A stretch of DNA of 64,000 nucleotides, taken from positions 1-64,000 of the forward strand of contig NZ_PDKG01000004.1 of the NCBI RefSeq assembly GCF_004116725.1, given 5' to 3'. Every line of letters begins with the position of its first letter. The first letter of the stretch is position 1. Positions 1-64,000 of this stretch are shown here, piece by piece. The notes under the pieces were generated by a model. The model made no database searches. It had not been told where the DNA came from and saw only the letters and a program-made list of their open reading frames with translations. Origin of the DNA: Arcobacter sp. CECT 8986. Lineage in GTDB: Bacteria; Campylobacterota; Campylobacteria; Campylobacterales; Arcobacteraceae. The translations under genes were made by a program, and so were the position numbers.

Positions 1-40
1 AAGGAGGTGGCCGAAGGTTCGAATCCTTCACGGGTCACCA
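1..40 (+). tRNA. 3' part of a tRNA, isotype undetermined
   Basis: Only the 3' half is inside the window. The T arm is GAAGG-TTCGAAT-CCTTC, followed by the 3' acceptor strand ACGGGTC, discriminator A and encoded CCA ending at 40. Before it are the 3' anticodon-stem strand (GGAGG) and the variable loop. The anticodon lies upstream of base 1, so the amino acid cannot be assigned. It is the first visible member of a cluster with Glu, Val and Asp tRNAs. Confidence 0.85.
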
Positions 41-50
41 TTTTTTTATT

Positions 51-125
51 GGCCCCTTCATCTAGCGGTTAGGATTCATGGTTTTCATCCATGCCACAGG
101 AGTTCGAGTCTCCTAGGGGTCACCA
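51..125 (+). tRNA. tRNA-Glu (TTC)
   Basis: A complete cloverleaf can be drawn. Acceptor GGCCCCT pairs with AGGGGTC, with discriminator A and encoded CCA at 123-125. The anticodon stem CATGG/CCATG (77-81/89-93) encloses a seven-base loop with anticodon TTC at 84-86. The T arm is AGGAG-TTCGAGT-CTCCT. It is 10 nt from the upstream tRNA and probably co-transcribed with it. Confidence 0.95.
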
Positions 126-152
126 TTCACAAAAAATCAAAAAAATCTTTTA

Positions 153-228
153 GGTCGATTAGCTCAGTTGGTAGAGCGCTACCCTTACAAGGTAGATGCC
201 AGTGGTTCGAGTCCACTATCGACCACCA
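153..228 (+). tRNA. tRNA-Val (TAC)
   Basis: The acceptor GGTCGAT pairs with ATCGACC, followed by A and encoded CCA at 226-228. The D arm contains AGCTCAGTTGGTAGAGC. The anticodon stem CTACC/GGTAG (179-183/191-195) holds the loop CTTACAA, giving anticodon TAC. The T arm carries GGTTCGAGTCC. Confidence 0.95.
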
Positions 229-234
229 TTATGT

Positions 235-311
235 GCGGTTGTAGTTTAGTTGGTTAGAATGCCTGCCTGTCACGCAGGAGGTCGCGAGTTCGAGTCTCGT
301 CAACCGCGCCA
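235..311 (+). tRNA. tRNA-Asp (GTC)
   Basis: The acceptor GCGGTTG (235-241) pairs with CAACCGC (301-307). Discriminator G is followed by encoded CCA (309-311). The anticodon stem CCTGC/GCAGG (262-266/274-278) encloses anticodon GTC at 269-271. This is the last tRNA of the cluster, 6 nt after tRNA-Val. No clear intrinsic terminator follows before the next gene. Confidence 0.95.
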
Positions 312-389
312 CTTAGAAACACTTCAAAATTTAATAAAATCATATTCAAACTTCTTTGTTTAATTTAATCAAAAATAAGATACCATTTA

Positions 390-395
390 TATAAT
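390..395 (+). promoter_or_regulatory. Probable -10 box of the sensor kinase operon
   Basis: TATAAT at 390-395 lies 26 nt before the TTG start of the kinase gene, with SD AAGGA at 411-415 between them. No good -35 hexamer is seen; campylobacterial sigma-70 promoters often lack one. Readthrough from the tRNA cluster is possible. Confidence 0.5.
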
Positions 396-421
396 ACACA
401 TTGCATACATAAGGATTATTT

Positions 422-1999
422 TTGTTTAAAGCTAAATCTCTATACCAACTTATTGTATATAGTATTATCTTTATTATTGTACTTATCTCTTTTTTTACAA
501 TTATTATTATTGATAATACCTTTGATGAGTTTCAAGAAAAAATCAAAATTATAAAAAGTAATTATATTAGTAAACAAAAAGATATTATTAAACAAGATAT
601 CACAAATACTATTAAATTTATTGAGTTTTATCACAATATGAACAAAGGTAAAAAAAGCGAAGAACAAATAAAAAAAGAGATAATTCATGCAATAAAACAG
701 ATGGAAAATCAAAATGACATAGATGATTATACTTTTATATATACTTTTGATGGAACTTCAGTTTACTATCCAGTAGGAAAAACTGGTAAAAACTTATTGG
801 AATATATTGATAAAAGTGGAACAAGTGTAATTAAAGATTTAATTACAATATCAAAAAATAATGATGGTGGATTTGTTCAATATACTTGGTATAAACCAGA
901 AATAAAAAAAGAAGCAAATAAAATATCATATGCAATGTCATATAAACCATGGAATTGGACAATAGGTAAAGGTGTATATCTAGATAATATAAAAAAACTA
1001 GTAAGAGAAAAAGAGGCTGAGTATGATGAAAAAATATCAAATTCAACTCTACAAATAACATCACTTACTATTATGTTGGTTTTATACTCTATTTTTATTT
1101 TTAAAAATGCAACTTTACTAATTGCTAATGAAGTAAAACAAATTGGTAAATACTTCAAAAAAACGCAAACAGATGAGAGTCCAATAAATCATGAGAAAAT
1201 ACTTTTCAATGAGTTTAGAACAATTGTAAACTATGCAAATGAGGCTTTAACAAGTATAAAATACAAAAAACATCTAGTAGAAGATATAAATAAAAACTTA
1301 GAAATCAGTGTTCAAGAAAAAACAAAAGAACTTACAAACTTAATAGAATCACAAAAACAGTTTTTGAAAAACTCAGTTCATGAAATAAATACACCACTTG
1401 CTATTATTCAAACAAATATAGATTTACTAAAAAGAAAAATTCCAGAAAATAAATATGTTACAAATATAGAATCAGGTTCAAAACTTATTCAAAACATTTA
1501 TAATGACCTTTCATTTATGATAAAAAAAGATAGAGTTGAGTATCAAAAAGAGTATTTAAATTTTTCAGAAATACTTCAATCAAGAATTGAGTTTTTTGAA
1601 GAGATTGCAAAATCAAATAGCCTTTTTTTCATCTGCAATATTGAAGAAGATATTTATATAAAATTTAATAAAACACAATTACAAAGAGTTATTGATAATA
1701 ACATATCAAATGCTATAAAATATTCATATGCAAAATCTCCTATATATATTAAATTAAAATATATAAATGATGAACAAATAGACTTCCAAGTAAAAACTAC
1801 ATCAGAACAAATCGATAATAAAGATAAAATTTTTGATGATTTTTATAGGGAAAATAATGCACGTGGTGGTTTTGGTTTAGGCTTAAGAATTGTAAAAGAG
1901 ATTTGTGATAAGAACTTTGTTATAATCAAACTAGACTCAAATGAACAAGAAACAAAATTTACTTATAGGTTTAATATAAATGAAAATACTACTTCTTGA
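422..1999 (+). CDS. sCache-domain sensor histidine kinase
   Basis: This is a 525-residue membrane histidine kinase. A first membrane segment (about residues 12-32) and a second (about 212-230) flank a periplasmic region that reads like a single Cache domain (DGTSVYYP, GKNL, W-W-GKGVYLDNI pattern). A HisKA H-box follows with His320 in SVHEINTPL, then an ATPase domain with N-box DNNISNAIKYS and G2 box GFGLGLRIV. The G1 (DxGxG) box is degenerate (around KTTSEQI), which is odd but does not prove inactivity. The start is TTG, chosen because AAGGA stands 6 nt upstream. It overlaps the response regulator gene by 20 nt, so the two form one operon. Cache domains of this kind often bind small carboxylates, and the neighbouring acetate genes fit that, but the ligand is inference. 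Confidence 0.88.
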   Translation: MFKAKSLYQLIVYSIIFIIVLISFFTIIIIDNTFDEFQEKIKIIKSNYISKQKDIIKQDITNTIKFIEFYHNMNKGKKSEEQIKKEIIHAIKQMENQNDIDDYTFIYTFDGTSVYYPVGKTGKNLLEYIDKSGTSVIKDLITISKNNDGGFVQYTWYKPEIKKEANKISYAMSYKPWNWTIGKGVYLDNIKKLVREKEAEYDEKISNSTLQITSLTIMLVLYSIFIFKNATLLIANEVKQIGKYFKKTQTDESPINHEKILFNEFRTIVNYANEALTSIKYKKHLVEDINKNLEISVQEKTKELTNLIESQKQFLKNSVHEINTPLAIIQTNIDLLKRKIPENKYVTNIESGSKLIQNIYNDLSFMIKKDRVEYQKEYLNFSEILQSRIEFFEEIAKSNSLFFICNIEEDIYIKFNKTQLQRVIDNNISNAIKYSYAKSPIYIKLKYINDEQIDFQVKTTSEQIDNKDKIFDDFYRENNARGGFGLGLRIVKEICDKNFVIIKLDSNEQETKFTYRFNINENTTS

Positions 2000-2642
2000 A
2001 GATGAATTAATGCTAAATAACGCAATAACTGAATATCTAAAAGATATTGGTCATATGGTTGAAAACTTCACTGATGGACAACAAGTTATTGATAATGTAG
2101 ATGGCTCTTTTGACTTACTAATTTTAGATATAAATGTTCCTAAAAAAGATGGATTTGAGATATTAGAAGAACTAAATCAAAAAAAAGTTTATGTTCCTAC
2201 TATATATATTAGTGCTCAAGTAGATATTGAAGATATTACAAAAGCATATGATTTGGGATGTAGAGAATATATTAAAAAACCTTTTCATTTAGGTGAACTA
2301 GGTATCAAAATAAATCAAATACTAAAAAAAGATCAAAAAAATACTTCTCATATGAGATTTAGTGAACACTACTCTTATGCAAAAGATACACAGACTCTAT
2401 ATTTTAATGGTGAGCCTCAAACACTTACAAAAAAACAATCTGAAATTATTCATATTTTAGCACTAAATATTAATATGATTGTAGACTTTGAACGGTTTAG
2501 AATTGACATCTGGAAAGGTGAAGATATTGACAATCCTACAATTAGAGCAGAAATTTCTAGGTTAAAAAAAGCACTGAAAGAGGATTTTATTAAAAATATA
2601 AGAGGTTTAGGCTATAAAATCGATAGATTTTACTCTGTATAA
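1980..2642 (+). CDS. OmpR/PhoB-type response regulator
   Basis: This 220-residue DNA-binding response regulator is the partner of the overlapping sensor kinase. The receiver domain has the acidic pair Glu7/Asp8, phospho-acceptor Asp50 (LLILDINVP), Ser78 and Lys100 (KKPFH). The C-terminal half (from about 135) is a winged helix with the usual ending NIRGLGYKI. Regulators of this class bind direct repeats spaced one helical turn apart. Such a repeat (TGCTA-N6-TGCTA, 11-bp period) occurs immediately downstream at 2717 and again at 7672 and 12851, before the symporter and pta transcription units. I infer that these are its targets. Confidence 0.9.
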   Translation: MKILLLEDELMLNNAITEYLKDIGHMVENFTDGQQVIDNVDGSFDLLILDINVPKKDGFEILEELNQKKVYVPTIYISAQVDIEDITKAYDLGCREYIKKPFHLGELGIKINQILKKDQKNTSHMRFSEHYSYAKDTQTLYFNGEPQTLTKKQSEIIHILALNINMIVDFERFRIDIWKGEDIDNPTIRAEISRLKKALKEDFIKNIRGLGYKIDRFYSV

Positions 2643-2655
2643 CAACTACCATTTT

Positions 2656-2673
2656 TAGGGCCCTTATGCCCTA
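2656..2673 (+). terminator. Hairpin after the two-component genes
   Basis: TAGGGC (2656-2661) pairs with GCCCTA (2668-2673) around a six-base loop, 14 nt after the regulator stop codon. It is followed by only a loose T-rich stretch, so it is a weak intrinsic terminator at best. Confidence 0.45.
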
Positions 2674-2716
2674 TTCTTTCACTTAAAAATATTTTTTATT
2701 TATTAATTTTTTCAAT

Positions 2717-2749
2717 TGCTACCTTTTTGCTATATATAGGATATATACT
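2717..2749 (+). promoter_or_regulatory. Direct-repeat operator and promoter of the first symporter operon
   Basis: TGCTA at 2717-2721 is repeated at 2728-2732, an exact 11-bp period. A candidate -10 (TATACT, 2744-2749) begins 12 nt after the last repeat base, so the repeat covers the -35 position as expected for an activator of the PhoB/OmpR class. The same arrangement recurs at 12851-12883 before pta. Function is inferred. Confidence 0.6.
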
Positions 2750-2812
2750 TTCAATGTGGGATGACTAAACAAGATGATTTGTTTTAACTTAGATTTTAAA
2801 AAGGAGACAATT

Positions 2813-3067
2813 ATGAGTCCTGAAAAAGCTCAAGCTTACTGGAAAGAAAATATATCTACTATATTAAAATTGTTAGTAGTTTGGTTTATCGTTTCTTTTG
2901 GTTGCGGAATTATTTTTATAAATGAACTTAATGCAATCGAAATAAGTGGTGTTAAGTTAGGGTTCTGGTTCGCACAACAAGGTGCAATATATGTATTTGT
3001 GATTCTTATTTTTGTGTATGTTAGATTAATGACAAAAATAGATGAAAAATATGGTGTAAACGAATAG
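2813..3067 (+). CDS. Sodium:solute symporter small subunit (DUF4212)
   Basis: This 84-residue membrane protein has two hydrophobic segments (about 17-39 and 50-72) and the YWKENISTILKLLVVWF start typical of the DUF4212 small subunits that accompany VC_2705-type symporters. A longer frame opens at 2774, but ATG 2813 has a strong SD (AAGGAG) at the right distance and matches the family N terminus. It ends 15 nt before the large symporter gene. The small subunit presumably assists that transporter in the inner membrane; its precise role is not established. Confidence 0.85.
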   Translation: MSPEKAQAYWKENISTILKLLVVWFIVSFGCGIIFINELNAIEISGVKLGFWFAQQGAIYVFVILIFVYVRLMTKIDEKYGVNE

Positions 3068-3082
3068 TCAAGGAGAGGGAAG

Positions 3083-4978
3083 ATGGAATTACAATCATTA
3101 ATTTATCTATTCGTAGGTATTTCATTCGCAATATATATTGGTATTGCACTTTGGGCTAAAGCTGGTTCAACTAAGGACTTTTATGTTGCAGGTGGAGGGG
3201 TTCACCCAGTAGCAAATGGTATGGCTACTGCAGCAGATTGGATGAGTGCTGCATCATTCATCTCTATGGCAGGTATTATTGCTTTTATTGGTAGTGATGC
3301 TAGTGCTTATTTAATGGGATGGACAGGTGGATATGTTCTACTTGCAATGTTATTAGCTCCATATTTAAGAAAGTTTGGTAAATTTACAGTTCCAGATTTT
3401 GTTGGTGATAGATATTATTCAGATGTTGCAAGAACAGTTGCTGTAATTGCTGTAATCTTTGTATCTTTTACATATGTTGCTGGTCAAATGAGAGGTGTTG
3501 GTATAGTATTTTCAAGATTTTTACAAGTTGACGTAAATACTGGTGTAATTATTGGTATGGTTATTGTATTTTTCTACTCTGTATTAGGAGGAATGAAAGG
3601 TATTACTTATACACAAGTTGCACAATATGTAGTAATGATTTTTGCATATACAATTCCTGCAATTTTCTTATCACTACAAGTTACTGATACATTTTTACCA
3701 CAATTAGGTATTTTTGGACAAACAACTTTTGCATTTGATGATGGAGTAAAAGTTATTCCTGAAGGAACATATTTACTACATGCATTAGATTCAGCCATAA
3801 CAGACCTTGGTTTTGGTGCTTATACTGAGCCTGGTAACTTATGGAATATGTTTATGTTAACAACAGCATTAATGTTAGGAACAGCAGGTTTACCTCACGT
3901 TATTGTAAGATTCTTTACAGTACCAACAGTAAAAGATGCTAGAGTTTCTGCTGGTTGGGCATTAGTATTTATTGCAATTATGTATACATCAGCATCAGCT
4001 GTTGCAGCATTTTCAAGAGTTAACTTAATTAAAAATGTTCAAAATGTTGAGTATAAAGCATTTGTAAATGGTGAATTATCACATGCAGATGGAACAAAAA
4101 ATGATGGTAACTGGTTTAGAACTTGGGAACAAGGTGGACTACTTGCTTGGACAGATAGAAATGGTGATGGTAAGATTCAATATGCTAAAGGTGTAGCATT
4201 TGATGGACCAAAAGGAAAACCTGTATTTGATGGTGAAAAAAGAGCTGAAGATGGACATAGAGTTACTTTAAATAGTAAAGGTATGCCAACACAAGAAGAG
4301 TTAGCAAAAAATAATGGTATGCACAATGAATTATATGTTGATAGAGATATTATGGTTCTTGCAAATCCAGAGATTGCAAACTTACCAAATTGGGTAATTG
4401 CATTTATTGCAGCTGGGGGACTTGCAGCAGCATTATCAACAGCAGCAGGTTTATTACTTGTAATTGCATCAGCAATTTCACACGATTTAATGGGTCAAGT
4501 TATCTTTAAAGATAAAGATACTGGGAAATCTAAGTTAACAGAGAAATCTGAATTAACATGGGCTAGAATTTCAGCTGTTGCAGCTATTTGCGTCGCTGGA
4601 TATTTAGGAATCAACCCTCCAGGATTTGTTGCACAAGTTGTTGCATTTGCATTTGGTTTAGCAGCTGCAGCATTCTTCCCAACAATTATACTTGGGGTAT
4701 TTGATAAGAGAATGAATAAAGAAGGTGCGATTGCTGGTATTTTAACTGGTCTAATCTTTACATTCGGATACATTATTTACTTTGTATTCTTAGGTGGAAG
4801 TAAAGAGGATTATTTCTTAGGAATTGCTCCAACTGGTATTGGTACTATTGGTACAATACTTCACTTAATAGTTGCATTTGTGGTATCTAGAATGACTCCA
4901 GAGCCACCAGCACATGTACAAGAAATTGTTGAAAACATCAGAATTCCTTCAGGAGCTGGTGCAGCAGTTGATCACTAA
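3083..4978 (+). CDS. Sodium:solute symporter, VC_2705 subfamily
   Basis: This 631-residue inner-membrane symporter of the SSS family has the signature FYVAGGGVHPVANGMATAAD near residues 33-52 and [20 protein letters not shown] later on. It is longer than ActP because of a hydrophilic insertion of roughly 100 residues (about 315-430) between membrane segments. The insertion contains an EF-hand-like stretch, DRNGDGKIQ. The SD is AAGGAGAGG. Location next to acetate genes and a DUF4212 subunit suggests a monocarboxylate substrate (acetate, or perhaps pyruvate or propionate), but the sequence does not decide this. The C terminus ends AVDH, as does the unrelated-subfamily ActP at 8089. Confidence 0.88.
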   Translation: MELQSLIYLFVGISFAIYIGIALWAKAGSTKDFYVAGGGVHPVANGMATAADWMSAASFISMAGIIAFIGSDASAYLMGWTGGYVLLAMLLAPYLRKFGKFTVPDFVGDRYYSDVARTVAVIAVIFVSFTYVAGQMRGVGIVFSRFLQVDVNTGVIIGMVIVFFYSVLGGMKGITYTQVAQYVVMIFAYTIPAIFLSLQVTDTFLPQLGIFGQTTFAFDDGVKVIPEGTYLLHALDSAITDLGFGAYTEPGNLWNMFMLTTALMLGTAGLPHVIVRFFTVPTVKDARVSAGWALVFIAIMYTSASAVAAFSRVNLIKNVQNVEYKAFVNGELSHADGTKNDGNWFRTWEQGGLLAWTDRNGDGKIQYAKGVAFDGPKGKPVFDGEKRAEDGHRVTLNSKGMPTQEELAKNNGMHNELYVDRDIMVLANPEIANLPNWVIAFIAAGGLAAALSTAAGLLLVIASAISHDLMGQVIFKDKDTGKSKLTEKSELTWARISAVAAICVAGYLGINPPGFVAQVVAFAFGLAAAAFFPTIILGVFDKRMNKEGAIAGILTGLIFTFGYIIYFVFLGGSKEDYFLGIAPTGIGTIGTILHLIVAFVVSRMTPEPPAHVQEIVENIRIPSGAGAAVDH

Positions 4979-4980
4979 AT

Positions 4981-5006
4981 AAAAAGCCAACTTTTGTTGG
5001 CTTTTT
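4981..5006 (+). terminator. Intrinsic terminator
   Basis: AAAAAGCCAAC (4981-4991) pairs perfectly with GTTGGCTTTTT (4996-5006) around a TTTT loop. It begins 2 nt after the symporter stop codon, and the 3' arm ends in a T run. This is a convincing rho-independent terminator. Confidence 0.9.
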
Positions 5007-5069
5007 ATAATTTCTTTTATGTTAAATTAAAAGCAATTTAATATAAAAGAGTTTTATAAAGGATTTTTT

Positions 5070-6884
5070 ATGAGTCTACGTGATCAAGAAGCCTTTTTAT
5101 CTGATATTCATCCATTTGAACTTTTATCTTCTAAACAGATGAACAAATGTATAAATAATATGGATATTGCTTACTATCCAAAAGATACAACACTTATAAG
5201 CCCAGAGAATATTCCAAATTCGTACTTTATTATTATAAAAGGAACTGTTCACCAATATCAAGATGAACAATTAGTTATGGATTACCATCAACAAGACTCT
5301 TTAGATGCAAATTCTTTGATTTATTCAACTACAAAAAGTAGCTTTAAAGTACAAGAAGATTTAATTTGCTATGAACTTAATAAAAAAACTTTTTTAGAGT
5401 TAATAGAAGAAAATATCCAATTTAAAGACTTTTTTTTAAATAACTTAGTAAATAAAATTCAAACATTAAAAACAAAAGAGTACACTTCTCAACTCTCGTC
5501 ATTTATGATATCTAAAGTTGAAGATACATTAATTCATGAACCTTGTATTGTACAAAAAGGTACAACACTTAAAGATGCAATTGCAAAATCAATTGAACAT
5601 AAAACTTCAACAATAATTGTAAAAAAAGATGAAGAGTATGGAATTATTACCGATTCTTTATTGAAAATGGAAGTTCTTTTAACAGAGAAAAATTTAGAAA
5701 ACTTTGTAGAAGATATTGCAATATTTCCATTACTTACAGTTTTTAATGATGATTATTTATTTGAAGCATTAACTCTTTTGATAAAAAAAGGAATAAAAAG
5801 AGTTGGAGTTGTAAATAGTAAAAATGAACTTATTGGAATTTTAGAACAGCTAGATGTTTTATCACATTTTGCAAATCACTCTTTTGTAGTAGATACACAA
5901 ATAAAAAAAGCAAAATCAATTGATGCACTAAAAACAGCAAGTAAAGATTTGATAAATATTATAAGAGCTTTACAAGTAAAAGGTGTAAAAGTAAATCATA
6001 TATCAAATCTAATTGGACAGTTAAATACAAAAGTATATAAAAAACTTTATCAACTAATTGTTCCTGAAGTTTTACAAAAAGATGCTTGTTTTATAGTAAT
6101 GGGAAGTGAAGGAAGAAATGAACAAATAATAAAAACTGACCAAGATAATGCACTTGTAGTAAAAGATGGAATTGATGTTGAACAGTATAAACCTTATATG
6201 AAAAAAATGACTGAAACATTAATTGATTTTGGATACCCACCTTGTGAAGGTAATATTATGGTTTCAAATCCATTTTGGTGCAAAAATGTAAAAGATTATG
6301 AAAAAGAGACTTCAAGATGGATAGAAGCTCCAGATATGCAAAATTATATGGATTTAGCTATATTTTTTGATTCTTTTGCAGTTGCTGGAGATAAAGAGTT
6401 ATTAATAAAATTAAAAGATAATTTATTTGATAAATTGCATGATAAAGATGTTTTTTTAGCTTACTTTGCAAAAGCTACATTAACTTTTGATACACCAAAT
6501 ACAATTGCTAATTTTATGACAAAAACACACTTTATTGATATAAAAAAAGCAGGAGTATTTCCTATTGTTCAAGGTATAAGAAGTTTAGCACTAAGAGAAA
6601 AAATTAGAGAAACTACAACGGTAAAAAGAATAAAAATACTACAAGAGAGAAATGAAATAAATAATGAATTAGCAAATGAACTAATTGAAGCATTTGAAGT
6701 ATTAAGTACACTAAGATTAAAATCACAATTAATTCAAGTTGATAATAAAGAAAAAATAAATAATGAAATAGATACTCATTCATTAAGTAAAATAGAAAGA
6801 GATTTATTAAAAGATAGTTTCAAAATTGTTGTTGCTTTTAAAAAGTTTATTACATACACATTTAAAATAGATAAGATTTCATAA
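5070..6884 (+). CDS. cNMP-binding/CBS/DUF294 putative nucleotidyltransferase
   Basis: This 604-residue soluble protein has a cyclic-nucleotide-binding-like beta barrel (about 15-130), a pair of CBS domains (about 150-275), and a DUF294 nucleotidyltransferase with MGSEGRNEQ at 344-352 and the DxD metal ligands Asp357/Asp359, followed by a helical DUF294_C region. The layout resembles GlnD-like signalling nucleotidyltransferases that modify or sense partners, but the target is unknown. It follows the symporter after a terminator, and its stop codon overlaps the ATG of the exonuclease gene (TAATG). A shorter paralogue without the cNMP domain follows ActP at 9795. Regulation of symport activity is inference from this repeated neighbourhood. 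Confidence 0.85.
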   Translation: MSLRDQEAFLSDIHPFELLSSKQMNKCINNMDIAYYPKDTTLISPENIPNSYFIIIKGTVHQYQDEQLVMDYHQQDSLDANSLIYSTTKSSFKVQEDLICYELNKKTFLELIEENIQFKDFFLNNLVNKIQTLKTKEYTSQLSSFMISKVEDTLIHEPCIVQKGTTLKDAIAKSIEHKTSTIIVKKDEEYGIITDSLLKMEVLLTEKNLENFVEDIAIFPLLTVFNDDYLFEALTLLIKKGIKRVGVVNSKNELIGILEQLDVLSHFANHSFVVDTQIKKAKSIDALKTASKDLINIIRALQVKGVKVNHISNLIGQLNTKVYKKLYQLIVPEVLQKDACFIVMGSEGRNEQIIKTDQDNALVVKDGIDVEQYKPYMKKMTETLIDFGYPPCEGNIMVSNPFWCKNVKDYEKETSRWIEAPDMQNYMDLAIFFDSFAVAGDKELLIKLKDNLFDKLHDKDVFLAYFAKATLTFDTPNTIANFMTKTHFIDIKKAGVFPIVQGIRSLALREKIRETTTVKRIKILQERNEINNELANELIEAFEVLSTLRLKSQLIQVDNKEKINNEIDTHSLSKIERDLLKDSFKIVVAFKKFITYTFKIDKIS

Positions 6885-7516
6885 TGTTTAAAAATTTAAT
6901 AAAAAAATATAGAATAAGTCAACTAAAAAATAAAGAGTTCCTTTATCTTTTTGATGAAGCACCAAAAGGTGAATATATATGTTTAGATTGTGAAACTACT
7001 GGATTAAATCCTAGAAAAGATGAGATAATTTCTATTGGTGCAGTAATGATAAAAAATAATAAAATAATAATAAGAAAAAATTTCAATATTTTTCTAAAAT
7101 CTTCAATTAATACAAATGAAGAATCAATAAAGATTCACCAAATAAGACCAATAGATTTAGAAAATGCCACAGAACCTAGTGATGCCATTTTTAAATTATT
7201 AAAATTTATTGGTTCAAGACCAATTGTAGGTTACTATATAGACTTTGATATTTCGATAATTTCAAAATATACAAAAAAATTGATAGGAATAAAAATTCCA
7301 AATGAAAAAATCGAAGTTTCATCAATGTATTATAAAACAAAAAAACGTTCAAGTGAATATGAATTTGTTGATTTAAAATTTGATACTATTATGAAAGAAC
7401 TAGATATTCCAGAACTTGGAAAACATGATGCGCTAAATGATGCAATAATGACAGCAATGATGTTTTTAAAACTAAAAGATAAAACTCCTGCTAAAACTAC
7501 TTTTTACACAAATTAA
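6884..7516 (+). CDS. DEDDh 3'-5' exonuclease (DnaQ-like)
   Basis: This 210-residue exonuclease of the DnaQ/RNase T fold has Exo I YICLDCETTGL (Asp35, Glu37), Exo II around GYYIDFD (Asp120/Asp122) and Exo III HDALNDA (His181, Asp186), so all catalytic residues are present. It starts inside the stop codon of the DUF294 gene and is surely translationally coupled to it. Symporter, CBS-DUF294 and DnaQ-like genes in a row are a combination I recall from acetate symporter loci of other proteobacteria. The substrate is unknown, and it is not likely to be the replicative epsilon subunit. Confidence 0.85.
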   Translation: MFKNLIKKYRISQLKNKEFLYLFDEAPKGEYICLDCETTGLNPRKDEIISIGAVMIKNNKIIIRKNFNIFLKSSINTNEESIKIHQIRPIDLENATEPSDAIFKLLKFIGSRPIVGYYIDFDISIISKYTKKLIGIKIPNEKIEVSSMYYKTKKRSSEYEFVDLKFDTIMKELDIPELGKHDALNDAIMTAMMFLKLKDKTPAKTTFYTN

Positions 7517-7671
7517 TTACTCAGATAAAAATATGTACTTTATACACAATTTATACATTTTAGTTACTAAAAGTTACTGCTACTTTTTTACTAAATTAAA
7601 CTACACTTAAAAATCCAATATTTCTAGAAATAAATAAATTTTATATGTATAATGAAGTAGTATTTAACCAA

Positions 7672-7687
7672 TGCTATTTTAATGCTA
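7672..7687 (+). promoter_or_regulatory. Direct-repeat operator before yjcH-actP
   Basis: TGCTA at 7672-7676 and 7683-7687 has the same 11-bp period as the sites at 2717 and 12851. It lies 87 nt before the yjcH start in a 258-nt intergenic stretch that otherwise shows no gene. A -10 box at the matching distance is poor here. It is interpreted as a binding site for the OmpR-type regulator encoded at 1980. Confidence 0.55.
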
Positions 7688-7774
7688 CGAAGTCGATATT
7701 TAGGGCTTTAGTTGAGCTTTTTAAGCTGGTTAAAATTACTATATAATTCACAAAAAAATATGAGGAGAAAGAGT

Positions 7775-8089
7775 ATGAATGATGAATTAGTTGAACAAAT
7801 AAAAGCTAATCCAAAATATCAAGAATTAGTAAAAAAAAGAACTAGTTTTGCTCTTAAGTTAGGAATTTTTGTTTTAGTAATGTTTTATGCATACATTTTA
7901 ACAATTGCATTTGAGCCAAGTGTTATGGCTATTAAAACAGGTGAAGGTGTAATGACTATTGCTTTTCCAATTGCTGCTGCAATTATATTAATAAGTTTTA
8001 TTACTACATTAATATATGTAAAAAGAGCAAATGGTGAGTTTGAAGAGTTAACAAATGCGATAAGAGAAGATGTAAAGGATAAATTATAA
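7775..8089 (+). CDS. yjcH: DUF485 inner-membrane protein (YjcH)
   Basis: This 104-residue protein has two membrane segments (about 28-48 and 66-86) and the family start pattern [19 protein letters not shown]. The frame is open from 7712, but ATG 7775 has SD GAGGAGAAAGAG and yields the normal DUF485 length. The final A of its stop codon is the first base of the actP ATG (TAATG), so the two are translationally coupled. DUF485 genes travel with acetate permease genes; the molecular role is undefined. Confidence 0.9.
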
Positions 8090-9741
8090 TGACTAGAATT
8101 TTTTTAATTTTAACTACAATTTTTAGTATATCTTTACTTGCTGCGGGTGATGCAAGTTTTGAGGCAACAAAAAGAGAATTAAATATTCCTGCAATTATTA
8201 TGTTTTTTATTTTTGTAGCGGGTACTTTAGGTATTACATATTGGGCAGCAAGAAAAACAAAATCTGCAAGTGATTTTTATACAGCAGGTGGAGGAATTAG
8301 TGGATTCCAAAATGGTATGGCAATTGCAGGTGATTATATGTCTGCAGCTTCATTTTTAGGGATTTCAGGACTTGTTTATTTAAGTGGTTATGATGGACTT
8401 ATTTATGCGGTTGGTTTCTTAGTTGGTTGGCCTGTAATTTTATTTTTAATGGCTGAAAAATTAAGAAATTTAGGAAAGTTTACTTTTGCTGATATTGCTG
8501 CATATAGACTTGGACAAAAAGAGATTAGAACATTAGCTGCTTTTGGTTCATTATCTGTTGTAACTTTATATCTAATTGCACAAATGGTAGGTTCTGGAAA
8601 ACTTATTCAAGTACTATTTGGGTTAGAGTATGAGTATGCTGTTATTCTTGTTGGTATAATGATGATTATTTATGTTACATTTGGTGGAATGTTAGCTACT
8701 ACTTGGGTTCAAATTATTAAAGCTATATTATTACTTTCTGGTGTATCTTTTATGGGATTCATGGTATTAAGCCACTTTGGATTTAGTTTTGAAGCACTTG
8801 CATCTAAAGCTGTTGAAACACATACTAAAGGTCAAGCTATTATGGCTCCAGGAGGATTTATATCAGACCCAATTTCAGCTATATCACTTGGTATGGCACT
8901 TATGTTAGGTACAGCTGGTCTTCCTCATGTATTAATGAGATTTTTCACAGTTGGTAATGCAAAAGAAGCAAGAAAATCAGTAGTTTATGCAACTGGATTT
9001 ATTGGATATTTTTATTTAGTAATTGCAGTAATTGGACTTGGTGCTATTGTATTTTTAAATTCTGATGCTGGTGCACAATATTTTGTTGATGGTAAATTAT
9101 TTGGTGGAAATAATATGGCTGCTATTCACTTATCTCATATTGTTGGGGGAAATATATTCTTAGGATTTATATCAGCAGTTGCTTTTGCAACAATTTTAGC
9201 AGTTGTATCAGGACTTACACTTGCAGGAGCAAGTGCAATTTCACATGATATTTATGCATCAGTAATAAATCCAAATGCTTCTGAAGAGCAAGAGATTAAA
9301 ATATCAAAAATTTCAGTTATAATTATTGGAATTATTGGTGTAGTTTTAGGAATTGCTTTTGAACAACAAAATATTGCATTTATGGTAGGACTTGCTTTTG
9401 CAATTGCTGCATCGGCAAACTTCCCAATTTTATTCTTATCAATTTATTGGAGAAAATTAACTACAAGAGGTGCAGTAATTGGTGGTTCAATTGGTCTATT
9501 AACAGCTGTTATTTTAGTAATTGTAGGTCCAATTGTATGGGTACAAGTTTTAGGAAATGAACATGCACTTTTCCCATATAAACACCCTGCACTTTTCTCT
9601 GTAACTACTGCATTTGTTGCTATTTGGTTCTTCTCTATTACAGATAAGTCTCAAAGAGCAAAAGATGAACAAAAAGCTTTTGAAGCTCAAAATATTAGAG
9701 CAGAGACTGGTTTTGGTGCATCTGGAGCAGTTGACCACTAA
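8089..9741 (+). CDS. actP: Acetate/cation symporter ActP
   Basis: This 550-residue SSS-family permease is very close in sequence to E. coli ActP as I remember it. It has an N-terminal signal-like segment ending LLAAGDA, then [45 protein letters not shown] and [17 protein letters not shown], with about 13 membrane helices. It imports acetate and some other short carboxylates with cations. It is coupled to yjcH and followed by a terminator hairpin. Its tail GASGAVDH matches the tail of the other symporter (GAGAAVDH). Confidence 0.93.
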
Positions 9742-9743
9742 AA

Positions 9744-9768
9744 ATCAAAGAGGATTCTCCTCTTTGAT
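9744..9768 (+). terminator. Intrinsic terminator after actP
   Basis: ATCAAAGAGGA (9744-9754) pairs perfectly with TCCTCTTTGAT (9758-9768) around a three-base loop, directly after the actP stop. The following T run is short, so some readthrough into the next gene is plausible. Confidence 0.75.
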
Positions 9769-9794
9769 TCTATAAAAATATTTTTGGAGGTTGT

Positions 9795-11225
9795 ATGAAA
9801 GATTATAATGACACTGAACTTGCAAATATTATGATTTCAAAAGTAAAAGATGCAAAAATCCATAAAATAATAATTCTTCCATATAATACTTCTATTTATG
9901 AAGCTGCAAAAACAATAAAAGAGCAAAAAATCCCTACTTTATTACTAAAAGATGAAGATAACAATATGCATATTGTGACAGATTCAGATTTTAGAGAAAA
10001 AGTTATTTTAAATAAAATGAATTTTGATGAACCAGTGGGAAAAATTTCGAGTTCAAATTTAATATATGTAAATGAAAATGATTTTTTGTTTAATGCTCAA
10101 CTTATCATGTCAAAGCACTCTTTAAAAAGAGTAGTTGTAAAAAATGATGATAATCAAATCATTGGAATAATTGATCAAATATCATTATCTTCATTTTTTG
10201 CAACAAATACTTTTTGGGTATCAAATGAGATTAATAATGCACAATCATTAGAAGAGTTAAAAGAGGTTTCAAAACAGTTTATTAGAATAATAAGATTGTT
10301 AAATGCAAAAGGTGTAAAAATAAACTTTATATCAAAACTTGTTAATCAACTAAACAAAAAACTAATATCAAAAATATTTGATTTTCTTGCTTGTGATGAG
10401 TTGAAAAACAACTCTGCACTTATAGTTATGGGAAGTGAAGGAAGAAGTGAGCAAATAATAAAAACTGACCAAGACAATGCTTTGATTGTTTCAGATAACT
10501 GCACTTTAAATGATGAAGATATATATACTTTTACAAAAAAATTTACTCAAACACTTGTAGATTTTGGATTTCCTAGATGCGAAGGGAATATTATGGTTTC
10601 AAACCCATATTGGTGTAGAAGATATTCTGATTTTAAAAATCTTATTTTTGATTGGATTCTTGGAAAAAATAGTGATGATTTTATGAATCTTGCTATTTTT
10701 TATGACTCACTTTGTGTAAGTGGAGAGAGAAGACTATTATTAGATTTAAAAAAACATTTATTAAATCTAACAACAGACTCACAAAGTTTTTATATGAATT
10801 TTGCAAAAGTTATAAGTAGCTTTGATGTACCTTTAGGTTTTTTTGATGGATTTATTCTCGATAAAAAAACAGCTGAAATTGATATAAAAAGAGGTGGTAT
10901 TTTTATATTAGTTCAAGGAATTAGAACTTTATGTTTAGAACATAAACTTTATAGAACAAATACAATAAAAAGAATAGAGGAACTTGAAAAACTAAATGTT
11001 ATTGATAAAGATTTTTCTAAAGAGTTACAAGAGGCTTTTAATTTTCTATCATATTTGAAACTTCAATCTAATTTAGAAAAAATTGACAATAATGAACAGA
11101 TAAATAATTTCATAAATCCAGAAAAATTGAACTCTATGCAAAAAGATTTATTAAAAGATAGCTTCAAAATAGTAAATAAACTTAAGAAAAAAATCGAATA
11201 CCACTATAAACTAAACTATATATAA
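9795..11225 (+). CDS. CBS/DUF294 putative nucleotidyltransferase
   Basis: This 476-residue paralogue of the 5070-6884 product lacks the N-terminal cNMP-like domain. CBS repeats occupy about residues 15-145. The nucleotidyltransferase motif MGSEGRSEQ starts at 212, with Asp225/Asp227 as DxD, and the DUF294_C helical part follows. The last part (EKLNSMQKDLLKDSFKIV) matches the paralogue closely. SD GGAGG (9786-9790) precedes the ATG. Its place after actP mirrors the other copy after the VC_2705-type symporter, which suggests a dedicated partner for each transporter. Confidence 0.85.
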   Translation: MKDYNDTELANIMISKVKDAKIHKIIILPYNTSIYEAAKTIKEQKIPTLLLKDEDNNMHIVTDSDFREKVILNKMNFDEPVGKISSSNLIYVNENDFLFNAQLIMSKHSLKRVVVKNDDNQIIGIIDQISLSSFFATNTFWVSNEINNAQSLEELKEVSKQFIRIIRLLNAKGVKINFISKLVNQLNKKLISKIFDFLACDELKNNSALIVMGSEGRSEQIIKTDQDNALIVSDNCTLNDEDIYTFTKKFTQTLVDFGFPRCEGNIMVSNPYWCRRYSDFKNLIFDWILGKNSDDFMNLAIFYDSLCVSGERRLLLDLKKHLLNLTTDSQSFYMNFAKVISSFDVPLGFFDGFILDKKTAEIDIKRGGIFILVQGIRTLCLEHKLYRTNTIKRIEELEKLNVIDKDFSKELQEAFNFLSYLKLQSNLEKIDNNEQINNFINPEKLNSMQKDLLKDSFKIVNKLKKKIEYHYKLNYI

Positions 11226-11441
11226 TAAAAATTTACTATTTATTACTTTATTACATCTTAGCTCAAAAAAGTATTACGATTCTAAACAATAATCTTTTTT
11301 AAGTACAATAGTTTTAGAATTTTTAGTCTTATTTAAAAAGTACAAGTTACCATTTTGTGGCAGATTACAGTAGAAATACAAGTTTTCAAACTTCCAAAAC
11401 AAGCAAAAGAGATAATGAAAAAAATACTAATAATATTTAAA

Positions 11442-11469
11442 TTGCTCTTTTAGTTGCTTTGGGTATAAT
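11442..11469 (+). promoter_or_regulatory. Probable sigma-70 promoter of ackA (first copy)
   Basis: TTGCTC (11442-11447) and TATAAT (11464-11469) are separated by 16 nt and lie 31 nt before the ackA start codon, with SD AGAGGGGA between. The intergenic stretch 11226-11500 shows no gene. Confidence 0.6.
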
Positions 11470-11500
11470 CTTCACAATTTAGAATAGAGGGGAATAATAT

Positions 11501-12691
11501 ATGTTAGTATTAATTTTAAATGCTGGTAGTTCATCACTAAAATTTCAATTAATGAATCACGCAACTCACGATGTTTTTGCATCAGGAATTGCAGAAAGAA
11601 TAGGAATAGATGGAAAACTAGTTATTGAATCACGTACTAAAACAAAAAGAGAAGTAAACCTTCCTACACATAAAGAGGCAATTGAAGTAGTTTTAGAATC
11701 TTTAGTCAAGGGCGAGCACAAGGTTATCGACTCAGTTGAAAAAGATATTGATGCAATTGGTCATAGAGTTGTACATGGAGGAGAGTATTTTTCTAAATCA
11801 GTAATAGTTGATGATGATGTTATCTCAAAACTAGAACAATTAGTACCACTAGCTCCACTACATAACCCAGCACATATAATGGGAATTAAAATATGTAGAG
11901 AATTAATGCCTGGAAAACCAAATGTTGCAGTATTTGATACTGCATTTCACCAAACAATGACTCCAAGCACATATATGTATGCAGTACCATATGAAGACTA
12001 TGAAAAATTTGGTGTTAGAAAATATGGTTTTCATGGAACAAGTCATCACTTTGTATCAAAAGAAGCATGTAAATTATTAAATGATAAAAATGCAAAAGTT
12101 GTAGTTTGTCATTTAGGAAATGGTTCTTCTATTTGTGCAGTTAAAGATGGAAAATCAGTTGATACTTCAATGGGACTTACACCATTAGAAGGTTTAGTAA
12201 TGGGTACAAGAAGTGGTGATTTAGATCCTGCTGTTATCTCTTATTTAATGGAGAAAAAACAGATGAGTGCTCAAGATATAATAGATTATCTAAATAAAAA
12301 ATCAGGTCTTTTAGGAGTATCTGGAATTAGCTCAGATTTAAGAGAGATTATTCAAGCAAGTGAAAATGGTGATGAGAGAGCTACACTTGCAATTGATTTA
12401 AAATCTACAAGAATCAAAAAATATATCTGCTCATATGCTGGTGTATTAGGTGGAATAGATGCTATTTGTTTTACTGCTGGTGTTGGAGAGAATGCTAGTA
12501 TCATAAGAGAAAAGGTATGTGAAAACCTAGAATTCATGGGTATAGAAATAGATAAAGAAAGAAATGATGCAAGACAATCAGGTACAAGAGAAGTAAGTTC
12601 TGATAATTCAAAAGTAAAAGTATTTGTAATTCCAACAAATGAAGAGTTTGTAATTGCAAATGATACATATAATTTAGTAAAAGATATGTAA
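11501..12691 (+). CDS. ackA: Acetate kinase, first copy
   Basis: This 396-residue acetate kinase interconverts acetate + ATP and acetyl phosphate + ADP in the cytoplasm. Visible ASKHA-kinase motifs are ILNAGSSSLK (Asn7), GHRVVHGG (Arg89), FDTAFH (Asp146), YGFHGTSHHFVS and the canonical GTRSGDLDP at 235-243. It has its own promoter and a terminator hairpin after it. A second ackA follows pta at 13935. The stretch around 11911-11970 differs from the corresponding stretch of that copy at only about three bases, whereas other parts are diverged. This copy carries the more canonical active-site loop. Confidence 0.95.
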   Translation: MLVLILNAGSSSLKFQLMNHATHDVFASGIAERIGIDGKLVIESRTKTKREVNLPTHKEAIEVVLESLVKGEHKVIDSVEKDIDAIGHRVVHGGEYFSKSVIVDDDVISKLEQLVPLAPLHNPAHIMGIKICRELMPGKPNVAVFDTAFHQTMTPSTYMYAVPYEDYEKFGVRKYGFHGTSHHFVSKEACKLLNDKNAKVVVCHLGNGSSICAVKDGKSVDTSMGLTPLEGLVMGTRSGDLDPAVISYLMEKKQMSAQDIIDYLNKKSGLLGVSGISSDLREIIQASENGDERATLAIDLKSTRIKKYICSYAGVLGGIDAICFTAGVGENASIIREKVCENLEFMGIEIDKERNDARQSGTREVSSDNSKVKVFVIPTNEEFVIANDTYNLVKDM

Positions 12692-12699
12692 TACCGACA

Positions 12700-12728
12700 T
12701 CTCAGCAAAAACTTTATTTTTGCTGAGA
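12700..12728 (+). terminator. Hairpin terminator after first ackA
   Basis: A 12-bp perfect stem (12700-12711 with 12717-12728, TCTCAGCAAAAA/TTTTTGCTGAGA) follows the ackA stop. T residues lie within the 3' arm, but no long T run follows. Confidence 0.65.
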
Positions 12729-12850
12729 GAAATATAAGTTTTCCTAATCGTTTCAAATCCACACAATTATTATACATTTATTACCATTTGTACATAAATC
12801 ATACATTTCTACACATTTTGTATATATTTTTTTTTCAAATATTCCCATAT

Positions 12851-12883
12851 TGCTATATAAATGCTATACTAATCTTTTATAAT
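12851..12883 (+). promoter_or_regulatory. Direct-repeat operator and promoter of pta-ackA
   Basis: TGCTA at 12851-12855 is repeated at 12862-12866 (11-bp period). A perfect -10 TATAAT (12878-12883) begins 12 nt after the repeat, exactly the geometry at 2717-2749. There is no -35 hexamer other than the repeat, as expected for an activator-dependent promoter. The expected transcript start is near 12890, with SD AAGGA before the pta ATG. Confidence 0.65.
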
Positions 12884-12913
12884 TTTCAAAGAATATAAAT
12901 AAAGGATATATAA

Positions 12914-13912
12914 ATGAGTCTAATAAATAGTATTAAAAATAATGCTAGAGAAAAGCTTCGAACAATTGTTCTTCCTGAATCGGAAGATGAAAGAGTTTTA
13001 AAAGCTGCACAGCAAGTTTTAGAAGATAAAACAGCTAATATTATCCTAATAGGTAATGAAGAGACTATTAAAGCTGACGCACAAAAGTGTGGAGCAAGTA
13101 TTGATGGTGCAAAAATAGTAGATCCAAAAAATTTTGATGATATTGATAGATATGTTAATGAATTAGTAGAACTTAGAAAATCAAAAGGATTAACTAAAGA
13201 AGAAGCAACACAAATCATGACAACTGAGCCAAGATTTTTTGGTTGTATGATGGTAAGATTAAAAGATGCAGATGGTTTAGTAGCAGGTTCAAACTCACCA
13301 ACAGCAGATGTTTTAAGAGCTGCTATTCAAGTTATTAAAACAGCTCCTGGAATTAATACAGTTTCCTCAACTTTTGTTATGGAAACAAAAGATGGTGAAT
13401 TTGGAGATAATGGTTTAATTCTTTTTGCAGATTGTGCAGTTTTACCAGATCCAACATCAGAGCAATTAGCTGATATTGCAGCAAGTACAGCAGCAACTGC
13501 AAAAAATGTAGTTGGACTTGACCCTAGAGTTGCTATGTTATCATTTTCTACAATGGGAAGTGCTAAACATCCTTTAGTTTCAAAAGTACAAGAAGCAGTT
13601 GAAATTTTAAAAAGTAGAAATGTAGATTTTAAATTTGATGGTGAAATGCAAGCTGATGCAGCAATTATTCCATCAATTGGAGCAAAAAAAGCACCTGAAA
13701 GTAAAGTTGCTGGAAATGCAAATATTTTAGTATTTCCTGATTTACAATCTGGGAATATTGGTTACAAATTAGTTCAAAGATTTGCTAAAGCAGATGCACA
13801 TGGACCAATTGTACAAGGACTTGCAAAACCAGTAAATGACCTTTCAAGAGGTTGTTCAGTAGAAGATATTGCTAACTTAGTAGCAATTACAGCGACACAA
13901 GTAGAAGATTAA
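12914..13912 (+). CDS. pta: Phosphate acetyltransferase (short form)
   Basis: This 332-residue protein consists of the PTA_PTB catalytic domain only, without the N-terminal DRTGG/BioD-like parts of long enterobacterial Pta. Motifs include VLPESEDERVLKAA, GLVAGSNSPTADVLRAAIQVI and the end GPIVQGLAKPVNDLSRGCS. It converts acetyl phosphate + CoA to acetyl-CoA + Pi. It is followed after 22 nt by a second ackA with SD GGGGAGGAG, so pta-ackA is one operon for reversible acetate activation. Confidence 0.95.
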   Translation: MSLINSIKNNAREKLRTIVLPESEDERVLKAAQQVLEDKTANIILIGNEETIKADAQKCGASIDGAKIVDPKNFDDIDRYVNELVELRKSKGLTKEEATQIMTTEPRFFGCMMVRLKDADGLVAGSNSPTADVLRAAIQVIKTAPGINTVSSTFVMETKDGEFGDNGLILFADCAVLPDPTSEQLADIAASTAATAKNVVGLDPRVAMLSFSTMGSAKHPLVSKVQEAVEILKSRNVDFKFDGEMQADAAIIPSIGAKKAPESKVAGNANILVFPDLQSGNIGYKLVQRFAKADAHGPIVQGLAKPVNDLSRGCSVEDIANLVAITATQVED

Positions 13913-13934
13913 TTATAAAGGGGAGGAGATAATT

Positions 13935-15137
13935 ATGAATATTTTTATTTTAAACGCAGGGAGTTCATCATTAAAGTATCAATTAATGAACCCTATTACA
14001 AAAAAAGTTTTAGCAGTGGGAATCTGTGAGAGAATTGGGATAGATGGTGTATTAAAACATGAATTTGGAGAAGGCCAAAAGTTAAAAATTGATGTTTCTA
14101 TGCCTACACATAAAGAAGCTATTGAGTTAGTTTTAAGAACATTAACAGATGGTGAAGGAAAAGTTATCAACTCTGTTGATGATATTGAAGCAATTGGACA
14201 TAGAGCAGTTCATGGTGGAGAAGAGTTTGCTTCTTCTGTAATTGTTACAGAAAAAGTAATAGAAACTATGAAAAAACTTATTCCACTTGCACCTTTACAT
14301 AATCCTGCAAATATTATGGGAATGGAAATTTGTCAGGAATTAATGCCAGGTAAACCAAATGTTGCAGTATTTGATACTGCTTTTCACCAAACAATGCCTG
14401 ATTATGCATATATGTACGCTTTACCTTATGACCAATATACTAAACATGGTATTAGAAAATATGGTTTCCATGGTACAAGCCACTTTTTTGTTTCAAATGA
14501 AGCAAGAAATATGTTAGATAAAAAAAGCAATACAAGAATTATTGTATGTCACTTAGGAAATGGTTCTTCTGTAAGTGCTGTTCTAAATGGTAAATGTATT
14601 GATACATCAATGGGACTTACTCCTGTTCAAGGTTTAATGATGGGAACAAGAGCTGGTGATGTTGGTGCTGGTGCAATTTCATTTATGATGAGTCAAGAAG
14701 GGTTATCAATAAATGAAACTCTTGATGTAATGAATAAAAAATCAGGTATATTAGGAATTTCTGGTAAATCTTCAGATTTAAGAGAAGTACTTGATGGTAT
14801 GCAAGAAGGTGATGATAGATGTAGGTTAGCTGTTGAGATGGTTGCTTATAATATCAAAAAATATGTAGGTTCATACGTTGCAGCACTTGATGGTGTTGAT
14901 GCTCTATGTTTTACAGGTGGAATTGGGGAGAATTCAGCTTTAATTAGAGAGATTGTATGTGCAGGACTTGATGGTATGGGATTAATTATTGACCCTACTA
15001 AAAATAATAAAAGAAAATCAAATGCGAGAGATATTGCTACAAATAGCTCAGCTGCGAGAATTTTTGTTATTCCTACAAATGAAGAGTTCGTTATTGCAAA
15101 TGATACATACAAAATCGTTTCAGGGCTTGAAAAATAA
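13935..15137 (+). CDS. ackA: Acetate kinase family, second copy
   Basis: This 400-residue paralogue of the first ackA has ILNAGSSSLK, GHRAVHGG (Arg90), FDTAFH (Asp147) and YGFHGTSHFFVS. The loop that reads GTRSGDLDP in the first copy is GTRAGDVGA here (237-245), so the usual Asp-Pro after GD(I/L/V) is replaced by Gly-Ala. This could alter substrate preference (propionate, butyrate) or rate, but that is inference. It is co-transcribed with pta, and a bidirectional terminator follows. Confidence 0.92.
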   Translation: MNIFILNAGSSSLKYQLMNPITKKVLAVGICERIGIDGVLKHEFGEGQKLKIDVSMPTHKEAIELVLRTLTDGEGKVINSVDDIEAIGHRAVHGGEEFASSVIVTEKVIETMKKLIPLAPLHNPANIMGMEICQELMPGKPNVAVFDTAFHQTMPDYAYMYALPYDQYTKHGIRKYGFHGTSHFFVSNEARNMLDKKSNTRIIVCHLGNGSSVSAVLNGKCIDTSMGLTPVQGLMMGTRAGDVGAGAISFMMSQEGLSINETLDVMNKKSGILGISGKSSDLREVLDGMQEGDDRCRLAVEMVAYNIKKYVGSYVAALDGVDALCFTGGIGENSALIREIVCAGLDGMGLIIDPTKNNKRKSNARDIATNSSAARIFVIPTNEEFVIANDTYKIVSGLEK

Positions 15138-15155
15138 ACAAATATACTTCACATA

Positions 15156-15186
15156 TAAAAGAAGAAGTTTTATACTTCCTCTTTTA
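15156..15186. terminator. Bidirectional terminator
   Basis: TAAAAGAAGAAGT (15156-15168) pairs with ACTTCCTCTTTTA (15174-15186) with one mismatch, between the convergent ackA and sppA genes. Each arm is A/T rich, so it can serve both strands. Confidence 0.7.
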
Positions 15187-16077
15187 TTAATATGCTTTTA
15201 AACTATCCATAAATCTTAATGAAAATTGACTAACAGCCTCATTCATAAACTTATCAATTAATTTATTGATTTTATCCTCTTTTTTCCAAATAGGATTTGC
15301 AACTTTTGATAATTTTATTAATTCATTTTTGGCAGTATACATTGTTCCTACCTCATCAATTAATTTTACTTCTTTTGCTTGTCTAGCTGTAAAAATATGT
15401 GCATCAGCAAACTTATCTGAATCTGATTTTTTAAGTTTTCTTGCAGTTGCTACATCAGTAATAAACATATCATATGTATCATTTATCACTTTTTCTAATT
15501 CGGCTTTTTCGTATGTAGACCATGTTCTTGTAGGCGTTCCAGCTTCTTTATATTTACCAACTTTAATAGTTTGTGCTTTTATTCCTAACTTATCCATAAG
15601 TTCTTCTACATTAGCTCCTTGAAAGATAACTCCAATAGAACCTACAATACTTCCTGGATTTGCAATAATTTTATTTGCCCAAATTGAAGCATAATAACTT
15701 CCACTTGCCATTGTTCCACTTGCATAAGCTACAACTGGTTTTACTTCTTTTAGTCTTTTTATTGCATGTGCTATTTCAACAGAAGGTGCAACTGCTCCAC
15801 CAGGAGAGTTAACTTCAAGCAAAACACCTTTTATATTTAAATTTGTTCTTGCTTGCTCTATTTGTTCTAAAATAGCTTTAGAGTTTACTATTGGTCCTGT
15901 TAATTCAATTTTTTGTAAATTTGCATAATCTTCTTGAAATTTACCCATTTCATTATTTGAACCACTAAATATAACAAAATACATAATTGTTAAAAAAACA
16001 ATTGTCTTAAAATATTTAGTTATAAAATCCAAAATTGCAATAATTGGTGAAAATAAAGTCTTTAAAAAATTAAACAT
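15187..16077 (-). CDS. sppA: Signal peptide peptidase SppA (S49 family)
   Basis: This 296-residue serine protease is anchored by an N-terminal membrane segment (about 24-39). The S49 Ser/Lys dyad is recognisable: Ser125 in MASGSYYA and Lys177 in GKYKEAG, 52 residues apart as in 36K-type SppA. SPGG and NPGSIVGSIGV motifs are present. It degrades cleaved signal peptides at the inner membrane. SD GGAGGAG precedes the start, and the gene overlaps the upstream amidohydrolase gene by 8 nt. Confidence 0.92.
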   Translation of the reverse strand: MFNFLKTLFSPIIAILDFITKYFKTIVFLTIMYFVIFSGSNNEMGKFQEDYANLQKIELTGPIVNSKAILEQIEQARTNLNIKGVLLEVNSPGGAVAPSVEIAHAIKRLKEVKPVVAYASGTMASGSYYASIWANKIIANPGSIVGSIGVIFQGANVEELMDKLGIKAQTIKVGKYKEAGTPTRTWSTYEKAELEKVINDTYDMFITDVATARKLKKSDSDKFADAHIFTARQAKEVKLIDEVGTMYTAKNELIKLSKVANPIWKKEDKINKLIDKFMNEAVSQFSLRFMDSLKAY

Positions 16078-17293
16078 CTTCTCCTCCTATTACTGTTTTT
16101 TTAACATATTTAGTATGTAATATTACATGTGTTGCAATATCTTCTTTGTGTTTTAATTCATCTGGTAGAGTAATAGCAATAATATCAGCATCTTTATCTT
16201 TTTGTAAAACACCTTTATTTAATCCTAATGCTCTTGCTGCATTTGAAGTTGAAGCTTTTAATACTTTTTTAGCAAAACTATTTACTTCAAAATCAGTATG
16301 CATCATTAAAACATTTCTCATCTCATCAAACATTGATAAAGAGTTATTAGAACTAAGCCCATCTGTTCCAATTGCAAAATCAGCATCACTAATTCTTGTT
16401 AGGTCTAATTTTGTATTATTTAAAATTCTATTAGATGTAACACAATGATTTATAACTGCATTTAAACTTTTTATCTTTTTTAAATCTTCATCACTTGCTT
16501 CAACACAATGAGTAAAAGATAGATTTTTTATTCCATCAAATTGATTTAAAAAATTCATTGGTTTTGTAACAGCTTTTTCTTGTCCTAAAAAGTTTTTAAA
16601 GAAATCAGTAAATCCACCTTCATCTTTATGTAACCAATCATACTCTTCTATTGATTCTAAGAAGTGTGCACTTACAGGTAAATCTTCACTTTTTGCAATA
16701 TTTAATGTCTCTCTTATAAGTATTGGATGTACAGAATAAGGTGAATGAATTGCAATTGCAGGGAAAAAACTATCATTTTTATTTTTTTTAGCATTTTCTA
16801 GTCTTGATTTAAAATCTGTAAATAAAGTATCAATCATATCTGGACGACTTCCAATTACTTCATTAAAAAAGACTGTATTTATAGGTGAATTTAAACACGC
16901 TTGCATATCAAAACCATAAGAAGAGATAGCACCAATTGTTGTAGTACCACTTTTTTTCATCTTATCTAATTTTTTTTCAATAAGTTTTGTCGTAGCTTTT
17001 TGTATAAGTTCATCTCTTGAAGTTATAACTGAATTTAGCCATAACATAAAATTCCCATATTTTAATGTTGTTGCATTTGAACTAAATTCTAAATGAACAT
17101 GAGTATTTATAAGACCAGGCATTAAAACAGAGTTTTCTTCAAGTATAGTAGCTTCTAAATTTGGATATTTTTGTTGTATGTTTTCTAAAGTATCAATATC
17201 TATAATTTTTTTATCGTAAACAATAGCACCATTTTCTATGATGCTACTATTTTCATCGCAGGTAATTACCCACTTTGCACTTATTAGTTTCAT
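16070..17293 (-). CDS. Amidohydrolase, aminofutalosine-deaminase-like
   Basis: This 407-residue metal-dependent hydrolase has HVH in NTHVHLEFSS, an SAHFLE segment, HCVTSNR and the late Asp in IGTDGLSSNNSLSMFDEM. These features place it in the chlorohydrolase/S-adenosylhomocysteine-deaminase group. In Campylobacterota, members of this group are commonly assigned to deamination of 6-amino-6-deoxyfutalosine in the futalosine menaquinone route. The exact substrate is not proven by sequence. It starts 5 nt after aroQ and overlaps sppA. Confidence 0.75.
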   Translation of the reverse strand: MKLISAKWVITCDENSSIIENGAIVYDKKIIDIDTLENIQQKYPNLEATILEENSVLMPGLINTHVHLEFSSNATTLKYGNFMLWLNSVITSRDELIQKATTKLIEKKLDKMKKSGTTTIGAISSYGFDMQACLNSPINTVFFNEVIGSRPDMIDTLFTDFKSRLENAKKNKNDSFFPAIAIHSPYSVHPILIRETLNIAKSEDLPVSAHFLESIEEYDWLHKDEGGFTDFFKNFLGQEKAVTKPMNFLNQFDGIKNLSFTHCVEASDEDLKKIKSLNAVINHCVTSNRILNNTKLDLTRISDADFAIGTDGLSSNNSLSMFDEMRNVLMMHTDFEVNSFAKKVLKASTSNAARALGLNKGVLQKDKDADIIAITLPDELKHKEDIATHVILHTKYVKKTVIGGEDV

Positions 17294-17298
17294 TACAA

Positions 17299-17772
17299 TT
17301 ATTGTTCTTTAGCGTCATTTGCTTGTTGAACAGCTTTAATTTCTGTAATCATTTGCATTAATGAAATTAATCCTAAGTGATAACCAAATGGTCCAAATCC
17401 AGAAATTACACCAGTACTTGCACTAGCTGTAATTGATTTTTGTCTAAATTCTTCTCTTTTATAGATATTTGAAATATGAACTTCTACTACTGGAAGATTT
17501 ACTGCATTTAGAGCGTCTTTAATAGCAATTGATGTATGAGAGTATGCTGCTGGATTAATAATAATTCCATCAACTTCACCTAAACACTCTTGAATTCTAT
17601 CAACAATTTCACCCTCTAAGTTAGATTGGAAGAACTCTAACTCTACATTATTTTGCTCTGCACTTGCTTTCATTTGCTCATGGATTTGCTCTAAAGACAT
17701 AGGTCCATATATATGTTTTTCTCTAATTCCTAACATATTTAAGTTTGGACCTTGAATTACTGCAATTTTCAT
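17299..17772 (-). CDS. aroQ: Type II 3-dehydroquinate dehydratase
   Basis: This 157-residue enzyme of the shikimate pathway dehydrates 3-dehydroquinate to 3-dehydroshikimate. The family signatures are [13 protein letters not shown], the lid Tyr in [31 protein letters not shown] and [11 protein letters not shown]. It has SD AAGGAAAT and is the first gene of a minus-strand operon with the amidohydrolase and sppA. The divergent prolidase gene starts 66 nt away. Confidence 0.96.
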
Positions 17773-17838
17773 ATTATATTTCCTTTTATAAATTTTTGAT
17801 AAGATTATATTAAAATTTTTGTTAATGAAAGATGAGTT

Positions 17839-18864
17839 ATGGAAAACTATATATTACGAAATGAAAATGCTATCTATTATGAGTGTGGATTTTCTTGTGA
17901 TAATGTTATATTTATTACATTAGGAAGTGAGAGTTTTTTTCTTACGGATGCAAGATATGTACTAGAAGCAAAAGAGTATGCTAGGAATTGTTCTATTATT
18001 GAATCAAGTGACTTAATAAAAACAACAAAAGAGCTTTTAAAAGATAGTAAAATAAAAAAACTTACTTTCGACCCAAGTGATTTTACTTATCATGCTTATA
18101 AAACATTAGTTGAGGATTTAGATATTGAGTTTATTGAAGAATTAAATTTTTCAAAACAAAAAAGAATTATTAAATCTGATGATGAAATAGCAATCTTAAG
18201 TAAAGCTGCAAAATTAGGAAGAGATGGTTTTAAATCTTTAGCAAAATATATAAGAAAAAATGGCTTTAAACAAAAAGAACAACTTTTATATTTTAAAGCT
18301 GTTGAAAAGATGAGTCAAACAGGTAAATTTGCTTTAAGCTTTGAACCAATTGTTGCAATAAATGAAAATGCTGCAAAACCTCATGCTTTACCTACAAAGA
18401 AAAAGCTAAAATTAAATGATTTACTTCTTGTTGATGCGGGAATAAAATATAAAAGATATTGTTCTGATAGAACTTGTACTTCTAATGTGGACTTTGAAAC
18501 ATTCTCTTTCAAAAGAGAACAAAAATTCAAAAATAAAAAACATCAAAAAATATATGATTTAGTATATAAAGCACAATTAACTGCAATCAATAATGCACGT
18601 TCGGGAATGAAAGCTTCACAAATAGATGCTCTAGCAAGAGATGTAATTACAAAAGCAGGATATGGAAAATATTTTGTGCATAGTACTGGACATGGTGTTG
18701 GACTTGATATTCATGAATTTCCTTTTATAAGTTCTAAATCTGATGTAATAATTGAAGATAATATGGTATTTACAATTGAGCCTGGAATATATCTTCCTAA
18801 TGAATTTGGAGTAAGAATAGAAGATACAATTGCAATGATTAATGGAAAAGCTGTAATTTTATAA
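17839..18864 (+). CDS. pepP: Xaa-Pro aminopeptidase/prolidase (M24)
   Basis: This 341-residue pita-bread metallopeptidase has an N-terminal creatinase-like domain (about 1-115) and a catalytic part with metal ligands in [41 protein letters not shown] and VRIEDT. It cleaves X-Pro peptides in the cytoplasm. The assignment to aminopeptidase P rather than dipeptidase is by general similarity only. Confidence 0.88.
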
Positions 18865-18919
18865 ATCTATAATTTTATAAAAGTTGACAATTTTACTTGA
18901 CTTTAAGTTTGGGAGAAAA

Positions 18920-19402
18920 ATGAAAAAAAAATTAAATGATGATTTGACACTGTTTTATACAAATAATTTTCCTTATAAATCTAAATACAAATCAGACAAA
19001 AAATATTTTGTTACCATTGGTATAGGGGGAAATATAGGGAATGTAAAAAAAAGATTTGATAAGTTATTCTTATATTTAAAAGCTGATGCAAGATTTGATA
19101 TACTTATGACTTCTCCCCTACTTCTAAATCCACCATTTGGTTTTTTGCAACAAAATGACTTTTTAAATGGTATAATTGCGATTCAAACTAACCTTGCACC
19201 TAATGAATTTTTAAAAAATACGCAGAGGTTAGAGAATAGATTAGGAAGAAAGCGATCCTTTCAAGATGCGCCTAGAACCTTGGATATTGATATTATATTT
19301 TTTGATAATAAAAAAATCAATACCCCAAAACTTACTATCCCCCACAAAAATTGGGCTAATAGAGAATCAGTGATTATTCCTTTAAAACTTATGAACAAAT
19401 AA
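18920..19402 (+). CDS. folK: HPPK, folate pyrophosphokinase
   Basis: This 160-residue 6-hydroxymethyl-7,8-dihydropterin pyrophosphokinase has the signature GRKRSFQDAPRTLDIDIIFFD and GIGGNIGN near the start. The frame is open from 18884, but ATG 18920 has SD GGGAGAA and is preferred. It has a longer N-terminal lead (about 20 residues) than usual. Two pieces of its 3' half recur as a degraded copy at 20583-20714, downstream of mnmA. Confidence 0.92.
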   Translation: MKKKLNDDLTLFYTNNFPYKSKYKSDKKYFVTIGIGGNIGNVKKRFDKLFLYLKADARFDILMTSPLLLNPPFGFLQQNDFLNGIIAIQTNLAPNEFLKNTQRLENRLGRKRSFQDAPRTLDIDIIFFDNKKINTPKLTIPHKNWANRESVIIPLKLMNK

Positions 19403-19425
19403 TAAAATTAAAGACAAGGCAAATT

Positions 19426-20523
19426 ATGAAGAAAAAAGTAGTTGTAGGAATGTCAGGTGGTGTTGACTCTTCAGTTACAGCACTACTATTAAAAGAACAA
19501 GGTTACGATGTAGTAGGACTATTTATGCGTAACTGGGAATATGGTATCAAAGGTAGCCAATGCCCTAACCGTATAGAGTTTGAAGATGCTAAAAAAGTTG
19601 GTGAACTAATAGGTATTGAAGTAAAAGGTAAAGACTTTGTTGAAGAGTACAGAACAAAAGTATTTGATGTATTTTTAGAAGGTCTAAAAAAAGGTCTTAC
19701 TCCAAATCCTGATATTTTATGTAATCGTGAAATCAAATTTAATGTATTTTTAAATGAAGCAAAAAAAATGGGTGCTGATTTTATTGCTACTGGGCACTAT
19801 GCAAAAATAGCTCAATATAAAGACCATTATGTTTTAGATACACCAAAAGATAGTAGTAAAGACCAAAGCTATTTTCTACATGCATTATCAAGTGAACAAC
19901 TTTCTCAAGCAATGTTTCCACTTGCAGATTTAACAAAAAAAGAAGTTAGACAAATAGCAAAAGAACATAATTTACCAGTTAGTGATAAAAAAGATAGTAC
20001 GGGTATATGTTTCATTGGAAAACAAAAATTTGATGAATTTATTACTCAATATCTAAAAGCAATACCTGGTGATATTATTGATGAAAATGGAAAAGTAATA
20101 GGAAGACACAAAGGTCTTGTTTGTTATACACTTGGTCAAAGAAAAGGTATCGGTCTTGGTGGTATTAAAGATAATGAATTAGAAAATAATATTCACAAGC
20201 CATGGTATGTAGCTAAAAAAGATATGACTAATAATACATTGACAATTGTACAAGATACAAACCATCCTTTATTAATGAGTAAAAATGTTGAAGCAAGTCA
20301 TATGCATTGGGTATTAGAAGAAACACCAGAAGTTGGTGATAAATTAATGGCTCAAGTTCGATATAGACAACAAAAACAAGCTTGTACAGTTGTAGAAGTA
20401 AATGATGATAAAGTTGTAGTTGAATTTGACAATTTACAAAGAGCAGTAACATTAGGACAAAGTCTTGTTTTATATGAAGGTGATTATTGTCTTGGTGGTG
20501 GATTTATTAGTGATTACAATTAA
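19426..20523 (+). CDS. mnmA: tRNA 2-thiouridylase MnmA, proteobacterial (E. coli-like) type
   Basis: This 365-residue PP-loop enzyme makes s2U34 in tRNA. It has the PP-loop GMSGGVDSS at 8-16, catalytic Cys99 (PDILCNREIKF) and Cys195 (DSTGICFIG), FMRNW at 33-37 and a C-terminal beta barrel. FMRNW and STGICFIG resemble gammaproteobacterial MnmA, unlike the second mnmA at 20757. It starts 24 nt after folK. This copy may have been acquired by transfer, because the folK 3' end is repeated behind it. Confidence 0.92.
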   Translation: MKKKVVVGMSGGVDSSVTALLLKEQGYDVVGLFMRNWEYGIKGSQCPNRIEFEDAKKVGELIGIEVKGKDFVEEYRTKVFDVFLEGLKKGLTPNPDILCNREIKFNVFLNEAKKMGADFIATGHYAKIAQYKDHYVLDTPKDSSKDQSYFLHALSSEQLSQAMFPLADLTKKEVRQIAKEHNLPVSDKKDSTGICFIGKQKFDEFITQYLKAIPGDIIDENGKVIGRHKGLVCYTLGQRKGIGLGGIKDNELENNIHKPWYVAKKDMTNNTLTIVQDTNHPLLMSKNVEASHMHWVLEETPEVGDKLMAQVRYRQQKQACTVVEVNDDKVVVEFDNLQRAVTLGQSLVLYEGDYCLGGGFISDYN

Positions 20524-20582
20524 TATGGTATAATTGCCACCTTAATTTTTAAAAAACTATATAAAAATTAGAAATAAAATAC

Positions 20583-20714
20583 GGAAGAAAGCGATCCTTT
20601 CAAGATACGCCTAAACCAAAAATTAAATATCACATTAATTATAAATATGAAAAACTACCTTAATGTAGTTTTTCATAATATTGGGCAAACAGAGAATCTG
20701 TGATTATTCCTTTA
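20583..20714 (+). pseudogene. Remnant of the folK 3' region
   Basis: 20583-20617 matches folk positions 19244-19279 (GRKRSFQDAPRT coding) with one substitution and one single-base deletion. 20680-20714 matches folK 19350-19384 with three mismatches in 35. The 70 nt between these blocks in folK are replaced here by 62 unrelated nt that include a terminator hairpin. No frame is open across it. It looks like the scar of a duplication or recombination that placed a second mnmA between folK and the resident mnmA. Confidence 0.85.
20647..20676. terminator. Perfect hairpin inside the folK remnant
   Basis: ATGAAAAACTAC (20647-20658) pairs perfectly with GTAGTTTTTCAT (20665-20676) around CTTAAT. The T run is inside the 3' arm. 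It probably terminates the upstream mnmA transcript and may have come with the inserted fragment. Confidence 0.7.
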
Positions 20715-20756
20715 TTAAAATACAGTTTTAAAATAGAGACTTTTTAAAGGTAAAAT

Positions 20757-21791
20757 ATGAAAAAAGTAATGGTTGGGATGAGTGGTGGAATTGATTCATC
20801 AGTAACAGCCTATATGCTACAAAAAGATGGTTATGAAGTTGAAGGTGTTTATTTAAAACTTCATAATAGAACTGACGGTTATCATGAAAAAAATCTTGGA
20901 TACATTGAAGATGTTGCAAAATATTTAGGTATCAAATACCATATATTAGATTTAGCTGATAAATTTACACAAGAGGTTTATGATTATTTTGTTGATTCTT
21001 ATTTAGAAGGGACAACTCCAAACCCATGTGTTAAATGTAATAGACAAATAAAATTTGGTGCAATGCTAAAATTTGCAAAAGAGCATGGTGCTTCATACTT
21101 AGCAACAGGTCATTATGCAAAAACTGATGGAAACTTTTTCTATGAAGCAGATGATAAAACTAAAGACCAAAGTTATTTTTTATCTCAAGTTGAAAAAGAT
21201 GCACTACCTTATATGATGTTTCCATTAAGTACACATAAAAAAGAAGATATTATAAAATTTGGAGCAGAACTTGATGTTGCTTACAAAAGAATAACAGAAA
21301 AAAGTGAATCTCAAGAAATCTGTTTTGTTGAAACAGTATATACAGATGTTGTTAAAAGACATGCAAATATTGATATACCTGGTAATGTATTAGATGAAGA
21401 AGGTAATGTTGTAGGAAAACATAAAGGTTATATGCATTATACAATTGGTAAAAGAAGAGGATTTACAGTAGATGGTGCACATGAACCACACTTTGTAACA
21501 AAATTAAATCCAAAAGACAATACAATTGTAGTTGGTAAAAAAAATGCACTTGAAGTAAATTATGTTACAGCAAATAATTTAAATATGTATATTGATGATA
21601 CTAATTTTAAATGTGGTGTAAAACTAAGATACCGAAGTGTAACAACTCCTTGTGAAGTTACAATCAAAGATAATAAAGCAACAATAAAATTAGAAGAACC
21701 AGCATTTGGAGTTGCAGCAGGTCAACTTGCTGTTTTTTATGATGGACAAAAAGTTATTGGAAGTGGTTGGATAGAAAACACATCAAGATAG
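20757..21791 (+). CDS. mnmA: tRNA 2-thiouridylase MnmA, second (campylobacterial-type) copy
   Basis: This 344-residue MnmA has PP-loop GMSGGIDSS (7-15), Cys94 in PNPCVKCNRQIKF, Cys189 in SESQEICFVE, ATGHYAK and a C-terminal barrel ending GSGWIE. It has VYLKLHNRTDGYHEKN where the first copy has LFMRNWEYG, so the two belong to different branches of the family. This one resembles the usual Campylobacterota enzyme. Both copies keep the catalytic cysteines, so both may be active. A weak SD (AAAGG) precedes the ATG. Confidence 0.92.
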   Translation: MKKVMVGMSGGIDSSVTAYMLQKDGYEVEGVYLKLHNRTDGYHEKNLGYIEDVAKYLGIKYHILDLADKFTQEVYDYFVDSYLEGTTPNPCVKCNRQIKFGAMLKFAKEHGASYLATGHYAKTDGNFFYEADDKTKDQSYFLSQVEKDALPYMMFPLSTHKKEDIIKFGAELDVAYKRITEKSESQEICFVETVYTDVVKRHANIDIPGNVLDEEGNVVGKHKGYMHYTIGKRRGFTVDGAHEPHFVTKLNPKDNTIVVGKKNALEVNYVTANNLNMYIDDTNFKCGVKLRYRSVTTPCEVTIKDNKATIKLEEPAFGVAAGQLAVFYDGQKVIGSGWIENTSR

Positions 21792-21801
21792 TATCAAAAT
21801 G

Positions 21802-21830
21802 CTAAGAGAGGAGGAGGGATTCTCTCTTAG
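21802..21830 (+). terminator. Terminator hairpin after second mnmA
   Basis: CTAAGAGAG (21802-21810) pairs with CTCTCTTAG (21822-21830) around a purine-rich loop, 10 nt after the stop codon. A weak T run follows. Confidence 0.65.
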
Positions 21831-22204
21831 ATTTCTACACTAGAAAGTATATATGAAGTCAAACCTGACAATCATCACAAAAAAGTTACTAAAACTACTT
21901 TAGTTTCAAAGTAAATGAGCGGGTACTTTAAAATCCTAAAATATTTTGTAACTACAAAATTACAAGGTGTGTGTAATCAAAATAACGGACTCGCGCTTAA
22001 AAAATTTCCTTTTAGTCTTCTTTGCTTTAGAAGAACAATCAAAGTATAACACGAAAAAATCTAAAATAAATATTTGCCCTGTATATTTTATATACTTTTA
22101 GCCTATATATTTTTTATAAAATACATATAAATTCAATATAAGTAGTATTTAGATAGAATCGCATTATAAAAATACTAATAAAAAAATTACAAGGAAAAAA
22201 TATA
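21831..22204. other. Intergenic region upstream of prs, no gene assigned
   Basis: This is the longest gene-free stretch of the window (with the hairpin, about 410 nt). It has local GC-richer patches (around 21918-21926 and 21984-21998) and small stems such as TTGTAA/TTACAA near 21954. I could not fit it to tRNA, tmRNA, SRP or 6S RNA. A possible -10-like box (TAGAAT) lies near 22153 for prs. It may hold an uncharacterised small RNA or a long 5' leader. Confidence 0.3.
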
Positions 22205-23137
22205 ATGTCGTGTTTTAAACTTTTTAGTGGTTCTGCCAATCCTGAATTTGCAAAGAAAGTCGGAGAATACCTAAAAGAGCCTATTGGTGAAGCGAATCTT
22301 AATAAATTTAGTGATGGTGAAATATCTGTTCAAGTTACAGAAAGTGTAAGAGGACAAGATGTTTTTATTATTCAACCTACATGTGCTCCAACAAATGATA
22401 ACTTAATGGAACTTCTAATTATGATTGATGCATTAAAAAGATCAAGTGCAAAATCAATTTCTGCTGTTATTCCTTACTATGGATATGCAAGACAAGATAG
22501 AAAAGCTGCTCCAAGAGTTCCAATCTCTGCAAAATTAGTTGCTGACTTATTAGAAAAAGCTGGTATTCACAGAGTTATTACAATAGATTTACATGCTGCT
22601 CAAATCCAAGGTTTCTTCAATGTTCCTGTTGATAACTTATTTGGTTCGATTATGTTTGTTGATTATATCAAATCAAAAAAATTAGCTAATCCTATTATTG
22701 CTAGTCCAGATATTGGTGGAGTTGCAAGAGCTAGAAGTTATGCAAATAAATTAGGTTATGATTTAGTTATCGTTGATAAAAGAAGAGAAAAAGCTAATGT
22801 TGCTGAAGTAATGAATATTATCGGTGATGTTAATGGTAAAGATGTTATTCTTGTTGATGATATGGTAGATACTGCTGGTACTTTAGTAAAAGCTGCTGAA
22901 GTATTAAAGAAAAGAGGTGCTACTTCTGTTATGGCATGTTGTACACATGGTGTACTTTCTGGACCTGCATATGAAAGAATAGAAAATGGTGTTTTAGACG
23001 AACTTGTAATTTCTGATACAATTCCTGCAAAACAAGAAAGTGATAAAATTACAGTTTTAACTGCTGCTGAGATTATTGGTGAAACAATTAAAAGAATTCA
23101 CAATAACGAATCAGTTAACTCTATTTTCAAAAGTTAA
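22205..23137 (+). CDS. prs: Ribose-phosphate pyrophosphokinase
   Basis: This 310-residue class I PRPP synthetase makes PRPP from ribose 5-phosphate and ATP. Characteristic segments are FSDGEISVQVTESVRGQDVFIIQP, YYGYARQDRKAAPRVPISAKLVADLLEKAG, the RITIDLHAAQIQGFF-like motif and VILVDDMVDTAGTL (PRPP loop). SD AAGGAAAA is present. It supplies histidine, nucleotide and NAD synthesis. Confidence 0.97.
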   Translation: MSCFKLFSGSANPEFAKKVGEYLKEPIGEANLNKFSDGEISVQVTESVRGQDVFIIQPTCAPTNDNLMELLIMIDALKRSSAKSISAVIPYYGYARQDRKAAPRVPISAKLVADLLEKAGIHRVITIDLHAAQIQGFFNVPVDNLFGSIMFVDYIKSKKLANPIIASPDIGGVARARSYANKLGYDLVIVDKRREKANVAEVMNIIGDVNGKDVILVDDMVDTAGTLVKAAEVLKKRGATSVMACCTHGVLSGPAYERIENGVLDELVISDTIPAKQESDKITVLTAAEIIGETIKRIHNNESVNSIFKS

Positions 23138-23211
23138 ACTAATTTTTAGATTTAAATTATTTTATATCTATTATTTGTTATATTGAAAATAAACATAAAG
23201 AAGGATTTTTT

Positions 23212-24237
23212 ATGAAAAAAGTTTTACTATCAACTATTCTTTGTAGTAGCCTAATGTTTGCTGCAAGTGAATACAAATATGAAGTTACTCCAATTATTGG
23301 AGGAGCAATAACAGAAGGTAATACTAACTTAGATGATGATTATGGAGTTGGTGGATTAAGCTTTGGTTTCAACTTAGATGATAAAAGCTTTTTTAATCAA
23401 GTTGAATTAGGTTTCTTAAACTCTCTTGGAGAAGTTGATTATGATAAAGGTGGAGATACTCAAATTACAAGAATCTTTACTAACGTAATTAAAGATTTTG
23501 AAATCACAAACAACTCTTCAATTTATGGATTAGTTGGTGCGGGTGTTGAAGTATTTAGTGATGAAGATGACAGAAATGATTCTGGATTATTCGGAAACTA
23601 TGGTATTGGATACAAATACAAATTTACTGATGACATGGCATTAAAAACAGACATTAGACATTTAATTAATGCAGACCATGGAGATAACACTCTTTTATAT
23701 ACAGTAGGTCTTGCAATTTCATTTGGTAAAAAAGCTACAAATGTTGCTCCTGTTCAACAAGAGCCAGTAAAAGAAGTAGCTCCTGTAAAAGAAGAACCAA
23801 AACAAGTAGAAAAAGATAGCGATGGTGATGGAGTTGTTGATTCTATTGACCAATGTCCAAATACACCAAAAGGTGATTTTGTAGATAAAGTTGGTTGTTC
23901 ATTAAAAACAAATTTAAATATTAACTTTGAATTTGATAGTGAAAAAATCAATAATTCATATGAATCAAAAATCAAAAAATTTGCTGAATTTATGAAAAAA
24001 TTCCCAACAACAAAAGCAAAAATTGAAGCTCACACAGATGCAGTTGGTACAGAAGAGTATAATCAAAAATTATCAGAAAGAAGAGCTCTTTCAACTGTAA
24101 ATGCACTTAAAGCTTACAAAATTGATTCTAGTAGATTAAAATCATTTGGATATGGTGAATCAAAACCAGTTGCTACAAATGAAACTAAAGAAGGTAGAGC
24201 TCAAAACAGAAGAGTTGAAGCTACTATCGTAAAATAA
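23212..24237 (+). CDS. OmpA-family outer membrane protein
   Basis: This 341-residue exported protein has a signal peptide (1 to about 18, SLMFAAS), a beta-barrel-like region (about 20-165), a Pro/Glu-rich hinge, a thrombospondin type-3-like calcium repeat (DSDGDGVVDSIDQCPNTPKG with a second Cys in VGC), and a C-terminal OmpA peptidoglycan-binding domain (HTDAVGTEEYNQKLSERRA, GYGESKP, NRRVEA). It is likely an outer-membrane/peptidoglycan tether. It stands alone with SD AAGGA and a strong terminator. Confidence 0.92.
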   Translation: MKKVLLSTILCSSLMFAASEYKYEVTPIIGGAITEGNTNLDDDYGVGGLSFGFNLDDKSFFNQVELGFLNSLGEVDYDKGGDTQITRIFTNVIKDFEITNNSSIYGLVGAGVEVFSDEDDRNDSGLFGNYGIGYKYKFTDDMALKTDIRHLINADHGDNTLLYTVGLAISFGKKATNVAPVQQEPVKEVAPVKEEPKQVEKDSDGDGVVDSIDQCPNTPKGDFVDKVGCSLKTNLNINFEFDSEKINNSYESKIKKFAEFMKKFPTTKAKIEAHTDAVGTEEYNQKLSERRALSTVNALKAYKIDSSRLKSFGYGESKPVATNETKEGRAQNRRVEATIVK

Positions 24238-24245
24238 TAAAACTA

Positions 24246-24274
24246 TAAAAGATAGGTAAAATTCCTATCTTTTA
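24246..24274 (+). terminator. Intrinsic terminator
   Basis: TAAAAGATAGG (24246-24256) pairs perfectly with CCTATCTTTTA (24264-24274) just after the OmpA-like gene. Confidence 0.85.
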
Positions 24275-24314
24275 TCTACTTAAAAACTTAAACACTACAT
24301 AACATTAAATTAGA

Positions 24315-24320
24315 TATAAT
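24315..24320 (+). promoter_or_regulatory. -10 box of lepA
   Basis: TATAAT (24315-24320) lies 31 nt before the TTG start of lepA, with SD AGGAAG near 24341. No clear -35 hexamer is visible. Confidence 0.5.
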
Positions 24321-24351
24321 CGCGTAAAATATAAATCAATAGGAAGTAACT

Positions 24352-26139
24352 TTGCAACAAAATATTAGGAATTTTAGTATTATTGCACATATTGACCATG
24401 GTAAATCTACACTTGCTGATAGAATTATTCAAGAGTGTGGAGCAGTATCAGATAGAGAATTATCATCTCAAATGATGGATACAATGGATATTGAGCAAGA
24501 AAGAGGAATCACTATTAAAGCTCAAAGTGTTAGATTGAAGTATAAAAAAGATGACCAAGAATATATACTTAATCTAATTGACACTCCAGGACACGTTGAC
24601 TTTTCATATGAAGTAAGTAGAAGTTTAGCTTCATCTGAAGGTGCTTTATTAATTGTAGATTCAACACAAGGAGTTGAAGCACAAACTATTGCAAATGTTT
24701 ATATTGCATTAGATAATAATTTAGAACTACTTCCAGTTGTAAATAAAATTGATTTACCAAGTGCTGACCCTATGAGAGTTTTGGAAGAAACAGAAGAAGC
24801 AATAGGACTTGATTGTACAGAACATAATTTAGTTAGTGCAAAAACTGGTTTAGGAGTTAAAGAATTAATTGACTCTATTGTTGATAGAATTCCTGCACCA
24901 ACTGGTGATGAAAATGCTCCTACTAAAGCATTGATTTATGATTCTTGGTTTGATAATTATCTTGGGGCATTAGCACTTGTAAGAGTATATGATGGTAGTA
25001 TCAAAAAAGGTCAAGTATTAAAAATGATGAATACTAAAGTTGAACATCCTGTACTTGATTTAATGTACCCTCACCCAATTAAAAGAGAAAAAACTCCTGA
25101 AATAAAAACAGGAGAAATTGGTATTGTTGTACTTGGACTTAAAACATTAGATGGAATTGCAGTTGGTGATACAATGACTGATGCAAAAAATCCTACACAA
25201 AAAGCAATTGGTGGATTTGAACCAGCAAAACCATTCGTATTTGCTGGACTTTATCCAATTGAAACAGATAAATTTGAAGATTTAAGAGAAGCACTTATAA
25301 AACTACAATTAAATGACTCTTCTATATCTTTTGAACCTGAAAGTTCTGCTGCACTTGGAAGTGGATTTAGAACAGGTTTTCTTGGTATGCTTCATATGGA
25401 AGTTATTAAAGAAAGATTAGAAAGAGAGTTTGATTTAGATTTAATTGCAACTGCTCCAACAGTTGTATATGAAGTTGAAAAAACTGATGGTGAGAAACTA
25501 ATTATTCAAAATCCTTCTGAGTTACCTGAGCCAAACTATATTCAAACAGTGTATGAGCCATATGTAAAAGCAACAATCTTAGTTCCAGATGAGTTTTTAG
25601 GAAATGTTATAAAACTTTTAAATGATAAAAGAGGAATCCAAATAAAAATGGATTACTTAGGAGCAAGAGTTTTACTTGAATATGATATTCCAATGAATGA
25701 AATTGTAATGGATTTTTATGATAAATTAAAATCTACTACAAAAGGTTATGCATCTTTTGATTATGAACCTATTGGATTTAGACCAGGAGAACTTAAAAAA
25801 CTTGATATTAGAGTTGCTGGGGATGTTGTTGATGCACTTTCAATTATTGTTCCTGAAGATAAAGCTGTATCAAAAGGTAGAGAGTTTATCAAAGCACTAA
25901 AAGAGTTAATTCCTAGACAACTTTTTGAAGTTGCAATCCAAGCTTCAATTGGTAATACAATTATTGCAAGAGAGACTGTAAAATCTACAGGTAAAAATGT
26001 TACTGCAAAATGTTATGGTGGTGATATTACAAGAAAAAGAAAACTATTAGAGAAACAAAAAGCTGGTAAAAAAAGAATGAAAGCTATTGGAAAAGTAAAT
26101 GTTCCTCAAGAAGCTTTTATGGCAGTTCTAAAAATCTAA
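24352..26139 (+). CDS. lepA: Elongation factor 4 (LepA)
   Basis: This 595-residue translational GTPase has G1 [10 protein letters not shown]2 [14 protein letters not shown]3 DTPGHVDF and G4 [10 protein letters not shown], and the LepA-specific C terminus ([22 protein letters not shown]). It acts on stalled or mistranslocated ribosomes. The start is TTG, supported by SD AGGAAG and by the family N terminus ([15 protein letters not shown]). Full length. Confidence 0.97.
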
Positions 26140-26146
26140 TACTATA

Positions 26147-26178
26147 AAAAACAAGTAGAGATTAATCTACTTGTTTTT
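26147..26178. terminator. Bidirectional terminator
   Basis: AAAAACAAGTAGA (26147-26159) pairs perfectly with TCTACTTGTTTTT (26166-26178) between the convergent lepA and YceI-like genes. Both orientations give a T-rich 3' arm. Confidence 0.9.
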
Positions 26179-26179
26179 A

Positions 26180-26731
26180 CTACTCTTTAAAAGGTAACTC
26201 AAAAGCTACTGTAACTTCTGAAAATGTTTTACCTTTATGTAAATCAAAACACTCTTTAGCAAATTTAGCAAAAGAATCATTCATATTATAATCTAAAATA
26301 TCTATTTCACCTTTTGCTCTAAACTTTCTATCTTTAATCATATATCTCATTGAAACATCTTTTGTAACTTCGTTCATTGTTAGTTTCATAGTAAGAGTGT
26401 GAGAATCTTCATCAACTTCACTTATTGTTGCTTTAATTTTTTGTGAACTTTTTAAAGAAAAAAGTGTACTTATCATACTTTTATTTCTAACTTCTAATCC
26501 TGAATCTAATGTAAGTGTATTAATCTCTACATTTGCACTTTTTAAAAACTCAACAAAGTCATCACTTTTTTTAATATCTAGTTTAATATCTTTAAAAGAA
26601 CCAGAAACCCCAACTTTGTCTTCAGTTTTATAACCTGTCCATTGAACTTTTAAATCACCATTTAATTCATAAGCATTTAATGAAATAAAAGAAAATAGAC
26701 AAAAAACACCAATCAATAATTTAATTTTCAT
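26180..26731 (-). CDS. YceI-like periplasmic protein
   Basis: This 183-residue protein has a signal peptide (about 1-20, FISLNA) and an YceI/lipocalin-like beta pattern: YELNGDLKVQWTGYKTEDKVGVSGSFKDIKLDI at the start and a basic-acidic repeat of strands to the end. Members bind isoprenoid or amphipathic lipids in the periplasm; the ligand here is unknown. SD AAGGAG precedes the start. Confidence 0.75.
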   Translation of the reverse strand: MKIKLLIGVFCLFSFISLNAYELNGDLKVQWTGYKTEDKVGVSGSFKDIKLDIKKSDDFVEFLKSANVEINTLTLDSGLEVRNKSMISTLFSLKSSQKIKATISEVDEDSHTLTMKLTMNEVTKDVSMRYMIKDRKFRAKGEIDILDYNMNDSFAKFAKECFDLHKGKTFSEVTVAFELPFKE

Positions 26732-26801
26732 AACAACTCCTTTTCATTTATAATATATAATTTAATATTTGTATAAGATAAGAATTATAAATTAATTATT
26801 T

Positions 26802-28001
26802 TCAAAATTTCATAATCATATTTAAAAAATAACTTCTTGCTTCACCTTGTGTATCTGAATCTATAAAATATTTTTTATTAAAAATATTTCTTATATTAAA
26901 ATCAAATTTAATATCACCATTTTTTAATTTTGTGTAAAAAGAGCTACCTATCGTACCAATAGTATATGCACCTAATTTTTCACTATTTTTTTCATCAGCA
27001 TATCTACTTGCCATATGTGTAAACTTACTAAATAACTTAACTCTTTTTATTTTATATTCTAAGTTTACATCAAGTTGTTTATTTGCTCTATTTTTAACTG
27101 TATTTCCTATTAGATACTTTTTATCACTATCTCTGATTTTATCATGGCTAAATCTTGCTGTTGTTGCTAATTTAAGATTATCATAAAAGCTTTTGTCTAA
27201 AGAGAACTTTACACCTTGAGATATACTATCTATCTCTTCTTTTGAAAAAGAATCTCTTTTTGTATAAATATAATCATAATTATTTTTTGCTCTAAAAAAA
27301 GTAGTACTAAATAAATATGAATCAAAAAAATCTTTTTTAAAAGTTATTTCAATTCCCCTTGTTAAGTTATCTTTATCTTTATTATAATCAGAGTCTATAT
27401 CTTTATAATATTTATTATAGTTACTATTTATTTGATAAACTTTTGTATAAATATCTAAAAAATCTAAATTCAAATATGTATTAAAACTTATCTCTTTTTT
27501 ATCATTTAAAATAAGATTTTTGTATCTTGCTGCATTTATATCTAAATTTGAATCTTTATTTATACCTTCAAAAGTTATATTTGTTGTAAATATAGAATTT
27601 GGTTTGAAATATAATTTTACTAGTGAGTGCTGTTGATTTATTTTATCCTCAGATAATACACCAACATCTCCATCAACGCTTTTTTTGATTGAGTCTTCAT
27701 AATTAAAGTTCAAATCTAACCAAACATTATCATTTATATAAACACTATTTGTAAAAATTACACTTTGTTTATCTTCATTGTTTGTATCATAAAGATAAGT
27801 ATTAACTGACTCATCATTTGCATAGCCATATTTTTCAAATTTATATTTTATAACATATTCATAAAGTTTATTTTTTTTCTCAGCTTTTAGTATTGCATTA
27901 TTTTTATCTGTATTTTCAAATTTTATATAATCAAATTGAATACAATAAGAGTAAACATTGAAAAGTATTATAAAAACAAATAGCTTCATTAATACATTCA
28001 T
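26802..28001 (-). CDS. TonB-receptor-like outer membrane barrel without plug
   Basis: This 399-residue protein has a signal peptide (about 1-21) and alternating-residue beta strands. The last part NIRNIFNKKYF...EARSYFLNMIMKF is the classical C-terminal end of TonB-dependent receptors (final Phe). The length is little more than half that of a normal receptor, and no TonB box or plug domain is visible. It appears to be a complete gene with its own signal sequence, so either a reduced plugless barrel or a decayed receptor repaired by a new start. The substrate is unknown. Confidence 0.65.
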   Translation of the reverse strand: MNVLMKLFVFIILFNVYSYCIQFDYIKFENTDKNNAILKAEKKNKLYEYVIKYKFEKYGYANDESVNTYLYDTNNEDKQSVIFTNSVYINDNVWLDLNFNYEDSIKKSVDGDVGVLSEDKINQQHSLVKLYFKPNSIFTTNITFEGINKDSNLDINAARYKNLILNDKKEISFNTYLNLDFLDIYTKVYQINSNYNKYYKDIDSDYNKDKDNLTRGIEITFKKDFFDSYLFSTTFFRAKNNYDYIYTKRDSFSKEEIDSISQGVKFSLDKSFYDNLKLATTARFSHDKIRDSDKKYLIGNTVKNRANKQLDVNLEYKIKRVKLFSKFTHMASRYADEKNSEKLGAYTIGTIGSSFYTKLKNGDIKFDFNIRNIFNKKYFIDSDTQGEARSYFLNMIMKF

Positions 28002-28122
28002 ACTAAAAACCTTTCTTAAATTTAGAATTGCAACTTCTATATATCTAATATATTTAGTATGAACTTAAAAACTATTTAATTTTTGTTATTTTTTACTACT
28101 TTACTGTCAAATTTTTTTTAGA

Positions 28123-28128
28123 TATAAT
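28123..28128 (+). promoter_or_regulatory. -10 box directly before the ComF-like start
   Basis: TATAAT ends 9 nt before the ATG at 28138, and there is no SD. A transcript starting 6-8 nt after the box would be leaderless or nearly so. Confidence 0.5.
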
Positions 28129-28137
28129 TTATCTATT

Positions 28138-28710
28138 ATGCGTTGTTTATCTTGTGAAAAATTATCTTTTTATATTATATGTAAAAGCTGTCAAAAGATG
28201 TATTTAAAGCCATCTTTTCATAAAAGAGAGATTGAAGAAAATTTTTATAATTACTCTTTTTATGCACTAAGTGATATTGAAGAATTAATAAATTCAAAAT
28301 ATTATTTTTATGGAGATAAAGTTTATAATATTCTTGCAAAATTATCTTTTGAAAAATTTGCTCGAAACTTCACTTTTGATGAAAAAGTACTTGCAGTTGC
28401 TATTGATGACCATACAAGACACGATTTTTCACACACCTCAATACTTACAAGACATCTAAAATCAAACTATATACAAACAAAATCAAACATTTTAAAAGCC
28501 CAATCAAAAGTAAAATATGCAGGAAAAGATTTAAATTTTAGAAAGAATAATCCTAGAAATTTTAAACTTGCAAATATTTATAATAAAACAACAATTTTAT
28601 GTGATGATTTAATAACAACTGGTGCTACAATAATAGAAGGTAAAAAAGTTTTAAAGAATAAAAATAATCAAGTTCTTTTTTCTTTAACCCTAGCTGATGC
28701 TAAAATTTAG
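28138..28710 (+). CDS. ComF-like phosphoribosyltransferase-domain protein
   Basis: This 190-residue protein has an N-terminal four-Cys zinc ribbon (CLSC...CKSC) and a C-terminal phosphoribosyltransferase fold with PRPP loop TILCDDLITTGATI. ComF homologues act in DNA uptake or single-strand handling in competent bacteria. No other competence gene is nearby. Translation appears to start from a leaderless mRNA. A -10 box for hisH (TATAAT 28711-28716) lies right after its stop. Confidence 0.82.
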   Translation: MRCLSCEKLSFYIICKSCQKMYLKPSFHKREIEENFYNYSFYALSDIEELINSKYYFYGDKVYNILAKLSFEKFARNFTFDEKVLAVAIDDHTRHDFSHTSILTRHLKSNYIQTKSNILKAQSKVKYAGKDLNFRKNNPRNFKLANIYNKTTILCDDLITTGATIIEGKKVLKNKNNQVLFSLTLADAKI

Positions 28711-28739
28711 TATAATCAGTTTTATTTAGAGGGTGAAAA

Positions 28740-29348
28740 ATGATAGGAATTATTGATTATAATATGGGGAATTTAGCAAGTGTTTATAATGCTTGTAGTC
28801 TTTTAGATACAAAAGCATCTTTTGTTAAAGATCCTGAAAAATTAAAAGAGTTCGATAGAATCATCTTACCAGGAGTTGGCGCTTTTGCAGATGCAATGGA
28901 ACACTTAAATAAAACAGGAATGAAAGAAGCAATTCTACAATACTCTAAAAGTGGTAAACCAATGATAGGAATATGTCTTGGAATGCAACTTTTATTTGAT
29001 AGCTCTGAAGAGTTTGGTAAAACTCAAGGTTTAGGACTTATTCAAGGGGATATTGTAAAATTTGATAAATCTAAAATGACTGAAGATTTCAAAATTCCTC
29101 ATATGGGTTGGAATACAATAGAAAACAAAGAGCATGAACTTTTTGATGGATTGAAAGATCCTTATTTATATTTTGTTCACTCATATCATGCAGTTACAAA
29201 AGAAGAGAATATCATAGGAAAAACTACTTATGGTTATGAGTTTGCAAGTGCAGTGAACAAAGATAATATTTATGGTTTCCAACCACACCCTGAGAAATCA
29301 CATGATAATGGATTAAGGATTCTTCAAAACTTTATGAAAATAAAATAA
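28740..29348 (+). CDS. hisH: Imidazole glycerol phosphate synthase, glutaminase subunit
   Basis: This 202-residue class I glutamine amidotransferase has oxyanion strand GVGAFADAM, nucleophile Cys79 in GICLGMQLLF and the His-Glu pair in FQPHPEKS near the end. It provides ammonia to HisF in histidine synthesis. hisA follows one gene later; hisF is not in the window. SD AGAGGGTG is present. Confidence 0.96.
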   Translation: MIGIIDYNMGNLASVYNACSLLDTKASFVKDPEKLKEFDRIILPGVGAFADAMEHLNKTGMKEAILQYSKSGKPMIGICLGMQLLFDSSEEFGKTQGLGLIQGDIVKFDKSKMTEDFKIPHMGWNTIENKEHELFDGLKDPYLYFVHSYHAVTKEENIIGKTTYGYEFASAVNKDNIYGFQPHPEKSHDNGLRILQNFMKIK

Positions 29349-29359
29349 AGGAGTTTACC

Positions 29360-30199
29360 ATGAAAACTATAGCAATAACAGGTGCAAGTGGATTTGTAGG
29401 CACTTCACTTAAAAACTTTTTTGGAAATTTAGGATACAACATGGTTTCTATAAAAAGAGAGTTTTTGAATAATAAACAAGAACTTGAAAATATAGTTTCA
29501 TCAAGTGATTTTATAATCAATCTTGCAGGTGCAAACATTATAAATAGATGGTCAGATGAATATAAACAACTTCTTTATTCAAGTAGAATAGATACTACAA
29601 AAAAGATAGTTGAAGCTATTAATAATGTGGAAAATAAACCCAAACTTCTTATTTCAACTTCTGCTGTTGGAATATACAATAATAAACATAGATATGATGA
29701 AAAAGGTGATTTTTCAAATGACTTTTTATCAAACCTATGCCAAACTTGGGAAGAAGAAGCAAAAAAAGCAGATACTAAAGTATCTATTTTTAGATTTGGT
29801 ATTGTTTTAGGAAAAGATGGAGGAGCATTAGCAAAAATGATGTTGCCTTTTAAATTAGGTCTTGGAGGAATTATAGGAAGTGGTAAACAACCATTCTCTT
29901 ATATTCATATTGATGATTTATTAAATGCTTATAAGTTTGTTATAGAAAATTGTGTTGAAGATACTTTTAACCTAACAGCACCAGAACCTACAACAAATTA
30001 TGGACTTACAAAAGCATTAGGAAAAGCATTAAGTAGACCAACAATCTTTCCAGTACCAGAATTTGTGCTAAAACTAATATTTAGTGAAGGTGCAAAGGTA
30101 TTAACTGATGGGCAAGAAGTAGTGCCAAAAAAACTTTTAGATTTAGGTTTTAAATTTAAATATAATAATATACAAGAAACAGTAAATAGTTTAGTTTAA
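29360..30199 (+). CDS. TIGR01777-type NAD(P)-dependent epimerase
   Basis: This 279-residue extended SDR protein has N-terminal [43 protein letters not shown] and [27 protein letters not shown]. These are all diagnostic of the SDR39U1/TIGR01777 group. Its biochemical role is not established in bacteria. It is inserted between hisH and hisA with SD AAGGAG and evidently co-transcribed, without an obvious link to histidine synthesis. Confidence 0.88.
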
Positions 30200-30219
30200 A
30201 AAAGGGAGAAAAAACTTAT

Positions 30220-30927
30220 ATGGATATATTACCAGCAATTGATTTGAAAGATGGAAAAGCTGTAAGACTTAGTAAAGGATTAATGGAGAGTGCGAAAATA
30301 TACTCTGATGAACCATGGCAAGTTGCAAAAAGATTTGAAGAACTAGGAAGTAAATGGCTTCATATTGTTGATTTAAATGGTGCTTTTAAAGGTAGTCCAG
30401 CGAACCTAGAACAAATAAGAAAAATTAGAGAAAATTGTAATCTTAAAATTGAGCTTGGTGGTGGAATTAGAGATGAAGAGACTATCAAAATGTATTTAGA
30501 ACTTGGCGTTGATAGACTTATTTTAGGTTCAATTGCGGTAAAAGATCCTCAGTTTGTAAAAGATATGGCTACACGTTATCCAATTGCTGTTGGAATTGAT
30601 GCAAAAGATGGAATGGTTGCAGTTGAAGGTTGGGCAGAAGTATCAAATATGAAAGCAACTGAACTTGCAAAAGAGTTTGCAAATGCAGGTGTTCAAGCAA
30701 TTATTTGTACTGATATTTCAAAAGATGGTATGCTTTGTGGTGTAAATGTAGAGTTTACTCAAAGTATTGCTCTTGCAAGTGGTGTTGATACAATTGCAAG
30801 TGGTGGAGTAAAAGATATTACTGATATTGTTAACTGTAAAAATAATGGAAATGTTGCAGGTGTGATTGTTGGTAAAGCTTTTTATGAAGGTACTATTGAT
30901 TTAGAAGAAGCCTTTAAAGTTTTATAA
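30220..30927 (+). CDS. hisA: ProFAR isomerase
   Basis: This 235-residue TIM barrel has catalytic Asp8 in [37 protein letters not shown] and the ASGGV phosphate-binding end. It isomerises ProFAR to PRFAR, the substrate of HisF/HisH. SD GGGAGAA is present. A small membrane ORF begins one base after its stop codon. Confidence 0.96.
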
Positions 30928-30928
30928 T

Positions 30929-31096
30929 ATGTGTTTAGTAATAGCTTTAATATTTTTAGCTTTAGCATACACTTTTTATGGTGATTCAAATATGTTAGGC
31001 ATTTATATTAATACAGCTATTGCTTTTTTATTTATTATTCTTATGATAAGAAATATAATAAAAACAAGGGCAAAAAAACTTGAAGAAAAAAATTGA
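30929..31096 (+). CDS. Small two-helix membrane protein, 55 residues
   Basis: A short frame starts with ATG one base after the hisA stop and ends at TGA 31094-31096. It encodes two hydrophobic stretches (start MCLVIALIFLALAYTF; later INTAIAFLFIILMI) and a basic-acidic tail. It overlaps the TTG start of the MFS gene by 17 nt, a layout typical of translational coupling. There is no SD of its own; it would be translated by reinitiation after hisA. Function unknown. Confidence 0.6.
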   Translation: MCLVIALIFLALAYTFYGDSNMLGIYINTAIAFLFIILMIRNIIKTRAKKLEEKN

Positions 31097-32387
31097 TAAT
31101 TTATACTCAAAAATCTCAAATGAAGAAGATGCTAGAGTCTGTAAAGCAATAGATGAAAATGCTTGTAAAGTAGTTCCTGGAAACTTTTTTCTTACAATTA
31201 TCAGTTATTTTTTTAATAAACTTTCAGATTCAATTGCTAATACAAAAGTTGTGTTACCTTGGATTATGCATGCACTTAATGTACCTGTTTTTTTGATTGG
31301 ATTTTTAGTTCCAATTAGAGAATCAGGCGCACTATTACCCCAACTTTTAATAGCAGCCTATGTAAGAAAAATGCCTATAAGAAAATATATTTGGTCTTTA
31401 GGAGCATTTTTACAAGCAGTTAGTATGTTTGGTATTGGGATTGTTGCTTATACTATGCAAGGATTAAGTGCTGGATATGCAATAATTGCATTGATGGTAC
31501 TATTTAGTTTAGCAAGGGGTCTTAGTTCTGTTGCATCTAAAGATGTAGTAGGTAAAACTATTCCAAAAACAAGAAGAGGTATGCTAAATGGATACTCTGC
31601 AAGTCTTGCTGGCCTTTTAGTTATATTTCTTGGAATATATTTTCTTATAAATGGTAAAAAACCTTTTAGTGCAGAAAACTTTGGTGTATTACTTACTATT
31701 GCTGGATTTTTTTGGATTATAGCAGCAGCTGTTTATGCTCAAATAAAGGAGTTTCCAGGAGAAACTGATGGTGGAGGAAATGCTGCTATTGTTGCATTTA
31801 AAAAACTTAGTATTTTAAAAACAGACAAACCTTTTAGATTGTTTGTAATAACAAGAGCAATGTTTTTATGCTCAGTTTTAAGTACACCATTCTATGTAGT
31901 AATCGCACAACAACACTCCAACTCAGATACTTATCTTTTAGGATTATTTATACTTTCTAGTGGATTGGCTAGCTTATTATCTGCTCCAATTTGGGGTAAA
32001 TTTTCTGATATTTCAAGTAAAAAAGTTATGATTATTGGCTCTACTATTACAGTTATTTTAGGCTTTATTGTATTTTTTATAAGTGTATATGAAAAATCAC
32101 TTCTTTCATCTATTTATTTTATGCCAACTTTATACTTTTTATTAAGTATTGGATATCAAGGAATAAGAATAGGAAGAAAGACATATTTAGTTGATTTAGC
32201 TGAAGGAAATAAAAGAACTGATTATGTTGCAGTAAGTAATACACTAATTGGAATTATCTTACTTTTTAGTGGATTTATAGGAGCACTAAATAATATTATT
32301 GGACTAAATGGAATTATCTTATTTTTATCAGTTATTGGACTTATTGGAGTTATATTAGCTTTAAATTTAAAAGAGATAGAAGAGTAG
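31080..32387 (+). CDS. MFS transporter
   Basis: This 435-residue membrane protein has about 12 hydrophobic segments and major-facilitator signatures: GFLVPIRESGALLPQ near the start, RGMLNGYSASLAG, and WGKFSDISSKKVMI in the second half. The substrate is not predictable. The start is TTG inside the preceding small ORF, followed by MKKKIDN. The N-terminal 45 residues are hydrophilic and unusual for the family. Confidence 0.8.
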   Translation: MKKKIDNLYSKISNEEDARVCKAIDENACKVVPGNFFLTIISYFFNKLSDSIANTKVVLPWIMHALNVPVFLIGFLVPIRESGALLPQLLIAAYVRKMPIRKYIWSLGAFLQAVSMFGIGIVAYTMQGLSAGYAIIALMVLFSLARGLSSVASKDVVGKTIPKTRRGMLNGYSASLAGLLVIFLGIYFLINGKKPFSAENFGVLLTIAGFFWIIAAAVYAQIKEFPGETDGGGNAAIVAFKKLSILKTDKPFRLFVITRAMFLCSVLSTPFYVVIAQQHSNSDTYLLGLFILSSGLASLLSAPIWGKFSDISSKKVMIIGSTITVILGFIVFFISVYEKSLLSSIYFMPTLYFLLSIGYQGIRIGRKTYLVDLAEGNKRTDYVAVSNTLIGIILLFSGFIGALNNIIGLNGIILFLSVIGLIGVILALNLKEIEE

Positions 32388-32404
32388 TTTTTTATTAAAA
32401 AACT
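32386..32404. terminator. Weak A/T hairpin after the MFS gene
   Basis: AGTTTTTT (32386-32393) pairs with AAAAAACT (32397-32404) around ATT. It starts within the stop codon. Stability is low because nearly all pairs are A-T. Confidence 0.4.
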
Positions 32405-32416
32405 TCATTAATTAAA

Positions 32417-32515
32417 TTATCTTATATTTTTACCTTTATTATAATCATATTTGCCAATAGCTAAAAAAATACCTACTACTAAAATTATTCCCACAAAAAT
32501 TTCTATATAGTCCAT
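32417..32515 (-). CDS. Putative 32-residue single-helix membrane protein
   Basis: On the minus strand an ATG at 32515 with AAGGG about 7 nt upstream opens a frame to TAA at 32417. The product is one hydrophobic helix (start MDYIEIFVGIILVVGIFLAI) and a short charged tail GKYDYNKGKNIR. It lies downstream of, and on the same strand as, the 32601-33017 gene. Coding reality rests on the SD and hydrophobic pattern only. Confidence 0.4.
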   Translation of the reverse strand: MDYIEIFVGIILVVGIFLAIGKYDYNKGKNIR

Positions 32516-32600
32516 AATAAACCCTTTTTTTAATTTTCTATACAAGTTAAACTTTATTTTTATATAAATATTCTATTAATAAGATCCTAACAAAAGAAGA

Positions 32601-33017
32601 TTAAAATCTTCTTTTAAAATCATTATACCCCATAAATAAACCAGTCATTCCAACATATACTATAAAAGATATAGCTAATAAACCAAAAATTAATTCTAAA
32701 TAATCTTCAAAATGATACTTTTTTGGTTTTGCATTTTTATCATCTAAATATTGATTATAAAACATATTTAAATATCTGTAGTATTGTTCTTTTGTTCTAA
32801 TATTATAATAAACACTTTTAAATCGATCTTTTACTATATGAGCCATTCTCCCAGCTTCACCTGTACATATCTCATCCCTTGATATTTTATTACTACCTGT
32901 GCTTATAATATCAAAAACTGAACTATTTCCACACCAACTAGGATATTTATCTGTTTCAGCATTCAAACTACTTAAAAATCCAACAACTATCATTGCTATA
33001 ATTATTAATTTTTTCAT
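32601..33017 (-). CDS. Exported protein of unknown function with C-terminal membrane helix
   Basis: This 138-residue product has a signal peptide (1 to about 20, VVGFLSSLNA), a hydrophilic region with two cysteines (YPSWCGNS and DEICTGEAGRM) that could form a disulfide, and a membrane segment near 105-125 (LIFGLLAISFIVYVGMTGLF). The frame is open to 33077, but ATG 33017 has SD AAAGGAAA and gives a standard signal peptide. It lies 25 nt after hipA on the same strand. I do not recognise a family. Confidence 0.65.
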   Translation of the reverse strand: MKKLIIIAMIVVGFLSSLNAETDKYPSWCGNSSVFDIISTGSNKISRDEICTGEAGRMAHIVKDRFKSVYYNIRTKEQYYRYLNMFYNQYLDDKNAKPKKYHFEDYLELIFGLLAISFIVYVGMTGLFMGYNDFKRRF

Positions 33018-33042
33018 ATTATTTCCTTTTGTAGTTGTAATT

Positions 33043-34395
33043 TTAACTAAATATATCTTTAGCTTTTTCTTCATCATCTTTTATTATATTTTTATTTATA
33101 AAATCTACTCTTTGTTTATAATACTTTTTATATATTGCTTCAAGTGTTACTTTGTATCTATATTTATTAGTTATAAACTCTAAGTTCTTTATCTCTTTTG
33201 GATATAGATTAAAAAAACTTAAAAACTCTTGTTTAAAAAAGTTGCATATTTTATATGTAACCTCTGTCACTTCTTTTTTATTTAAATCTATATATTCCCC
33301 TACTTTGATAATATCATCAAGTTTAATATTACTTGTCTTATTTAATAGTTTTATACCTATATCTTTAGTACCTAAATCCTTATATATTTTAGTTGTAGAA
33401 ATATCATAATAAGGTGCAATACTTTTTTTATTTGTATCTATATTATTTGAACTATTTATTAATGAAATATTTTTAGAGTGTAAATCTCCATGACCTATTA
33501 TTATACTAAAGATAAAAAAACTATATAACTCTTTTATATCTTCATTTGATATATACTCTTTTGCTTTTTGCATAACTTTTTTTACTGTTGTATCATATTT
33601 TTTATTTGACATCATATTTAAAAGTGTTGCCAATTCTTCATGGTCAAAGCTTATATTTTTATATCTATCATATCTTTTTATGATGTAGTGATAATCTTTA
33701 TTTCCTTTTATTATTGCATTGTAAGGAATACTAAAACCAAATTTTTTTGCAAAACTCATAAAAAGATGTTCATTGATTAATAAATAAGGAGCATATAGAC
33801 TATCATTTTTAGTATTGTAATCAAGATAAGCATTATTATATGGCTTCATAAAATAATTTGTATTTTCAGCTTTTATAACTTCTTTTTTAACTTCATCTAA
33901 TTTTATACTAAATTTGTATTGATATCCACTAAGTCCAATTACTTTACTACTTTTGGATAAGTCAATAGGATGTAATATATCTTCATCTACATTAAGTTTA
34001 TACTCTTCTAATATATTAGGGAACTCGTAATCTCCCAATATTTCCTTTTTTACTTCACTATAATTATATATTGAGGTTTCATTTAAAATTAAAGTATTTA
34101 AATCTTCTTCTTTACAAAATTTAAAACTTCCATGTATTGATTCAAGGTAAAGTAATACTTCAATATTTGTACTAATATTATTCTTATTTTTTAATACACT
34201 TATATGTTGATTTTCAGGTAATAAATTTTCAAATATAGGAAATAATCCATCATATGAAATATTTATTTTTTCTTCTAGTCCAATAAGATATTGGCTCTTT
34301 TTTATTTCATCATTATATTTAAATATAATTTCATTAAATTTTTTCTCTTCAAGATATCCTAAAACTATATTTTGTTTAATTACATATATCTTCAT
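33043..34395 (-). CDS. HipA-family serine/threonine kinase (putative toxin)
   Basis: This 450-residue HipA-type kinase has an N-subdomain pattern FPIFENLLPE (52-61), glycine-rich SGYQYK (156-161), nucleotide-binding Lys184 in YFMKPY, catalytic HGDLHSKN (Asp304, Asn309) and metal-binding Asp331 in APYYDIST. All kinase residues are therefore present. E. coli HipA is inactivated by phosphorylation of a Ser in this loop; here the Ser sits just before the Gly (Ser156). HipA normally follows an HTH antitoxin gene (hipB). None is present here. Instead an AbiEi-like gene is divergent, and the promoter overlaps a 24-bp palindrome. SD TTAGGAAAT precedes the start. HipA kinases phosphorylate aminoacyl-tRNA synthetases and arrest growth; the target here is unknown. 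Confidence 0.85.
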   Translation of the reverse strand: MKIYVIKQNIVLGYLEEKKFNEIIFKYNDEIKKSQYLIGLEEKINISYDGLFPIFENLLPENQHISVLKNKNNISTNIEVLLYLESIHGSFKFCKEEDLNTLILNETSIYNYSEVKKEILGDYEFPNILEEYKLNVDEDILHPIDLSKSSKVIGLSGYQYKFSIKLDEVKKEVIKAENTNYFMKPYNNAYLDYNTKNDSLYAPYLLINEHLFMSFAKKFGFSIPYNAIIKGNKDYHYIIKRYDRYKNISFDHEELATLLNMMSNKKYDTTVKKVMQKAKEYISNEDIKELYSFFIFSIIIGHGDLHSKNISLINSSNNIDTNKKSIAPYYDISTTKIYKDLGTKDIGIKLLNKTSNIKLDDIIKVGEYIDLNKKEVTEVTYKICNFFKQEFLSFFNLYPKEIKNLEFITNKYRYKVTLEAIYKKYYKQRVDFINKNIIKDDEEKAKDIFS

Positions 34396-34403
34396 TTATT
34401 TCC

Positions 34404-34427
34404 TAATTAAGTATATATACTTAATTA
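34404..34427. promoter_or_regulatory. 24-bp palindromic operator on the hipA promoter
   Basis: This perfect 24-bp palindrome has core TAAGTATATATACTTA at 34408-34423. A minus-strand -10 (TATAAT, 34429 down to 34424) overlaps its edge, and it ends 9 nt before the hipA start. The identical core recurs at 34494-34509, 86 bp away. Confidence 0.8.
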
Positions 34428-34463
34428 TAATATTTGTTAATTAAATATGACTTAATAACTTAA

Positions 34464-34491
34464 TTGACTTTTTTAAATAATCTGATATAAT
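34464..34491 (+). promoter_or_regulatory. Sigma-70 promoter of the AbiEi-like gene
   Basis: TTGACT (34464-34469), a 16-nt spacer and TATAAT (34486-34491) form a near-consensus promoter. The second palindrome begins at 34490, so a bound repressor would cover the -10 end and the transcription start. Confidence 0.75.
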
Positions 34492-34513
34492 ACTAAGTAT
34501 ATATACTTAGTAT
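34490..34513. promoter_or_regulatory. 24-bp palindromic operator on the AbiEi-like promoter
   Basis: This perfect 24-bp palindrome has core TAAGTATATATACTTA (34494-34509) flanked by ATAC/GTAT. It shares the 16-bp core with the palindrome at 34404 and overlaps the -10/+1 of the plus-strand promoter. The pair is a typical picture of symmetric autoregulation of a divergent locus. Confidence 0.8.
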
Positions 34514-34543
34514 ATTTTATATTAATTCATTAGGATTATTTTA

Positions 34544-35392
34544 ATGCCGAAAAAAAGTATATTTTTTACAAATAAAGATGAAATATTAGAAGGTTTAAAA
34601 AAGAAGTACTATAACCAACATGAACTAATTAAATATCATCAAAAATGTAAAGACAACAAGCTTATTCCTAACTCTATGAATCTTAGTACTTTTTTATCAA
34701 ATTTAAATAATTATGGTTTTTCTGCTAAGTCTATATATACAGATGATGTTATTAAAACTTTATACTCTTTTGAAGAAGATATTAATATTTATGACTTTAC
34801 ATATCATTTTTCAAATAAAGGTTTTTTCTCTATGACTACCGCTTTAAATATTATGAAACTAAGTGATAAAAGAGATAACTTTATATTCTACTCTACTGAA
34901 CTTTCAAAGAAAAATCAATACAAAAATGATATTGAATTAAAACAAGATATTGTTGATAAAGTTTTTTCAAAACCATATAGAAAAACAAAAAAATATTTCA
35001 AATATGAAGATAAATATATAGTACAACTTTCACCAAAATATAGTAATAATTATGAAGTTATAGAATACAACGGATATAACATTTCCTCAATAAATAGAGT
35101 ATTTGTAGAACTAATGGTAAATATTCAGTATTTTAAAGATGAAGATTATCTTATTGAAATAATCAAACCTCTAAAAGAAAAATTTGATATTAATAAAATC
35201 TATTCAATTATTGAAAAGTTTGATTATATATATCCTTATTTTCAATTAGCAGGATATTATCTTGAAAAAATAGGATTTACTAAAGATGAATTAATAATAT
35301 TTAAAAATCGAGTTACTCCTATAAAATTCTACACTCAAAAGATGCTTGAAAACAAAAAGTTTAATAAATATTGGAATATTTATCACTATTAG
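34544..35392 (+). CDS. AbiEi-antitoxin-like protein divergent to hipA
   Basis: This 282-residue soluble basic protein has an N-terminal region (about 10-65) that could be a winged helix (KDEILEGLKKKYYNQHELIKYH). After it, NIYDFTYHFSNKGFFSMTTALNIMKLSD (81-108) and IFYSTELSKK follow the pattern of AbiEi-type antitoxins (Y-hydrophobic, S-SALS, GL, threonine-rich strand). AbiEi proteins are DNA-binding antitoxins usually paired with the AbiEii nucleotidyltransferase, which is absent here. The divergent HipA kinase and shared operators suggest it regulates and perhaps neutralises HipA. SD AGGAT precedes the start. The family call is tentative. Confidence 0.55.
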   Translation: MPKKSIFFTNKDEILEGLKKKYYNQHELIKYHQKCKDNKLIPNSMNLSTFLSNLNNYGFSAKSIYTDDVIKTLYSFEEDINIYDFTYHFSNKGFFSMTTALNIMKLSDKRDNFIFYSTELSKKNQYKNDIELKQDIVDKVFSKPYRKTKKYFKYEDKYIVQLSPKYSNNYEVIEYNGYNISSINRVFVELMVNIQYFKDEDYLIEIIKPLKEKFDINKIYSIIEKFDYIYPYFQLAGYYLEKIGFTKDELIIFKNRVTPIKFYTQKMLENKKFNKYWNIYHY

Positions 35393-35494
35393 TAAATATA
35401 GTAAACCTAGAATATAAAGATTAATTATATTCAAACTTTATTTTTATATAATACAAATCTTAAAAATAAAGTAAACACATAAGGAAAACTCCAA

Positions 35495-36610
35495 ATGAAA
35501 AATTTATTGTTATTATTAACAACTATTGTTGTTGCAATTGCTTTTAGTGGTTGTGGAATGAAACAAAATGAATTAGGTTATTATGTTCCTAGCTCAAAAG
35601 AAGAATTAGTACAAGCAAAAAATCAAAAAATCTTTTTTAAAGATTATACTCCTATTGTTACAAAAAATTCTCTTTTAAAATTAAAAAATTTTATTGAGAA
35701 TAGTAAATATTCTTATAACTTTAAATTTGAAGAAGAATTCAATTATACTCCTACAAAAGATACAGGTATATTAAATTACAATTATCCAACATCATTTTTC
35801 TATTCTGGGGAAAGATTTGACAATGATATATTAGAAGGTTCCATTAAAAAAATAAATAAACCATTTGATTTTAAATTAGTTTTAAAAGACAATGTTTTAG
35901 TATCTACTAAAAAATATTCTAATTATAACGATATTATTAAAGATATGAGAAAAATTGAACTATTATTACAAGATAAGTACAATAGTAATATACCAGATTT
36001 CATAAATACTTATGAAACATCTTTTAGAATGGTTCTTGATGATAATTATCTTAAACAGTATAAACTAGCATTTACTGTTCCAAGAAAAGTGTTTAGTTAC
36101 GGTTCTATAATTAAAAAACAGTTAAAAGAGTATGGATATACATTAGTTGATAATGTTAAAGATGCTAACACATCTTTATTATATGAAAATTCTGTTACAT
36201 TAAAAGGTACAGATCTTAAATATATTAAAAAGTTAAAAGTTTTAGCAAATATTAATTCATCATCAAATCTTACACAAATTGGTGATACTTCAATGAAATT
36301 AACAAATATTTCTGGTCACTCTTCATTACACTCTGCACAAGCAGGTTTAGCAATGATGGGAGTATCTTTATTATTTGACTTTCTTACAAGTGGATCTAAA
36401 TTTCATAACTTTGGCCAAATTAAAATTATTAATAATAAGACTGGTTTAGTAAAAAAAATTACTTTAGATCATAAAACTTTGTATTCATCATATATATATA
36501 ATACAGATATGGATTCTATTAAAGAAGATATAATTAAACAATTAAAAACAGATGAATATAAACATTTTAGGAATCAGGTTGCTTATAGATTTGAAAGAAT
36601 TAAAATTTAA
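35495..36610 (+). CDS. Predicted lipoprotein, function unknown
   Basis: This 371-residue exported protein has signal peptide and lipobox AFSGC (Cys20). The C-terminal half has a stretch rich in Ser/Gly and small residues (SGHSSLHSAQAGLAMMGVSLLFDFLTSG) that might insert in or lie on a membrane. The region YGSIIKKQLKEYGYTLVDNVKDANT recalls the domain of TraT-like surface lipoproteins, but I cannot assign it. A promoter with TATAAT at 35447-35452 and SD AAGGA precede it, and a terminator follows. Confidence 0.7.
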   Translation: MKNLLLLLTTIVVAIAFSGCGMKQNELGYYVPSSKEELVQAKNQKIFFKDYTPIVTKNSLLKLKNFIENSKYSYNFKFEEEFNYTPTKDTGILNYNYPTSFFYSGERFDNDILEGSIKKINKPFDFKLVLKDNVLVSTKKYSNYNDIIKDMRKIELLLQDKYNSNIPDFINTYETSFRMVLDDNYLKQYKLAFTVPRKVFSYGSIIKKQLKEYGYTLVDNVKDANTSLLYENSVTLKGTDLKYIKKLKVLANINSSSNLTQIGDTSMKLTNISGHSSLHSAQAGLAMMGVSLLFDFLTSGSKFHNFGQIKIINNKTGLVKKITLDHKTLYSSYIYNTDMDSIKEDIIKQLKTDEYKHFRNQVAYRFERIKI

Positions 36611-36625
36611 CTATATGTAGTTATT

Positions 36626-36650
36626 AAATCAACCCTATATGGGTTGATTT
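36626..36650. terminator. Bidirectional terminator
   Basis: AAATCAACCC (36626-36635) pairs perfectly with GGGTTGATTT (36641-36650), and TTTTTT follows on the plus strand. It lies between the convergent lipoprotein and mutS7 genes. Confidence 0.9.
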
Positions 36651-36651
36651 T

Positions 36652-39606
36652 TTACTCTTCTATCATTGTATAGTGAAGCTCTAAACCTTTACTTGTAGTC
36701 ACAAATCCATTTATATTTATTTTACCTTCATGTACTAATTTATGATGATTTTTACATAATGGAACTAAATTATATTTGTGATTTGCATTCATATGACCAA
36801 TAAAGCCTTCTTCATCAGCTTTTGCTTGCTCTTTTATATGATGAATATCATCACAAGGTTTACCACAAATAATACAAGTACTTGCAAATACATCTTTATT
36901 ATATTTCGAAGTTTTTCGTTGAGTTAATCTCTCTATTTTATCATAATCATCTGTTATTCTTTTTCTTATATCATTTGCAACACTTAAAAATTCTCTATCC
37001 ATATGTAAAGATTTTGCATACTCTAAACCATACATAGAAGAGCCACTTCCATAAGCTAGTTTTCTATCAAAGATTAGTTTATCTTCTTTATCTTCATACA
37101 TCACAGATAAGTGCAATGAGATAATATTTCTTAGTTGTTCAATCTCTTTTATTTCAGGTAATTGATGTAAATGTGTAGCAAATACAAATATCGCTTCAAG
37201 TTTTGCTAGTTTTAAAATAGCACTTGCAACAATACTTAATCCACTCATTGTTTCTGTACTATGTGATATTTCATCACCTAAAATCAATGATTTTTTTGTT
37301 GCTCTATTGAAAATATTTTTTAACTCAAGCATCTCAACAGCAAATGAAGATAAACCTTTTGCAATATTATCAGCACCGCTAATTCTTGTATAAACTGCAT
37401 CAAATATAGAGAATCTCATAGATTTACACGGTACATAAAATCCAGCTTGAGCTAAGATAACTGCAATACCAATTGATTTCATCAAAGATGATTTTCCAGA
37501 AGAGTTAATACCATAAAGTAAAACTCCATTCATTTTATTGTCTGTTATATTTAATGGATTTGAGTTTTTAACTATTACATTATCTTTATACTCTTTTGAA
37601 ACATAATTTAATTGCCCCATAATCACATCATTAGGAACATAAACACCCTGCTCTTCATTTGATTCAATAATAGGATGTCTTAAATCAATTAGTTCTAAAA
37701 AGTTTTCATTTTCTTGAGTTTTTACAATTTTAGGACAAGAGTAGTTATATTTTTTTGCTGTTTTTATATTTGAAACTGTTAAGTCAACCTCAGCAATAAA
37801 CTGTACTAATTCTTCTAATAATTGTGCAAATTTTTTCTCAAATTCAACTAATTTTTCTTTAAATACTAATTTATTTAATTCAACTATTTTTCTTAGATTA
37901 TGTACATATTTATCTGAAATAGTCTCTGTTAGGCTACAAGATATTTTTACATTTGTAGTTTGTACTTTTATTTTAAAATCTTTAAATAAAAGTAAATCAT
38001 CATCAATAATTAGGTGTGAATTTAATAATTCATCTTTTACTAGATTAAATCTATTTTTTGTCAAAGATAGATAAAATCCCTCTTTATCAAGTCTATTTAT
38101 ACTAACTTGATTTTTATCATCACTTTTTAAATAAGATAAAATATGCTCTTTTAATAAATCAAGTTTTGAGTAAAGTTCCAAGTTTTGATTTGTATATTCA
38201 TCTATTTGAACATTTATTCCTTCACAAACCATATTTGAATCAACATCTTTTAACATAAATTTACCAGATACATTCAAATCAAAAGTAGAATCAATAGAAT
38301 CAATAAAAAGTTGTAATTCAGAAGAGCTACAAGGAGGAGTGAAAAACTTATAGTTTTCCATAAATTTAACAACCTCTTTTATACTAAGCAATGAATCATA
38401 CAAATAGTTTAACTCAAAAGGGTGTAATCTATTTAATTTTATTCTTCTTGTTAATCTTTCAATATCATAAATATTTGCTAACTCATTTTCAATTGGAGTA
38501 TGATAATCATAAAGTTTTTCAGATAAATTAAATCTTCTTAATATCTCTTTTTTATCTTTTACAGGATGAGTAAGTCTCTCTTTTAAAAGTCTTTTCCCCA
38601 TAGCTGTTGAAGTATTATTTATAAGTTTTATCAAACTTGGGTTATGAGAAGTTTCTATTATATTTAACTGTTCAAGTGCATTATTTCCTAAATATATATA
38701 TTTTGAAATATCTAATTTTATTGGTAATGATAATTTTTGAACAATATTTGAATCATGCCCAATTACAAAATCAATTAATATTGCAAGTGCTTCTGTACTT
38801 AAAGGTACTCTTTCCATATCAAGATGTTCTATTGATGTTAAAAGAGATTCAATATTAAATACATTTTTAAAAAGCTCATTTTGATAAGTTATTTTAGGTC
38901 GAAAAGAGCCTATATGAAATGTCTTCAAACTAAGTTCTAAATAATCAAGTACTTCTTTTTGGTTTATATTTTTATCTGCAAAAGTAACTACTATTTCATT
39001 AGTTTTGTGCATATTCATATAATTAAATATCTCATCAAGAGCATAAAATTTATCTTCACTTGTACCATGAACTTCATTGTAGTAACATTTTCCAGTTGTT
39101 ACATCAATTGCACTATATCCAACTAAATAGATACCTTTTACTTGGTCAACAACTAAAGAAGTTATATTATTTTCATCTTGGTCAACAACAAAATCAAAGT
39201 TTGTTCCTGGACTTATAACTGTATCTAAATATCTTGATACTTTTGGAGGAAGACCTTTTTGTCTTATTACTACGACTGTATATTTTTGTTCATTTATTAT
39301 TCTTGCTAAATGCTTATCAAAAGATATTGCAGGAACACCTGCCATAATTGGATTTTCTTGTGAGTTCTCTAAAATAGATTTATTTTTTCTTGTTAATTGA
39401 ATATTTAATAGTTCAGCAATCTCTTTTGCTTTTCCTATTTGTTCTTTCTCATTATTTACTTCATAAACTTCAAAAAATGTTCCTATTTCCATAAGAATGA
39501 TAGTATTTTTACCATACTTTTTTTCAAACATTTTTTGAAGTTTGAAATATGTTTTTGTTAATAAAGTCTTTTTTTCATTTAATAATTCTTGAACTTCTTC
39601 TCTCAA
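36652..39606 (-). CDS. MutS7-type MutS with C-terminal HNH domain
   Basis: This 984-residue mismatch-recognition-like protein has an N-terminal domain with the Phe-X-Glu motif (GTFFEVYE, Phe44-Glu46), core and lever domains, ATPase with Walker A GINSSGKSS (about 698-706), Walker B LILGDEIS and FATHLHQL, and then an HNH nuclease-like domain (about 908-955, CIICGKPCDDIHHI...LVPLCKNHHKLVH). This architecture is that of MutS7, known from some Campylobacterota, octocoral mitochondria and giant viruses. A self-contained MutS with built-in nuclease would substitute for MutL-dependent nicking. It starts one base after the haem-binding-domain gene and is the last gene of the operon. Confidence 0.92.
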   Translation of the reverse strand: MREEVQELLNEKKTLLTKTYFKLQKMFEKKYGKNTIILMEIGTFFEVYEVNNEKEQIGKAKEIAELLNIQLTRKNKSILENSQENPIMAGVPAISFDKHLARIINEQKYTVVVIRQKGLPPKVSRYLDTVISPGTNFDFVVDQDENNITSLVVDQVKGIYLVGYSAIDVTTGKCYYNEVHGTSEDKFYALDEIFNYMNMHKTNEIVVTFADKNINQKEVLDYLELSLKTFHIGSFRPKITYQNELFKNVFNIESLLTSIEHLDMERVPLSTEALAILIDFVIGHDSNIVQKLSLPIKLDISKYIYLGNNALEQLNIIETSHNPSLIKLINNTSTAMGKRLLKERLTHPVKDKKEILRRFNLSEKLYDYHTPIENELANIYDIERLTRRIKLNRLHPFELNYLYDSLLSIKEVVKFMENYKFFTPPCSSSELQLFIDSIDSTFDLNVSGKFMLKDVDSNMVCEGINVQIDEYTNQNLELYSKLDLLKEHILSYLKSDDKNQVSINRLDKEGFYLSLTKNRFNLVKDELLNSHLIIDDDLLLFKDFKIKVQTTNVKISCSLTETISDKYVHNLRKIVELNKLVFKEKLVEFEKKFAQLLEELVQFIAEVDLTVSNIKTAKKYNYSCPKIVKTQENENFLELIDLRHPIIESNEEQGVYVPNDVIMGQLNYVSKEYKDNVIVKNSNPLNITDNKMNGVLLYGINSSGKSSLMKSIGIAVILAQAGFYVPCKSMRFSIFDAVYTRISGADNIAKGLSSFAVEMLELKNIFNRATKKSLILGDEISHSTETMSGLSIVASAILKLAKLEAIFVFATHLHQLPEIKEIEQLRNIISLHLSVMYEDKEDKLIFDRKLAYGSGSSMYGLEYAKSLHMDREFLSVANDIRKRITDDYDKIERLTQRKTSKYNKDVFASTCIICGKPCDDIHHIKEQAKADEEGFIGHMNANHKYNLVPLCKNHHKLVHEGKININGFVTTSKGLELHYTMIEE

Positions 39607-39607
39607 T

Positions 39608-40027
39608 TTATCTTCTCACTCCAGTCCAATCTCTAATCATTTTAATTTGCTCTTTTGTTAAAATAGCATCTTTATGAATCCAAGTATAACTACTAAGTGG
39701 CATAGATGCATATACTTTTTTATAAATAGATCTTAACTCTTTTTGTTTTTTCTCTTGTGAATAAGTTTCCCATTTACTAAAATTAACTGCTGCTCTTCCA
39801 TCAACTACATGTTCTGTAATAGTCCATGAAAAAGGTGCAATTTGAGAATACCAAGGCCAAACTGTATTATCAGAATGACAATCATAACATGATGTTTTTA
39901 ATACTTTCATCACTTTTGGTTCTGCTTTTAGTTGCAATTCATCAATTACTTTTGCATTTTGTTGTGTTGGTCTAATAAACTGTATTGCTATAAATAATCC
40001 AACAATGATTAATAATGTTCTTTTCAT
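39608..40027 (-). CDS. Haem-binding-domain (cytochrome c-like) protein
   Basis: This 139-residue protein has an N-terminal membrane or signal segment (about 4-17) and one CxxCH haem motif, CYDCHSDN (47-54), followed by the WPWYSQIAPFSW pattern and the C-terminal LTKEQIKMIRDW of the Haem_bd family. It is probably periplasmic and membrane-anchored. It sits in an operon between thioredoxin-like and mutS7 genes. A redox role is inferred, and there is no obvious functional link to mismatch repair. Confidence 0.85.
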   Translation of the reverse strand: MKRTLLIIVGLFIAIQFIRPTQQNAKVIDELQLKAEPKVMKVLKTSCYDCHSDNTVWPWYSQIAPFSWTITEHVVDGRAAVNFSKWETYSQEKKQKELRSIYKKVYASMPLSSYTWIHKDAILTKEQIKMIRDWTGVRR

Positions 40028-40029
40028 TT

Positions 40030-40362
40030 TTATTCCATATAAAATAATTCGTAAACTCTTTTTATCTCTTTGATAAACATAGGAACACTTATATTTCGCC
40101 CTTGTCTATTGAACTCTTTTTTATCAAAGAAAACTAATATACTAGGTATAGAAAATATCGTAAAATGACTTGCTATTTGTTTATATAAGTCTGCTCTAAC
40201 TTCAAATAACTCTATTTTGGGAAAGTTATTTTTTATCTCATTTTCTATTTTAGGTTTTAAGACTTTACAAACAGAACAATTAGTTGAACTAAAATAAATT
40301 AATACAGGAGTTCCTGTATTAATTTTAGATATTAAAGTATCAAGTTCTTTCACTTCTTGCAT
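40030..40362 (-). CDS. Thioredoxin-like protein
   Basis: This 110-residue thioredoxin fold has active site STNCSVCKVLKP (CSVC instead of CGPC) and the cis-Pro region FSIPSILVF. No signal peptide is seen, so it is probably cytoplasmic. It overlaps the end of the DUF1538 gene by 23 nt. Substrates are unknown; the CSVC motif marks it as a non-canonical thioredoxin. Confidence 0.85.
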   Translation of the reverse strand: MQEVKELDTLISKINTGTPVLIYFSSTNCSVCKVLKPKIENEIKNNFPKIELFEVRADLYKQIASHFTIFSIPSILVFFDKKEFNRQGRNISVPMFIKEIKRVYELFYME

Positions 40363-42367
40363 TTAACTCTTTTTCCAATCTTTCATTAAAACTATTTTCA
40401 TCAAATTTTTCTGTTTTATTTTTAGAATCACTCTCTTTATGGTCTTTTCTATATGTATAAATATCATGTCTTGTTAAACTTATACCTTTCATATGTGTCA
40501 ATGGAAAAGCAAATGCCACACCTTTTCCAACTGTTGTAATATGTAATGAGTGTATAATTGATTTTATAACTTGATTTACCATTCCAGATGGAAGTAAAAA
40601 TAATAATAAAACATCATCAGCTTCTTTTGTAGTTCTATAAAAATTAGTCATTTCACTAATTCCTATTCCCTCAGCTTTTAACACTGTAACTCCAGTAGCA
40701 CCTGCTTTACTTGCTGCTTCTATTGCATCTAGTTTTTTATCTAAAGGCACAATAATAACAACAGCACTGAAATCCATAGATAAAGAGTGTCTTCTATCAC
40801 TTCCATCAATATTTACAGTTGCTAAATCCATATTTTCAGCATCAACTAATGCATCTTTTAGAATATTTGCAGCTTCAATTTCAGTATCTGATTTAACACC
40901 AAGTTTTTCAATTATAATACCATAAAGCATTACTGTAATCATTGGGAAAAGCGATGCAAAAGCAATAAGTCCAAATCCATCAATTAAAGGACTTCTTCCT
41001 TCAATATTTGTAGCAAGACCTATACCAAGTGCAGCAACAAGAGGAACAGTTACAGTTGAAGTAGTAACTCCACCACTATCATATGCAATCGGAATTATAT
41101 ATTTTGGTGCAACAAAAGTTAAAATTATTACAACTATATATCCAACTATAATATAATAGTGAATATGTCCACCATCAACAATTCTAAATGCCCCAAGAGC
41201 AATACCAATAGCAACACCAAGAGCAACAAATAATCTTAAAGCAAAATCATTTATCTTACCATCACTAATCTCTTTTGCTTTTTTAGCAATAGCCATAAGT
41301 GCTGGTTCTGCCATAGTTGTAGAAAATCCAATTGCAAAAGCAAAAGCATAAACAACAAAAATAGACTCTCTTTTTGTTAGTTGATAAGCCATTGTCTCTC
41401 CAAGAGAGAATAGACCCATTTCAAGACCTAATATAAAAGCATATAACCCAATAATAACTAATACAAAACCTAAAAATACAGTTTTTATATTATGGATACT
41501 CTTTTTTAATACAAGATATTGGAAAAATAGAATAATTGCTAAAATAGGAATTACATCTTTTGTAACAGAAACTAATCCAGTAATTACTTTCATTACGGTA
41601 ATTTGAGCTACATTTGAAACAGTTGCATCAACTGTAATTGTTGCTACATCTTTTGCATCAACTAAGTTATAAACTGCAATTCCATAGATTTGTACAAAAA
41701 TCATTGGAGTTAAAGAAGCAAAAGCAATAAGTCCAAATCCATCAATCACTGGATTTCTATCTTTTATAGAAGTTGCTAGACCAATACCCAGTGCAGCAAC
41801 AAGTGGAACAGTAACTGTTGAAGTAGTAACTCCACCTAAATCATACGCAAGACCGATAATCTCTTTTGGAGCAAAAAAAGTAACTCCCACAACTAAAAGA
41901 TATCCAACTATAATATAGTAATGAATTGGATGACCTTTTATAATTCTATATACACCTAATAATATTGCAAATCCAACCGAACCTGCAACAACTAATCTTA
42001 GTATAGTTGAATCAATTCTTCCACTTGAAATTGCAGCCGCTTTATCTGCAATTACTGCAAGTGCTGGTTCTGCAATAGTTGTACCAAAACCTATTAAAAA
42101 TCCAAAGAATAGTATCCATACAACTTTTCCACTTTTTGCAAAGTCTCTTGCTAAGCCCTCTCCAACTGGAAAAATTCCAATCTCTAACCCTTGTAAAAAA
42201 ATAGCAAGACCAACTCCAACAATAGTTAATCCAAGTGCAGTTGAAACCCAATTATCTGGAACTGACTGAATAATTGCAAGTTGAAAAAATAGAATTACTA
42301 CAATAATTGGTAGTAAATCTCTAAATGAATCTTTTAATAAACGTAAAAAGAAATTAAACTGTGCCAT
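40340..42367 (-). CDS. Tandem DUF1538 membrane protein with PII-like C terminus
   Basis: This 675-residue protein contains two homologous membrane units (about 1-240 and 265-500), each with GF(G/S)TT-AEPAL, YYIIVGY and GGVTTSTVTVPLVAALGIGLAT. A soluble tail (about 535-645, SAVVIIVPLDKKLDAIEAASKAGATGVTVLKAEG) reads like a PII/GlnB-type ferredoxin-like fold. DUF1538 proteins look like transporters of unknown substrate. It overlaps the TrkA-like gene by 14 nt, following a K+ channel gene, so an ion or osmolyte role sensed through the PII-like tail is plausible inference. Confidence 0.82.
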   Translation of the reverse strand: MAQFNFFLRLLKDSFRDLLPIIVVILFFQLAIIQSVPDNWVSTALGLTIVGVGLAIFLQGLEIGIFPVGEGLARDFAKSGKVVWILFFGFLIGFGTTIAEPALAVIADKAAAISSGRIDSTILRLVVAGSVGFAILLGVYRIIKGHPIHYYIIVGYLLVVGVTFFAPKEIIGLAYDLGGVTTSTVTVPLVAALGIGLATSIKDRNPVIDGFGLIAFASLTPMIFVQIYGIAVYNLVDAKDVATITVDATVSNVAQITVMKVITGLVSVTKDVIPILAIILFFQYLVLKKSIHNIKTVFLGFVLVIIGLYAFILGLEMGLFSLGETMAYQLTKRESIFVVYAFAFAIGFSTTMAEPALMAIAKKAKEISDGKINDFALRLFVALGVAIGIALGAFRIVDGGHIHYYIIVGYIVVIILTFVAPKYIIPIAYDSGGVTTSTVTVPLVAALGIGLATNIEGRSPLIDGFGLIAFASLFPMITVMLYGIIIEKLGVKSDTEIEAANILKDALVDAENMDLATVNIDGSDRRHSLSMDFSAVVIIVPLDKKLDAIEAASKAGATGVTVLKAEGIGISEMTNFYRTTKEADDVLLLFLLPSGMVNQVIKSIIHSLHITTVGKGVAFAFPLTHMKGISLTRHDIYTYRKDHKESDSKNKTEKFDENSFNERLEKELNARSERT

Positions 42368-43064
42368 TAACTGTTCCTTCTACGTATTGCCTAAACCTTT
42401 GTAAATCGTTATTCTTCCCTACGATAACCAATATGTCTCCTTCATCAATTTTGTGATTTATTCCTTTTGTTTTAAAAATAAATTTGTCGCCTAACTCCTT
42501 ATCCATTATACCAAGAAGAAGGATGTTATATTGCTTATGAACTTTAATATTTTTTAAATATTTTTGATTAAATATAGAATTTTTGTTTATATAAATTTGT
42601 GAGATATTTAAATCTGATTTTGTAAATAATATATCATCTAAAACTTTCGTCATAAGTGGTTTTGTAAGATTTCTATATATTTTAAGAGCACCTAAATCAT
42701 TTGGATTTAGAACTTTTGTAGCTCCTGCAACTAATAGTTTTTTTGATTCTGCTTTTGTTCTTGAAACTGCTATAATTTTTAGCTTACTATTTAAATTTCT
42801 AACTGATAAAGTTACAAAAAGATTGTTTTTATCACTTTTGCTTACACAAAAAATTGAATCAATTTCATTTTCAATTCCTAAAGAGATTAACTCATCATCA
42901 TTTAAAAGAGTATAATTATATATTTCAAACTCATCTTTTTTAGCTTTTAAAAGATTCTCTTCATCAAAATCAACGACTAATACTTCATAATTTTTATCTT
43001 TTAATGTTGCTGCAATTTTTGAACCCAATGAAGTATATCCATAAACTATAACTCTATTTTTCAT
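42354..43064 (-). CDS. TrkA/RCK-like NAD-binding regulatory protein
   Basis: This 236-residue soluble protein has a Rossmann start VIVYGYTSLGSKIAATL, acidic LVVDFDEENL, and a TrkA_C-like domain at the end (about 150-230). Such proteins gate K+ transporters or channels through NAD(H) or nucleotide binding. It overlaps the channel gene by 11 nt on the upstream side and the DUF1538 gene by 14 nt, so all three are translationally coupled. Confidence 0.85.
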   Translation of the reverse strand: MKNRVIVYGYTSLGSKIAATLKDKNYEVLVVDFDEENLLKAKKDEFEIYNYTLLNDDELISLGIENEIDSIFCVSKSDKNNLFVTLSVRNLNSKLKIIAVSRTKAESKKLLVAGATKVLNPNDLGALKIYRNLTKPLMTKVLDDILFTKSDLNISQIYINKNSIFNQKYLKNIKVHKQYNILLLGIMDKELGDKFIFKTKGINHKIDEGDILVIVGKNNDLQRFRQYVEGTVNGTV

Positions 43065-44634
43065 CTTCTATAGCCTTTAGGAATTTCGTACTAAAAAAGT
43101 TTGTTTTTAACTCTTTGATTGAACTTTTATAGCCAATGACTATCAAAATGTCATTTTCTTTTATAGTATATTTTATATTTATAGGATTAAATACAAATTT
43201 GTGATTGTGTTTTGTATCAATAACACCAATTAATACAATATTATAATCATCAAAATCAATTTTGTTTATATCCAATCCTATTATTTGCATACCTTCAACA
43301 ATTTCTATTTCATCAACTTCAGCTGAAATATCTTCATTTAATAAAATACCATAAAGAGCATCAAAAGCCACAGGTTGACCTATATATTCACTTGCAACTA
43401 AAGCACTTACTTGATTTGGATTAATTAAAAAATTTGCACCTGCAAGTTTTAATTTACTTTCAACTTCAATATTATTTACCAAAGTTATTATTTTTATATT
43501 AGAATCAAGTGTTCTTGCTCCTAAAACTGTAGATAAATTTATAGCATCATCTTCAAATAAGCATATTATTGTATCTGCACTTTTTCCAACACCAACTCTT
43601 TCTAAAAAATCCATATCAGTACAATCACCACAAACTGCTAAATAATTTTGCTCTTTTGCTAATGCAATTTTTTCTGGATTTTCATCAATCACTAAAATCT
43701 TTTTTTTAGTTTTACATAACTCTTCAATCAAACTTCTTGAAATAGTTCTATATCCACATACAATGATAAACTCTTTTAGTTTCTCAACTTCACTTTCTAT
43801 TCTATTTTGTTTTATATGTTCCATTCTTTCAGCTAATGCTGTTGTCAAAATAGAAGTACTAAAAGCAATTACTAAAAATCCATTTATTACTAATATTAAA
43901 GTTACAAATTTTCCTTCTGGTGTAATTGGAACAATATCTCCATATCCAACAGTAGAAATAGTAATCAAAGACCAATAAACAGCATCAAAAAAGTTATTTA
44001 CATTTGGATTTTGTCCAACTGGCCCTTCATAAATAAACATAATTGTAGAACCAAAAAATATAACAACACCACTTAAAATAGCCAAGGTATAAAGTTCAAA
44101 TTTTCTTTCTTTAAAAATTCGTAAAAACTCTTTTAGTGAATTTGTGTATCTTAATATTTTAAATAATCTAAACAATAAAAATATTCTAAGAACTCTTAAT
44201 GGTCTATATGCTGGTAATATTGCTAATAAATCTATAATAGACATAGGAGATAGTATAAATTTAAGTTTCTCTTTAAAAGCTGTTTTTATCGAGTTTCCTA
44301 ACTTATAATTTGTAGCTAAAAATAAAGACTCTTCATAATCTTGAATAACTATTTTTCTAGTATCATTATATACCCAAAGTCTTCCTAACCACTCAATAAT
44401 AAAGACAATAATTGCTGCATATTCATAATTATCAAATAGGTCTAAGTGAGAATGATTTACTTCATAGATAAGTATTCCTATTGTACTTATTACTAAAAAT
44501 ATCATAAAAAAATCAAAATATTTTTTATATCTATATTTACTATTTTCTAATATATTTCTTGTAAAAGTTTTAAAACCTGTATAAATGGAAGAATTATCTA
44601 AAAAGTAAAAAAATTTAACTATGCTATTTTTCAT
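43054..44634 (-). CDS. Voltage-sensor-type K+ channel with RCK domain
   Basis: This 526-residue channel has six membrane segments, an arginine-rich S4-like helix (AYRPLRVLRIFLLFRLFKILR), pore selectivity filter STVGYGDIVP near residue 230 and a cytoplasmic TrkA_N/TrkA_C module beginning FIIVCGYRTISRSLIEEL. It resembles bacterial Kch/Kv-type channels. It is the first gene of a six-gene minus-strand operon ending with mutS7, 39 nt downstream of leuA. Confidence 0.9.
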   Translation of the reverse strand: MKNSIVKFFYFLDNSSIYTGFKTFTRNILENSKYRYKKYFDFFMIFLVISTIGILIYEVNHSHLDLFDNYEYAAIIVFIIEWLGRLWVYNDTRKIVIQDYEESLFLATNYKLGNSIKTAFKEKLKFILSPMSIIDLLAILPAYRPLRVLRIFLLFRLFKILRYTNSLKEFLRIFKERKFELYTLAILSGVVIFFGSTIMFIYEGPVGQNPNVNNFFDAVYWSLITISTVGYGDIVPITPEGKFVTLILVINGFLVIAFSTSILTTALAERMEHIKQNRIESEVEKLKEFIIVCGYRTISRSLIEELCKTKKKILVIDENPEKIALAKEQNYLAVCGDCTDMDFLERVGVGKSADTIICLFEDDAINLSTVLGARTLDSNIKIITLVNNIEVESKLKLAGANFLINPNQVSALVASEYIGQPVAFDALYGILLNEDISAEVDEIEIVEGMQIIGLDINKIDFDDYNIVLIGVIDTKHNHKFVFNPINIKYTIKENDILIVIGYKSSIKELKTNFFSTKFLKAIEDEK

Positions 44635-44645
44635 ATGTTTTTCAC

Positions 44646-44668
44646 TGCAAGAGATAAACTCTCTTGCA
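44646..44668 (-). terminator. Hairpin between leuA and the K+ channel gene
   Basis: TGCAAGAGA (44646-44654) pairs perfectly with TCTCTTGCA (44660-44668). On the minus strand it follows the leuA stop but has no T run, so it may be a weak terminator or an RNA-processing site. Confidence 0.5.
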
Positions 44669-44673
44669 TATTA

Positions 44674-46227
44674 TTAAATTTGATGGTCATGCTTTGCAGC
44701 CAATCTTTCTTTTTGAGAAAGATAAGAGTTTAAAGCACCAATATAAGCTTTTGCTGTTGCTACCATTGTATCAACACTTAATCCATGTCCAACAAAAGAA
44801 GGTGAAGTTTCATCAAAAACAACTCTTGTAGTAACTTTTGCTAGCGCATCTTTTCCTTCTGTTACAGAAGTTACATTATAACTTTGTAACTCTCCACTAT
44901 ATCCTGTTAATCTATCGATTGTTTTAAAGATTGCATCCATTGTTCCATTACCAATATTTGCATCTGTTAATAATTCATCATTAAATTTAATTGATACAGC
45001 TGCTGTTGGCACACCATTTGAACAATCACTAATTTGTAAAGCATCTAATTCATAGATTTTATCTTGATTTAAAGACTCATCAGTAATTAACATTCTTACA
45101 TCATCATCTGTAACATCTTTTTTCTTATCTGCTAATACTTTGAATTTTTCAAATGCTGAATTTAACTCTTCATCACTTACTTTATCAAAACCTAATTGAG
45201 TGATTTTATCTCTAAATGCGGCTCTACCACTATGTTTTCCTAAAATTAATGTAGAATCTTTAATAACTCCAACATCTTCAGGTTTCATAATTTCATAAGT
45301 CTCTTGATGTTTCAATACACCATCTTGGTGAATTCCACTTTCATGAGAGAATGCATTTTTACCAACAATTGCTTTGTTTTGTTGTGGCTCAACACCTGTA
45401 ATAGTTGCAACTAATCTTGAAGTGGCATAAAGTTCTTTTGTGTTTATATTTGTATATAAATCACCAAAAGCATCTTTTCTTGTTTTAATAGCCATTACAG
45501 CCTCTTCTAAAGCAGAGTTTCCTGCTCTTTCACCTAATCCATTAATTGTAACTTCAATTTGTCTAGCACCACTTGCAACTGCTGCTAAAGTATTTGCTGT
45601 TGCTAATCCTAAGTCATTGTGATTATGTACTGAAATAATTGCTCTATCTCCTGCAAAATCACTTAACTCTTTAATCATTGCAGATAATTCTGTTGGTAAT
45701 CTATATCCCACTGTATCTGGTAAATTAATAGTAGTTGCACCTGCACCAATTACAGCATCCATTACCTCTTTCATAAAAGGAATTTCACTTCTTCCTGCAT
45801 CTTCTAAAGAAAACTCTACATCATCAACAAAAGTTTTTGCATATTCAACTGCTCTAATTGCTCTTTTGATTACTTCTTCTTCACTCATTTTTAATTTATA
45901 TTTCATATGAATTGGTGAAGTTGCAATAAATGTATGAATTCTTTTTAATCTTGCATTTTGTACTGCTAATCCAGCTTGTTTAATGTCATTTTCTACTGCT
46001 CTACTTAATGAACAGATTGATGATTTCTCAACTTCTTGTGCAATTCTACTTACTGCATCAAAATCTCCAGGGCTTGCTGCAGCAAATCCTGCTTCAATAA
46101 CATCAACACCTAATTTTTCTAACTGTCTAGCAACTTTAATCTTCTCTTCTGTGTTCATTGAACAACCAGGACTTTGTTCTCCATCTCTTAACGTAGTATC
46201 AAATACGTATATTCTATTTTTATCCAT
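44674..46227 (-). CDS. leuA: 2-isopropylmalate synthase
   Basis: This 517-residue enzyme of leucine synthesis condenses 2-oxoisovalerate and acetyl-CoA. The catalytic TIM barrel has [12 protein letters not shown] at the start, [16 protein letters not shown] and NGLGERAGN; a regulatory C-terminal domain (about 390-510) is complete, which in the family mediates leucine feedback. SD AGAGG is present. It is preceded by a leader peptide gene with four consecutive Leu codons and a consensus promoter. Confidence 0.97.
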
Positions 46228-46275
46228 GATTTTACCTCTTAAAAAGTATATTATTATATCTATTTTTCAATAAAG

Positions 46276-46283
46276 AAAAAAAA
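46276..46283 (-). other. T8 tract in the leuA leader
   Basis: Eight consecutive A on the plus strand give a U8 tract in the leuA leader RNA, between the leader peptide stop and the leuA start. It could be the end of an attenuator, but the only pairing I see nearby is weak (CTAAT near the leader stop with ATTAG just before the tract). Confidence 0.3.
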
Positions 46284-46326
46284 CTAATTATTTATTTTGT
46301 GATTTATTTTGTATATATTATATATA

Positions 46327-46404
46327 TTAGAGTGATTTAGAAAGTAGAAGAAGAGTATTAACACTTTTTATAAAATGATTATTGTAGAAATCGAATATTT
46401 TCAT
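46327..46404 (-). CDS. Leucine leader peptide (leuL-like)
   Basis: This is a 25-codon frame on the minus strand: ATG at 46404-46402, stop TAA at 46329-46327. SD AAGGAG (46416-46411) is strong and well spaced. The peptide ends TLLLLSKSL, with codons 18-21 reading CTT CTT CTA CTT (46353-46342), all Leu, plus a fifth Leu as last residue. It sits between a consensus promoter and leuA, the classic layout of a leader whose translation senses charged tRNA-Leu. It is not related to its neighbours in any other way and is too short for ordinary gene finders. Confidence 0.8.
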   Translation of the reverse strand: MKIFDFYNNHFIKSVNTLLLLSKSL

Positions 46405-46427
46405 TTTCCTCTCCTTAGAATTGCCAA

Positions 46428-46456
46428 ATTATATTTTAAAAATACCAAATTGTCAA
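46428..46456 (-). promoter_or_regulatory. Consensus promoter of leuL-leuA
   Basis: On the minus strand TTGACA (46456-46451), a 17-nt spacer and TATAAT (46433-46428) match sigma-70 consensus completely. Transcription would begin near 46421, just ahead of the leader SD. Part of it lies only a few bases past the stop codon of the upstream kinase gene. Confidence 0.88.
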
Positions 46457-46459
46457 GGT

Positions 46460-47464
46460 TTATCTAGTTGTTTTTTTCAATTTTATGATAAAACAAACAC
46501 CATTTGGTATATCTTCTATATTTATTTCACCATTCATATTGTTTTCAATTATTGTTTTTGTCATATAAAGACCTATTCCCATACCTTTACCCTCTTCTTT
46601 TGTTGTAAAATATGGTTCAAATATTTTGTCTTTTATCTCATCTTTTATTCCACCTGCATTATCTTCTATTTCAATAATAACATCATTTTGTGATAAGAAA
46701 CTATGAACTTTTATTTTACCTTCACTTATATTATTTTCAAGTATTGCATCTTTTGCATTTGAAATAATATTTAATATAGTTTGTGAAAATTCATTTTCAA
46801 ACCCATATACTTCTAAATTATTATCAAAAGAAGTTTCTAGCTGAATTTTATTTTTTTCTAGTGTTGCTTCCATTAAATAGATAGCTTTTTTTATTGTTTC
46901 ATCTACTTTAAAAACCTCTTTTTGTTTATCTGGTTTAAAAAAGTTTCTAAAATCATCAATTGTGTTTGACATATTTTTTGTAAGCATATTTGCTTTATCT
47001 ATACTTTTAGATAAATTCTCTTTATTTAACTCACCCATACTATATGAAAATTCAATATTTTGAATAACCAAGCCTAGAGCATTTAAAGGTTGCCTCCATT
47101 GGTGAGCAATATTTCCTATCATCTCTCCCATTGATGCTAATTTACTTTGTTGAATTAGTATTTGTTCTTGTTTTCTTTGTTTATTTATCTCTTCTTTTAC
47201 TCTCTTTTTCAAAGTATTATTCAACTTTTTTAGTTGAGCATTTATAATTTTTTCTTCTCTAACTCGTCTAAAAATATAAAAAATTGAAATAACTCCAAAA
47301 ACCATAAGTAATAATAAAAATTCATCTAACTCATACTTTTCATGTGTTTTTAAAAAAAACATCAATTTTTCAAAAGCATCATAATGTCCAAGGACTAACC
47401 AAATTAAAATTGAAAGAACAATCAAAACAATTAAATCATTTATACTTTTTAAATTATTAAACAT
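46460..47464 (-). CDS. Histidine kinase (short paralogue)
   Basis: This 334-residue kinase has two membrane segments (about 10-28 and 47-66), a coiled coil, H-box [20 protein letters not shown]-box IISNAKDA, G1 IEDNAGGI and G2 [10 protein letters not shown]. It lacks a recognisable extracytoplasmic sensor domain. From the coiled coil onward it is a close paralogue of the C-terminal third of the neighbouring 859-residue kinase, so the pair arose by tandem duplication. It probably shares partners with the adjacent receiver proteins. Confidence 0.9.
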
Positions 47465-47473
47465 ATTAAATCC

Positions 47474-50053
47474 TTAATCCTGTTTTGGTAACTCTATAAC
47501 AAACGAGATACCAGAAGGGATATCTTGAATAAAGATTCTACCTTGCATATTGTTCTCAACAATAGTTTTTGTCATATATAATCCAATACCTGTTCCTTTC
47601 CCTTCCTCTTTTGTTGTGAAGTATGGTTCAAATATCTTTTCTTTTATACTCTCTTCTATCCCTCCTGCATTATCTTCTATCTCTATTATTACATTATCTA
47701 CTGTTTGATGTGCTTTTATTCTTATCTTCCCATCTTTTATATCTTTCTCTACTATTGCATCTTTTGCATTTGATAATATATTTAGTATTCCTTGTGAAAA
47801 CTCATTTTCAAATCCATATACTTTGATATTTTCTTCTATATCTTCTTCTAATTGTATTTGATGATTATGTAATGTTGATTCCATTAGATATATTGCTTTT
47901 TTTATTGTTTTTGCTACATCAAATAACTCTTTTTCTTTATTTGGTTTAAAAAAGTTTCTAAAGTCATCTATTGTTTTTGACATATTAGTTGTCAGCATAT
48001 TTGCTTTATCTACACTTCTTTGTAGAAACTCTTCATTTAAATCTCCCATTTTGTATGCAAATTGGATATTTTGCATTACTAATCCTAGGGCATTTAATGG
48101 TTGTCTCCATTGATGTGCTATATTTCCTATCATCTCTCCCATTGCTGCTAATTTACTCTGTTGGATTAGCATTTGCTCTTGTTTTCTTTGTTTATCTATT
48201 TCTTGAGCTACTCTTTTTTCTAATGTTTTATTTAACTCTTTTTCTTTTTTAATATGAAGCTGAAGTTTTTCAGCCATACTATTAAAAGATTTTTCTAGTC
48301 TTCCTATCTCATCTTCAGAAGTTCTTACTATTCTATAATCTAGTTCATTTTCTGAAAATTTCTTTGTTCCTATTAATAATCTTTCAATTTTAGAAGTAAT
48401 ATATTTTGATATCCAAAGTGCAATAACAATAACTATTACAATCATAATAAATGTAATAATTGTCAATTCATTTACTAAAGTATTTATAAAATCTTTTATC
48501 TCAGAATCATTTTCATCAACAATCTCTTTCATATTATGAGCTTGTTCTTTCAAGATTTTTCGTACATCATTTTTTGTTTCATTTGCAGCTGCGTGAAATT
48601 CATCAACATTTGCACCAATAGTAACAAAACCAAAACCTCTTTTGCTATTTTTATATTTGCCTGTATAATAAGGAATTGTAGCAGCTGTTGTTAGCTTCCA
48701 CACTTTACTCCAATATATGATAAAAGAACCATATCCACCATTTTGTGTAACTTCCATCCAACCTTTACATTGTGGAGCAAAATTTAAATATCTACAATCT
48801 AATCCTAAGCTTCCATCATCTTTTATTTGCTTAAGATTTGGTTGCTTTTTTAAACTTTGGTTTTCATATTTAGGATACTCTTTTAAAAAATCATTTATCT
48901 GTTTATTTGAGTTATAATATTTATTTGCTATATCTTTACTAAGCCAAGGCATTTGAGGTTTTCCAGTTTTGGGGTCATATCCATAAATAAAATAATCTCT
49001 TGGATGTGAAATATTTTTACCTTCATAATTCCACATAAAAGCATAGTTTCCTTTGCTAGCATCTGAAATATCTTGTTCTAAACTTTTTCCAGAAGGATTT
49101 ACAGTATCTGTAAACTGCATAATATGCTCATGGTCCAAAGCTAAACTCAAATATCCAACTTTTTTATTATTTTTAAAAACAGGAGTAATAAATCTTATAA
49201 TTCCTTCAAATTTTTTGCCCAAAGGATTTTCTTTTCCTGCATATGCATATTTTTCTGGTTCAAACTTTATATTTGCAGCTTTTGCTTTCTCTTTTGTAAA
49301 TGTTCCAATTATTTTACTATTTACACTTTGTCCTATTACATCACTTACATAAATTTCATCTTTTTTTAAATCTTTTATTTTTGAAAAGTAGTTTTCAGAA
49401 TGAATATATGTATTTTGTTTTTTTGAGATATCTAATAGTTTTGAGTTAATTTGACTTTTTTTATAAATCTCTTTTCCATTCAAATCAAAAAAGCTAACCT
49501 CTTTATAAATAGGTATTTTTATTTTATTTAAATTTTTTGGGTCAATGTAATTAAACTCTCTTTGATTATCAATTAATGTAGATTTTCTAATAGGTTTATT
49601 GTTATTTACTTTTTTATCTAATTTATAGGTTTTAGATTCATCATCATAATGATACTTTCCATGAACAATAATATCTCTTTTTTTACTATTATAAAATTCA
49701 TTTATTAAGTTCTGATTCAAATCAAGTTTTGATAAAAATATAATATCTTCATCTCTTTGATATAAAAAATTAGCTACATTATTTGCAATTTCATGACTCA
49801 AAAGTTCTAAAGATTCTTGTGATTTTTTATCTAGTATTTTTATACTATCACTTATTGATTCATTTGCAGTATTTAAAATAATCTCTTTACTTTGATTAAA
49901 AAGGTATTTCGTACTATCTTTTAAATACTCATCAAGTTTCATCACACCTTGATAAGCAATATAAGATACTAAAAGAAGAGGAATTACTTTTATTACTATG
50001 AATATTAAGATTAATTTTACACGAATACTTAATCTTTTCATTCTATTTTCCAT
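47474..50053 (-). CDS. Cache-domain histidine kinase
   Basis: This 859-residue kinase has an N-terminal membrane helix (about 12-32), a very large periplasmic sensor (to about 530) with double-Cache-like features (KPQMPWLS, CKGWMEVTQNGGYGSFIIYWSKVWKLTTAATIPYY), a second helix (about 535-553), HAMP (about 555-605), coiled coil, then His[12 protein letters not shown] and HATPase with G1 EDNAGGI and [10 protein letters not shown]. The signal is unknown. ATG 50053 overlaps the upstream receiver gene; a second in-frame ATG 12 nt later is an alternative start. Confidence 0.92.
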   Translation of the reverse strand: MENRMKRLSIRVKLILIFIVIKVIPLLLVSYIAYQGVMKLDEYLKDSTKYLFNQSKEIILNTANESISDSIKILDKKSQESLELLSHEIANNVANFLYQRDEDIIFLSKLDLNQNLINEFYNSKKRDIIVHGKYHYDDESKTYKLDKKVNNNKPIRKSTLIDNQREFNYIDPKNLNKIKIPIYKEVSFFDLNGKEIYKKSQINSKLLDISKKQNTYIHSENYFSKIKDLKKDEIYVSDVIGQSVNSKIIGTFTKEKAKAANIKFEPEKYAYAGKENPLGKKFEGIIRFITPVFKNNKKVGYLSLALDHEHIMQFTDTVNPSGKSLEQDISDASKGNYAFMWNYEGKNISHPRDYFIYGYDPKTGKPQMPWLSKDIANKYYNSNKQINDFLKEYPKYENQSLKKQPNLKQIKDDGSLGLDCRYLNFAPQCKGWMEVTQNGGYGSFIIYWSKVWKLTTAATIPYYTGKYKNSKRGFGFVTIGANVDEFHAAANETKNDVRKILKEQAHNMKEIVDENDSEIKDFINTLVNELTIITFIMIVIVIVIALWISKYITSKIERLLIGTKKFSENELDYRIVRTSEDEIGRLEKSFNSMAEKLQLHIKKEKELNKTLEKRVAQEIDKQRKQEQMLIQQSKLAAMGEMIGNIAHQWRQPLNALGLVMQNIQFAYKMGDLNEEFLQRSVDKANMLTTNMSKTIDDFRNFFKPNKEKELFDVAKTIKKAIYLMESTLHNHQIQLEEDIEENIKVYGFENEFSQGILNILSNAKDAIVEKDIKDGKIRIKAHQTVDNVIIEIEDNAGGIEESIKEKIFEPYFTTKEEGKGTGIGLYMTKTIVENNMQGRIFIQDIPSGISFVIELPKQD

Positions 50054-50927
50054 CAGTTATTTCTAAAATATCTTTTAATTTTTGCATTAATTCATTATTT
50101 GAAATATTGTTATTTAAATCATCAATTAATTTACTTGTAATTTGACTTATTTTTTCAAGCTTATCTTCATTTTTATCTACAAAAAGAAGTACACTTTTAT
50201 CCATACTTTCAAAATATTTGTAAGTCACATAGAACTCTTGATAAATAAAAATATCACTACTATTCTTTTTCACTTTTAAAAGATGCTTTTTATTTTGATT
50301 ATGAACTAAATAATCAAACCAACCCTTTCCTAGTTTTAATTCATCTATTTGCATTAAAGATTCATTCTGTATTAATTCATTATTAAATGCTTCTAAATTG
50401 GCATAACCTAAAAAAGAAAGGAACTGTTTACTTACATACTCTATATTTGATGAGTTCATAATAAACATAAAAGTAGAGTTATTATCTAATATAAATTGAA
50501 TATAATCTTCATATATACTCTGTTCGCAGTGTAGATTTTTTATATATAAACTCTTTTTGATTATGGCTAATATCTCATTTAGATTTACAGGTTTTAATAA
50601 ATACTTATCAATACCTAACTCAATTGCACGAACTAAATATGAAGTTTCTGTAAATGCAGTAGTTAGAACAATTGGCATACTAGGAGATATTTCAATTATC
50701 TTTTCTGCCATTTCAAGACCATTCATACAAGGCATTTGAATATCAGTTATTACGATATCAATTGAGTGTTTTTTAAATAGTTCTAACCCTTCTTGTCCAT
50801 TTTTAGCAACAATAACCTCTTTTACATATTTACTTAAAAAATATGTAATCTCTTCAGATGTCATTGCATCATCTTCTACATATAAAACTGTTATTTCATT
50901 AAATTTTTCATTTGTAATATCTAGCAT
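50043..50927 (-). CDS. Response regulator receiver protein without DNA-binding domain
   Basis: This 294-residue protein has an N-terminal CheY-like receiver (VLYVEDDAMT, phospho-Asp in IDIVITDIQMPCMNG, TTAF, LLKPVN) followed by a PAS-like region (about 145-245) and a helical end. No HTH or enzymatic output is visible. It is closely related in its receiver to the upstream HD-GYP protein. It probably acts by protein contact in the same phosphorelay. Confidence 0.85.
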   Translation of the reverse strand: MLDITNEKFNEITVLYVEDDAMTSEEITYFLSKYVKEVIVAKNGQEGLELFKKHSIDIVITDIQMPCMNGLEMAEKIIEISPSMPIVLTTAFTETSYLVRAIELGIDKYLLKPVNLNEILAIIKKSLYIKNLHCEQSIYEDYIQFILDNNSTFMFIMNSSNIEYVSKQFLSFLGYANLEAFNNELIQNESLMQIDELKLGKGWFDYLVHNQNKKHLLKVKKNSSDIFIYQEFYVTYKYFESMDKSVLLFVDKNEDKLEKISQITSKLIDDLNNNISNNELMQKLKDILEITDGK

Positions 50928-50929
50928 TT

Positions 50930-52753
50930 TTAATCTTTAAACTTTTCTCTAATTTCTAAAAACTCATCAATATTTTCAAAGAAAATATCAACTAAATTAG
51001 GATCAAAATGCTTACCTCTTTCTTTATGAAATAAGTCTAAAATATTCTCAATAGGCCAAGACTTTTTATAACTTCTATCACTTCCCAATGCATCAAATAC
51101 ATCAGCAATAGCAGTTATTCTTCCAAAAATAGGAATGTCAGAACCTTTTAAACCTTGTGGATATCCCGAACCATCCCATTTTTCATGGTGAGAATGAGAA
51201 ATTTCTGCTGCTGCTTTCAAAATTGGTCTTGAAGAGTTTTTTAATATATCATAACCAATTTTTGCATGTGTTTGCATAATCTCCCACTCTTTTTCATCAA
51301 GCTTACCTGGTTTATGTAATATTGCATCTGGAATTGATATTTTTCCAATATCATGCATTGGAGAAGCTGTAAAAACTGTATTTATATCTTCATCACTTAG
51401 TTCTAATTTTGTAGCTAAAAGTTTTGAATACTCGGCAACTCTTTTTACGTGTTGACCTGTCTCTTCACTTCTACTTTCAGAAATTTCACCAAGTTTATAA
51501 ATAATTTCTCTTTGAGTATCTTCTAACTCTTTATGTAGTTCTACAATCTCAGTAATATCATGTCTAATACCCATATACTCAAAAATATTTCCATCTAAAT
51601 CTTTAAGTGGATATGTATAAACATCACAGTATAAAAGCTTTTTATCTTTTGTCTCATTTACAATGATACCTTTTCTTCCATTTTCAGAAAAAATATCTTC
51701 TACTGTCTTTTCATACTCTTCTTGAGTTAAATTAGGCTGCTTTAAAAAAGAATAATCTTGTCCAATTAACTCTTCTCTTGAAAAACCAGTTGCTTCAATA
51801 AAAGCATCATTAACATGCTCAATTTTTCTATCTATACTTATTCTAATAATTATATTGTTTTTATTAATTGCATCTTTATATTGATTTAATACATTTATTG
51901 AGTCTTTTAAATCAAGTGATGTTTTTTCAGTTTGAGTTTTAAAATACTCTTTTGTTTCTCGTAAATATGTAATATCATTTGATAAAGAGATATACTCTAA
52001 AATATTTCCATTTAAATCTAAAATTGGTTTTACAATAGTATCTAAGTAGTAAGTATAACCATCTTTTGAATAGTTTTTAAATTCACCTTGCCACAACTTT
52101 TTTTCATCTTTTATTACATGCCATATTTCTGAATAATATGTAGTATCAACATCTGGATGTCTTACTAAGCTATGTGGTTTTCCAATTATTTCTTCTCTTG
52201 AATAACCAGAGATTTTTAAAAATGGTTCATTTACATAAGTTATTATTCCATTTGGGTTAGTTTTTGAAATGATAGAACGTTCATCAACTATATCTTTATA
52301 CTGAGAAAGAGTATTGAACATTTCTTTATTTTCTCTTTCTAAAATTACATTTTTAGAAACAGAAAAAAGATTTTCTATAAGAATTTTTAAATTAATTGGT
52401 TTTGTAATATAGTTTGAAATACCAAGATTAATAGCTTCAAATAAATATTTAGTATCATTAAATGCCGTTGTAATAATGATAGGTGTTTGTGGTGATATTT
52501 TTTTTACTTCATTTGCTAATTCTAATCCTGTCATTACTGGCATTTGAACATCTGTGATAATAATATCTATTTCATTTTCGTTAAATACTTCTAATGCTTG
52601 TTTACCATTTTTTGCCGTATATAAATTTCTTACTTTTGATTGTAAAAAATAGCTCACTTCTTCCATTGCACTTAAATCATCTTCAACATATAAAAGATTA
52701 ATCTGCTTTAAATAACTTAGTATTTCATCAATATTATTCATTCTGTTCTCCAT
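50930..52753 (-). CDS. Response regulator: REC-PAS-PAS-HD-GYP
   Basis: This 607-residue protein is probably a cyclic di-GMP phosphodiesterase: receiver (about 12-125, IDIIITDVQMPVMTG), two PAS domains (about 155-270 and 285-395) and an HD-GYP domain (about 405-600) with SPMHDIGKISIPDAIL and HHEKWDGSGYPQGLKG, so catalytic HD and GYP motifs are intact. Two starts are possible: ATG 52753 (no SD) and ATG 52741, the latter preceded by GGAG at proper spacing and therefore perhaps the true one. A 23-bp palindrome covers the start region. Confidence 0.9.
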   Translation of the reverse strand: MENRMNNIDEILSYLKQINLLYVEDDLSAMEEVSYFLQSKVRNLYTAKNGKQALEVFNENEIDIIITDVQMPVMTGLELANEVKKISPQTPIIITTAFNDTKYLFEAINLGISNYITKPINLKILIENLFSVSKNVILERENKEMFNTLSQYKDIVDERSIISKTNPNGIITYVNEPFLKISGYSREEIIGKPHSLVRHPDVDTTYYSEIWHVIKDEKKLWQGEFKNYSKDGYTYYLDTIVKPILDLNGNILEYISLSNDITYLRETKEYFKTQTEKTSLDLKDSINVLNQYKDAINKNNIIIRISIDRKIEHVNDAFIEATGFSREELIGQDYSFLKQPNLTQEEYEKTVEDIFSENGRKGIIVNETKDKKLLYCDVYTYPLKDLDGNIFEYMGIRHDITEIVELHKELEDTQREIIYKLGEISESRSEETGQHVKRVAEYSKLLATKLELSDEDINTVFTASPMHDIGKISIPDAILHKPGKLDEKEWEIMQTHAKIGYDILKNSSRPILKAAAEISHSHHEKWDGSGYPQGLKGSDIPIFGRITAIADVFDALGSDRSYKKSWPIENILDLFHKERGKHFDPNLVDIFFENIDEFLEIREKFKD

Positions 52754-52774
52754 ATAATAGTGTCACTATTATAT
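52752..52774. promoter_or_regulatory. 23-bp palindrome at the start of the phosphorelay operon
   Basis: ATATAATAGTG (52752-52762) and CACTATTATAT (52764-52774) are perfect inverted repeats around one T. It contains TATAAT on both strands, including a minus-strand -10 (52773-52768) suited to the HD-GYP gene. It could be a repressor operator or a leader RNA stem next to the start codon. Confidence 0.6.
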
Positions 52775-52843
52775 AAAAATAAATTTTATTTTTATATTAT
52801 TATATTGATTATATCATAAGAAAGCAACAAAAAAGTATTTTAT

Positions 52844-53431
52844 TTATGCTATTTTTGTCCCAACTTCTATTTTTTGACCAATTTGTAAAGATAGTTCAAT
52901 TTCTTTGTTGATAAATAAAATAACTTCACCTTGAGTAAATACTCCAATTTTAGTAAATATATTTACATTTTCATCTATAAAATTTAAAGCTAAATTATTT
53001 GTAGCAGTAGAACTTAACAATTCTACTTTTATATCTTTTTGTTCAAAAATAAGTTTTTCATTAAGTTTTTTTGATTTTTTTTCATTTAGAGGTAGATTTA
53101 TTCCTCTTTTTAAATATGTAAGTTTTAATTCTCCTGTTTGAGGAGCAAGTAAAATAGAGTTATCAAATAATGATGTATTTATATATATAATTTTATATTT
53201 TTCATCAAAATCAATTGCATGAACTACTCCACTAATTGGAGAAATAATTTTTGCATCTTGATTAATATCTATTTTTTGATTTCTAAATATATAAAGGGAT
53301 AAAAAGAAGATAAGCAAAAAAAGTGCAGATAAGAATTCTAAGTGTAAAAGATGCAAAATAATTGCAACAACAAAAAGTGATAAAATCACTCTTTGTCCCT
53401 CTTTTAGAATATACTTATCTACAAAACACAT
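52844..53431 (-). CDS. Phosphatidylserine-decarboxylase-like protein lacking catalytic motif
   Basis: This 195-residue membrane protein has a hydrophobic hairpin (about 17-48) and a PSD-like domain (ISPISGVV, TLLAPQTGELK-like strands). Functional PSD enzymes self-cleave at a (L/F)GST motif near the C terminus and carry an HR-H pair. Here the corresponding places read FTQGEVILF and SLFDNSILLAPQTGEL, so both are lost. It follows ftsH, as I recall for the Campylobacter homologue that precedes pssA. It is probably a non-catalytic relative; function unknown. Confidence 0.72.
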   Translation of the reverse strand: MCFVDKYILKEGQRVILSLFVVAIILHLLHLEFLSALFLLIFFLSLYIFRNQKIDINQDAKIISPISGVVHAIDFDEKYKIIYINTSLFDNSILLAPQTGELKLTYLKRGINLPLNEKKSKKLNEKLIFEQKDIKVELLSSTATNNLALNFIDENVNIFTKIGVFTQGEVILFINKEIELSLQIGQKIEVGTKIA

Positions 53432-53435
53432 CTAA

Positions 53436-55487
53436 TTAGTCTTTCTTAGAATCTTCTTCATTTATATTTTCTGAAGAGTTTTCATCAGAAGATAAAGGTT
53501 CATCTTCTTTTGGTTCTTCAGTAGTAGTCTTATCTTTTTTTTCTATTGGATCAGAGTGTAAGTCTTCTTCTTCAAAAACTTCTCCGCCATTTTCAATGAT
53601 AATTTCTCTTACTCTTTGACCAGAAATAACTTCAATATCAAGTAATTCAGCAGTCATTTGCTCAATAGCTTCGCTGTTATCTCTTAACTCTTGTTTAACT
53701 ATTTCATATCTTTCATTTAAAACATTTTTAACATAATCATCAAGGTTTTTAGCCATATCATCAGAGAAATCTTTTTGTGTTTGCCCACCTAAGAATTGGT
53801 TTTGTCTTTTTTCTAAAACCATAAGTCCAGCAATATCACTCATACCATAAACAGAAGCCATTGATTTAATAATATCAGTAGCTCTTTCTAAGTCATTTCC
53901 TGCACCTGTACTTATCTCTCCAATAAATACCTCTTCAGCAGCTCTACCACCAAGAAGTGTATCTACTTCTGCAATAAGTTCATGTTTTTGCATTAAATAT
54001 TTATTCTCTTCTGGAGTATTTAAAGTATATCCTAATGCTGCAAGACCTCTTGGAACAATAGATACTTTATTTACTTTATTTGCACCTTTTGTAACTTCTG
54101 CAATAAGTGCATGACCTGATTCATGATAAGCAACAATTCTTCTCTCTTTTGGAGAGATTCTTCTTGATTTCTTTTCAAGTCCAGCAATTTGTCTTTCAAC
54201 TGCTTCTTTGAAATCATCATAAGTTACTTCATCTTTGTTTGCTCTACCTGCAAGTAATGCTGCTTCATTAATAATATTTGCTAAATCTGCACCAGCAAGT
54301 CCTGCTGTCATTTTTGCAACTTCTTCTAAATCAACATCATTTCCAAGAGTTACACCTTTAATATGAACTTTAAGAATTTCAATTCTTCCTTCATAATCTG
54401 GTTTATCAACTAAAACTTGTCTATCAAATCTTCCTGGTCTTAATAATGCAGGGTCAAGTACTTCTGGTCTATTTGTTGCAGCTAATACAATTACAGGTGC
54501 AGACTCAGTTGAGAATCCATCCATTTCAGCTAAAAGCTGATTTAGAGTTTGTTCTCTCTCATCATTTCCACCCATTGGTCCACCACTTGCTCTACTTTTA
54601 CCAATTGCATCAATTTCATCAATAAAAATAATTGCAGGTGCAACTTTTTTCGCTTGTTCAAATAAATCTCTAACTCTACTTGCACCAACACCAACAAACA
54701 TCTCAATAAATGCAGAACCAGAAACAGATAAAAATTGTACATCTGCTTCACCAGCAACTGCTTTTGCTAATAGTGTTTTACCTGTACCTGGAGGTCCAAC
54801 TAATAATACACCTTTTGGAATTTGTGCACCTAATTTAACATATCTGTCTGGGTTACTTAAGAAATCAACAACTTCTTGTACTTCTTCTTTTGCTTCTTTA
54901 TTCCCAGCCATATCTTCAAATTTTACTTTTGGCTTTTCTGAATTAATCATTTTTTTAGAGCTTCCAATTCCAAGAATTCCTCCTGAACCTCCACCCATTG
55001 ATTTTGACATTCTTCTTGCTAAGAACATCCAAATAGCAAAAAATATAAATATTGGTAAAACCCAACCAAATAAAATATCTGCTAATAAATTATCTTCGTT
55101 AATTCCACCATACTCAATATTGTTTTTTTCAAGTGTTGGAATTAATGTATTATCTGGAACTACTCTTCTTGCTGTATATGTTGTAATTCCATCAGCAGAA
55201 TTTTGTTTTGATACTGCTTTTATTTGTGTATTTCCAATTCCTACATATTCAACTTTACCATTAGCAATTAAGCCTTTTAGTTCTGAATATGGAATTGTTT
55301 TATGTTTTGTTTTTCCATAAGCTGCAATATTTGCATTACCTGTATTTGATAACTCATTTTCAGGAAATAGTGCTTTAAAAGCAAATATTGTTACAATAGA
55401 GAAAAGAACAAATACTAATAATGGATTATTATTAAAAAAATTATTCCCCTTGCCATTATCATTATTGTTTTCTGGTTTGTTAGCCAT
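53436..55487 (-). CDS. ftsH: ATP-dependent zinc metalloprotease FtsH
   Basis: This 683-residue inner-membrane AAA protease has two N-terminal membrane helices (about 23-42 and 139-158), Walker A GPPGTGKT, Walker B IIFIDEIDAIG, SRH ATNRPEVLDPALLRPGRFD and zinc site HESGH. It has an acidic C-terminal tail (DKTTTEEPKEDEPLSSDENSS region). It degrades membrane and regulatory proteins. It is placed between prmA and the PSD-like gene. Confidence 0.97.
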   Translation of the reverse strand: MANKPENNNDNGKGNNFFNNNPLLVFVLFSIVTIFAFKALFPENELSNTGNANIAAYGKTKHKTIPYSELKGLIANGKVEYVGIGNTQIKAVSKQNSADGITTYTARRVVPDNTLIPTLEKNNIEYGGINEDNLLADILFGWVLPIFIFFAIWMFLARRMSKSMGGGSGGILGIGSSKKMINSEKPKVKFEDMAGNKEAKEEVQEVVDFLSNPDRYVKLGAQIPKGVLLVGPPGTGKTLLAKAVAGEADVQFLSVSGSAFIEMFVGVGASRVRDLFEQAKKVAPAIIFIDEIDAIGKSRASGGPMGGNDEREQTLNQLLAEMDGFSTESAPVIVLAATNRPEVLDPALLRPGRFDRQVLVDKPDYEGRIEILKVHIKGVTLGNDVDLEEVAKMTAGLAGADLANIINEAALLAGRANKDEVTYDDFKEAVERQIAGLEKKSRRISPKERRIVAYHESGHALIAEVTKGANKVNKVSIVPRGLAALGYTLNTPEENKYLMQKHELIAEVDTLLGGRAAEEVFIGEISTGAGNDLERATDIIKSMASVYGMSDIAGLMVLEKRQNQFLGGQTQKDFSDDMAKNLDDYVKNVLNERYEIVKQELRDNSEAIEQMTAELLDIEVISGQRVREIIIENGGEVFEEEDLHSDPIEKKDKTTTEEPKEDEPLSSDENSSENINEEDSKKD

Positions 55488-55505
55488 AAAATAAAACTCC
55501 TTTAT

Positions 55506-56312
55506 TTATTTAGAAAATACTATAGTTACCCACTCATTTTTATGAATAACTTCTAATTTATTTAAATCTTCAAATTTTCGTAAAACCCTATCTAGATGTT
55601 TATCTAAGATACCTGATACTATTAATATACCATCATCATTTAAGCATTTTTTTAAATCTTTATGAATCATAACTAATACGTCTGCAACAATATTTGCTAT
55701 TACTACATCATATTTTTTCTTCGCATTGTTTGCTGAACCAATCCAGCTATCATTAAAGTTTACACTGTTTAATTTAAAGTTTTCTTTAGTATCTTTTATA
55801 CAAACATCATCTGTATCACAAATATCTACTACACAATCTAGTTTTGCAGCAGCAATTGATAAAATACCACTTCCACATCCCACATCTAAAACTGTAGATT
55901 TCTCTTTTACAAATTGCTCTATTGCTAAAATACAAGAAGATGTAGTTTCATGATGTCCTGAACCAAAAGATAGTGCTGGATCTATTATTATATCAATACT
56001 ACCTTCTTTTTTCTCTTCCCAAGAAGGTCTAATATAAAATTTTCCAATCTCTGCTGATTTTACACTTTGTTGGTAATTTCTAATCCAATCTTGATTCTCT
56101 TTTTTAACACAAGATGTTTCACAAGAAGTGCCTAATCTTTTTGCAAATTCATTTATTCCAAACTCTACATTAGTTAAATCATCTTCACTTCTAGCAATAA
56201 GTGTTCCATCTAACTCTTCTATTGCATTATTTGTTAAAACTTCTAATAACTCTAGAAATTGTTCGTAGTGTGTTGCGGGTTTTATAGTTAATTCATAATA
56301 ATATTCAGACAA
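55506..56312 (-). CDS. prmA: Ribosomal protein L11 methyltransferase
   Basis: This 268-residue class I SAM methyltransferase has the PrmA hallmarks DPALSFGSGHHETTSSCI, motif I VLDVGCGSGILSIAAAKL, and VIANIVADVLV. It trimethylates L11. It starts the prmA-ftsH-psd-like block; a 57-nt gap separates it from dusB upstream. Confidence 0.95.
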   Translation of the reverse strand: MSEYYYELTIKPATHYEQFLELLEVLTNNAIEELDGTLIARSEDDLTNVEFGINEFAKRLGTSCETSCVKKENQDWIRNYQQSVKSAEIGKFYIRPSWEEKKEGSIDIIIDPALSFGSGHHETTSSCILAIEQFVKEKSTVLDVGCGSGILSIAAAKLDCVVDICDTDDVCIKDTKENFKLNSVNFNDSWIGSANNAKKKYDVVIANIVADVLVMIHKDLKKCLNDDGILIVSGILDKHLDRVLRKFEDLNKLEVIHKNEWVTIVFSK

Positions 56313-56369
56313 ATATTTCCTTTTTATTGAAAAGTAAATTATTTTATCTAAATATCTGTTTAAAATTCA

Positions 56370-57317
56370 TTAAAAAAAGTTTTCAATCATATCTCTCATA
56401 ATATTGATATCAGAAACACGATTAATTATATCTCTAAATTCGTTAGCACCTTGATAACCTTTAGAGTAAGAGTGAAGTAGTTTTCTAAACATTATTGCAC
56501 CATGTTCACCATGAAATTTAATTACTGCATCATAATGTTCAAGTATTATCTCTTTTTTCTTTTCATCTGAAATATCTTCTATTCCATGTTTTAGTTGATA
56601 AAAAACCCATGGTTTTCCAATTGCTCCTCGACCAATCATTATACCATTTGCTTTTGTATATTCTAAAACCTCTTTTGCTTTTGCAAAATCTTTTATATCT
56701 CCATTAGCAATAACAGGAATTGATACAGCTTCTTTCATAGCTTTAATTGCATCATAATCAACAGGAGCTTTATATTTACCTGCTCTAGTCCTACCATGAA
56801 CAGATACAAAATCTACACCACAAGCTTCAACTGCTTTTCCTATTTCAACAGGAATTTTTTCATTTACACCAAGTCTTACTTTCGCACTTGTATACTGTTT
56901 TTTTGAATATTTTTTAACTGTTGAAAGAATCTCTTCTAATTTATTTAAATCACCTAAAAGATTAGAACCAGAACCATGATTAAAAACTTTGGGAGCGGGA
57001 CAACCACAATTTAAATCAATTCCATCAATTCCATCAATTTCATTTAAAAGCAATACAGCATCTCTAACAAGCTCAGGTTTATTTCCTGCAATTTGCACAA
57101 AATAAGGATCTTCACTAGGAGATTTTTCTATCATTTTTAAAGTTTTTTCTGATTTATAAACTAAAGCATTTGAAGATATCATTTCTGAAATTGTTAAATC
57201 AGCACCAAATTTTTTAACAACAGTTCTAAAAGGTAAATCTGTATAACCTGCAAGTGGAGCCAACACCATTAAGGGTTGGCTAAAATCTAATTTCTCTTTC
57301 ATTAGCTTTTGTAACAA
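56370..57317 (-). CDS. dusB: tRNA-dihydrouridine synthase
   Basis: This 315-residue FMN-dependent TIM barrel has LAPLAGYTDLPFR, the catalytic-Cys segment GIDLNCGCPAPKVFNHGSGSNLLG, VRLGVNE, VHGRTRAGKYKAPVDY and NGDIKDF...IGRGAIGKPWVF. It reduces uridine in tRNA D-loops. Motif context and length suggest the DusB group. It overlaps the upstream membrane protein gene by 16 nt. Confidence 0.92.
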   Translation of the reverse strand: MLQKLMKEKLDFSQPLMVLAPLAGYTDLPFRTVVKKFGADLTISEMISSNALVYKSEKTLKMIEKSPSEDPYFVQIAGNKPELVRDAVLLLNEIDGIDGIDLNCGCPAPKVFNHGSGSNLLGDLNKLEEILSTVKKYSKKQYTSAKVRLGVNEKIPVEIGKAVEACGVDFVSVHGRTRAGKYKAPVDYDAIKAMKEAVSIPVIANGDIKDFAKAKEVLEYTKANGIMIGRGAIGKPWVFYQLKHGIEDISDEKKKEIILEHYDAVIKFHGEHGAIMFRKLLHSYSKGYQGANEFRDIINRVSDINIMRDMIENFF

Positions 57318-58318
57318 AGGCTTTCTAGTGAGTATTGTTTCCCAGCATCTTTTAAATCAATTAATGCTCTAAATGCCATTAAATCAGCATCAGGATGTGA
57401 AGAAAGAACCTCTCTAATTGTATCAATCATCTCAAATTCAAATAATACATAAACATAAGCTTCTGTACTACAATCAATCTGTTTTGATAACTCATCAAAT
57501 AAAGATATTAACTCATCTGGTTGATATGATTCTTTTAATACTTTTGCAAGTTCAAGGAAATCATTTTTATCATAATCTAAATTTTTAGTTATTTTAATAA
57601 TTTCTTCATTTGAAAGTGTGAATTCAGGGTTTTTAGCACATTTTTTAAATAGCTTTTCACCCATCTCTTTATCTAATGTTACATTTTCATAAAGTTTTTT
57701 AACAGTAGTCATACTTTTGTCTTCAACTACATTTAAAAATGCTTGTTTAGTAACATCAGAACTATAATTCATTGGTTTTTTAAGAATTTCTACACAAAAA
57801 TCAACTTCTGCATTTACTTTATTTAGTAAATTTTGGTGAGCTAATTTTGATGTTGGTTCTAATTTCAATGTTTTATCTTGAACATACTTTCCAGCTTTAA
57901 TTTCTTTAATTAGTGAGACTGTTTTATTGATTTCTTCATTTGATGTAGTAAAACTCGCATCTCTTACTTCAAAATCAATTTGAGAAAGTATATTTGTAAT
58001 ATTTTTAAAAGACTTAGTTTTATATGTTGATTTATCAGCTTTTTGTAATAAAAATGCTTTGATACTTTCACTAATATTTTCTTCATCTTTTGCAATAGAT
58101 CTGTATTTTAAATAACTTTTAAATCCATAGAACATCATGTGTGCAACACTACCAATAAAAAGTAGTACTATAGGTAAAGTAACCCAAATAGCAATTGGTA
58201 ATGTTAAAGAAACATCAAGAATAGTTACTTTATACTCACCAGGCTCTATGCTAAAAACATATCCAAAAACTAAAACTATTAATAAAATTGAAAATACTAT
58301 ATATTTTTTAAGTCCCAC
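57302..58318 (-). CDS. Membrane-anchored protein of unknown function
   Basis: This 338-residue protein has two N-terminal membrane helices (about 5-23 and 37-66) and a long acidic helical cytoplasmic domain (70-338). No enzymatic motif is seen. It lies between the DksA-like gene and dusB in a tight minus-strand arrangement (10 nt after the DksA-like stop; 16-nt overlap with dusB). It is perhaps a Campylobacterota-specific conserved protein. Confidence 0.75.
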   Translation of the reverse strand: MGLKKYIVFSILLIVLVFGYVFSIEPGEYKVTILDVSLTLPIAIWVTLPIVLLFIGSVAHMMFYGFKSYLKYRSIAKDEENISESIKAFLLQKADKSTYKTKSFKNITNILSQIDFEVRDASFTTSNEEINKTVSLIKEIKAGKYVQDKTLKLEPTSKLAHQNLLNKVNAEVDFCVEILKKPMNYSSDVTKQAFLNVVEDKSMTTVKKLYENVTLDKEMGEKLFKKCAKNPEFTLSNEEIIKITKNLDYDKNDFLELAKVLKESYQPDELISLFDELSKQIDCSTEAYVYVLFEFEMIDTIREVLSSHPDADLMAFRALIDLKDAGKQYSLESLCYKS

Positions 58319-58328
58319 AACTTTTCCT

Positions 58329-58691
58329 TTATTGTCGCTCTACCTCGTATATTTCTCTACAAGGTGTACAAAATTTTGCAAATGGTTTTGCTCTTAATCT
58401 ACCAATTGCAATTGCCTCATCACACATTTCACAAATTCCATAAGTGCCTTCTTTGATTCTTTTTAAGGCATCTTCTATCTCTTTTAACTCTTTTAGCTGT
58501 TGATTAGCAATAATCCCCTCTTTAAAACTATCGCTTGAAATCTCAGCATAATCATAATCATCATTACACTCAATACCTTGCATTGAGCTAATATTATTTC
58601 GACTACCTTCAATATTTTTAGTAATCAACTCTTGTCTAGTTAATAAAGCTTGCCTCAGCTCCTCAATTTGTTTTGTATTTGCCACTCTCAT
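58329..58691 (-). CDS. DksA/TraR-type zinc finger protein
   Basis: This 120-residue protein has an N-terminal coiled coil (about 5-85) and a C-terminal C4 zinc finger YGICEMCDEAIAIGRLRAKPFAKFCTPCREIYE (Cys at 89, 92, 110, 113 approximately). The coiled-coil tip has DYDYAE in place of the usual DxxDxA. It is shorter than enterobacterial DksA. It likely binds RNA polymerase through the secondary channel. The ATG has AAAGGG immediately adjacent, with no spacer; GTG two codons later (58685) is better spaced and may be the real start. Confidence 0.85.
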   Translation of the reverse strand: MRVANTKQIEELRQALLTRQELITKNIEGSRNNISSMQGIECNDDYDYAEISSDSFKEGIIANQQLKELKEIEDALKRIKEGTYGICEMCDEAIAIGRLRAKPFAKFCTPCREIYEVERQ

Positions 58692-58694
58692 CCC

Positions 58695-58733
58695 TTTATA
58701 AAAATTTGAGTATTATACAAAAATTTTTATAAA
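58695..58733. promoter_or_regulatory. 13-bp inverted repeat around the dksA-like promoter
   Basis: TTTATAAAAATTT (58695-58707) pairs perfectly with AAATTTTTATAAA (58721-58733). The 13-nt loop contains a minus-strand TATAAT (58717-58712). It begins right after the rlmH stop and can serve as its terminator or as an operator of the DksA-like gene. Confidence 0.5.
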
Positions 58734-59195
58734 TTATTTATGATAAGGATGATTGTTTTTTATGCACAAACCTCTAAATATTTGTTCCATCAAAACTAAA
58801 TGTGCAACCTTATGAGCCATTGTTAATTCACTTAGACTTATTATTTTATCACATTTAGTTAAAAACTGCCTTTCAAAACCATACGCACCACCTATAAAAA
58901 AATTAATTTCTGAATTTTCATGAAAAAAATTAGCAAATTTAAAACTATCAACTTTTTTTCCTAATACATCCAACGCAATATTTAAGCTAGAATTTTTCAA
59001 AAATGGTTCATAAACTTCACTATATGATTTTTTTGCATCATCTTCATTTATTGTTTGAGCTTTTGATATTTTTTTATTAAAAATATAATGAGCTTCAACA
59101 TTTGCATATTTTGAACTCATTTTTATAAACTCTTTTGTTAACTTCTCAAACTCATCATTTGAAGCTTTCATAATTGCATAAATATTAATTTTCAT
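58734..59195 (-). CDS. rlmH: 23S rRNA pseudouridine-1915 N3-methyltransferase
   Basis: This 153-residue SPOUT methyltransferase is identified by FFIGGAYGFERQF (knot), LSELTMAHKVAHLVLMEQIFRG and the invariant end NHPYHK. The frame is open three codons further upstream at a GTG, but ATG 59195 has SD AGGAAG at 59211-59206 and is chosen. It overlaps the end of thiE by 11 nt. Confidence 0.92.
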   Translation of the reverse strand: MKINIYAIMKASNDEFEKLTKEFIKMSSKYANVEAHYIFNKKISKAQTINEDDAKKSYSEVYEPFLKNSSLNIALDVLGKKVDSFKFANFFHENSEINFFIGGAYGFERQFLTKCDKIISLSELTMAHKVAHLVLMEQIFRGLCIKNNHPYHK

Positions 59196-59799
59196 AAAAA
59201 GCACTTCCTACTACATTAAATTGTACATTTGGTATTTTATCTTCAATTTTTACTCCACCAATTGCACAAACTGGATGTTTTGAAATTTTTGCTAAATATA
59301 TAATATTATCACCTAATAAATTTGGAACATTTTTTGTTTGTGTTGCTTTATAAGCTCCCAATCCTATCATATCAAGTTCTAATTCATTTGCTTGCAAAAT
59401 CTCTATTTCATTGTGAGTTGATAATCCCAAAAGTTTATTTTTAATTTTTGCTCGTACTAATTTAACTGCAATTTTTTTATCTTGGTGATATTTTAAAATA
59501 TCTTCTTGACCTAAGTGTAAACCATCTGCATAGTCTATTAATTCTATTTTGTCATTTATAATAATTGGAATATTTAGATTTTGTTTTAAATAGTTTAAAT
59601 TTATAATTTGAGTTGAATTAGAATTAATTTTATCACGATATTGAATTAATTTCACATCATATTTTTGGCATAAAAGCACAAATTTTTCTAAAGATATCTG
59701 TTTTTTTTGAAGAGTTTCATAATCACAAAGTACATATAAATTATTAAAAGAGTCTTTTAAATTTATATCTAAAAGACTCTCTAATTTTGTTTTATTCAT
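59185..59799 (-). CDS. thiE: Thiamine phosphate synthase-like
   Basis: This 204-residue TIM barrel has the ThiE pattern KLIQYRDK (usually QLREK), IIINDKIELIDYADGLHLGQED, GLSTHNEIE, IGLGAYKATQTK and CAIGGVKIE...GSAFYEN. It joins HMP-PP and THZ-P to thiamine phosphate. The first motif differs slightly from consensus, but all phosphate and substrate residues appear present. It begins with the last base of the accD stop. Confidence 0.85.
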   Translation of the reverse strand: MNKTKLESLLDINLKDSFNNLYVLCDYETLQKKQISLEKFVLLCQKYDVKLIQYRDKINSNSTQIINLNYLKQNLNIPIIINDKIELIDYADGLHLGQEDILKYHQDKKIAVKLVRAKIKNKLLGLSTHNEIEILQANELELDMIGLGAYKATQTKNVPNLLGDNIIYLAKISKHPVCAIGGVKIEDKIPNVQFNVVGSAFYEN

Positions 59800-60665
59800 T
59801 AGCTAGCTTGGTTTGCATCTTTATAGAACATTGTTAATAAATCACTTAAAGTTTTTTTCATATTTGATCTATTTACAACCATATCAATTAAACCTTTTTC
59901 AAGTAAGAATTCTGCTCTTTGGAAACCTTCTGGTAAATCTGCACCAATTGTTTGCTTAATAACTCTTTGTCCAGCAAATCCAATTAATGCTCCTGGTTCT
60001 GCAATTATAATATCACCTAAAAATGCAAAAGATGCAGAAACTCCACCCATTGTTGGGTCAGTTAAAATTGAAATATATGGTAATCCATGTGCATCTAATT
60101 TTTTAAGTGCTGCAGAAGTTTTTGCCATTTGCATTAATGAAAATGTTGATTCTTGCATTCTTGCTCCACCTGAAGCAGAAATAATAATAAGCCCTTGATC
60201 TTTTTCAATTGCTCTATTTACAGCTCTTACAATTTTTTCACCTTCAACAGAACCTAAACTTCCACCCATAAATGCAAAATCAAATACTACAATTTGAACA
60301 GGTTTAGCGTTTATTGTACATTCACCACTTACAACAGAAGATGTTCTTCCAGTCTTATTTTTTGCTTCTTCTAATCTTTTTTTATAAGATTTTTTATCAA
60401 CAAAATTTAATGGATCTACTGGCCTTAAATCAGCATCATATTCAATAAAAGAGTCTTTGTCTGTTAATATTTCTAATCTTCTTTTTGCTCCTATTCTCAT
60501 GTGAAAATTACATTTAGGGCAAATATTATCTTGATTCTCTACCTCTTTAAAAAACATTAAAGCATGACACTCAGGGCATTTTACCCAGTGAGATGGAGCA
60601 TCTTTTTTAGTTGGTTGCTCTTTTCGTTCAAATGATATTTTGCTAAATAAGTTTTTCAAATCCAT
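59799..60665 (-). CDS. accD: Acetyl-CoA carboxylase carboxyltransferase beta subunit
   Basis: This 288-residue subunit has an N-terminal C4 zinc ribbon ([10 protein letters not shown]...[11 protein letters not shown], about 29-55) and a crotonase-type core with [25 protein letters not shown] and [15 protein letters not shown]. It forms the carboxyltransferase with AccA (not in the window) for malonyl-CoA. It is co-directional with metK 32 nt upstream. Confidence 0.96.
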
Positions 60666-60697
60666 TTTAATAATCCTTTATATCTATACTAATGATT

Positions 60698-61909
60698 TTA
60701 TTTTTTTATACTTTTAAATTTTTCTATTTCGTCAAGTTTTTCCCAAGGGTAATCACTTTGTCCAACTTGTCCTCTACTTGCAACATCTGCATAAAGGAAT
60801 GTTTCAGCAGAAGGCATATCAAGTCCAAATTTTTCAGTAATCCATCTTGGAGTTAATGGATAATTATCCATTACAAATTGAGATAATGTATCATCATCTA
60901 CACTTGTATATGTACCCATTGTATCAACAGATACAGAAGTTGGTCTTGCAACACCAATTGCATAAGAGATTTGAACTACTGCTTTTTTAGCAAGTCCAGC
61001 ACCTACAATTTGTTTTGCTAACCATCTTCCTGCATAAAGTCCACTTCTATCAACTTTTGTATAATCTTTAGAACTTTGTGCTCCACCACCAATAGGTGCA
61101 TATCCACCAAATGAATCAACAATTAATTTTCTACCTGTTAATCCACTATCATGTAAAGATGAGTGAGATACATATCTTCCTGTTGGATTTATGTGGATAA
61201 TTGTATTATCTTTATCATAAACATTTGTTGGTAATCCAGTATCATCAATTAATCCTTGGATTAATGTTCTTACTTCTTGGATTGACATACCTTCAACAGA
61301 AGGTGCACTTACAACAATAGTATGAATTTTTTGAGGCTTACAATTTTCAAAATTCTCTTTTGTACCATAATCAACTGTAACTTGTGTTTTAATATCAACA
61401 CCAAGTTTATGTTTATGATTTAACGCATAGTTATAAACTTTATCACATAACATTCTTGCATAAGTAATCGCTGCAGGCATTAAATCTGTTGTTTCAGTTG
61501 AAGCAAATCCGAACATAATACCTTGATCTCCAGCACCAATATCTCCAGTTGATTGATCAACTCCTTGAGAAATATCAGGACTTTGTTGGTTTAATAACAC
61601 TTGAACTTTTACATCATCAGGATGTAAACATTGCTCTTTTGTAAAAGATGATTTACCATCATAACCAATTTTTGCAAGAGCTTCTTTTACTAATGTTTCA
61701 TACTCTTCATCTGTTAAGTTGCAAGTAGATTTTACTTCTCCACCAATTACAACATTTTTTCCAGCAACAAATACTTCAGATGCAACTCTACTATTTTTAT
61801 CTGCAATTATTAATTTATCAACAATAGTATCTGCAATTATATCTGCACACTTATCTGGGTGTCCAGGACTTACTACTTCTGAAGTAAATAAATATTGTTT
61901 TTTGTTTTC
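60698..61909 (-). CDS. metK: S-adenosylmethionine synthetase
   Basis: This 403-residue enzyme makes SAM from methionine and ATP. Motifs are FTSEVVSPGHPDKCADII, GAGDQGIMFGFA, GGAQSSKDYTKVDRSG and ISYAIGVARPTSV. An in-frame ATG at 61951 would add 14 residues, but it has no SD. ATG 61909 is preceded by GAGAGG and matches the family start, so it is used. The region between has further ATGGAAAAC copies. Confidence 0.95.
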   Translation of the reverse strand, partial: ENKKQYLFTSEVVSPGHPDKCADIIADTIVDKLIIADKNSRVASEVFVAGKNVVIGGEVKSTCNLTDEEYETLVKEALAKIGYDGKSSFTKEQCLHPDDVKVQVLLNQQSPDISQGVDQSTGDIGAGDQGIMFGFASTETTDLMPAAITYARMLCDKVYNYALNHKHKLGVDIKTQVTVDYGTKENFENCKPQKIHTIVVSAPSVEGMSIQEVRTLIQGLIDDTGLPTNVYDKDNTIIHINPTGRYVSHSSLHDSGLTGRKLIVDSFGGYAPIGGGAQSSKDYTKVDRSGLYAGRWLAKQIVGAGLAKKAVVQISYAIGVARPTSVSVDTMGTYTSVDDDTLSQFVMDNYPLTPRWITEKFGLDMPSAETFLYADVASRGQVGQSDYPWEKLDEIEKFKSIKK

Positions 61910-62010
61910 CATCTTTGTTTTCCTCTCAGGTTTTCCATTTTTGTTTTCCATTATTTTTAATTATTATTATTGCTGCATAAAAAATAACAAATAGCACAGC
62001 AAGTTGAAAT

Positions 62011-63813
62011 TTACTCTACAGTCACAGACTTAGCTAAATTTCTTGGCATATCTACATCATTTCCTAATCTTACAGAAATTTCCATAGATAGTAGTTGTAA
62101 TACAACTAACATCTCAAAAAATTCAAGCATATAATGATCTCTATCATTAGTCTTAATAAAATCATCACTTAACTCAAATTCAAGTGGAGATATAGAGCAA
62201 ATAGTACTATCTCTAGCACTTAATTCTTCAACATTTGATTTAACTTTATCATAAAGAGTATTTTTTGGCATCAATGCAATAGTAAACAACTCTGGGTCTG
62301 CTAAAGCTATTGGGCCATGTTTCATCTCACCTGCTGGATAACCTTCAGCATGTAAATATGAAATCTCTTTAAGTTTTAAAGCACCTTCAAGTGCAAGTGG
62401 ATAAAATACATCTCTTCCTATAAAAAAGAATCCATGTCCATGAAGATATCTTTTAGATAATCTTCTTGTTTTTTCATGTAGTTTATTATCTACAATTAAT
62501 ACTTTTGGAACTTGAATAATAGCATTAATCTCTTGTTCAATAACATCATCAGATATACTATTTTTTATTTTTGCAAAATATAAAGATAACATCCATAAAA
62601 CAATAGCTTGAGTTGAAAAAGCTTTTGTTGAAGCAACACCTTTTTCTATTCCAGCTCTTGTTAAAATTGTTGCATTGGCAACTCTTGTCATAGATGAATT
62701 ATCAACATTACAAATCACTAAAGTCTTAAGCCCAGCATTTTTTGCCATTTTTAAAGCTTCTAATGTATCTGCTGTTTCACCACTTTGTGATACAACTATA
62801 AAAAGAGTATCTTTTGTTAATAGTGGTTCTTTATATCTAAATTCACTTGCAACTTCTACGTTACATTTAACTTTACTTAATCTTTCAAATAAATAAGCAG
62901 CTGCCATACTTGCGTGATAACTTGTACCACATGCACATATTTTGATTTCATTAATTCCATCTAGTATAGAATCATCTATTTCATCAAAATTAATAGAGTT
63001 GTTTTTTACTCTACCAAGCATACAATCACTTACAACATCGCTTTGCTCATAAATCTCTTTTTCCATAAAAAATCTATATCCATTTTTTTGAGCAAATTGT
63101 TTTGAGTTTGGAAGTTTACTCCAAACATAATTATCACTAAAAATTTCTATTTCATCTTTACTTACAATACCACCAACACCATCTTCTAAATAGATTGCAT
63201 CTTGTGCTAATCCAATTAATGCAGCATCAGAAGAACCAAACAGAATCTCCTGTGGTTCATTTCCTTTTGCAATAATTAAAGGACTTCCATGTTTAAAGAA
63301 AAATATCTTTCCTGGGTCTGCTTTTGTAACTAAAAGTATAGAAAAAGCACCTTTTAGTTGCGATATTGTATCTTTAAAAGCTTGTTTTGTATCATTAATT
63401 TTATTATTAATATTTTCAAATAAGTGAACTATTACTTCTGTATCAGTTTGCGAGATAAATTTATCTCCTTGTGAGATTAAATAATCTTTTATCTCTTTAT
63501 AGTTTTCAATAATTCCATTATGTACAATATATGAATATTGTCCACTGTGTGGGTGTGCGTTTAGTTCTGTAGGTTTACCATGAGTTGCCCATCTAGTGTG
63601 TCCAATTCCTAACTCAAATTTTTCATCTAAAATATTTTTAGTTTTTTCTCTTAAGTTTTCTAATTTTCCTAAAGCTTTATATACTTCTATATCATTTTCA
63701 TTTACTAATGCTAATCCTGCTGAATCATATCCTCTATATTCAAGCTCTTTTAAACCATCTAGTAAAATTTTTGTTGTGTTTTTATTACCAATATACCCTA
63801 CAATTCCACACAT
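62011..63813 (-). CDS. glmS: Glucosamine-6-phosphate synthase
   Basis: This 600-residue glutamine:fructose-6-phosphate amidotransferase has N-terminal nucleophile Cys2 (MCGIVGYIG), GHTRWATHG and two SIS sugar-isomerase domains with SQSGETADTLEAL and the end DVDMPRNLAKSVTVE. It starts hexosamine synthesis for peptidoglycan and LPS. No glmS ribozyme is seen upstream. Full length. Confidence 0.97.
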   Translation of the reverse strand: MCGIVGYIGNKNTTKILLDGLKELEYRGYDSAGLALVNENDIEVYKALGKLENLREKTKNILDEKFELGIGHTRWATHGKPTELNAHPHSGQYSYIVHNGIIENYKEIKDYLISQGDKFISQTDTEVIVHLFENINNKINDTKQAFKDTISQLKGAFSILLVTKADPGKIFFFKHGSPLIIAKGNEPQEILFGSSDAALIGLAQDAIYLEDGVGGIVSKDEIEIFSDNYVWSKLPNSKQFAQKNGYRFFMEKEIYEQSDVVSDCMLGRVKNNSINFDEIDDSILDGINEIKICACGTSYHASMAAAYLFERLSKVKCNVEVASEFRYKEPLLTKDTLFIVVSQSGETADTLEALKMAKNAGLKTLVICNVDNSSMTRVANATILTRAGIEKGVASTKAFSTQAIVLWMLSLYFAKIKNSISDDVIEQEINAIIQVPKVLIVDNKLHEKTRRLSKRYLHGHGFFFIGRDVFYPLALEGALKLKEISYLHAEGYPAGEMKHGPIALADPELFTIALMPKNTLYDKVKSNVEELSARDSTICSISPLEFELSDDFIKTNDRDHYMLEFFEMLVVLQLLSMEISVRLGNDVDMPRNLAKSVTVE

Positions 63814-63881
63814 TAATTATTGACCTTATTTTTAGATTGAAGCTGATATTTTACTCAAATTATGTTAAAAAACTTCTTTTA

Positions 63882-64000
63882 CTACTTATTTAGCTGTTCA
63901 ATAAAAAATTTATGGATTTTTTTATTAGAAGCTACTATATATTTATCTTCAAATAATTTATATTTATTACCCTTTTCATTTGTAACTTTTCCACCAGCTT
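63882..64000 (-). CDS. Inositol-monophosphatase-family protein, 3' end only
   Basis: Only the last 39 codons are in the window; the gene continues past 64000. The visible peptide starts AGGKVTNEKGNKYKL and ends FIEQLNK. The AGGKVT element followed by VASNKKIH is the usual C-terminal motif of IMPase/CysQ/SuhB-like phosphatases. The exact substrate cannot be told from this part. It lies upstream of glmS on the same strand. Confidence 0.7.
   Translation of the reverse strand, partial: AGGKVTNEKGNKYKLFEDKYIVASNKKIHKFFIEQLNK

Follow-up and report, generated by a model that had tools for sequence, protein, structure and literature searches.

The leader of the E. coli thrS mRNA is protein-responsive and mimics tRNA, and homology-assisted insertion is a general mechanism that can leave a duplicated gene end behind. 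The -10 box of C. jejuni and H. pylori has been described as gnTAnaAT, internal promoters tend to stay with the downstream gene, and a single riboswitch (TPP) has been reported among the leaders of C. jejuni, all according to the part of the study PMC3847290 on which we draw here. Within the portions of text that our literature search returned, no publication was found on a leader of mnmA2 located in folK or on the control of MnmA.

The window analyzed here is a stretch of 64,000 nucleotides from Arcobacter sp. CECT 8986 (contig NZ_PDKG01000004.1, positions 1 to 64,000), in which folK is followed by mnmA1, a repeat of the folK end (termed the scar in the following text) and mnmA2 (Table 1). 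The listed folK reading frame has a TTG start, with an in-frame ATG at 18920, and both MnmA1 and MnmA2 exceed the curated MnmA cut-offs. A long spacer (21792-22204) separates mnmA2 from prs. The preliminary description of this DNA had pointed to two blocks of the folK end that are repeated between the two mnmA genes, and these were confirmed, at the positions given there, by a repeat search and by direct reading. In the repeat search, 19208-19274 matched 20547-20613 (78% over 67 nt, with a near-identical core) and 19347-19384 matched 20677-20714 (89% over 38 nt). The copies of block 1, which begin at 19244 and 20583, show one difference within their first 31 bases, and those of block 2 (19350-19384 and 20680-20714) differ at 3 of 35 bases. 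The repeat is not due to chance, since a protein search recognizes the downstream copy as folK (E 2.7e-6) and a further 18 genomes of the family show the same arrangement.

Table 1. Genes and predicted elements of the folK-mnmA locus, with their positions in the window.
Feature	Position	Strand	Basis
folK (HPPK)	18884-19402	+	TIGR01498, 121.9 bits (cut-off 54.1)
Promoter-like site inside folK, TTTTTAAATGGTATAAT	19160-19176	+	Conserved silent sites, fit to -10 box
P0 hairpin in folK, arms 19188-19197 / 19223-19232	19188-19232	+	Covariation, 66 distinct folKs
Block 1 in folK	19244-19279	+	Near-invariant silent sites
P1 5' strand within folK block 1	19244-19247	+	Predicted
P2 hairpin in folK block 1, loop CTTTCAA	19252-19257 / 19265-19271	+	Predicted
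Block 2 in folK, with TTCC (P1 3' strand) and CCTTTA at its end	19350/19351-19384	+	Silent-site conservation
mnmA1, inserted MnmA of E. coli-like branch	19426-20523	+	Curated MnmA cut-off, structure/tree comparison
Promoter-like site kept in scar, TGGTATAAT	20526-20534	+	TGnTATAAT in 17 of 19 scars
P0-like hairpin of scar, arms 20542-20551 / 20562-20571	20542-20571	+	Fold, z -2.8
Block 1 of scar	20583-20617	+	Repeat search, scar alignments
Block 2 of scar	20680/20681-20714	+	Scar alignments
Likely ribosome-binding site of mnmA2, TAAAGG	20745-20750	+	Sequence
mnmA2, resident MnmA	20757-21791	+	Curated MnmA cut-off, structure/tree comparison

From sequence comparison, the explanation that we favor, with a probability of roughly 0.7, is that the 3' third of folK serves at once as protein code and as promoter and structured leader RNA of mnmA2, and that the repeat is this leader, kept after mnmA1 had been inserted. 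The observations behind it are the freeze of silent sites in folK, the retention of the element in 19 scars, the covariation of the hairpin P0, the tie to the presence of mnmA2 and the chimeric folK of the genome G120; the mechanism of a switch and its signal, proposed further below, are what we infer or guess from them. In the proposed course of events, folK codons would overlap the putative promoter and leader of mnmA2, the gene downstream. Recombination at this position would have brought in a fragment that carried a foreign mnmA1 together with a folK end from the donor, and the resident promoter and leader would remain before mnmA2 as a non-coding copy kept by selection. Freed from coding, this copy would retain what the RNA needs, namely the promoter, P0, block 1, block 2 and the ribosome-binding site.

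In a comparison with 2der, which we take to be E. coli MnmA, MnmA1 matched with 365 bits and MnmA2 with 206 bits, so that MnmA1 is the nearer of the two. In a tree calculated by a quick method, whose outgroup rows include long branches, all 58 MnmA1 rows lay on one side of a branch, apart from MnmA2. In this tree, MnmA1 and MnmA2 represent separate deep branches, and the family's MnmA1 sequences form shallow branches that cut across genera. MnmA1 of G002 groups with those of G066 and G058 of genus g19 (support 95), its MnmA2 falls within its own genus (96), and MnmA1 of G014 groups with those of G000 and G005 (support 95), the MnmA2 sequences grouping otherwise. A simple tandem duplication was rejected, as the copies are not sisters in the tree, which agrees with the earlier assignment of the two genes to different branches. 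MnmA1-like genes were also observed away from folK in G028 (locus L151, 48% identical to MnmA1 of the window) and G079 (L150, 63%); they are possibly kin of the donor.

The preliminary description had further proposed that a mnmA-bearing fragment entered beside folK. In G120, the 5' part of folK is nearest to its own genus (0.915), the 3' end is nearest to G149 of another genus (0.957; g19/g3 genomes carrying mnmA1), and the scar is nearest to four folKs of its own genus that lack mnmA1 (0.95). A sliding comparison located the change-over between donor and resident sequence at the conserved internal promoter, 20 nt upstream of which the scar starts. Judged by these affinities, the G120 folK is chimeric, with a resident 5' half and a donor-like 3' end, and the repeat that follows mnmA1 is the end of the resident folK; a fragment with mnmA1 and a folK end did therefore enter beside folK in this genome. 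For G140, G035 and G045, the scar resembles the genome's own folK about as much as it does any other sequence, and either a local duplication or a closely related donor is possible. The proposal does not extend with the same firmness to the window itself, where the scar is 71% identical to the genome's own folK end and the event, on this similarity, is too old to place which copy was resident.

In several genera, a folK search in 120 relatives revealed a second, partial folK downstream of mnmA1. A 25-mer from block 1 was found, at up to three mismatches, in the folKs of 72 of the 104 family genomes, where it was confined to folK and the scar; G032 and G068, with 4-5 mismatches, were not counted as elements. 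The context of the 72 folKs was mnmA1, scar and mnmA2 in 19 genomes, tandem mnmA1 and mnmA2 with no scar in 33, mnmA2 only in 14 and mnmA1 only in 6. The element is absent from relatives such as G001, G008, G013 and G026, and no mnmA1 was found in these four or in G142, all of them family members with mnmA2 and without the element; G130, G142 and G150, which gave no pattern match, were searched for MnmA2 alone. In a class-wide model search, 26 of 347 genomes, all of them family members, matched with at least 100 bits. The 14 further genomes that matched with 38-50 bits, several of them inside folK by coordinates, were taken as cases of folK likeness, not each one having been checked. A degenerate 24-mer detected 30 stretches in GTDB contigs, of which 28 are labelled as Arcobacter relatives or Campylobacterales/Campylobacteraceae and one as "bacterium" without a lineage label; the remaining one (L114), labelled Spirochaetia, had no folK or mnmA match and was taken as chance. 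A pattern scan of viral contigs gave no matches, and the Rfam covariance models contained no family for the element, the sole match being of the snRNA type with 15.5 bits against a cut-off of 65. On the basis of these searches, the element is confined to the family Arcobacteraceae.

Two further observations concern the same loci. In genus g2, folK apparently continues in frame into mnmA2, with an open frame of approximately 530-550 aa (L089 in G025, L083 in G006, L082 in G037 and L086 in G047; the read-through codons were checked in L089), and such a FolK-MnmA fusion would imply an old link between folK and mnmA in the family. A stretch like AGAACAACTCGTTGTTCTCTTTAGAGTTTTGCTACTTTTA recurs between folK or the scar and mnmA, in the spacers of L036, L042 and L063 and at several folK ends, and these stretches are perhaps a small repeat family.

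All 19 scars keep the core UCCUUUCAA unchanged, and 17 of them keep the promoter pattern TGnTATAAT, the two others (G027 and G140) retaining the element. In many scars the folK-like middle has been lost, and the parts that are kept are the promoter pattern, in most cases the 5' hairpin, block 1, in which CUUUCAA is invariant, block 2 and the ribosome-binding site of mnmA2. The alignment of 18 scars (the nineteenth, G045, was left out as a near-copy of G035) is conserved at both ends and gapped in the middle, and the distance between the blocks varies widely. In the genus of the window, the middle of the repeat is no longer folK-like and the blocks are still near-identical.

The preliminary description had taken the high identity of the blocks as a sign of a recent event or of gene conversion. 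In its full form, this explanation regards the repeat as a plain scar, left by a recent insertion of mnmA1 or rewritten from folK, in which nothing is selected. The young, nearly full scars of G120, G131 and G140 and the movement of mnmA1 between genera fit such an origin, but the scars of G066, G058, G054 and G002 have lost nearly the whole middle and keep the blocks. Moreover, the scars of several genera have differences from folK in common: six of them, across genera, carry GCT for GCG, a base found in no aligned folK, which indicates that they were not simply rewritten from folK. In addition, block 1 is equally frozen in all 14 genomes without mnmA1. A plain scar is thus disfavored and has, in our estimation, a low probability; the best reading of these sequences is that the high identity reflects constraint and not recency.

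The constraint is also visible inside folK, whose 3' region is conserved beyond protein coding, as judged from both its silent sites and the non-coding scars. Codons were counted in 67 folKs chosen for at most one mismatch in block 1, a choice that biases the block-1 values toward high conservation (without selection, the count is the 72 of 104 genomes mentioned above). The codons of block 1 were GGA (67), AGA (67), AAG (66), CGA (55) or CGG (12), TCC (67), TTT (67), CAA (67), GAT (67), GCG (67), CCT (65), AGA (65) and ACC (58). In the mnmA genes of the same loci, which served as background, TCC accounts for 1.5% of Ser codons, GCG for 2.4% of Ala, ACC for 3.1% of Thr, AAG for 5.9% of Lys, and CGA and CGG for 5.4% and 0.3% of Arg. 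The promoter-like site inside folK, which corresponds to the codons F L N G I and the first two bases of the next codon, fits the -10 box gnTAnaAT as given in the part of PMC3847290 used here, and its codons are similarly fixed (AAT in 66/67, GGT in 67/67 and ATA in 67/67). Of 74 folKs, the 4 that had no match to the promoter pattern (G020, G021, G032 and G068) were set aside, and a stretch of 198 nt is gapless across 70 folKs. Mean silent identity was 0.75 in folK, 0.70 in mnmA1 and 0.67 in mnmA2, and the best windows reached 0.96 (block 1), 0.92 (mnmA1) and 0.83 (mnmA2); one N-terminal window of folK showed 0.99, a figure with few sequences behind it. The codons just past block 1 vary (0.38-0.56 at leucine and isoleucines), and the freeze is therefore not explained by hitch-hiking with a recent transfer.

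All 19 scars directly precede mnmA2. Departures from block 1 in folK, beyond the exchange of CGA and CGG, were found in 5 of the 6 mnmA1-only genomes, in 1 of 19 with a scar, and in none of the 14 mnmA2-only or the 33 tandem genomes. The six mnmA1-only genomes have no whole mnmA2 anywhere, two of them keeping decayed pieces, and the one scar genome with a relaxed folK block 1 (G027) has an intact element in its scar. As G019 is related to G053, and G055, G067 and G027 share a genus, the genomes lacking mnmA2 represent fewer independent events, perhaps three or four lineages. This pattern links the element more closely to mnmA2 than to mnmA1; it may act for mnmA1 as well, since in 18 of the 19 scar genomes block 1 is also retained in folK. 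In G015 (L070), mnmA2 is split (3397-4053 and 6642-7013) by an insert of approximately 2.6 kb and mnmA1 is intact, which, together with the decayed mnmA2 of G019 and G021, suggests that mnmA1 can take over. The sequence AAAGG, complementary to CCUUU, is present before mnmA2 in all 33 leaders located directly behind the element. It also precedes 43 of 57 mnmA1 genes, 15 of 33 tandem mnmA2 genes and 5 of 9 mnmA2 genes behind an element-less folK, and is therefore partly just a good ribosome-binding site.

A different role, that of a DNA site for recombination or integration at which mnmA1 enters and whose copies resemble attL and attR, would account for the finding that mnmA1 beside folK is seen only where folK carries the element, and for the change-over in G120 at the adjacent conserved promoter; a frozen patch would also aid ordinary homologous recombination. 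However, inspection of the ORF list around the locus showed no integrase gene, mnmA1 occurs without a second copy in 33 genomes, and P0 covaries. Moreover, once such a site has been used, there is no need for it to retain a promoter, a hairpin and a ribosome-binding site, or to decay upon loss of mnmA2. We consider this role improbable.

The proposed leader RNA is supported, for its 5' hairpin P0, by covariation in the alignment. For the hairpin pairs, 66 distinct folKs gave 35 both-sided cells, mostly in P0, compared to 18.2 ± 2.5 in shuffles, none of 500 of which reached this value, and to at most 6 in slid controls; pairs in which both sides have changed were no more numerous than in shuffles (4 vs 3.6). 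Third codon positions of P0 covary (AAC/AGG vs AAT/AGA; Fisher p 0.002, not a clean probability as the rows are related). The P0 segment of the scar folds with z ≤ -2.5 in 12 of the 17 promoter-bearing scars (single-base shuffles); in the window, the P0-like hairpin of the scar is unlike the P0 of folK in sequence. P1 and P2 fit nearly all scars yet scarcely vary, and P1, P2 and P3 are too invariant for covariation; the RNAalifold consensus of 11 scars contained no both-sided changes, the core being too conserved. P2 overlaps with P3 in some of its bases, and the fit of an alternative hairpin, GAAAG/CUUUC, is about equally good. In four scars, P1 has gained an A-U pair through a base change that, in the coding copy, would modify the FolK protein.

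The inverted repeat GAAAG-n5-CTTTC within block 1 could also belong to a DNA operator for a protein at the internal promoter. This possibility has little probability in our view, given that P0 covaries as RNA, that the scars of G027 and G140 keep the element without the promoter pattern, and that the spacing of the blocks is so variable. A leader peptide encoded by the scar (EESDPFK..., with block 1 read in the +1 frame) was considered because an ATG lies directly before GAAGAA or GAATAA in 10 of 19 scars; as nine scars have no such ATG, four contain a stop codon within the block (GAA TAA) and the reading frame changes from genus to genus, it was rejected as very improbable. CsrA, which binds GGA motifs in C. 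jejuni mRNAs according to the part of PMC4894983 used here, was rejected as the ligand of the leader even more firmly: no csrA match was found in any of the six genomes searched, three of them element-bearing, and GGA motifs fail to explain a frozen block of 36 bases.

As a leader RNA, the element could control the translation of mnmA2 by an either/or choice. In the on state, GGAA of block 1 would pair with UUCC of block 2 (P1) and the Shine-Dalgarno sequence would be free; in the off state, UCCUUUA would pair with the Shine-Dalgarno sequence. In the window, CCTTTA of the scar (20709-20714) can pair with TAAAGG (20745-20750). The two states lie within 1.5 kcal/mol of each other in 26 of 29 leaders, a figure that has no shuffled control and comes from a set leaving out 4 of 33 leaders with more than 70 nt before the start. 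One guess for the signal is MnmA itself, which might bind the CUUUCAA loop through its resemblance to the anticodon loop of tRNA-Glu. The tRNA-Glu of the window (51-125) has the loop UUUUCAU, so that the supposed mimic shares only five consecutive loop bases, and the idea is kept as a guess. It is also conceivable, but in our opinion doubtful, that the element represents a new class of RNA switch of about 200 nt within the folK coding sequence, sensing MnmA, thiolation or a folate signal via the CUUUCAA hairpin, toggling the ribosome-binding site of mnmA2 and setting tRNA 2-thiolation, its frozen sequence being also a recombination doorway for foreign mnmA.

The locus would illustrate the way in which the duplication of a gene end uncovers a regulatory RNA otherwise masked by coding constraint, the scar being a natural non-coding copy stripped of what the RNA can do without. 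The element is a testable candidate for the control of MnmA, and elements of this kind, lying within the upstream gene, are easily missed by searches restricted to intergenic regions. As in homology-assisted insertion, the G120 locus has a chimeric folK and a left-over resident 3' end, but here the left-over appears to be kept as a putative regulatory element instead of decaying. With translational riboswitches and protein-responsive leaders such as thrS, the element shares the position of a structured leader before one gene, a frozen core, possible blocking of the Shine-Dalgarno sequence and a possible tRNA-like hairpin; it differs from them in lying inside the coding sequence of the upstream enzyme and in having no Rfam match. 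The conserved internal promoters of Epsilonproteobacteria, as described in the part of PMC3847290 used here, are alike in having a sigma-70 -10 box inside a gene that is kept with the downstream gene, whereas the folK element would additionally comprise a long structured leader that survives as a non-coding copy.

Follow-up and report, generated by a model that had tools for sequence, protein, structure and literature searches.

Paired palindromes between a hipA gene and an abiEi-like gene

Two long palindromes lie between a gene for a HipA-family kinase and a divergent gene for an AbiEi-like protein in Arcobacter sp. CECT 8986, and the question is which of the two proteins they serve and whether the pair acts by looping the DNA. 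Within the window (the whole stretch of 64,000 nt analyzed here), we found a perfect 24-bp palindrome, TAATTAAGTATATATACTTAATTA, at positions 34404 to 34427 (predicted operator O-hip, at the hipA promoter, centered 20 bp 5′ of the hipA start codon) and another, ATACTAAGTATATATACTTAGTAT, at positions 34490 to 34513 (predicted operator O-abi, at the abiEi-like promoter, centered 42 bp 5′ of the abiEi-like start codon), neither being assigned to a strand. The 16-bp core TAAGTATATATACTTA is common to both (34408 to 34423 and 34494 to 34509), and the two centers are 86 bp apart, as an earlier note on this DNA had described. That note had also judged two same-core palindromes of this length to be improbable by chance, which the counts bear out: a first-order Markov model of the window predicts 0.015 perfect palindromes of at least 24 bp per 64 kb, and the window holds two, both at this locus. 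Moreover, the search for the core elsewhere, proposed in the same note as a way to expose a common genomic repeat, returned only these copies, i.e., two exact matches to TAAGTATATATACTTA in the window and the same two in the whole 2.65-Mb genome. A search of 104 genomes of the family gave six occurrences of TTAAGTAWATWTACTTAA, distributed over five genomes and each located at a copy of this module. Near-matches to the core (≤2 mismatches) numbered 6 genome-wide versus 15 for a reversed control pattern, and with this lack of enrichment giving no sign of a wider regulon, we set that possibility aside.

Both −10 boxes named in the earlier note, TATAAT at 34424 to 34429 on the (−) strand and at 34486 to 34491 on the (+) strand, are present as described. 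The abiEi-like promoter (34464 to 34491, + strand) is strong, with a −35 box TTGACT (34464 to 34469), a 16-bp spacer and a TG-extended −10 box (11 of 12 positions matching the consensus). The hipA promoter (34424 to 34453, − strand) combines a good −10 box (34429 to 34424) with a weak best −35 box, AAGTCA (34453 to 34448; 3 of 6 positions) at an 18-bp spacer, which was read directly; because this −35 box is weak, the automated promoter scan picked another pair there. The −10 box ends 10 bp from the palindrome center on the (+) side and 8 bp from it on the (−) side. At most of the other loci described below, the hipA-side promoter is near consensus, and most promoters across loci have a near-consensus TTGACA-17-TATAAT arrangement ending exactly 8 bp before the palindrome center, a geometry that makes the palindrome span the position at which transcription is expected to begin.

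The two genes and the islet that carries them

The minus-strand gene (33043 to 34395) encodes a 450-aa HipA-family Ser/Thr kinase with Couple_hipA (PF13657, 6.1e-5) and HipA_C (PF07804, 2.2e-28) domains. The motifs by which this kinase family is recognized, in addition to HipA_C, are intact, namely, the P-loop GLSGYQYK, HGDLHSKN (the HGDxHxKN motif) and YDIS (the YD motif), and they are conserved in 13 loci. Alignment to PDB entries of HipT (residue numbering taken from PMC10653801) places the P-loop residue S156 of the window's HipA at HipT S59 and a Gly at S57; the AlphaFold2 model of this HipA was of low confidence (pLDDT 64) and was left out of the analysis. By Pfam, the kinase has no DNA-binding domain, and there is no fused helix-turn-helix (HTH) of the HipH/YjjJ kind, Couple_hipA beginning at residue 5. 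Likewise, we found no adjacent Xre-type HipB such as characterizes hipBA, with no HTH-type Pfam match among the neighboring ORFs tested; instead, the abiEi-like gene lies across the promoter region.

The abiEi-like gene (34544 to 35392, + strand) encodes a predicted repressor and possible antitoxin of 282 aa, with an N-terminal winged HTH (approximately residues 6 to 75) and an AbiEi-type C-terminal domain that is kept whole, with many invariant residues. Its sequence gave no significant match in Pfam, NCBIfam, PADLOC or the PDB, and it is just 9 to 13% identical to AbiEi proteins of solved structure. Nevertheless, the earlier label "AbiEi-like" proved right by fold: the AlphaFold2 model (pLDDT 85.8), on which this assignment of an AbiEi fold is based, has Rv2827c of Mycobacterium tuberculosis as its top match (Z 12.4 over 228 residues), followed by AbiEi of Streptococcus agalactiae (6y8q; Z 11.5 over 179 residues), which scored above all but Rv2827c, and Foldseek matched the model to 1zel (E 1.4e-4) and 6y8q (E 3.7e-4). 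Homology reaches antitoxins linked to AbiEii toxins, with a tblastn match to a Brevibacillus AbiEii-linked gene (E 8e-22) among others and 22 to 26% identity in an alignment with AbiEii-linked antitoxins, one of which matches PF09407 (AbiEi_1) at 1.4e-6. The features that mark the AbiEi family, i.e., a winged HTH with the C-terminal fold, homology to AbiEii-linked antitoxins and inverted repeats overlapping the promoter, are thus all found at this locus.

Both genes lie in a low-GC islet of 4.25 kb (32395 to 36649, no strand), which has a GC content of 21.1% compared with 26 to 28% in the flanks and also carries two flanking ORFs. In two genomes of the same genus (G080 and G082) the MFS and mutS-like genes are contiguous, an empty site that identifies 32395 to 36649 as an inserted islet. 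Two other genomes of the genus (G078 and G079) have other content at this spot, possibly a hotspot of insertion; we saw no clear target-site duplication at the islet. The flanking ORFs, a 158-aa one that overlaps the end of hipA (32601 to 33077, − strand) and a 371-aa lipoprotein-like one (35495 to 36610, + strand), have no Pfam match and were not seen beside other copies of the module when their ORF lists were read. Beyond the islet, the gene at 36652 to 39606 (− strand) encodes a MutS-like protein with MutS domains I, III and V, the C-terminal stretch of which weakly matches DUF968/HNH nuclease models. A search with PF08843 found no AbiEii gene in the window's genome or in G070 and G093; the adjacent AbiEii (DUF1814) that defines type IV AbiE is missing here, its neighboring position being taken by HipA, which, with no AbiEii in the genome, is the obvious partner.

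Copies of the module in other genomes

A single-protein query of genome contigs found no relatives of the AbiEi-like protein, and an alignment query recovered them. The protein is present in seven other genomes of the family, every copy adjoining a divergent hipA, and more hipA-linked copies were found on an Aliarcobacter cryaerophilus plasmid, on a Sulfurimonas plasmid, in two Campylobacterota genomes (G408 and G568) and on a contig of a MAG labelled Burkholderiales; no relatives were found in viral contigs, and phage records gave no match. Plasmid records label the protein hypothetical. Twin sites occur at 13 further hipA-linked loci (12 in Campylobacterota and 1 on the MAG contig), and two palindromes lie between the divergent genes at all 13 loci with an intact hipA. 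These counterparts are perfect in most hipA-type loci and carry mismatches in some. Two palindromes are also present in G426, where the contig stops before hipA, and on the A. cryaerophilus plasmid pM830MA (L028, 2283 to 4612), where the frames of hipA and the abiEi-like gene are split and both palindromes are kept, reflecting either a decaying copy or sequencing errors.

The two sites of one locus usually have a common core. In one clade of six loci, TATATA is changed to AAATTT in both sites, the exception being one- to two-base differences at the center of the hipA-side copy in 3 of the 6 loci. All six AAATTT loci have Lys at residue 53 of the recognition helix, where the remaining hipA-type loci have N, R, H, L or F; since the AAATTT core marks one clade, the change at residue 53 counts as a single event and serves as a lead only, and we rejected this residue as an established determinant of operator specificity.

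Sequence identities of HipA and of the AbiEi-like protein are correlated across 13 loci (r = 0.89, Mantel p = 0.0002), and this despite neighboring genes that vary among loci. The two genes have long been inherited together and are a pair, not chance neighbors.

The palindromes follow the abiEi-like gene

In Bacillota and Bacteroidota, plasmids and genomes encode relatives of the AbiEi-like protein whose partner is not HipA but an AbiEii nucleotidyltransferase toxin, the two genes lying tail to tail. Twin palindromes lie upstream of the abiEi-like gene in 11 of 12 of these AbiEii-paired relatives, the twelfth, on a Riemerella plasmid, having one palindrome. The core in Hymenobacter psychrophilus is TAAGTATATATACTTA at both sites, identical to that of the window, and Staphylococcus epidermidis has AAAGTATATATACTTT at both sites. 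Conversely, the next-nearest HipA kinases of the same bacterial family, which have a fused N-terminal HTH-like extension, have neither an AbiEi-like neighbor nor such palindromes. Because palindromes of this kind occur with an AbiEii partner and are absent at HipA kinases that stand apart from an abiEi-like gene, the comparison of sequences assigns the sites to the abiEi-like gene and not to hipA. Kinases of 527 to 572 aa with such a fused extension (L060 to L068), which is approximately 100 aa long, recur in the family and have a HipH/YjjJ-like architecture.

In a midpoint-rooted tree of 26 antitoxins, HipA-paired and AbiEii-paired proteins are split at one fully supported branch; with midpoint rooting only, the change of partner may have run in either direction. 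The positions at which one group is invariant and the other has substitutions fall for the most part within the C-terminal domain (R193 to N, P194, G198, L264 to T and Y266 to K), as would be expected if the partner changed and the DNA site did not.

Two palindromes elsewhere also came to light. On the plasmid of Hymenobacter BRD128 (L033), the distal palindrome, of 30 bp, faces a divergent gene for a 679-aa protein (510 to 2549, − strand), possibly a GHKL-type ATPase by inspection, which raises the possibility that AbiEi-like proteins also regulate divergent genes of other kinds. Near another AbiEii gene in G031 (L104, 1163 to 1192) stands a 30-bp perfect palindrome, AAAAGAGTTTATCTTAAGATAAACTCTTTT, that could serve as a terminator or as the operator of another type of AbiEi.

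A model of repression and its alternatives

We consider it quite probable that the palindromes are operators of the AbiEi-like protein, which would repress its own gene and the divergent hipA, with no need of a loop, in a mobile toxin-antitoxin-like module. The winged HTH domains of the AbiEi-like protein would bind each palindrome as a symmetric pair. Given that the near edge of each operator coincides with the −10 box or falls within it, and that the operator is centered approximately on the transcription start, its occupancy is predicted from this geometry to block RNA polymerase, so that a single protein would probably shut off both its own gene and hipA through one operator per promoter. 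In the resulting mobile two-gene unit, an AbiEi-family protein would take the place of HipB or of the fused HTH, and HipA that of AbiEii. The earlier note had proposed an autorepressor acting at both divergent promoters that might loop the DNA; comparison strongly supports the autorepressor, since the AbiEii-paired relatives keep twin palindromes and make the AbiEi-like protein the common factor, and the loop is set aside.

A loop held by a tetramer, repressing both promoters jointly, would be in keeping with two same-core sites 86 bp apart and with the bending of DNA by S. agalactiae AbiEi (PMC7319586), but we judge it improbable. Spacing between the operators ranges from 75 to 112 bp at hipA-type loci and from 84 to 155 bp elsewhere, i.e., from 7.1 to 14.8 helical turns with no common phase, and thus the fixed spacing and helical phase of loop-forming twin operators are not seen across the loci (75 to 155 bp). 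In Brevibacillus and Flavobacterium, moreover, both operators sit on two tandem promoters. With each operator already overlapping its own promoter, one operator per promoter accounts for all cases and makes a loop unnecessary. Slightly less probable still is recognition of the palindromes by HipA, alone or in a complex with the AbiEi-like protein: kinase-containing complexes of HipBST do form on operator DNA (PMC10653801), but the same kind of palindromes accompanies an AbiEii partner where no HipA is linked, HipA kinases that have no AbiEi-like neighbor have no palindromes, and Pfam detects no DNA-binding domain in the window's HipA. As for an origin in AT-rich composition, in a common repeat or in the ends of a mobile element, we give it almost no weight. 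The region is indeed 21% GC, but the palindrome, genome and 104-genome counts given above rule out chance and AT-richness, equivalents of the sites exist in Hymenobacter, and both sites are internal to the islet, away from its ends.

A separate matter is whether the AbiEi-like protein, besides repressing hipA, neutralizes its product, as the gene pairing suggests. We tentatively entertain, at somewhat less than even chances, a hybrid toxin-antitoxin module in which an AbiEi antitoxin switched partners between AbiEii and HipA and would neutralize HipA directly, possibly by way of P-loop autophosphorylation, with S156 in the position of HipT S59; to the same tentative degree, this joint reading has antitoxin residues 193, 264 and 266 of the C-terminal domain changing with the switch and the operator staying unchanged. 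The route is suggested by the AbiEi-like protein MenA3, reported to induce autophosphorylation of the nucleotidyltransferase toxin MenT3 (PMC11375011), together with the inactivation of Escherichia coli HipA by autophosphorylation of its P-loop serine (PMC10653801). Alternatively, with the same operators, the AbiEi-like protein could be a repressor of hipA and no antitoxin, HipA being a regulated kinase whose activity is limited solely by this repression, or else by autophosphorylation of the kinase itself. This seems to us rather unlikely. In its favor, repression could be tight enough with an operator at each promoter, DNA binding and antitoxicity reside in separate domains in the AbiEi family (PMC7319586), and the HipA-paired clade as a whole has substitutions at C-terminal positions conserved among AbiEii-paired relatives (R193 to N, P194 and G198), which may have altered the usual antitoxin surface; however, the C-terminal domain is kept whole with its many invariant residues, beyond what a repressor would need, and HipA and the AbiEi-like protein co-vary.

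Comparison with known systems

Control by an AbiEi-type operator is itself known, and it is the divergent pairing of HipA with an AbiEi-like protein that is apparently undescribed: our search of the open-access literature, with subscription papers outside its scope, found no description of such a pair, and the passages on HipA in Makarova 2009 contain no pairing with AbiEi. The main text of Gerdes et al. 2021 distinguishes the Hip organizations hipBA, hipBST, hipAB, hipEB, hipH, hipRF, hipRG, hipMP, hipL, hipIN and hipJS (PMC8262856). In that text, Hip kinases recruit varied partners, none of them of the AbiEi type, and the words "AbiEi" and "divergent" do not appear (PMC8262856). The module would link two large toxin-antitoxin families that have been treated as separate, the Hip kinases (type II) and AbiE (type IV), through one repressor family that has an operator conserved across phyla and is paired with two unrelated toxins. 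The conserved needs of DNA recognition would become separable from the changed needs of toxin neutralization, offering a direct way to ask how AbiEi proteins neutralize toxins. In addition, proteins annotated as hypothetical gain a likely function, and the palindromes provide a diagnostic DNA signature for finding further modules.

Like the window, HipBA and HipBST have a HipA-family kinase with P-loop, catalytic and Mg-binding motifs and a DNA-binding partner expected to autoregulate through inverted repeats. However, the window has neither HipB (Xre) nor HipS, and the partner is an AbiEi-like protein of approximately 280 aa encoded on the opposite strand. Furthermore, the inverted repeats of HipB are short, with five or six bases per arm (PMC10653801), whereas the window has long perfect palindromes. 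HipH/YjjJ, in which an N-terminal HTH of approximately 100 aa is fused to the kinase, represents the architecture of the nearest other HipA relatives in the family; in contrast, the window's kinase has no fused HTH, and the DNA-binding function appears to reside in the separate AbiEi-like protein.

The AbiE systems (AbiEi/AbiEii of S. agalactiae and Rv2827c/Rv2826c of M. tuberculosis) resemble the window in the antitoxin fold and in the inverted repeats at the antitoxin promoter, and distant sequence homologues of the window's protein adjoin AbiEii toxins; the partner in the window is instead a divergent HipA kinase, in a genome with no AbiEii. Known AbiEi proteins are autorepressors that act through inverted repeats overlapping the promoter (PMC7319586). 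S. agalactiae AbiEi uses two 23-bp repeats 3 bp apart with positive cooperativity and bending, and Rv2827c uses four repeats with negative cooperativity (PMC7319586). The AbiEi operators characterized so far are built from pairs of 23-bp repeats separated by 3 or 13 bp (PMC7319586), i.e., close pairs at one promoter, whereas the predicted operators in the window are compact 24-bp palindromes with 12-bp half-sites, one at each of the two promoters.

Follow-up and report, generated by a model that had tools for sequence, protein, structure and literature searches.

The leuA gene of Arcobacter sp. CECT 8986 is preceded by a 25-codon open reading frame (ORF), leuL, which very probably acts as a ribosome-mediated, leucine-sensing leader of that gene. 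This assignment is supported by the conservation of the encoded peptide, of its run of leucine codons and of its position, by a strong bias of that run towards CTN codons, by a rare consensus promoter (P1) and by covariation of a helix within the leader RNA (H1); the response to leucine itself we infer from these features. The leader belongs to an element type already described in relatives (LeuL, 2013), to which the present analysis adds the helix between the leader's Shine-Dalgarno (SD) sequence and its Leu codons, a hairpin at the stop codon (H2), clade-specific terminators and a conserved -10 box before leuA. Coordinates refer to the window, the whole 64,000-nt stretch of DNA analysed, and the elements of the locus are as follows, with the basis of each in brackets.

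46456-46428, minus strand: P1, the leuL promoter, with TTGACA at 46456-46451, a 17-nt spacer and TATAAT at 46433-46428 (12 of 12 consensus matches).
46416-46409, minus strand: SD sequence of the leader, AAGGAGAG, also the 5' arm of H1 (sequence; order-wide own-versus-cross pairing test).
46404-46327, minus strand: leuL, 25-codon leader ORF MKIFDFYNNHFIKSVNTLLLLSKSL plus TAA (translation; codon-periodic conservation).
46355-46348, minus strand: CUCUUCUU, the 3' arm of H1, comprising the end of Thr17 plus Leu1 and Leu2 of the run (fold of the window leader; order-wide covariation).
46353-46342, minus strand: Leu codons 18-21, CTT CTT CTA CTT, the putative regulatory run (sequence; CTN bias).
46332-46330, minus strand: CTC, the last sense codon of leuL (codon counts; family leaders).
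46327-46313, minus strand: H2, an A+U hairpin beginning within the leuL stop codon (covariation in relatives).
46283-46253, minus strand: U8 tract (46283-46276) and A-rich dyad ending in GATATAAT (46260-46253), candidate promoter P2 (alignment).
46240-46235, minus strand: leuA SD sequence AAGAGG (sequence).
46227-44674, minus strand: leuA, ATG at 46227, encoding 2-isopropylmalate synthase of 517 aa, the putative regulated gene (ORF; full-length family homologues).

The initial annotation had placed a 25-codon frame with an SD sequence between a perfect TTGACA-N17-TATAAT promoter and leuA, and had pointed at four consecutive Leu codons and a U8 tract; all of these were recovered in the window as listed. 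The end of leuL and the start of leuA are 99 nt apart. LeuL-type leaders are ORFs of 20-35 aa with their own SD, directly 5' of leuA, and contain several C-terminal, preferably rare Leu codons; leuL comprises 25 aa, is preceded by AAGGAGAG and carries CTT CTT CTA CTT plus CTC. The run of codons for the regulated amino acid expected of an attenuator is represented by four consecutive, conserved Leu codons. Directly 5' of P1 (46460-50053) lie two consecutive ORFs of 859 and 334 aa, whose C-terminal halves are histidine-kinase-like and mutually similar, and P1 starts 4 bases past the stop codon of the second.

According to the main-text passages of the LeuL papers, the leader was named by Porcelli et al. 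in 2013 in Campylobacter jejuni, where it comprises 28 aa with five rare Leu codons and yields a short RNA ending shortly past the stop codon; orthologues are reported in most Epsilonproteobacteria with leucine genes (PMC3847290). The C. jejuni leader is supported by dRNA-seq and Ribo-seq (PMC3847290, PMC11955535), its start site being occupied in Ribo-seq data of 2025 (PMC11955535). Judged by these passages, leuL shares with LeuL of C. jejuni and other Epsilonproteobacteria the length range of 20-35 aa, the position directly before leuA, rare-codon Leu residues near the C-terminus and its own SD and promoter, and there is no difference that would exclude membership.

A LeuA match is present in 104 of 104 family genomes, and the upstream regions of 89 family loci and the window (90 in all) were examined for leaders. 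A leuL-type leader lies 5' of leuA at 73 of these 90 loci (window included), a Leu-rich leader of another type at four, and none was found by the set criteria at 13. Among the 13, L155 (same region as L024) has retained the KSVN block but its Leu run is degenerate, L164 yields a leader once the criteria are widened, and several of the remaining loci have leuA directly 3' of another gene. Several of the more distant family members without a leuL-type leader (L158-L162, L164-L166, L170, L171) have leuA a short way 3' of another gene, which may reflect loss of the leader when leuA joined another operon. Outside the family, 40 loci from 13 other families of the order were sampled, and 30 of them harbor a small ORF that follows an SD and has Leu codons towards its end (for one of these, L201, the frame is that picked in the H1 pairing test). 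The Leu leader is absent from five of five loci in family f15 (L203, L204, L205, L216, L219); most of them display a TTTTTTTCC(A/T)TTGA(C/A)A stretch 5' of leuA instead, which may represent a different arrangement of promoters. The distribution of leaders agrees with that in a set of 80 named records, which overlaps in part with the loci above.

The leaders fall into three main peptide types, FIKSVN(T/S)LLLL in Arcobacteraceae, IFTKDSSLLLLL in Sulfurovum-type genomes and IKxxKxLPKIEIKNxLL (PKIEIKN type) in several other families; groups were defined via peptide pattern, not taxonomy, and leuA starts were also assigned via pattern. By tBLASTn, leuL was generally limited to C. jejuni or related Campylobacter, according to main-text passages of PMC11955535, and this narrow range fits the lack of similarity among the three types. 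Mean pairwise differences at codon positions 1/2/3 amount to 0.170/0.114/0.332 in Arcobacteraceae leaders (n=46) and 0.193/0.149/0.492 in PKIEIKN-type leaders (n=23). Because third codon positions differ most while the peptide stays, selection acts on the peptide, beyond the DNA alone. The proposal of a leucine leader in the initial annotation thus gains support from a conserved peptide and Leu run with drifting third positions, and its suggested check, that the Leu run should persist while the sequence drifts, holds in the family and in most of the order.

Alternatively, LeuL may function as a small protein, or as an arrest peptide acting from the nascent chain, with residues before the Leu run mattering in themselves. 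FIKSVN and LPKIEIKN are strongly conserved at the protein level with third positions free, as this reading predicts; however, the leader invariably lies before leuA, the three unrelated peptide types have the Leu run alone in common, and leader peptides may retain residues for ribosome pacing, so that we regard it as improbable. LPKIEIKN before the Leu run is nearly invariant with free third positions in several families (L187, L188, L193, L196, L198, L209, L212, L220 and others), which exceeds the need of a plain attenuator, and a nascent-chain role is therefore possible.

Codon choice sets the Leu run apart from the rest of the genome, in which Leu is encoded by TTA (59.6%), CTT (20.3%), CTA (11.2%), TTG (7.7%), CTG (0.9%) and CTC (0.3%). 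CTN codons make up 92% of the Leu run in family leaders compared with 33% of genomic Leu codons, and 92%, 99%, 93% and 87% in the four leader groups. CTC is the rarest genomic Leu codon, yet all 46 Arcobacteraceae leaders that are 25 aa long have it as the last sense codon. Across the window and a further 240 kb of this genome (contig C3), four consecutive Leu residues occur seven times in 91,267 codons, and leuL is the sole intergenic, SD-preceded small ORF with such a run; a search of the window together with 240 kb of the genome found no further leader peptides of this kind. We also considered whether leuL is a reading frame open merely by chance in A+T-rich intergenic DNA. This explanation, for which no favorable evidence was found, is refuted by the conservation of position, frame, Leu run and SD across most of the order, and its probability is negligible.

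The promoter P1 is aligned in nearly all family members of the alignment. Sites of the form TTGACA-N16..18-TA[TC]A[AC]T are rare, with only four in 304 kb on both strands, P1 included, and none of 84 TATAAT boxes 5' of genes in the same genome has TTGACA at the right distance. A second promoter, P2, is probably formed by the T-tract/A-tract dyad ending in GATATAAT. This -10 box before the leuA SD is conserved at 86 of 95 family loci, and in position and form (a -10 box without TTGACA) P2 resembles the ordinary promoters of this genome. If active, P2 may provide leucine-independent basal leuA expression. The dyad, which displays compensating changes in a few relatives (L010, L027), was also considered as a terminator and rejected, as it is followed by the conserved GATATAAT instead of a U-tract.

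Structure of the leader RNA was assessed locally and comparatively. The leader matches no RNA family in Rfam, and the weak downstream pairing noticed earlier is borne out by a whole-leader fold no more stable than shuffled sequences (z +0.43); local and comparative tests alone are therefore informative. In local folding of 64 non-redundant family sequences, stability peaks sharply at the stop codon of the leader (mean z -3.9), with lesser peaks at the leader SD/start codon region and at the dyad before leuA. In H1, the leader SD AAGGAGAG (46416-46409) pairs with CUCUUCUU (46355-46348). For each leader, we compared the duplex formed by its SD and its own Leu segment with duplexes between this SD and segments from other leaders. 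Own pairs are more stable than cross pairs (-10.74 versus -9.37 kcal/mol, 78 non-redundant leaders; 0 of 5000 permutations, such values being inexact probabilities because the sequences are related). The same holds within the Sulfurovum type (p 0.0006), the PKIEIKN type (p 0.046) and the other leaders (0 of 5000). Within Arcobacteraceae, where both arms are nearly invariant, H1 does not covary (p 0.47). Striking cases are L199, in which AGGAGGATAGA pairs with TCTATCCTCCT, and L201, in which AGGATAGAAG pairs with CTTCTATCCT. Randomisation of synonymous codons weakens SD pairing in every group, even with CTN codons kept; shuffling the leader's own codons does so in two groups only, Arcobacteraceae not among them. 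When the fold of the window leader is constrained by a ribosome on the Leu codons, mean SD pairing drops from 0.93 to 0.50.

The stop-codon hairpin H2 covaries in Arcobacteraceae (own -2.05, cross -0.85, n=48) and in the Sulfurovum type (own -0.78 versus cross -0.23), each with 0 of 5000 permutations, and is marginal in the window (-0.5 kcal/mol). Its stem and loop lengths vary, and an RNA hairpin therefore fits better than a protein-binding site. Neither the SD/Leu-codon helix nor the terminator difference between clades was found described in the literature searched (supplements and most subscription journals lying outside the search), and main-text passages of the LeuL papers PMC3847290 and PMC11955535 contain no mention of the stop-codon hairpin or P2.

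The leaders were scanned for T-tracts preceded by short, G+C-containing hairpins. Intrinsic terminators after the leader were found in none of 52 Arcobacteraceae leaders (0.6 expected), in none of 23 PKIEIKN-type leaders (0.4 expected) and in 15 of 24 Sulfurovum-type leaders (2.1 expected). Like leaders are hence followed by a terminator in the Sulfurovum-type clade and not in Arcobacteraceae. Several Sulfurovum-type loci (L036, L041, L042, L044, L053, L055, L056, L071, L072, L191, L222) display a conserved TCTAAT...ATTAGA hairpin with varying inner stem, then a short covarying terminator-like hairpin, then leuA. In classic attenuation, a ribosome stalled at the Leu codons would favor an antiterminator over an intrinsic terminator, a G+C hairpin with U-tract, between leuL and leuA. 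The Sulfurovum-type hairpins and the U8 tract of the window agree with such a switch, whereas no terminator was found in the family, in PKIEIKN-type leaders or between leuL and leuA in the window, where no G+C hairpin precedes the U8 tract; although H1 and H2 covary, no competing terminator was seen in Arcobacteraceae. Classic attenuation is hence an unlikely mechanism for this leader.

In the actinobacterial LEU element, a Leu-codon run pairs with the leuA SD, a pseudoknot is present and there is no clear terminator (PMC1262725). A switch of this style, in which ribosome-free Leu codons sequester the leuA SD and stalling releases it, would find some basis in the window: AAGAGG could pair briefly with the Leu codons, G-U pairs included, and some long-range pairs reach the leuA SD region in the minimum-energy fold of 46420-46228. 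Pairing of the Leu codons with the leuA SD nevertheless gives no own-versus-cross signal, overall (p 0.80) or in any group (p >0.4), and we consider such translational control highly unlikely. Pairing of a Leu-codon run with an SD before leuA and the lack of a clear terminator are common to both systems; the partner is the leuA SD in the actinobacterial element and the leader's own SD here.

The initial annotation had left the mechanism undecided between classic attenuation and a translation- or Rho-dependent variant, a caution justified by the missing terminators, and because of these (0 of 52 family leaders) we favor the Rho-type variant. Rho-dependent termination is the most likely switch in Arcobacteraceae, with roughly even chances of being correct, Rho and the termination site both being deduced. 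The genome encodes rho (Rho_N match, E 1.3e-15). Within the leader, C is most abundant and G scarcest in the Leu-codon segment (C 0.30, G 0.04), a composition confounded with CTN choice; since C-richness largely stems from the CTN codons, the segment alone cannot count as a Rho site.

In the mechanism that we propose, P1 would yield the leader RNA and a ribosome would translate LeuL. With ample Leu-tRNA, the ribosome would pass the Leu codons and complete LeuL; the freed Leu codons could then pair with the leader's own SD, and H1 would block re-initiation, leaving the G-poor downstream RNA bare for Rho to terminate transcription before leuA. When Leu-tRNA runs short, the ribosome would stall on the rare CTN codons and shield the region, allowing polymerase to reach leuA. 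H1 would thus silence the leader after a finished round and be weakened while a ribosome occupies the Leu codons. P2 would supply basal leuA expression; if it is active, leuA would in part escape control by the leader. As a whole, the model in which the Leu codons double as an anti-Shine-Dalgarno sequence, the leader shuts itself off at ample leucine and Rho ends transcription, with the Sulfurovum-type clade using a hairpin terminator for the same regulator, is put forward tentatively.

The attenuators of the enterobacterial leu, trp and his operons rely on a leader peptide rich in the regulated amino acid, with ribosome stalling as the sensor. leuL is a leader of the same type, but neither an intrinsic terminator nor an antiterminator was found in Arcobacteraceae. 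The E. coli tnaC leader is a Rho-dependent ORF that senses free tryptophan through its nascent chain. leuL shares with it a leader ORF and the absence of an intrinsic terminator, and a stalled ribosome would likewise block Rho, if Rho acts here as proposed; in contrast to tnaC, the signal would be a lack of charged Leu-tRNA. Rho-dependent leader regulation of the tnaC kind is cited as a parallel in PMC1262725.

A mechanism for LeuL has been proposed in the literature, and no dissection of it in Campylobacterota was found within the search described above. The SD/Leu-codon helix and the clade difference in terminators are concrete, testable parts of such a mechanism, and the order-wide alignments extend the published LeuL set. 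Most Campylobacterales with leuA probably sense leucine via one small translated leader.
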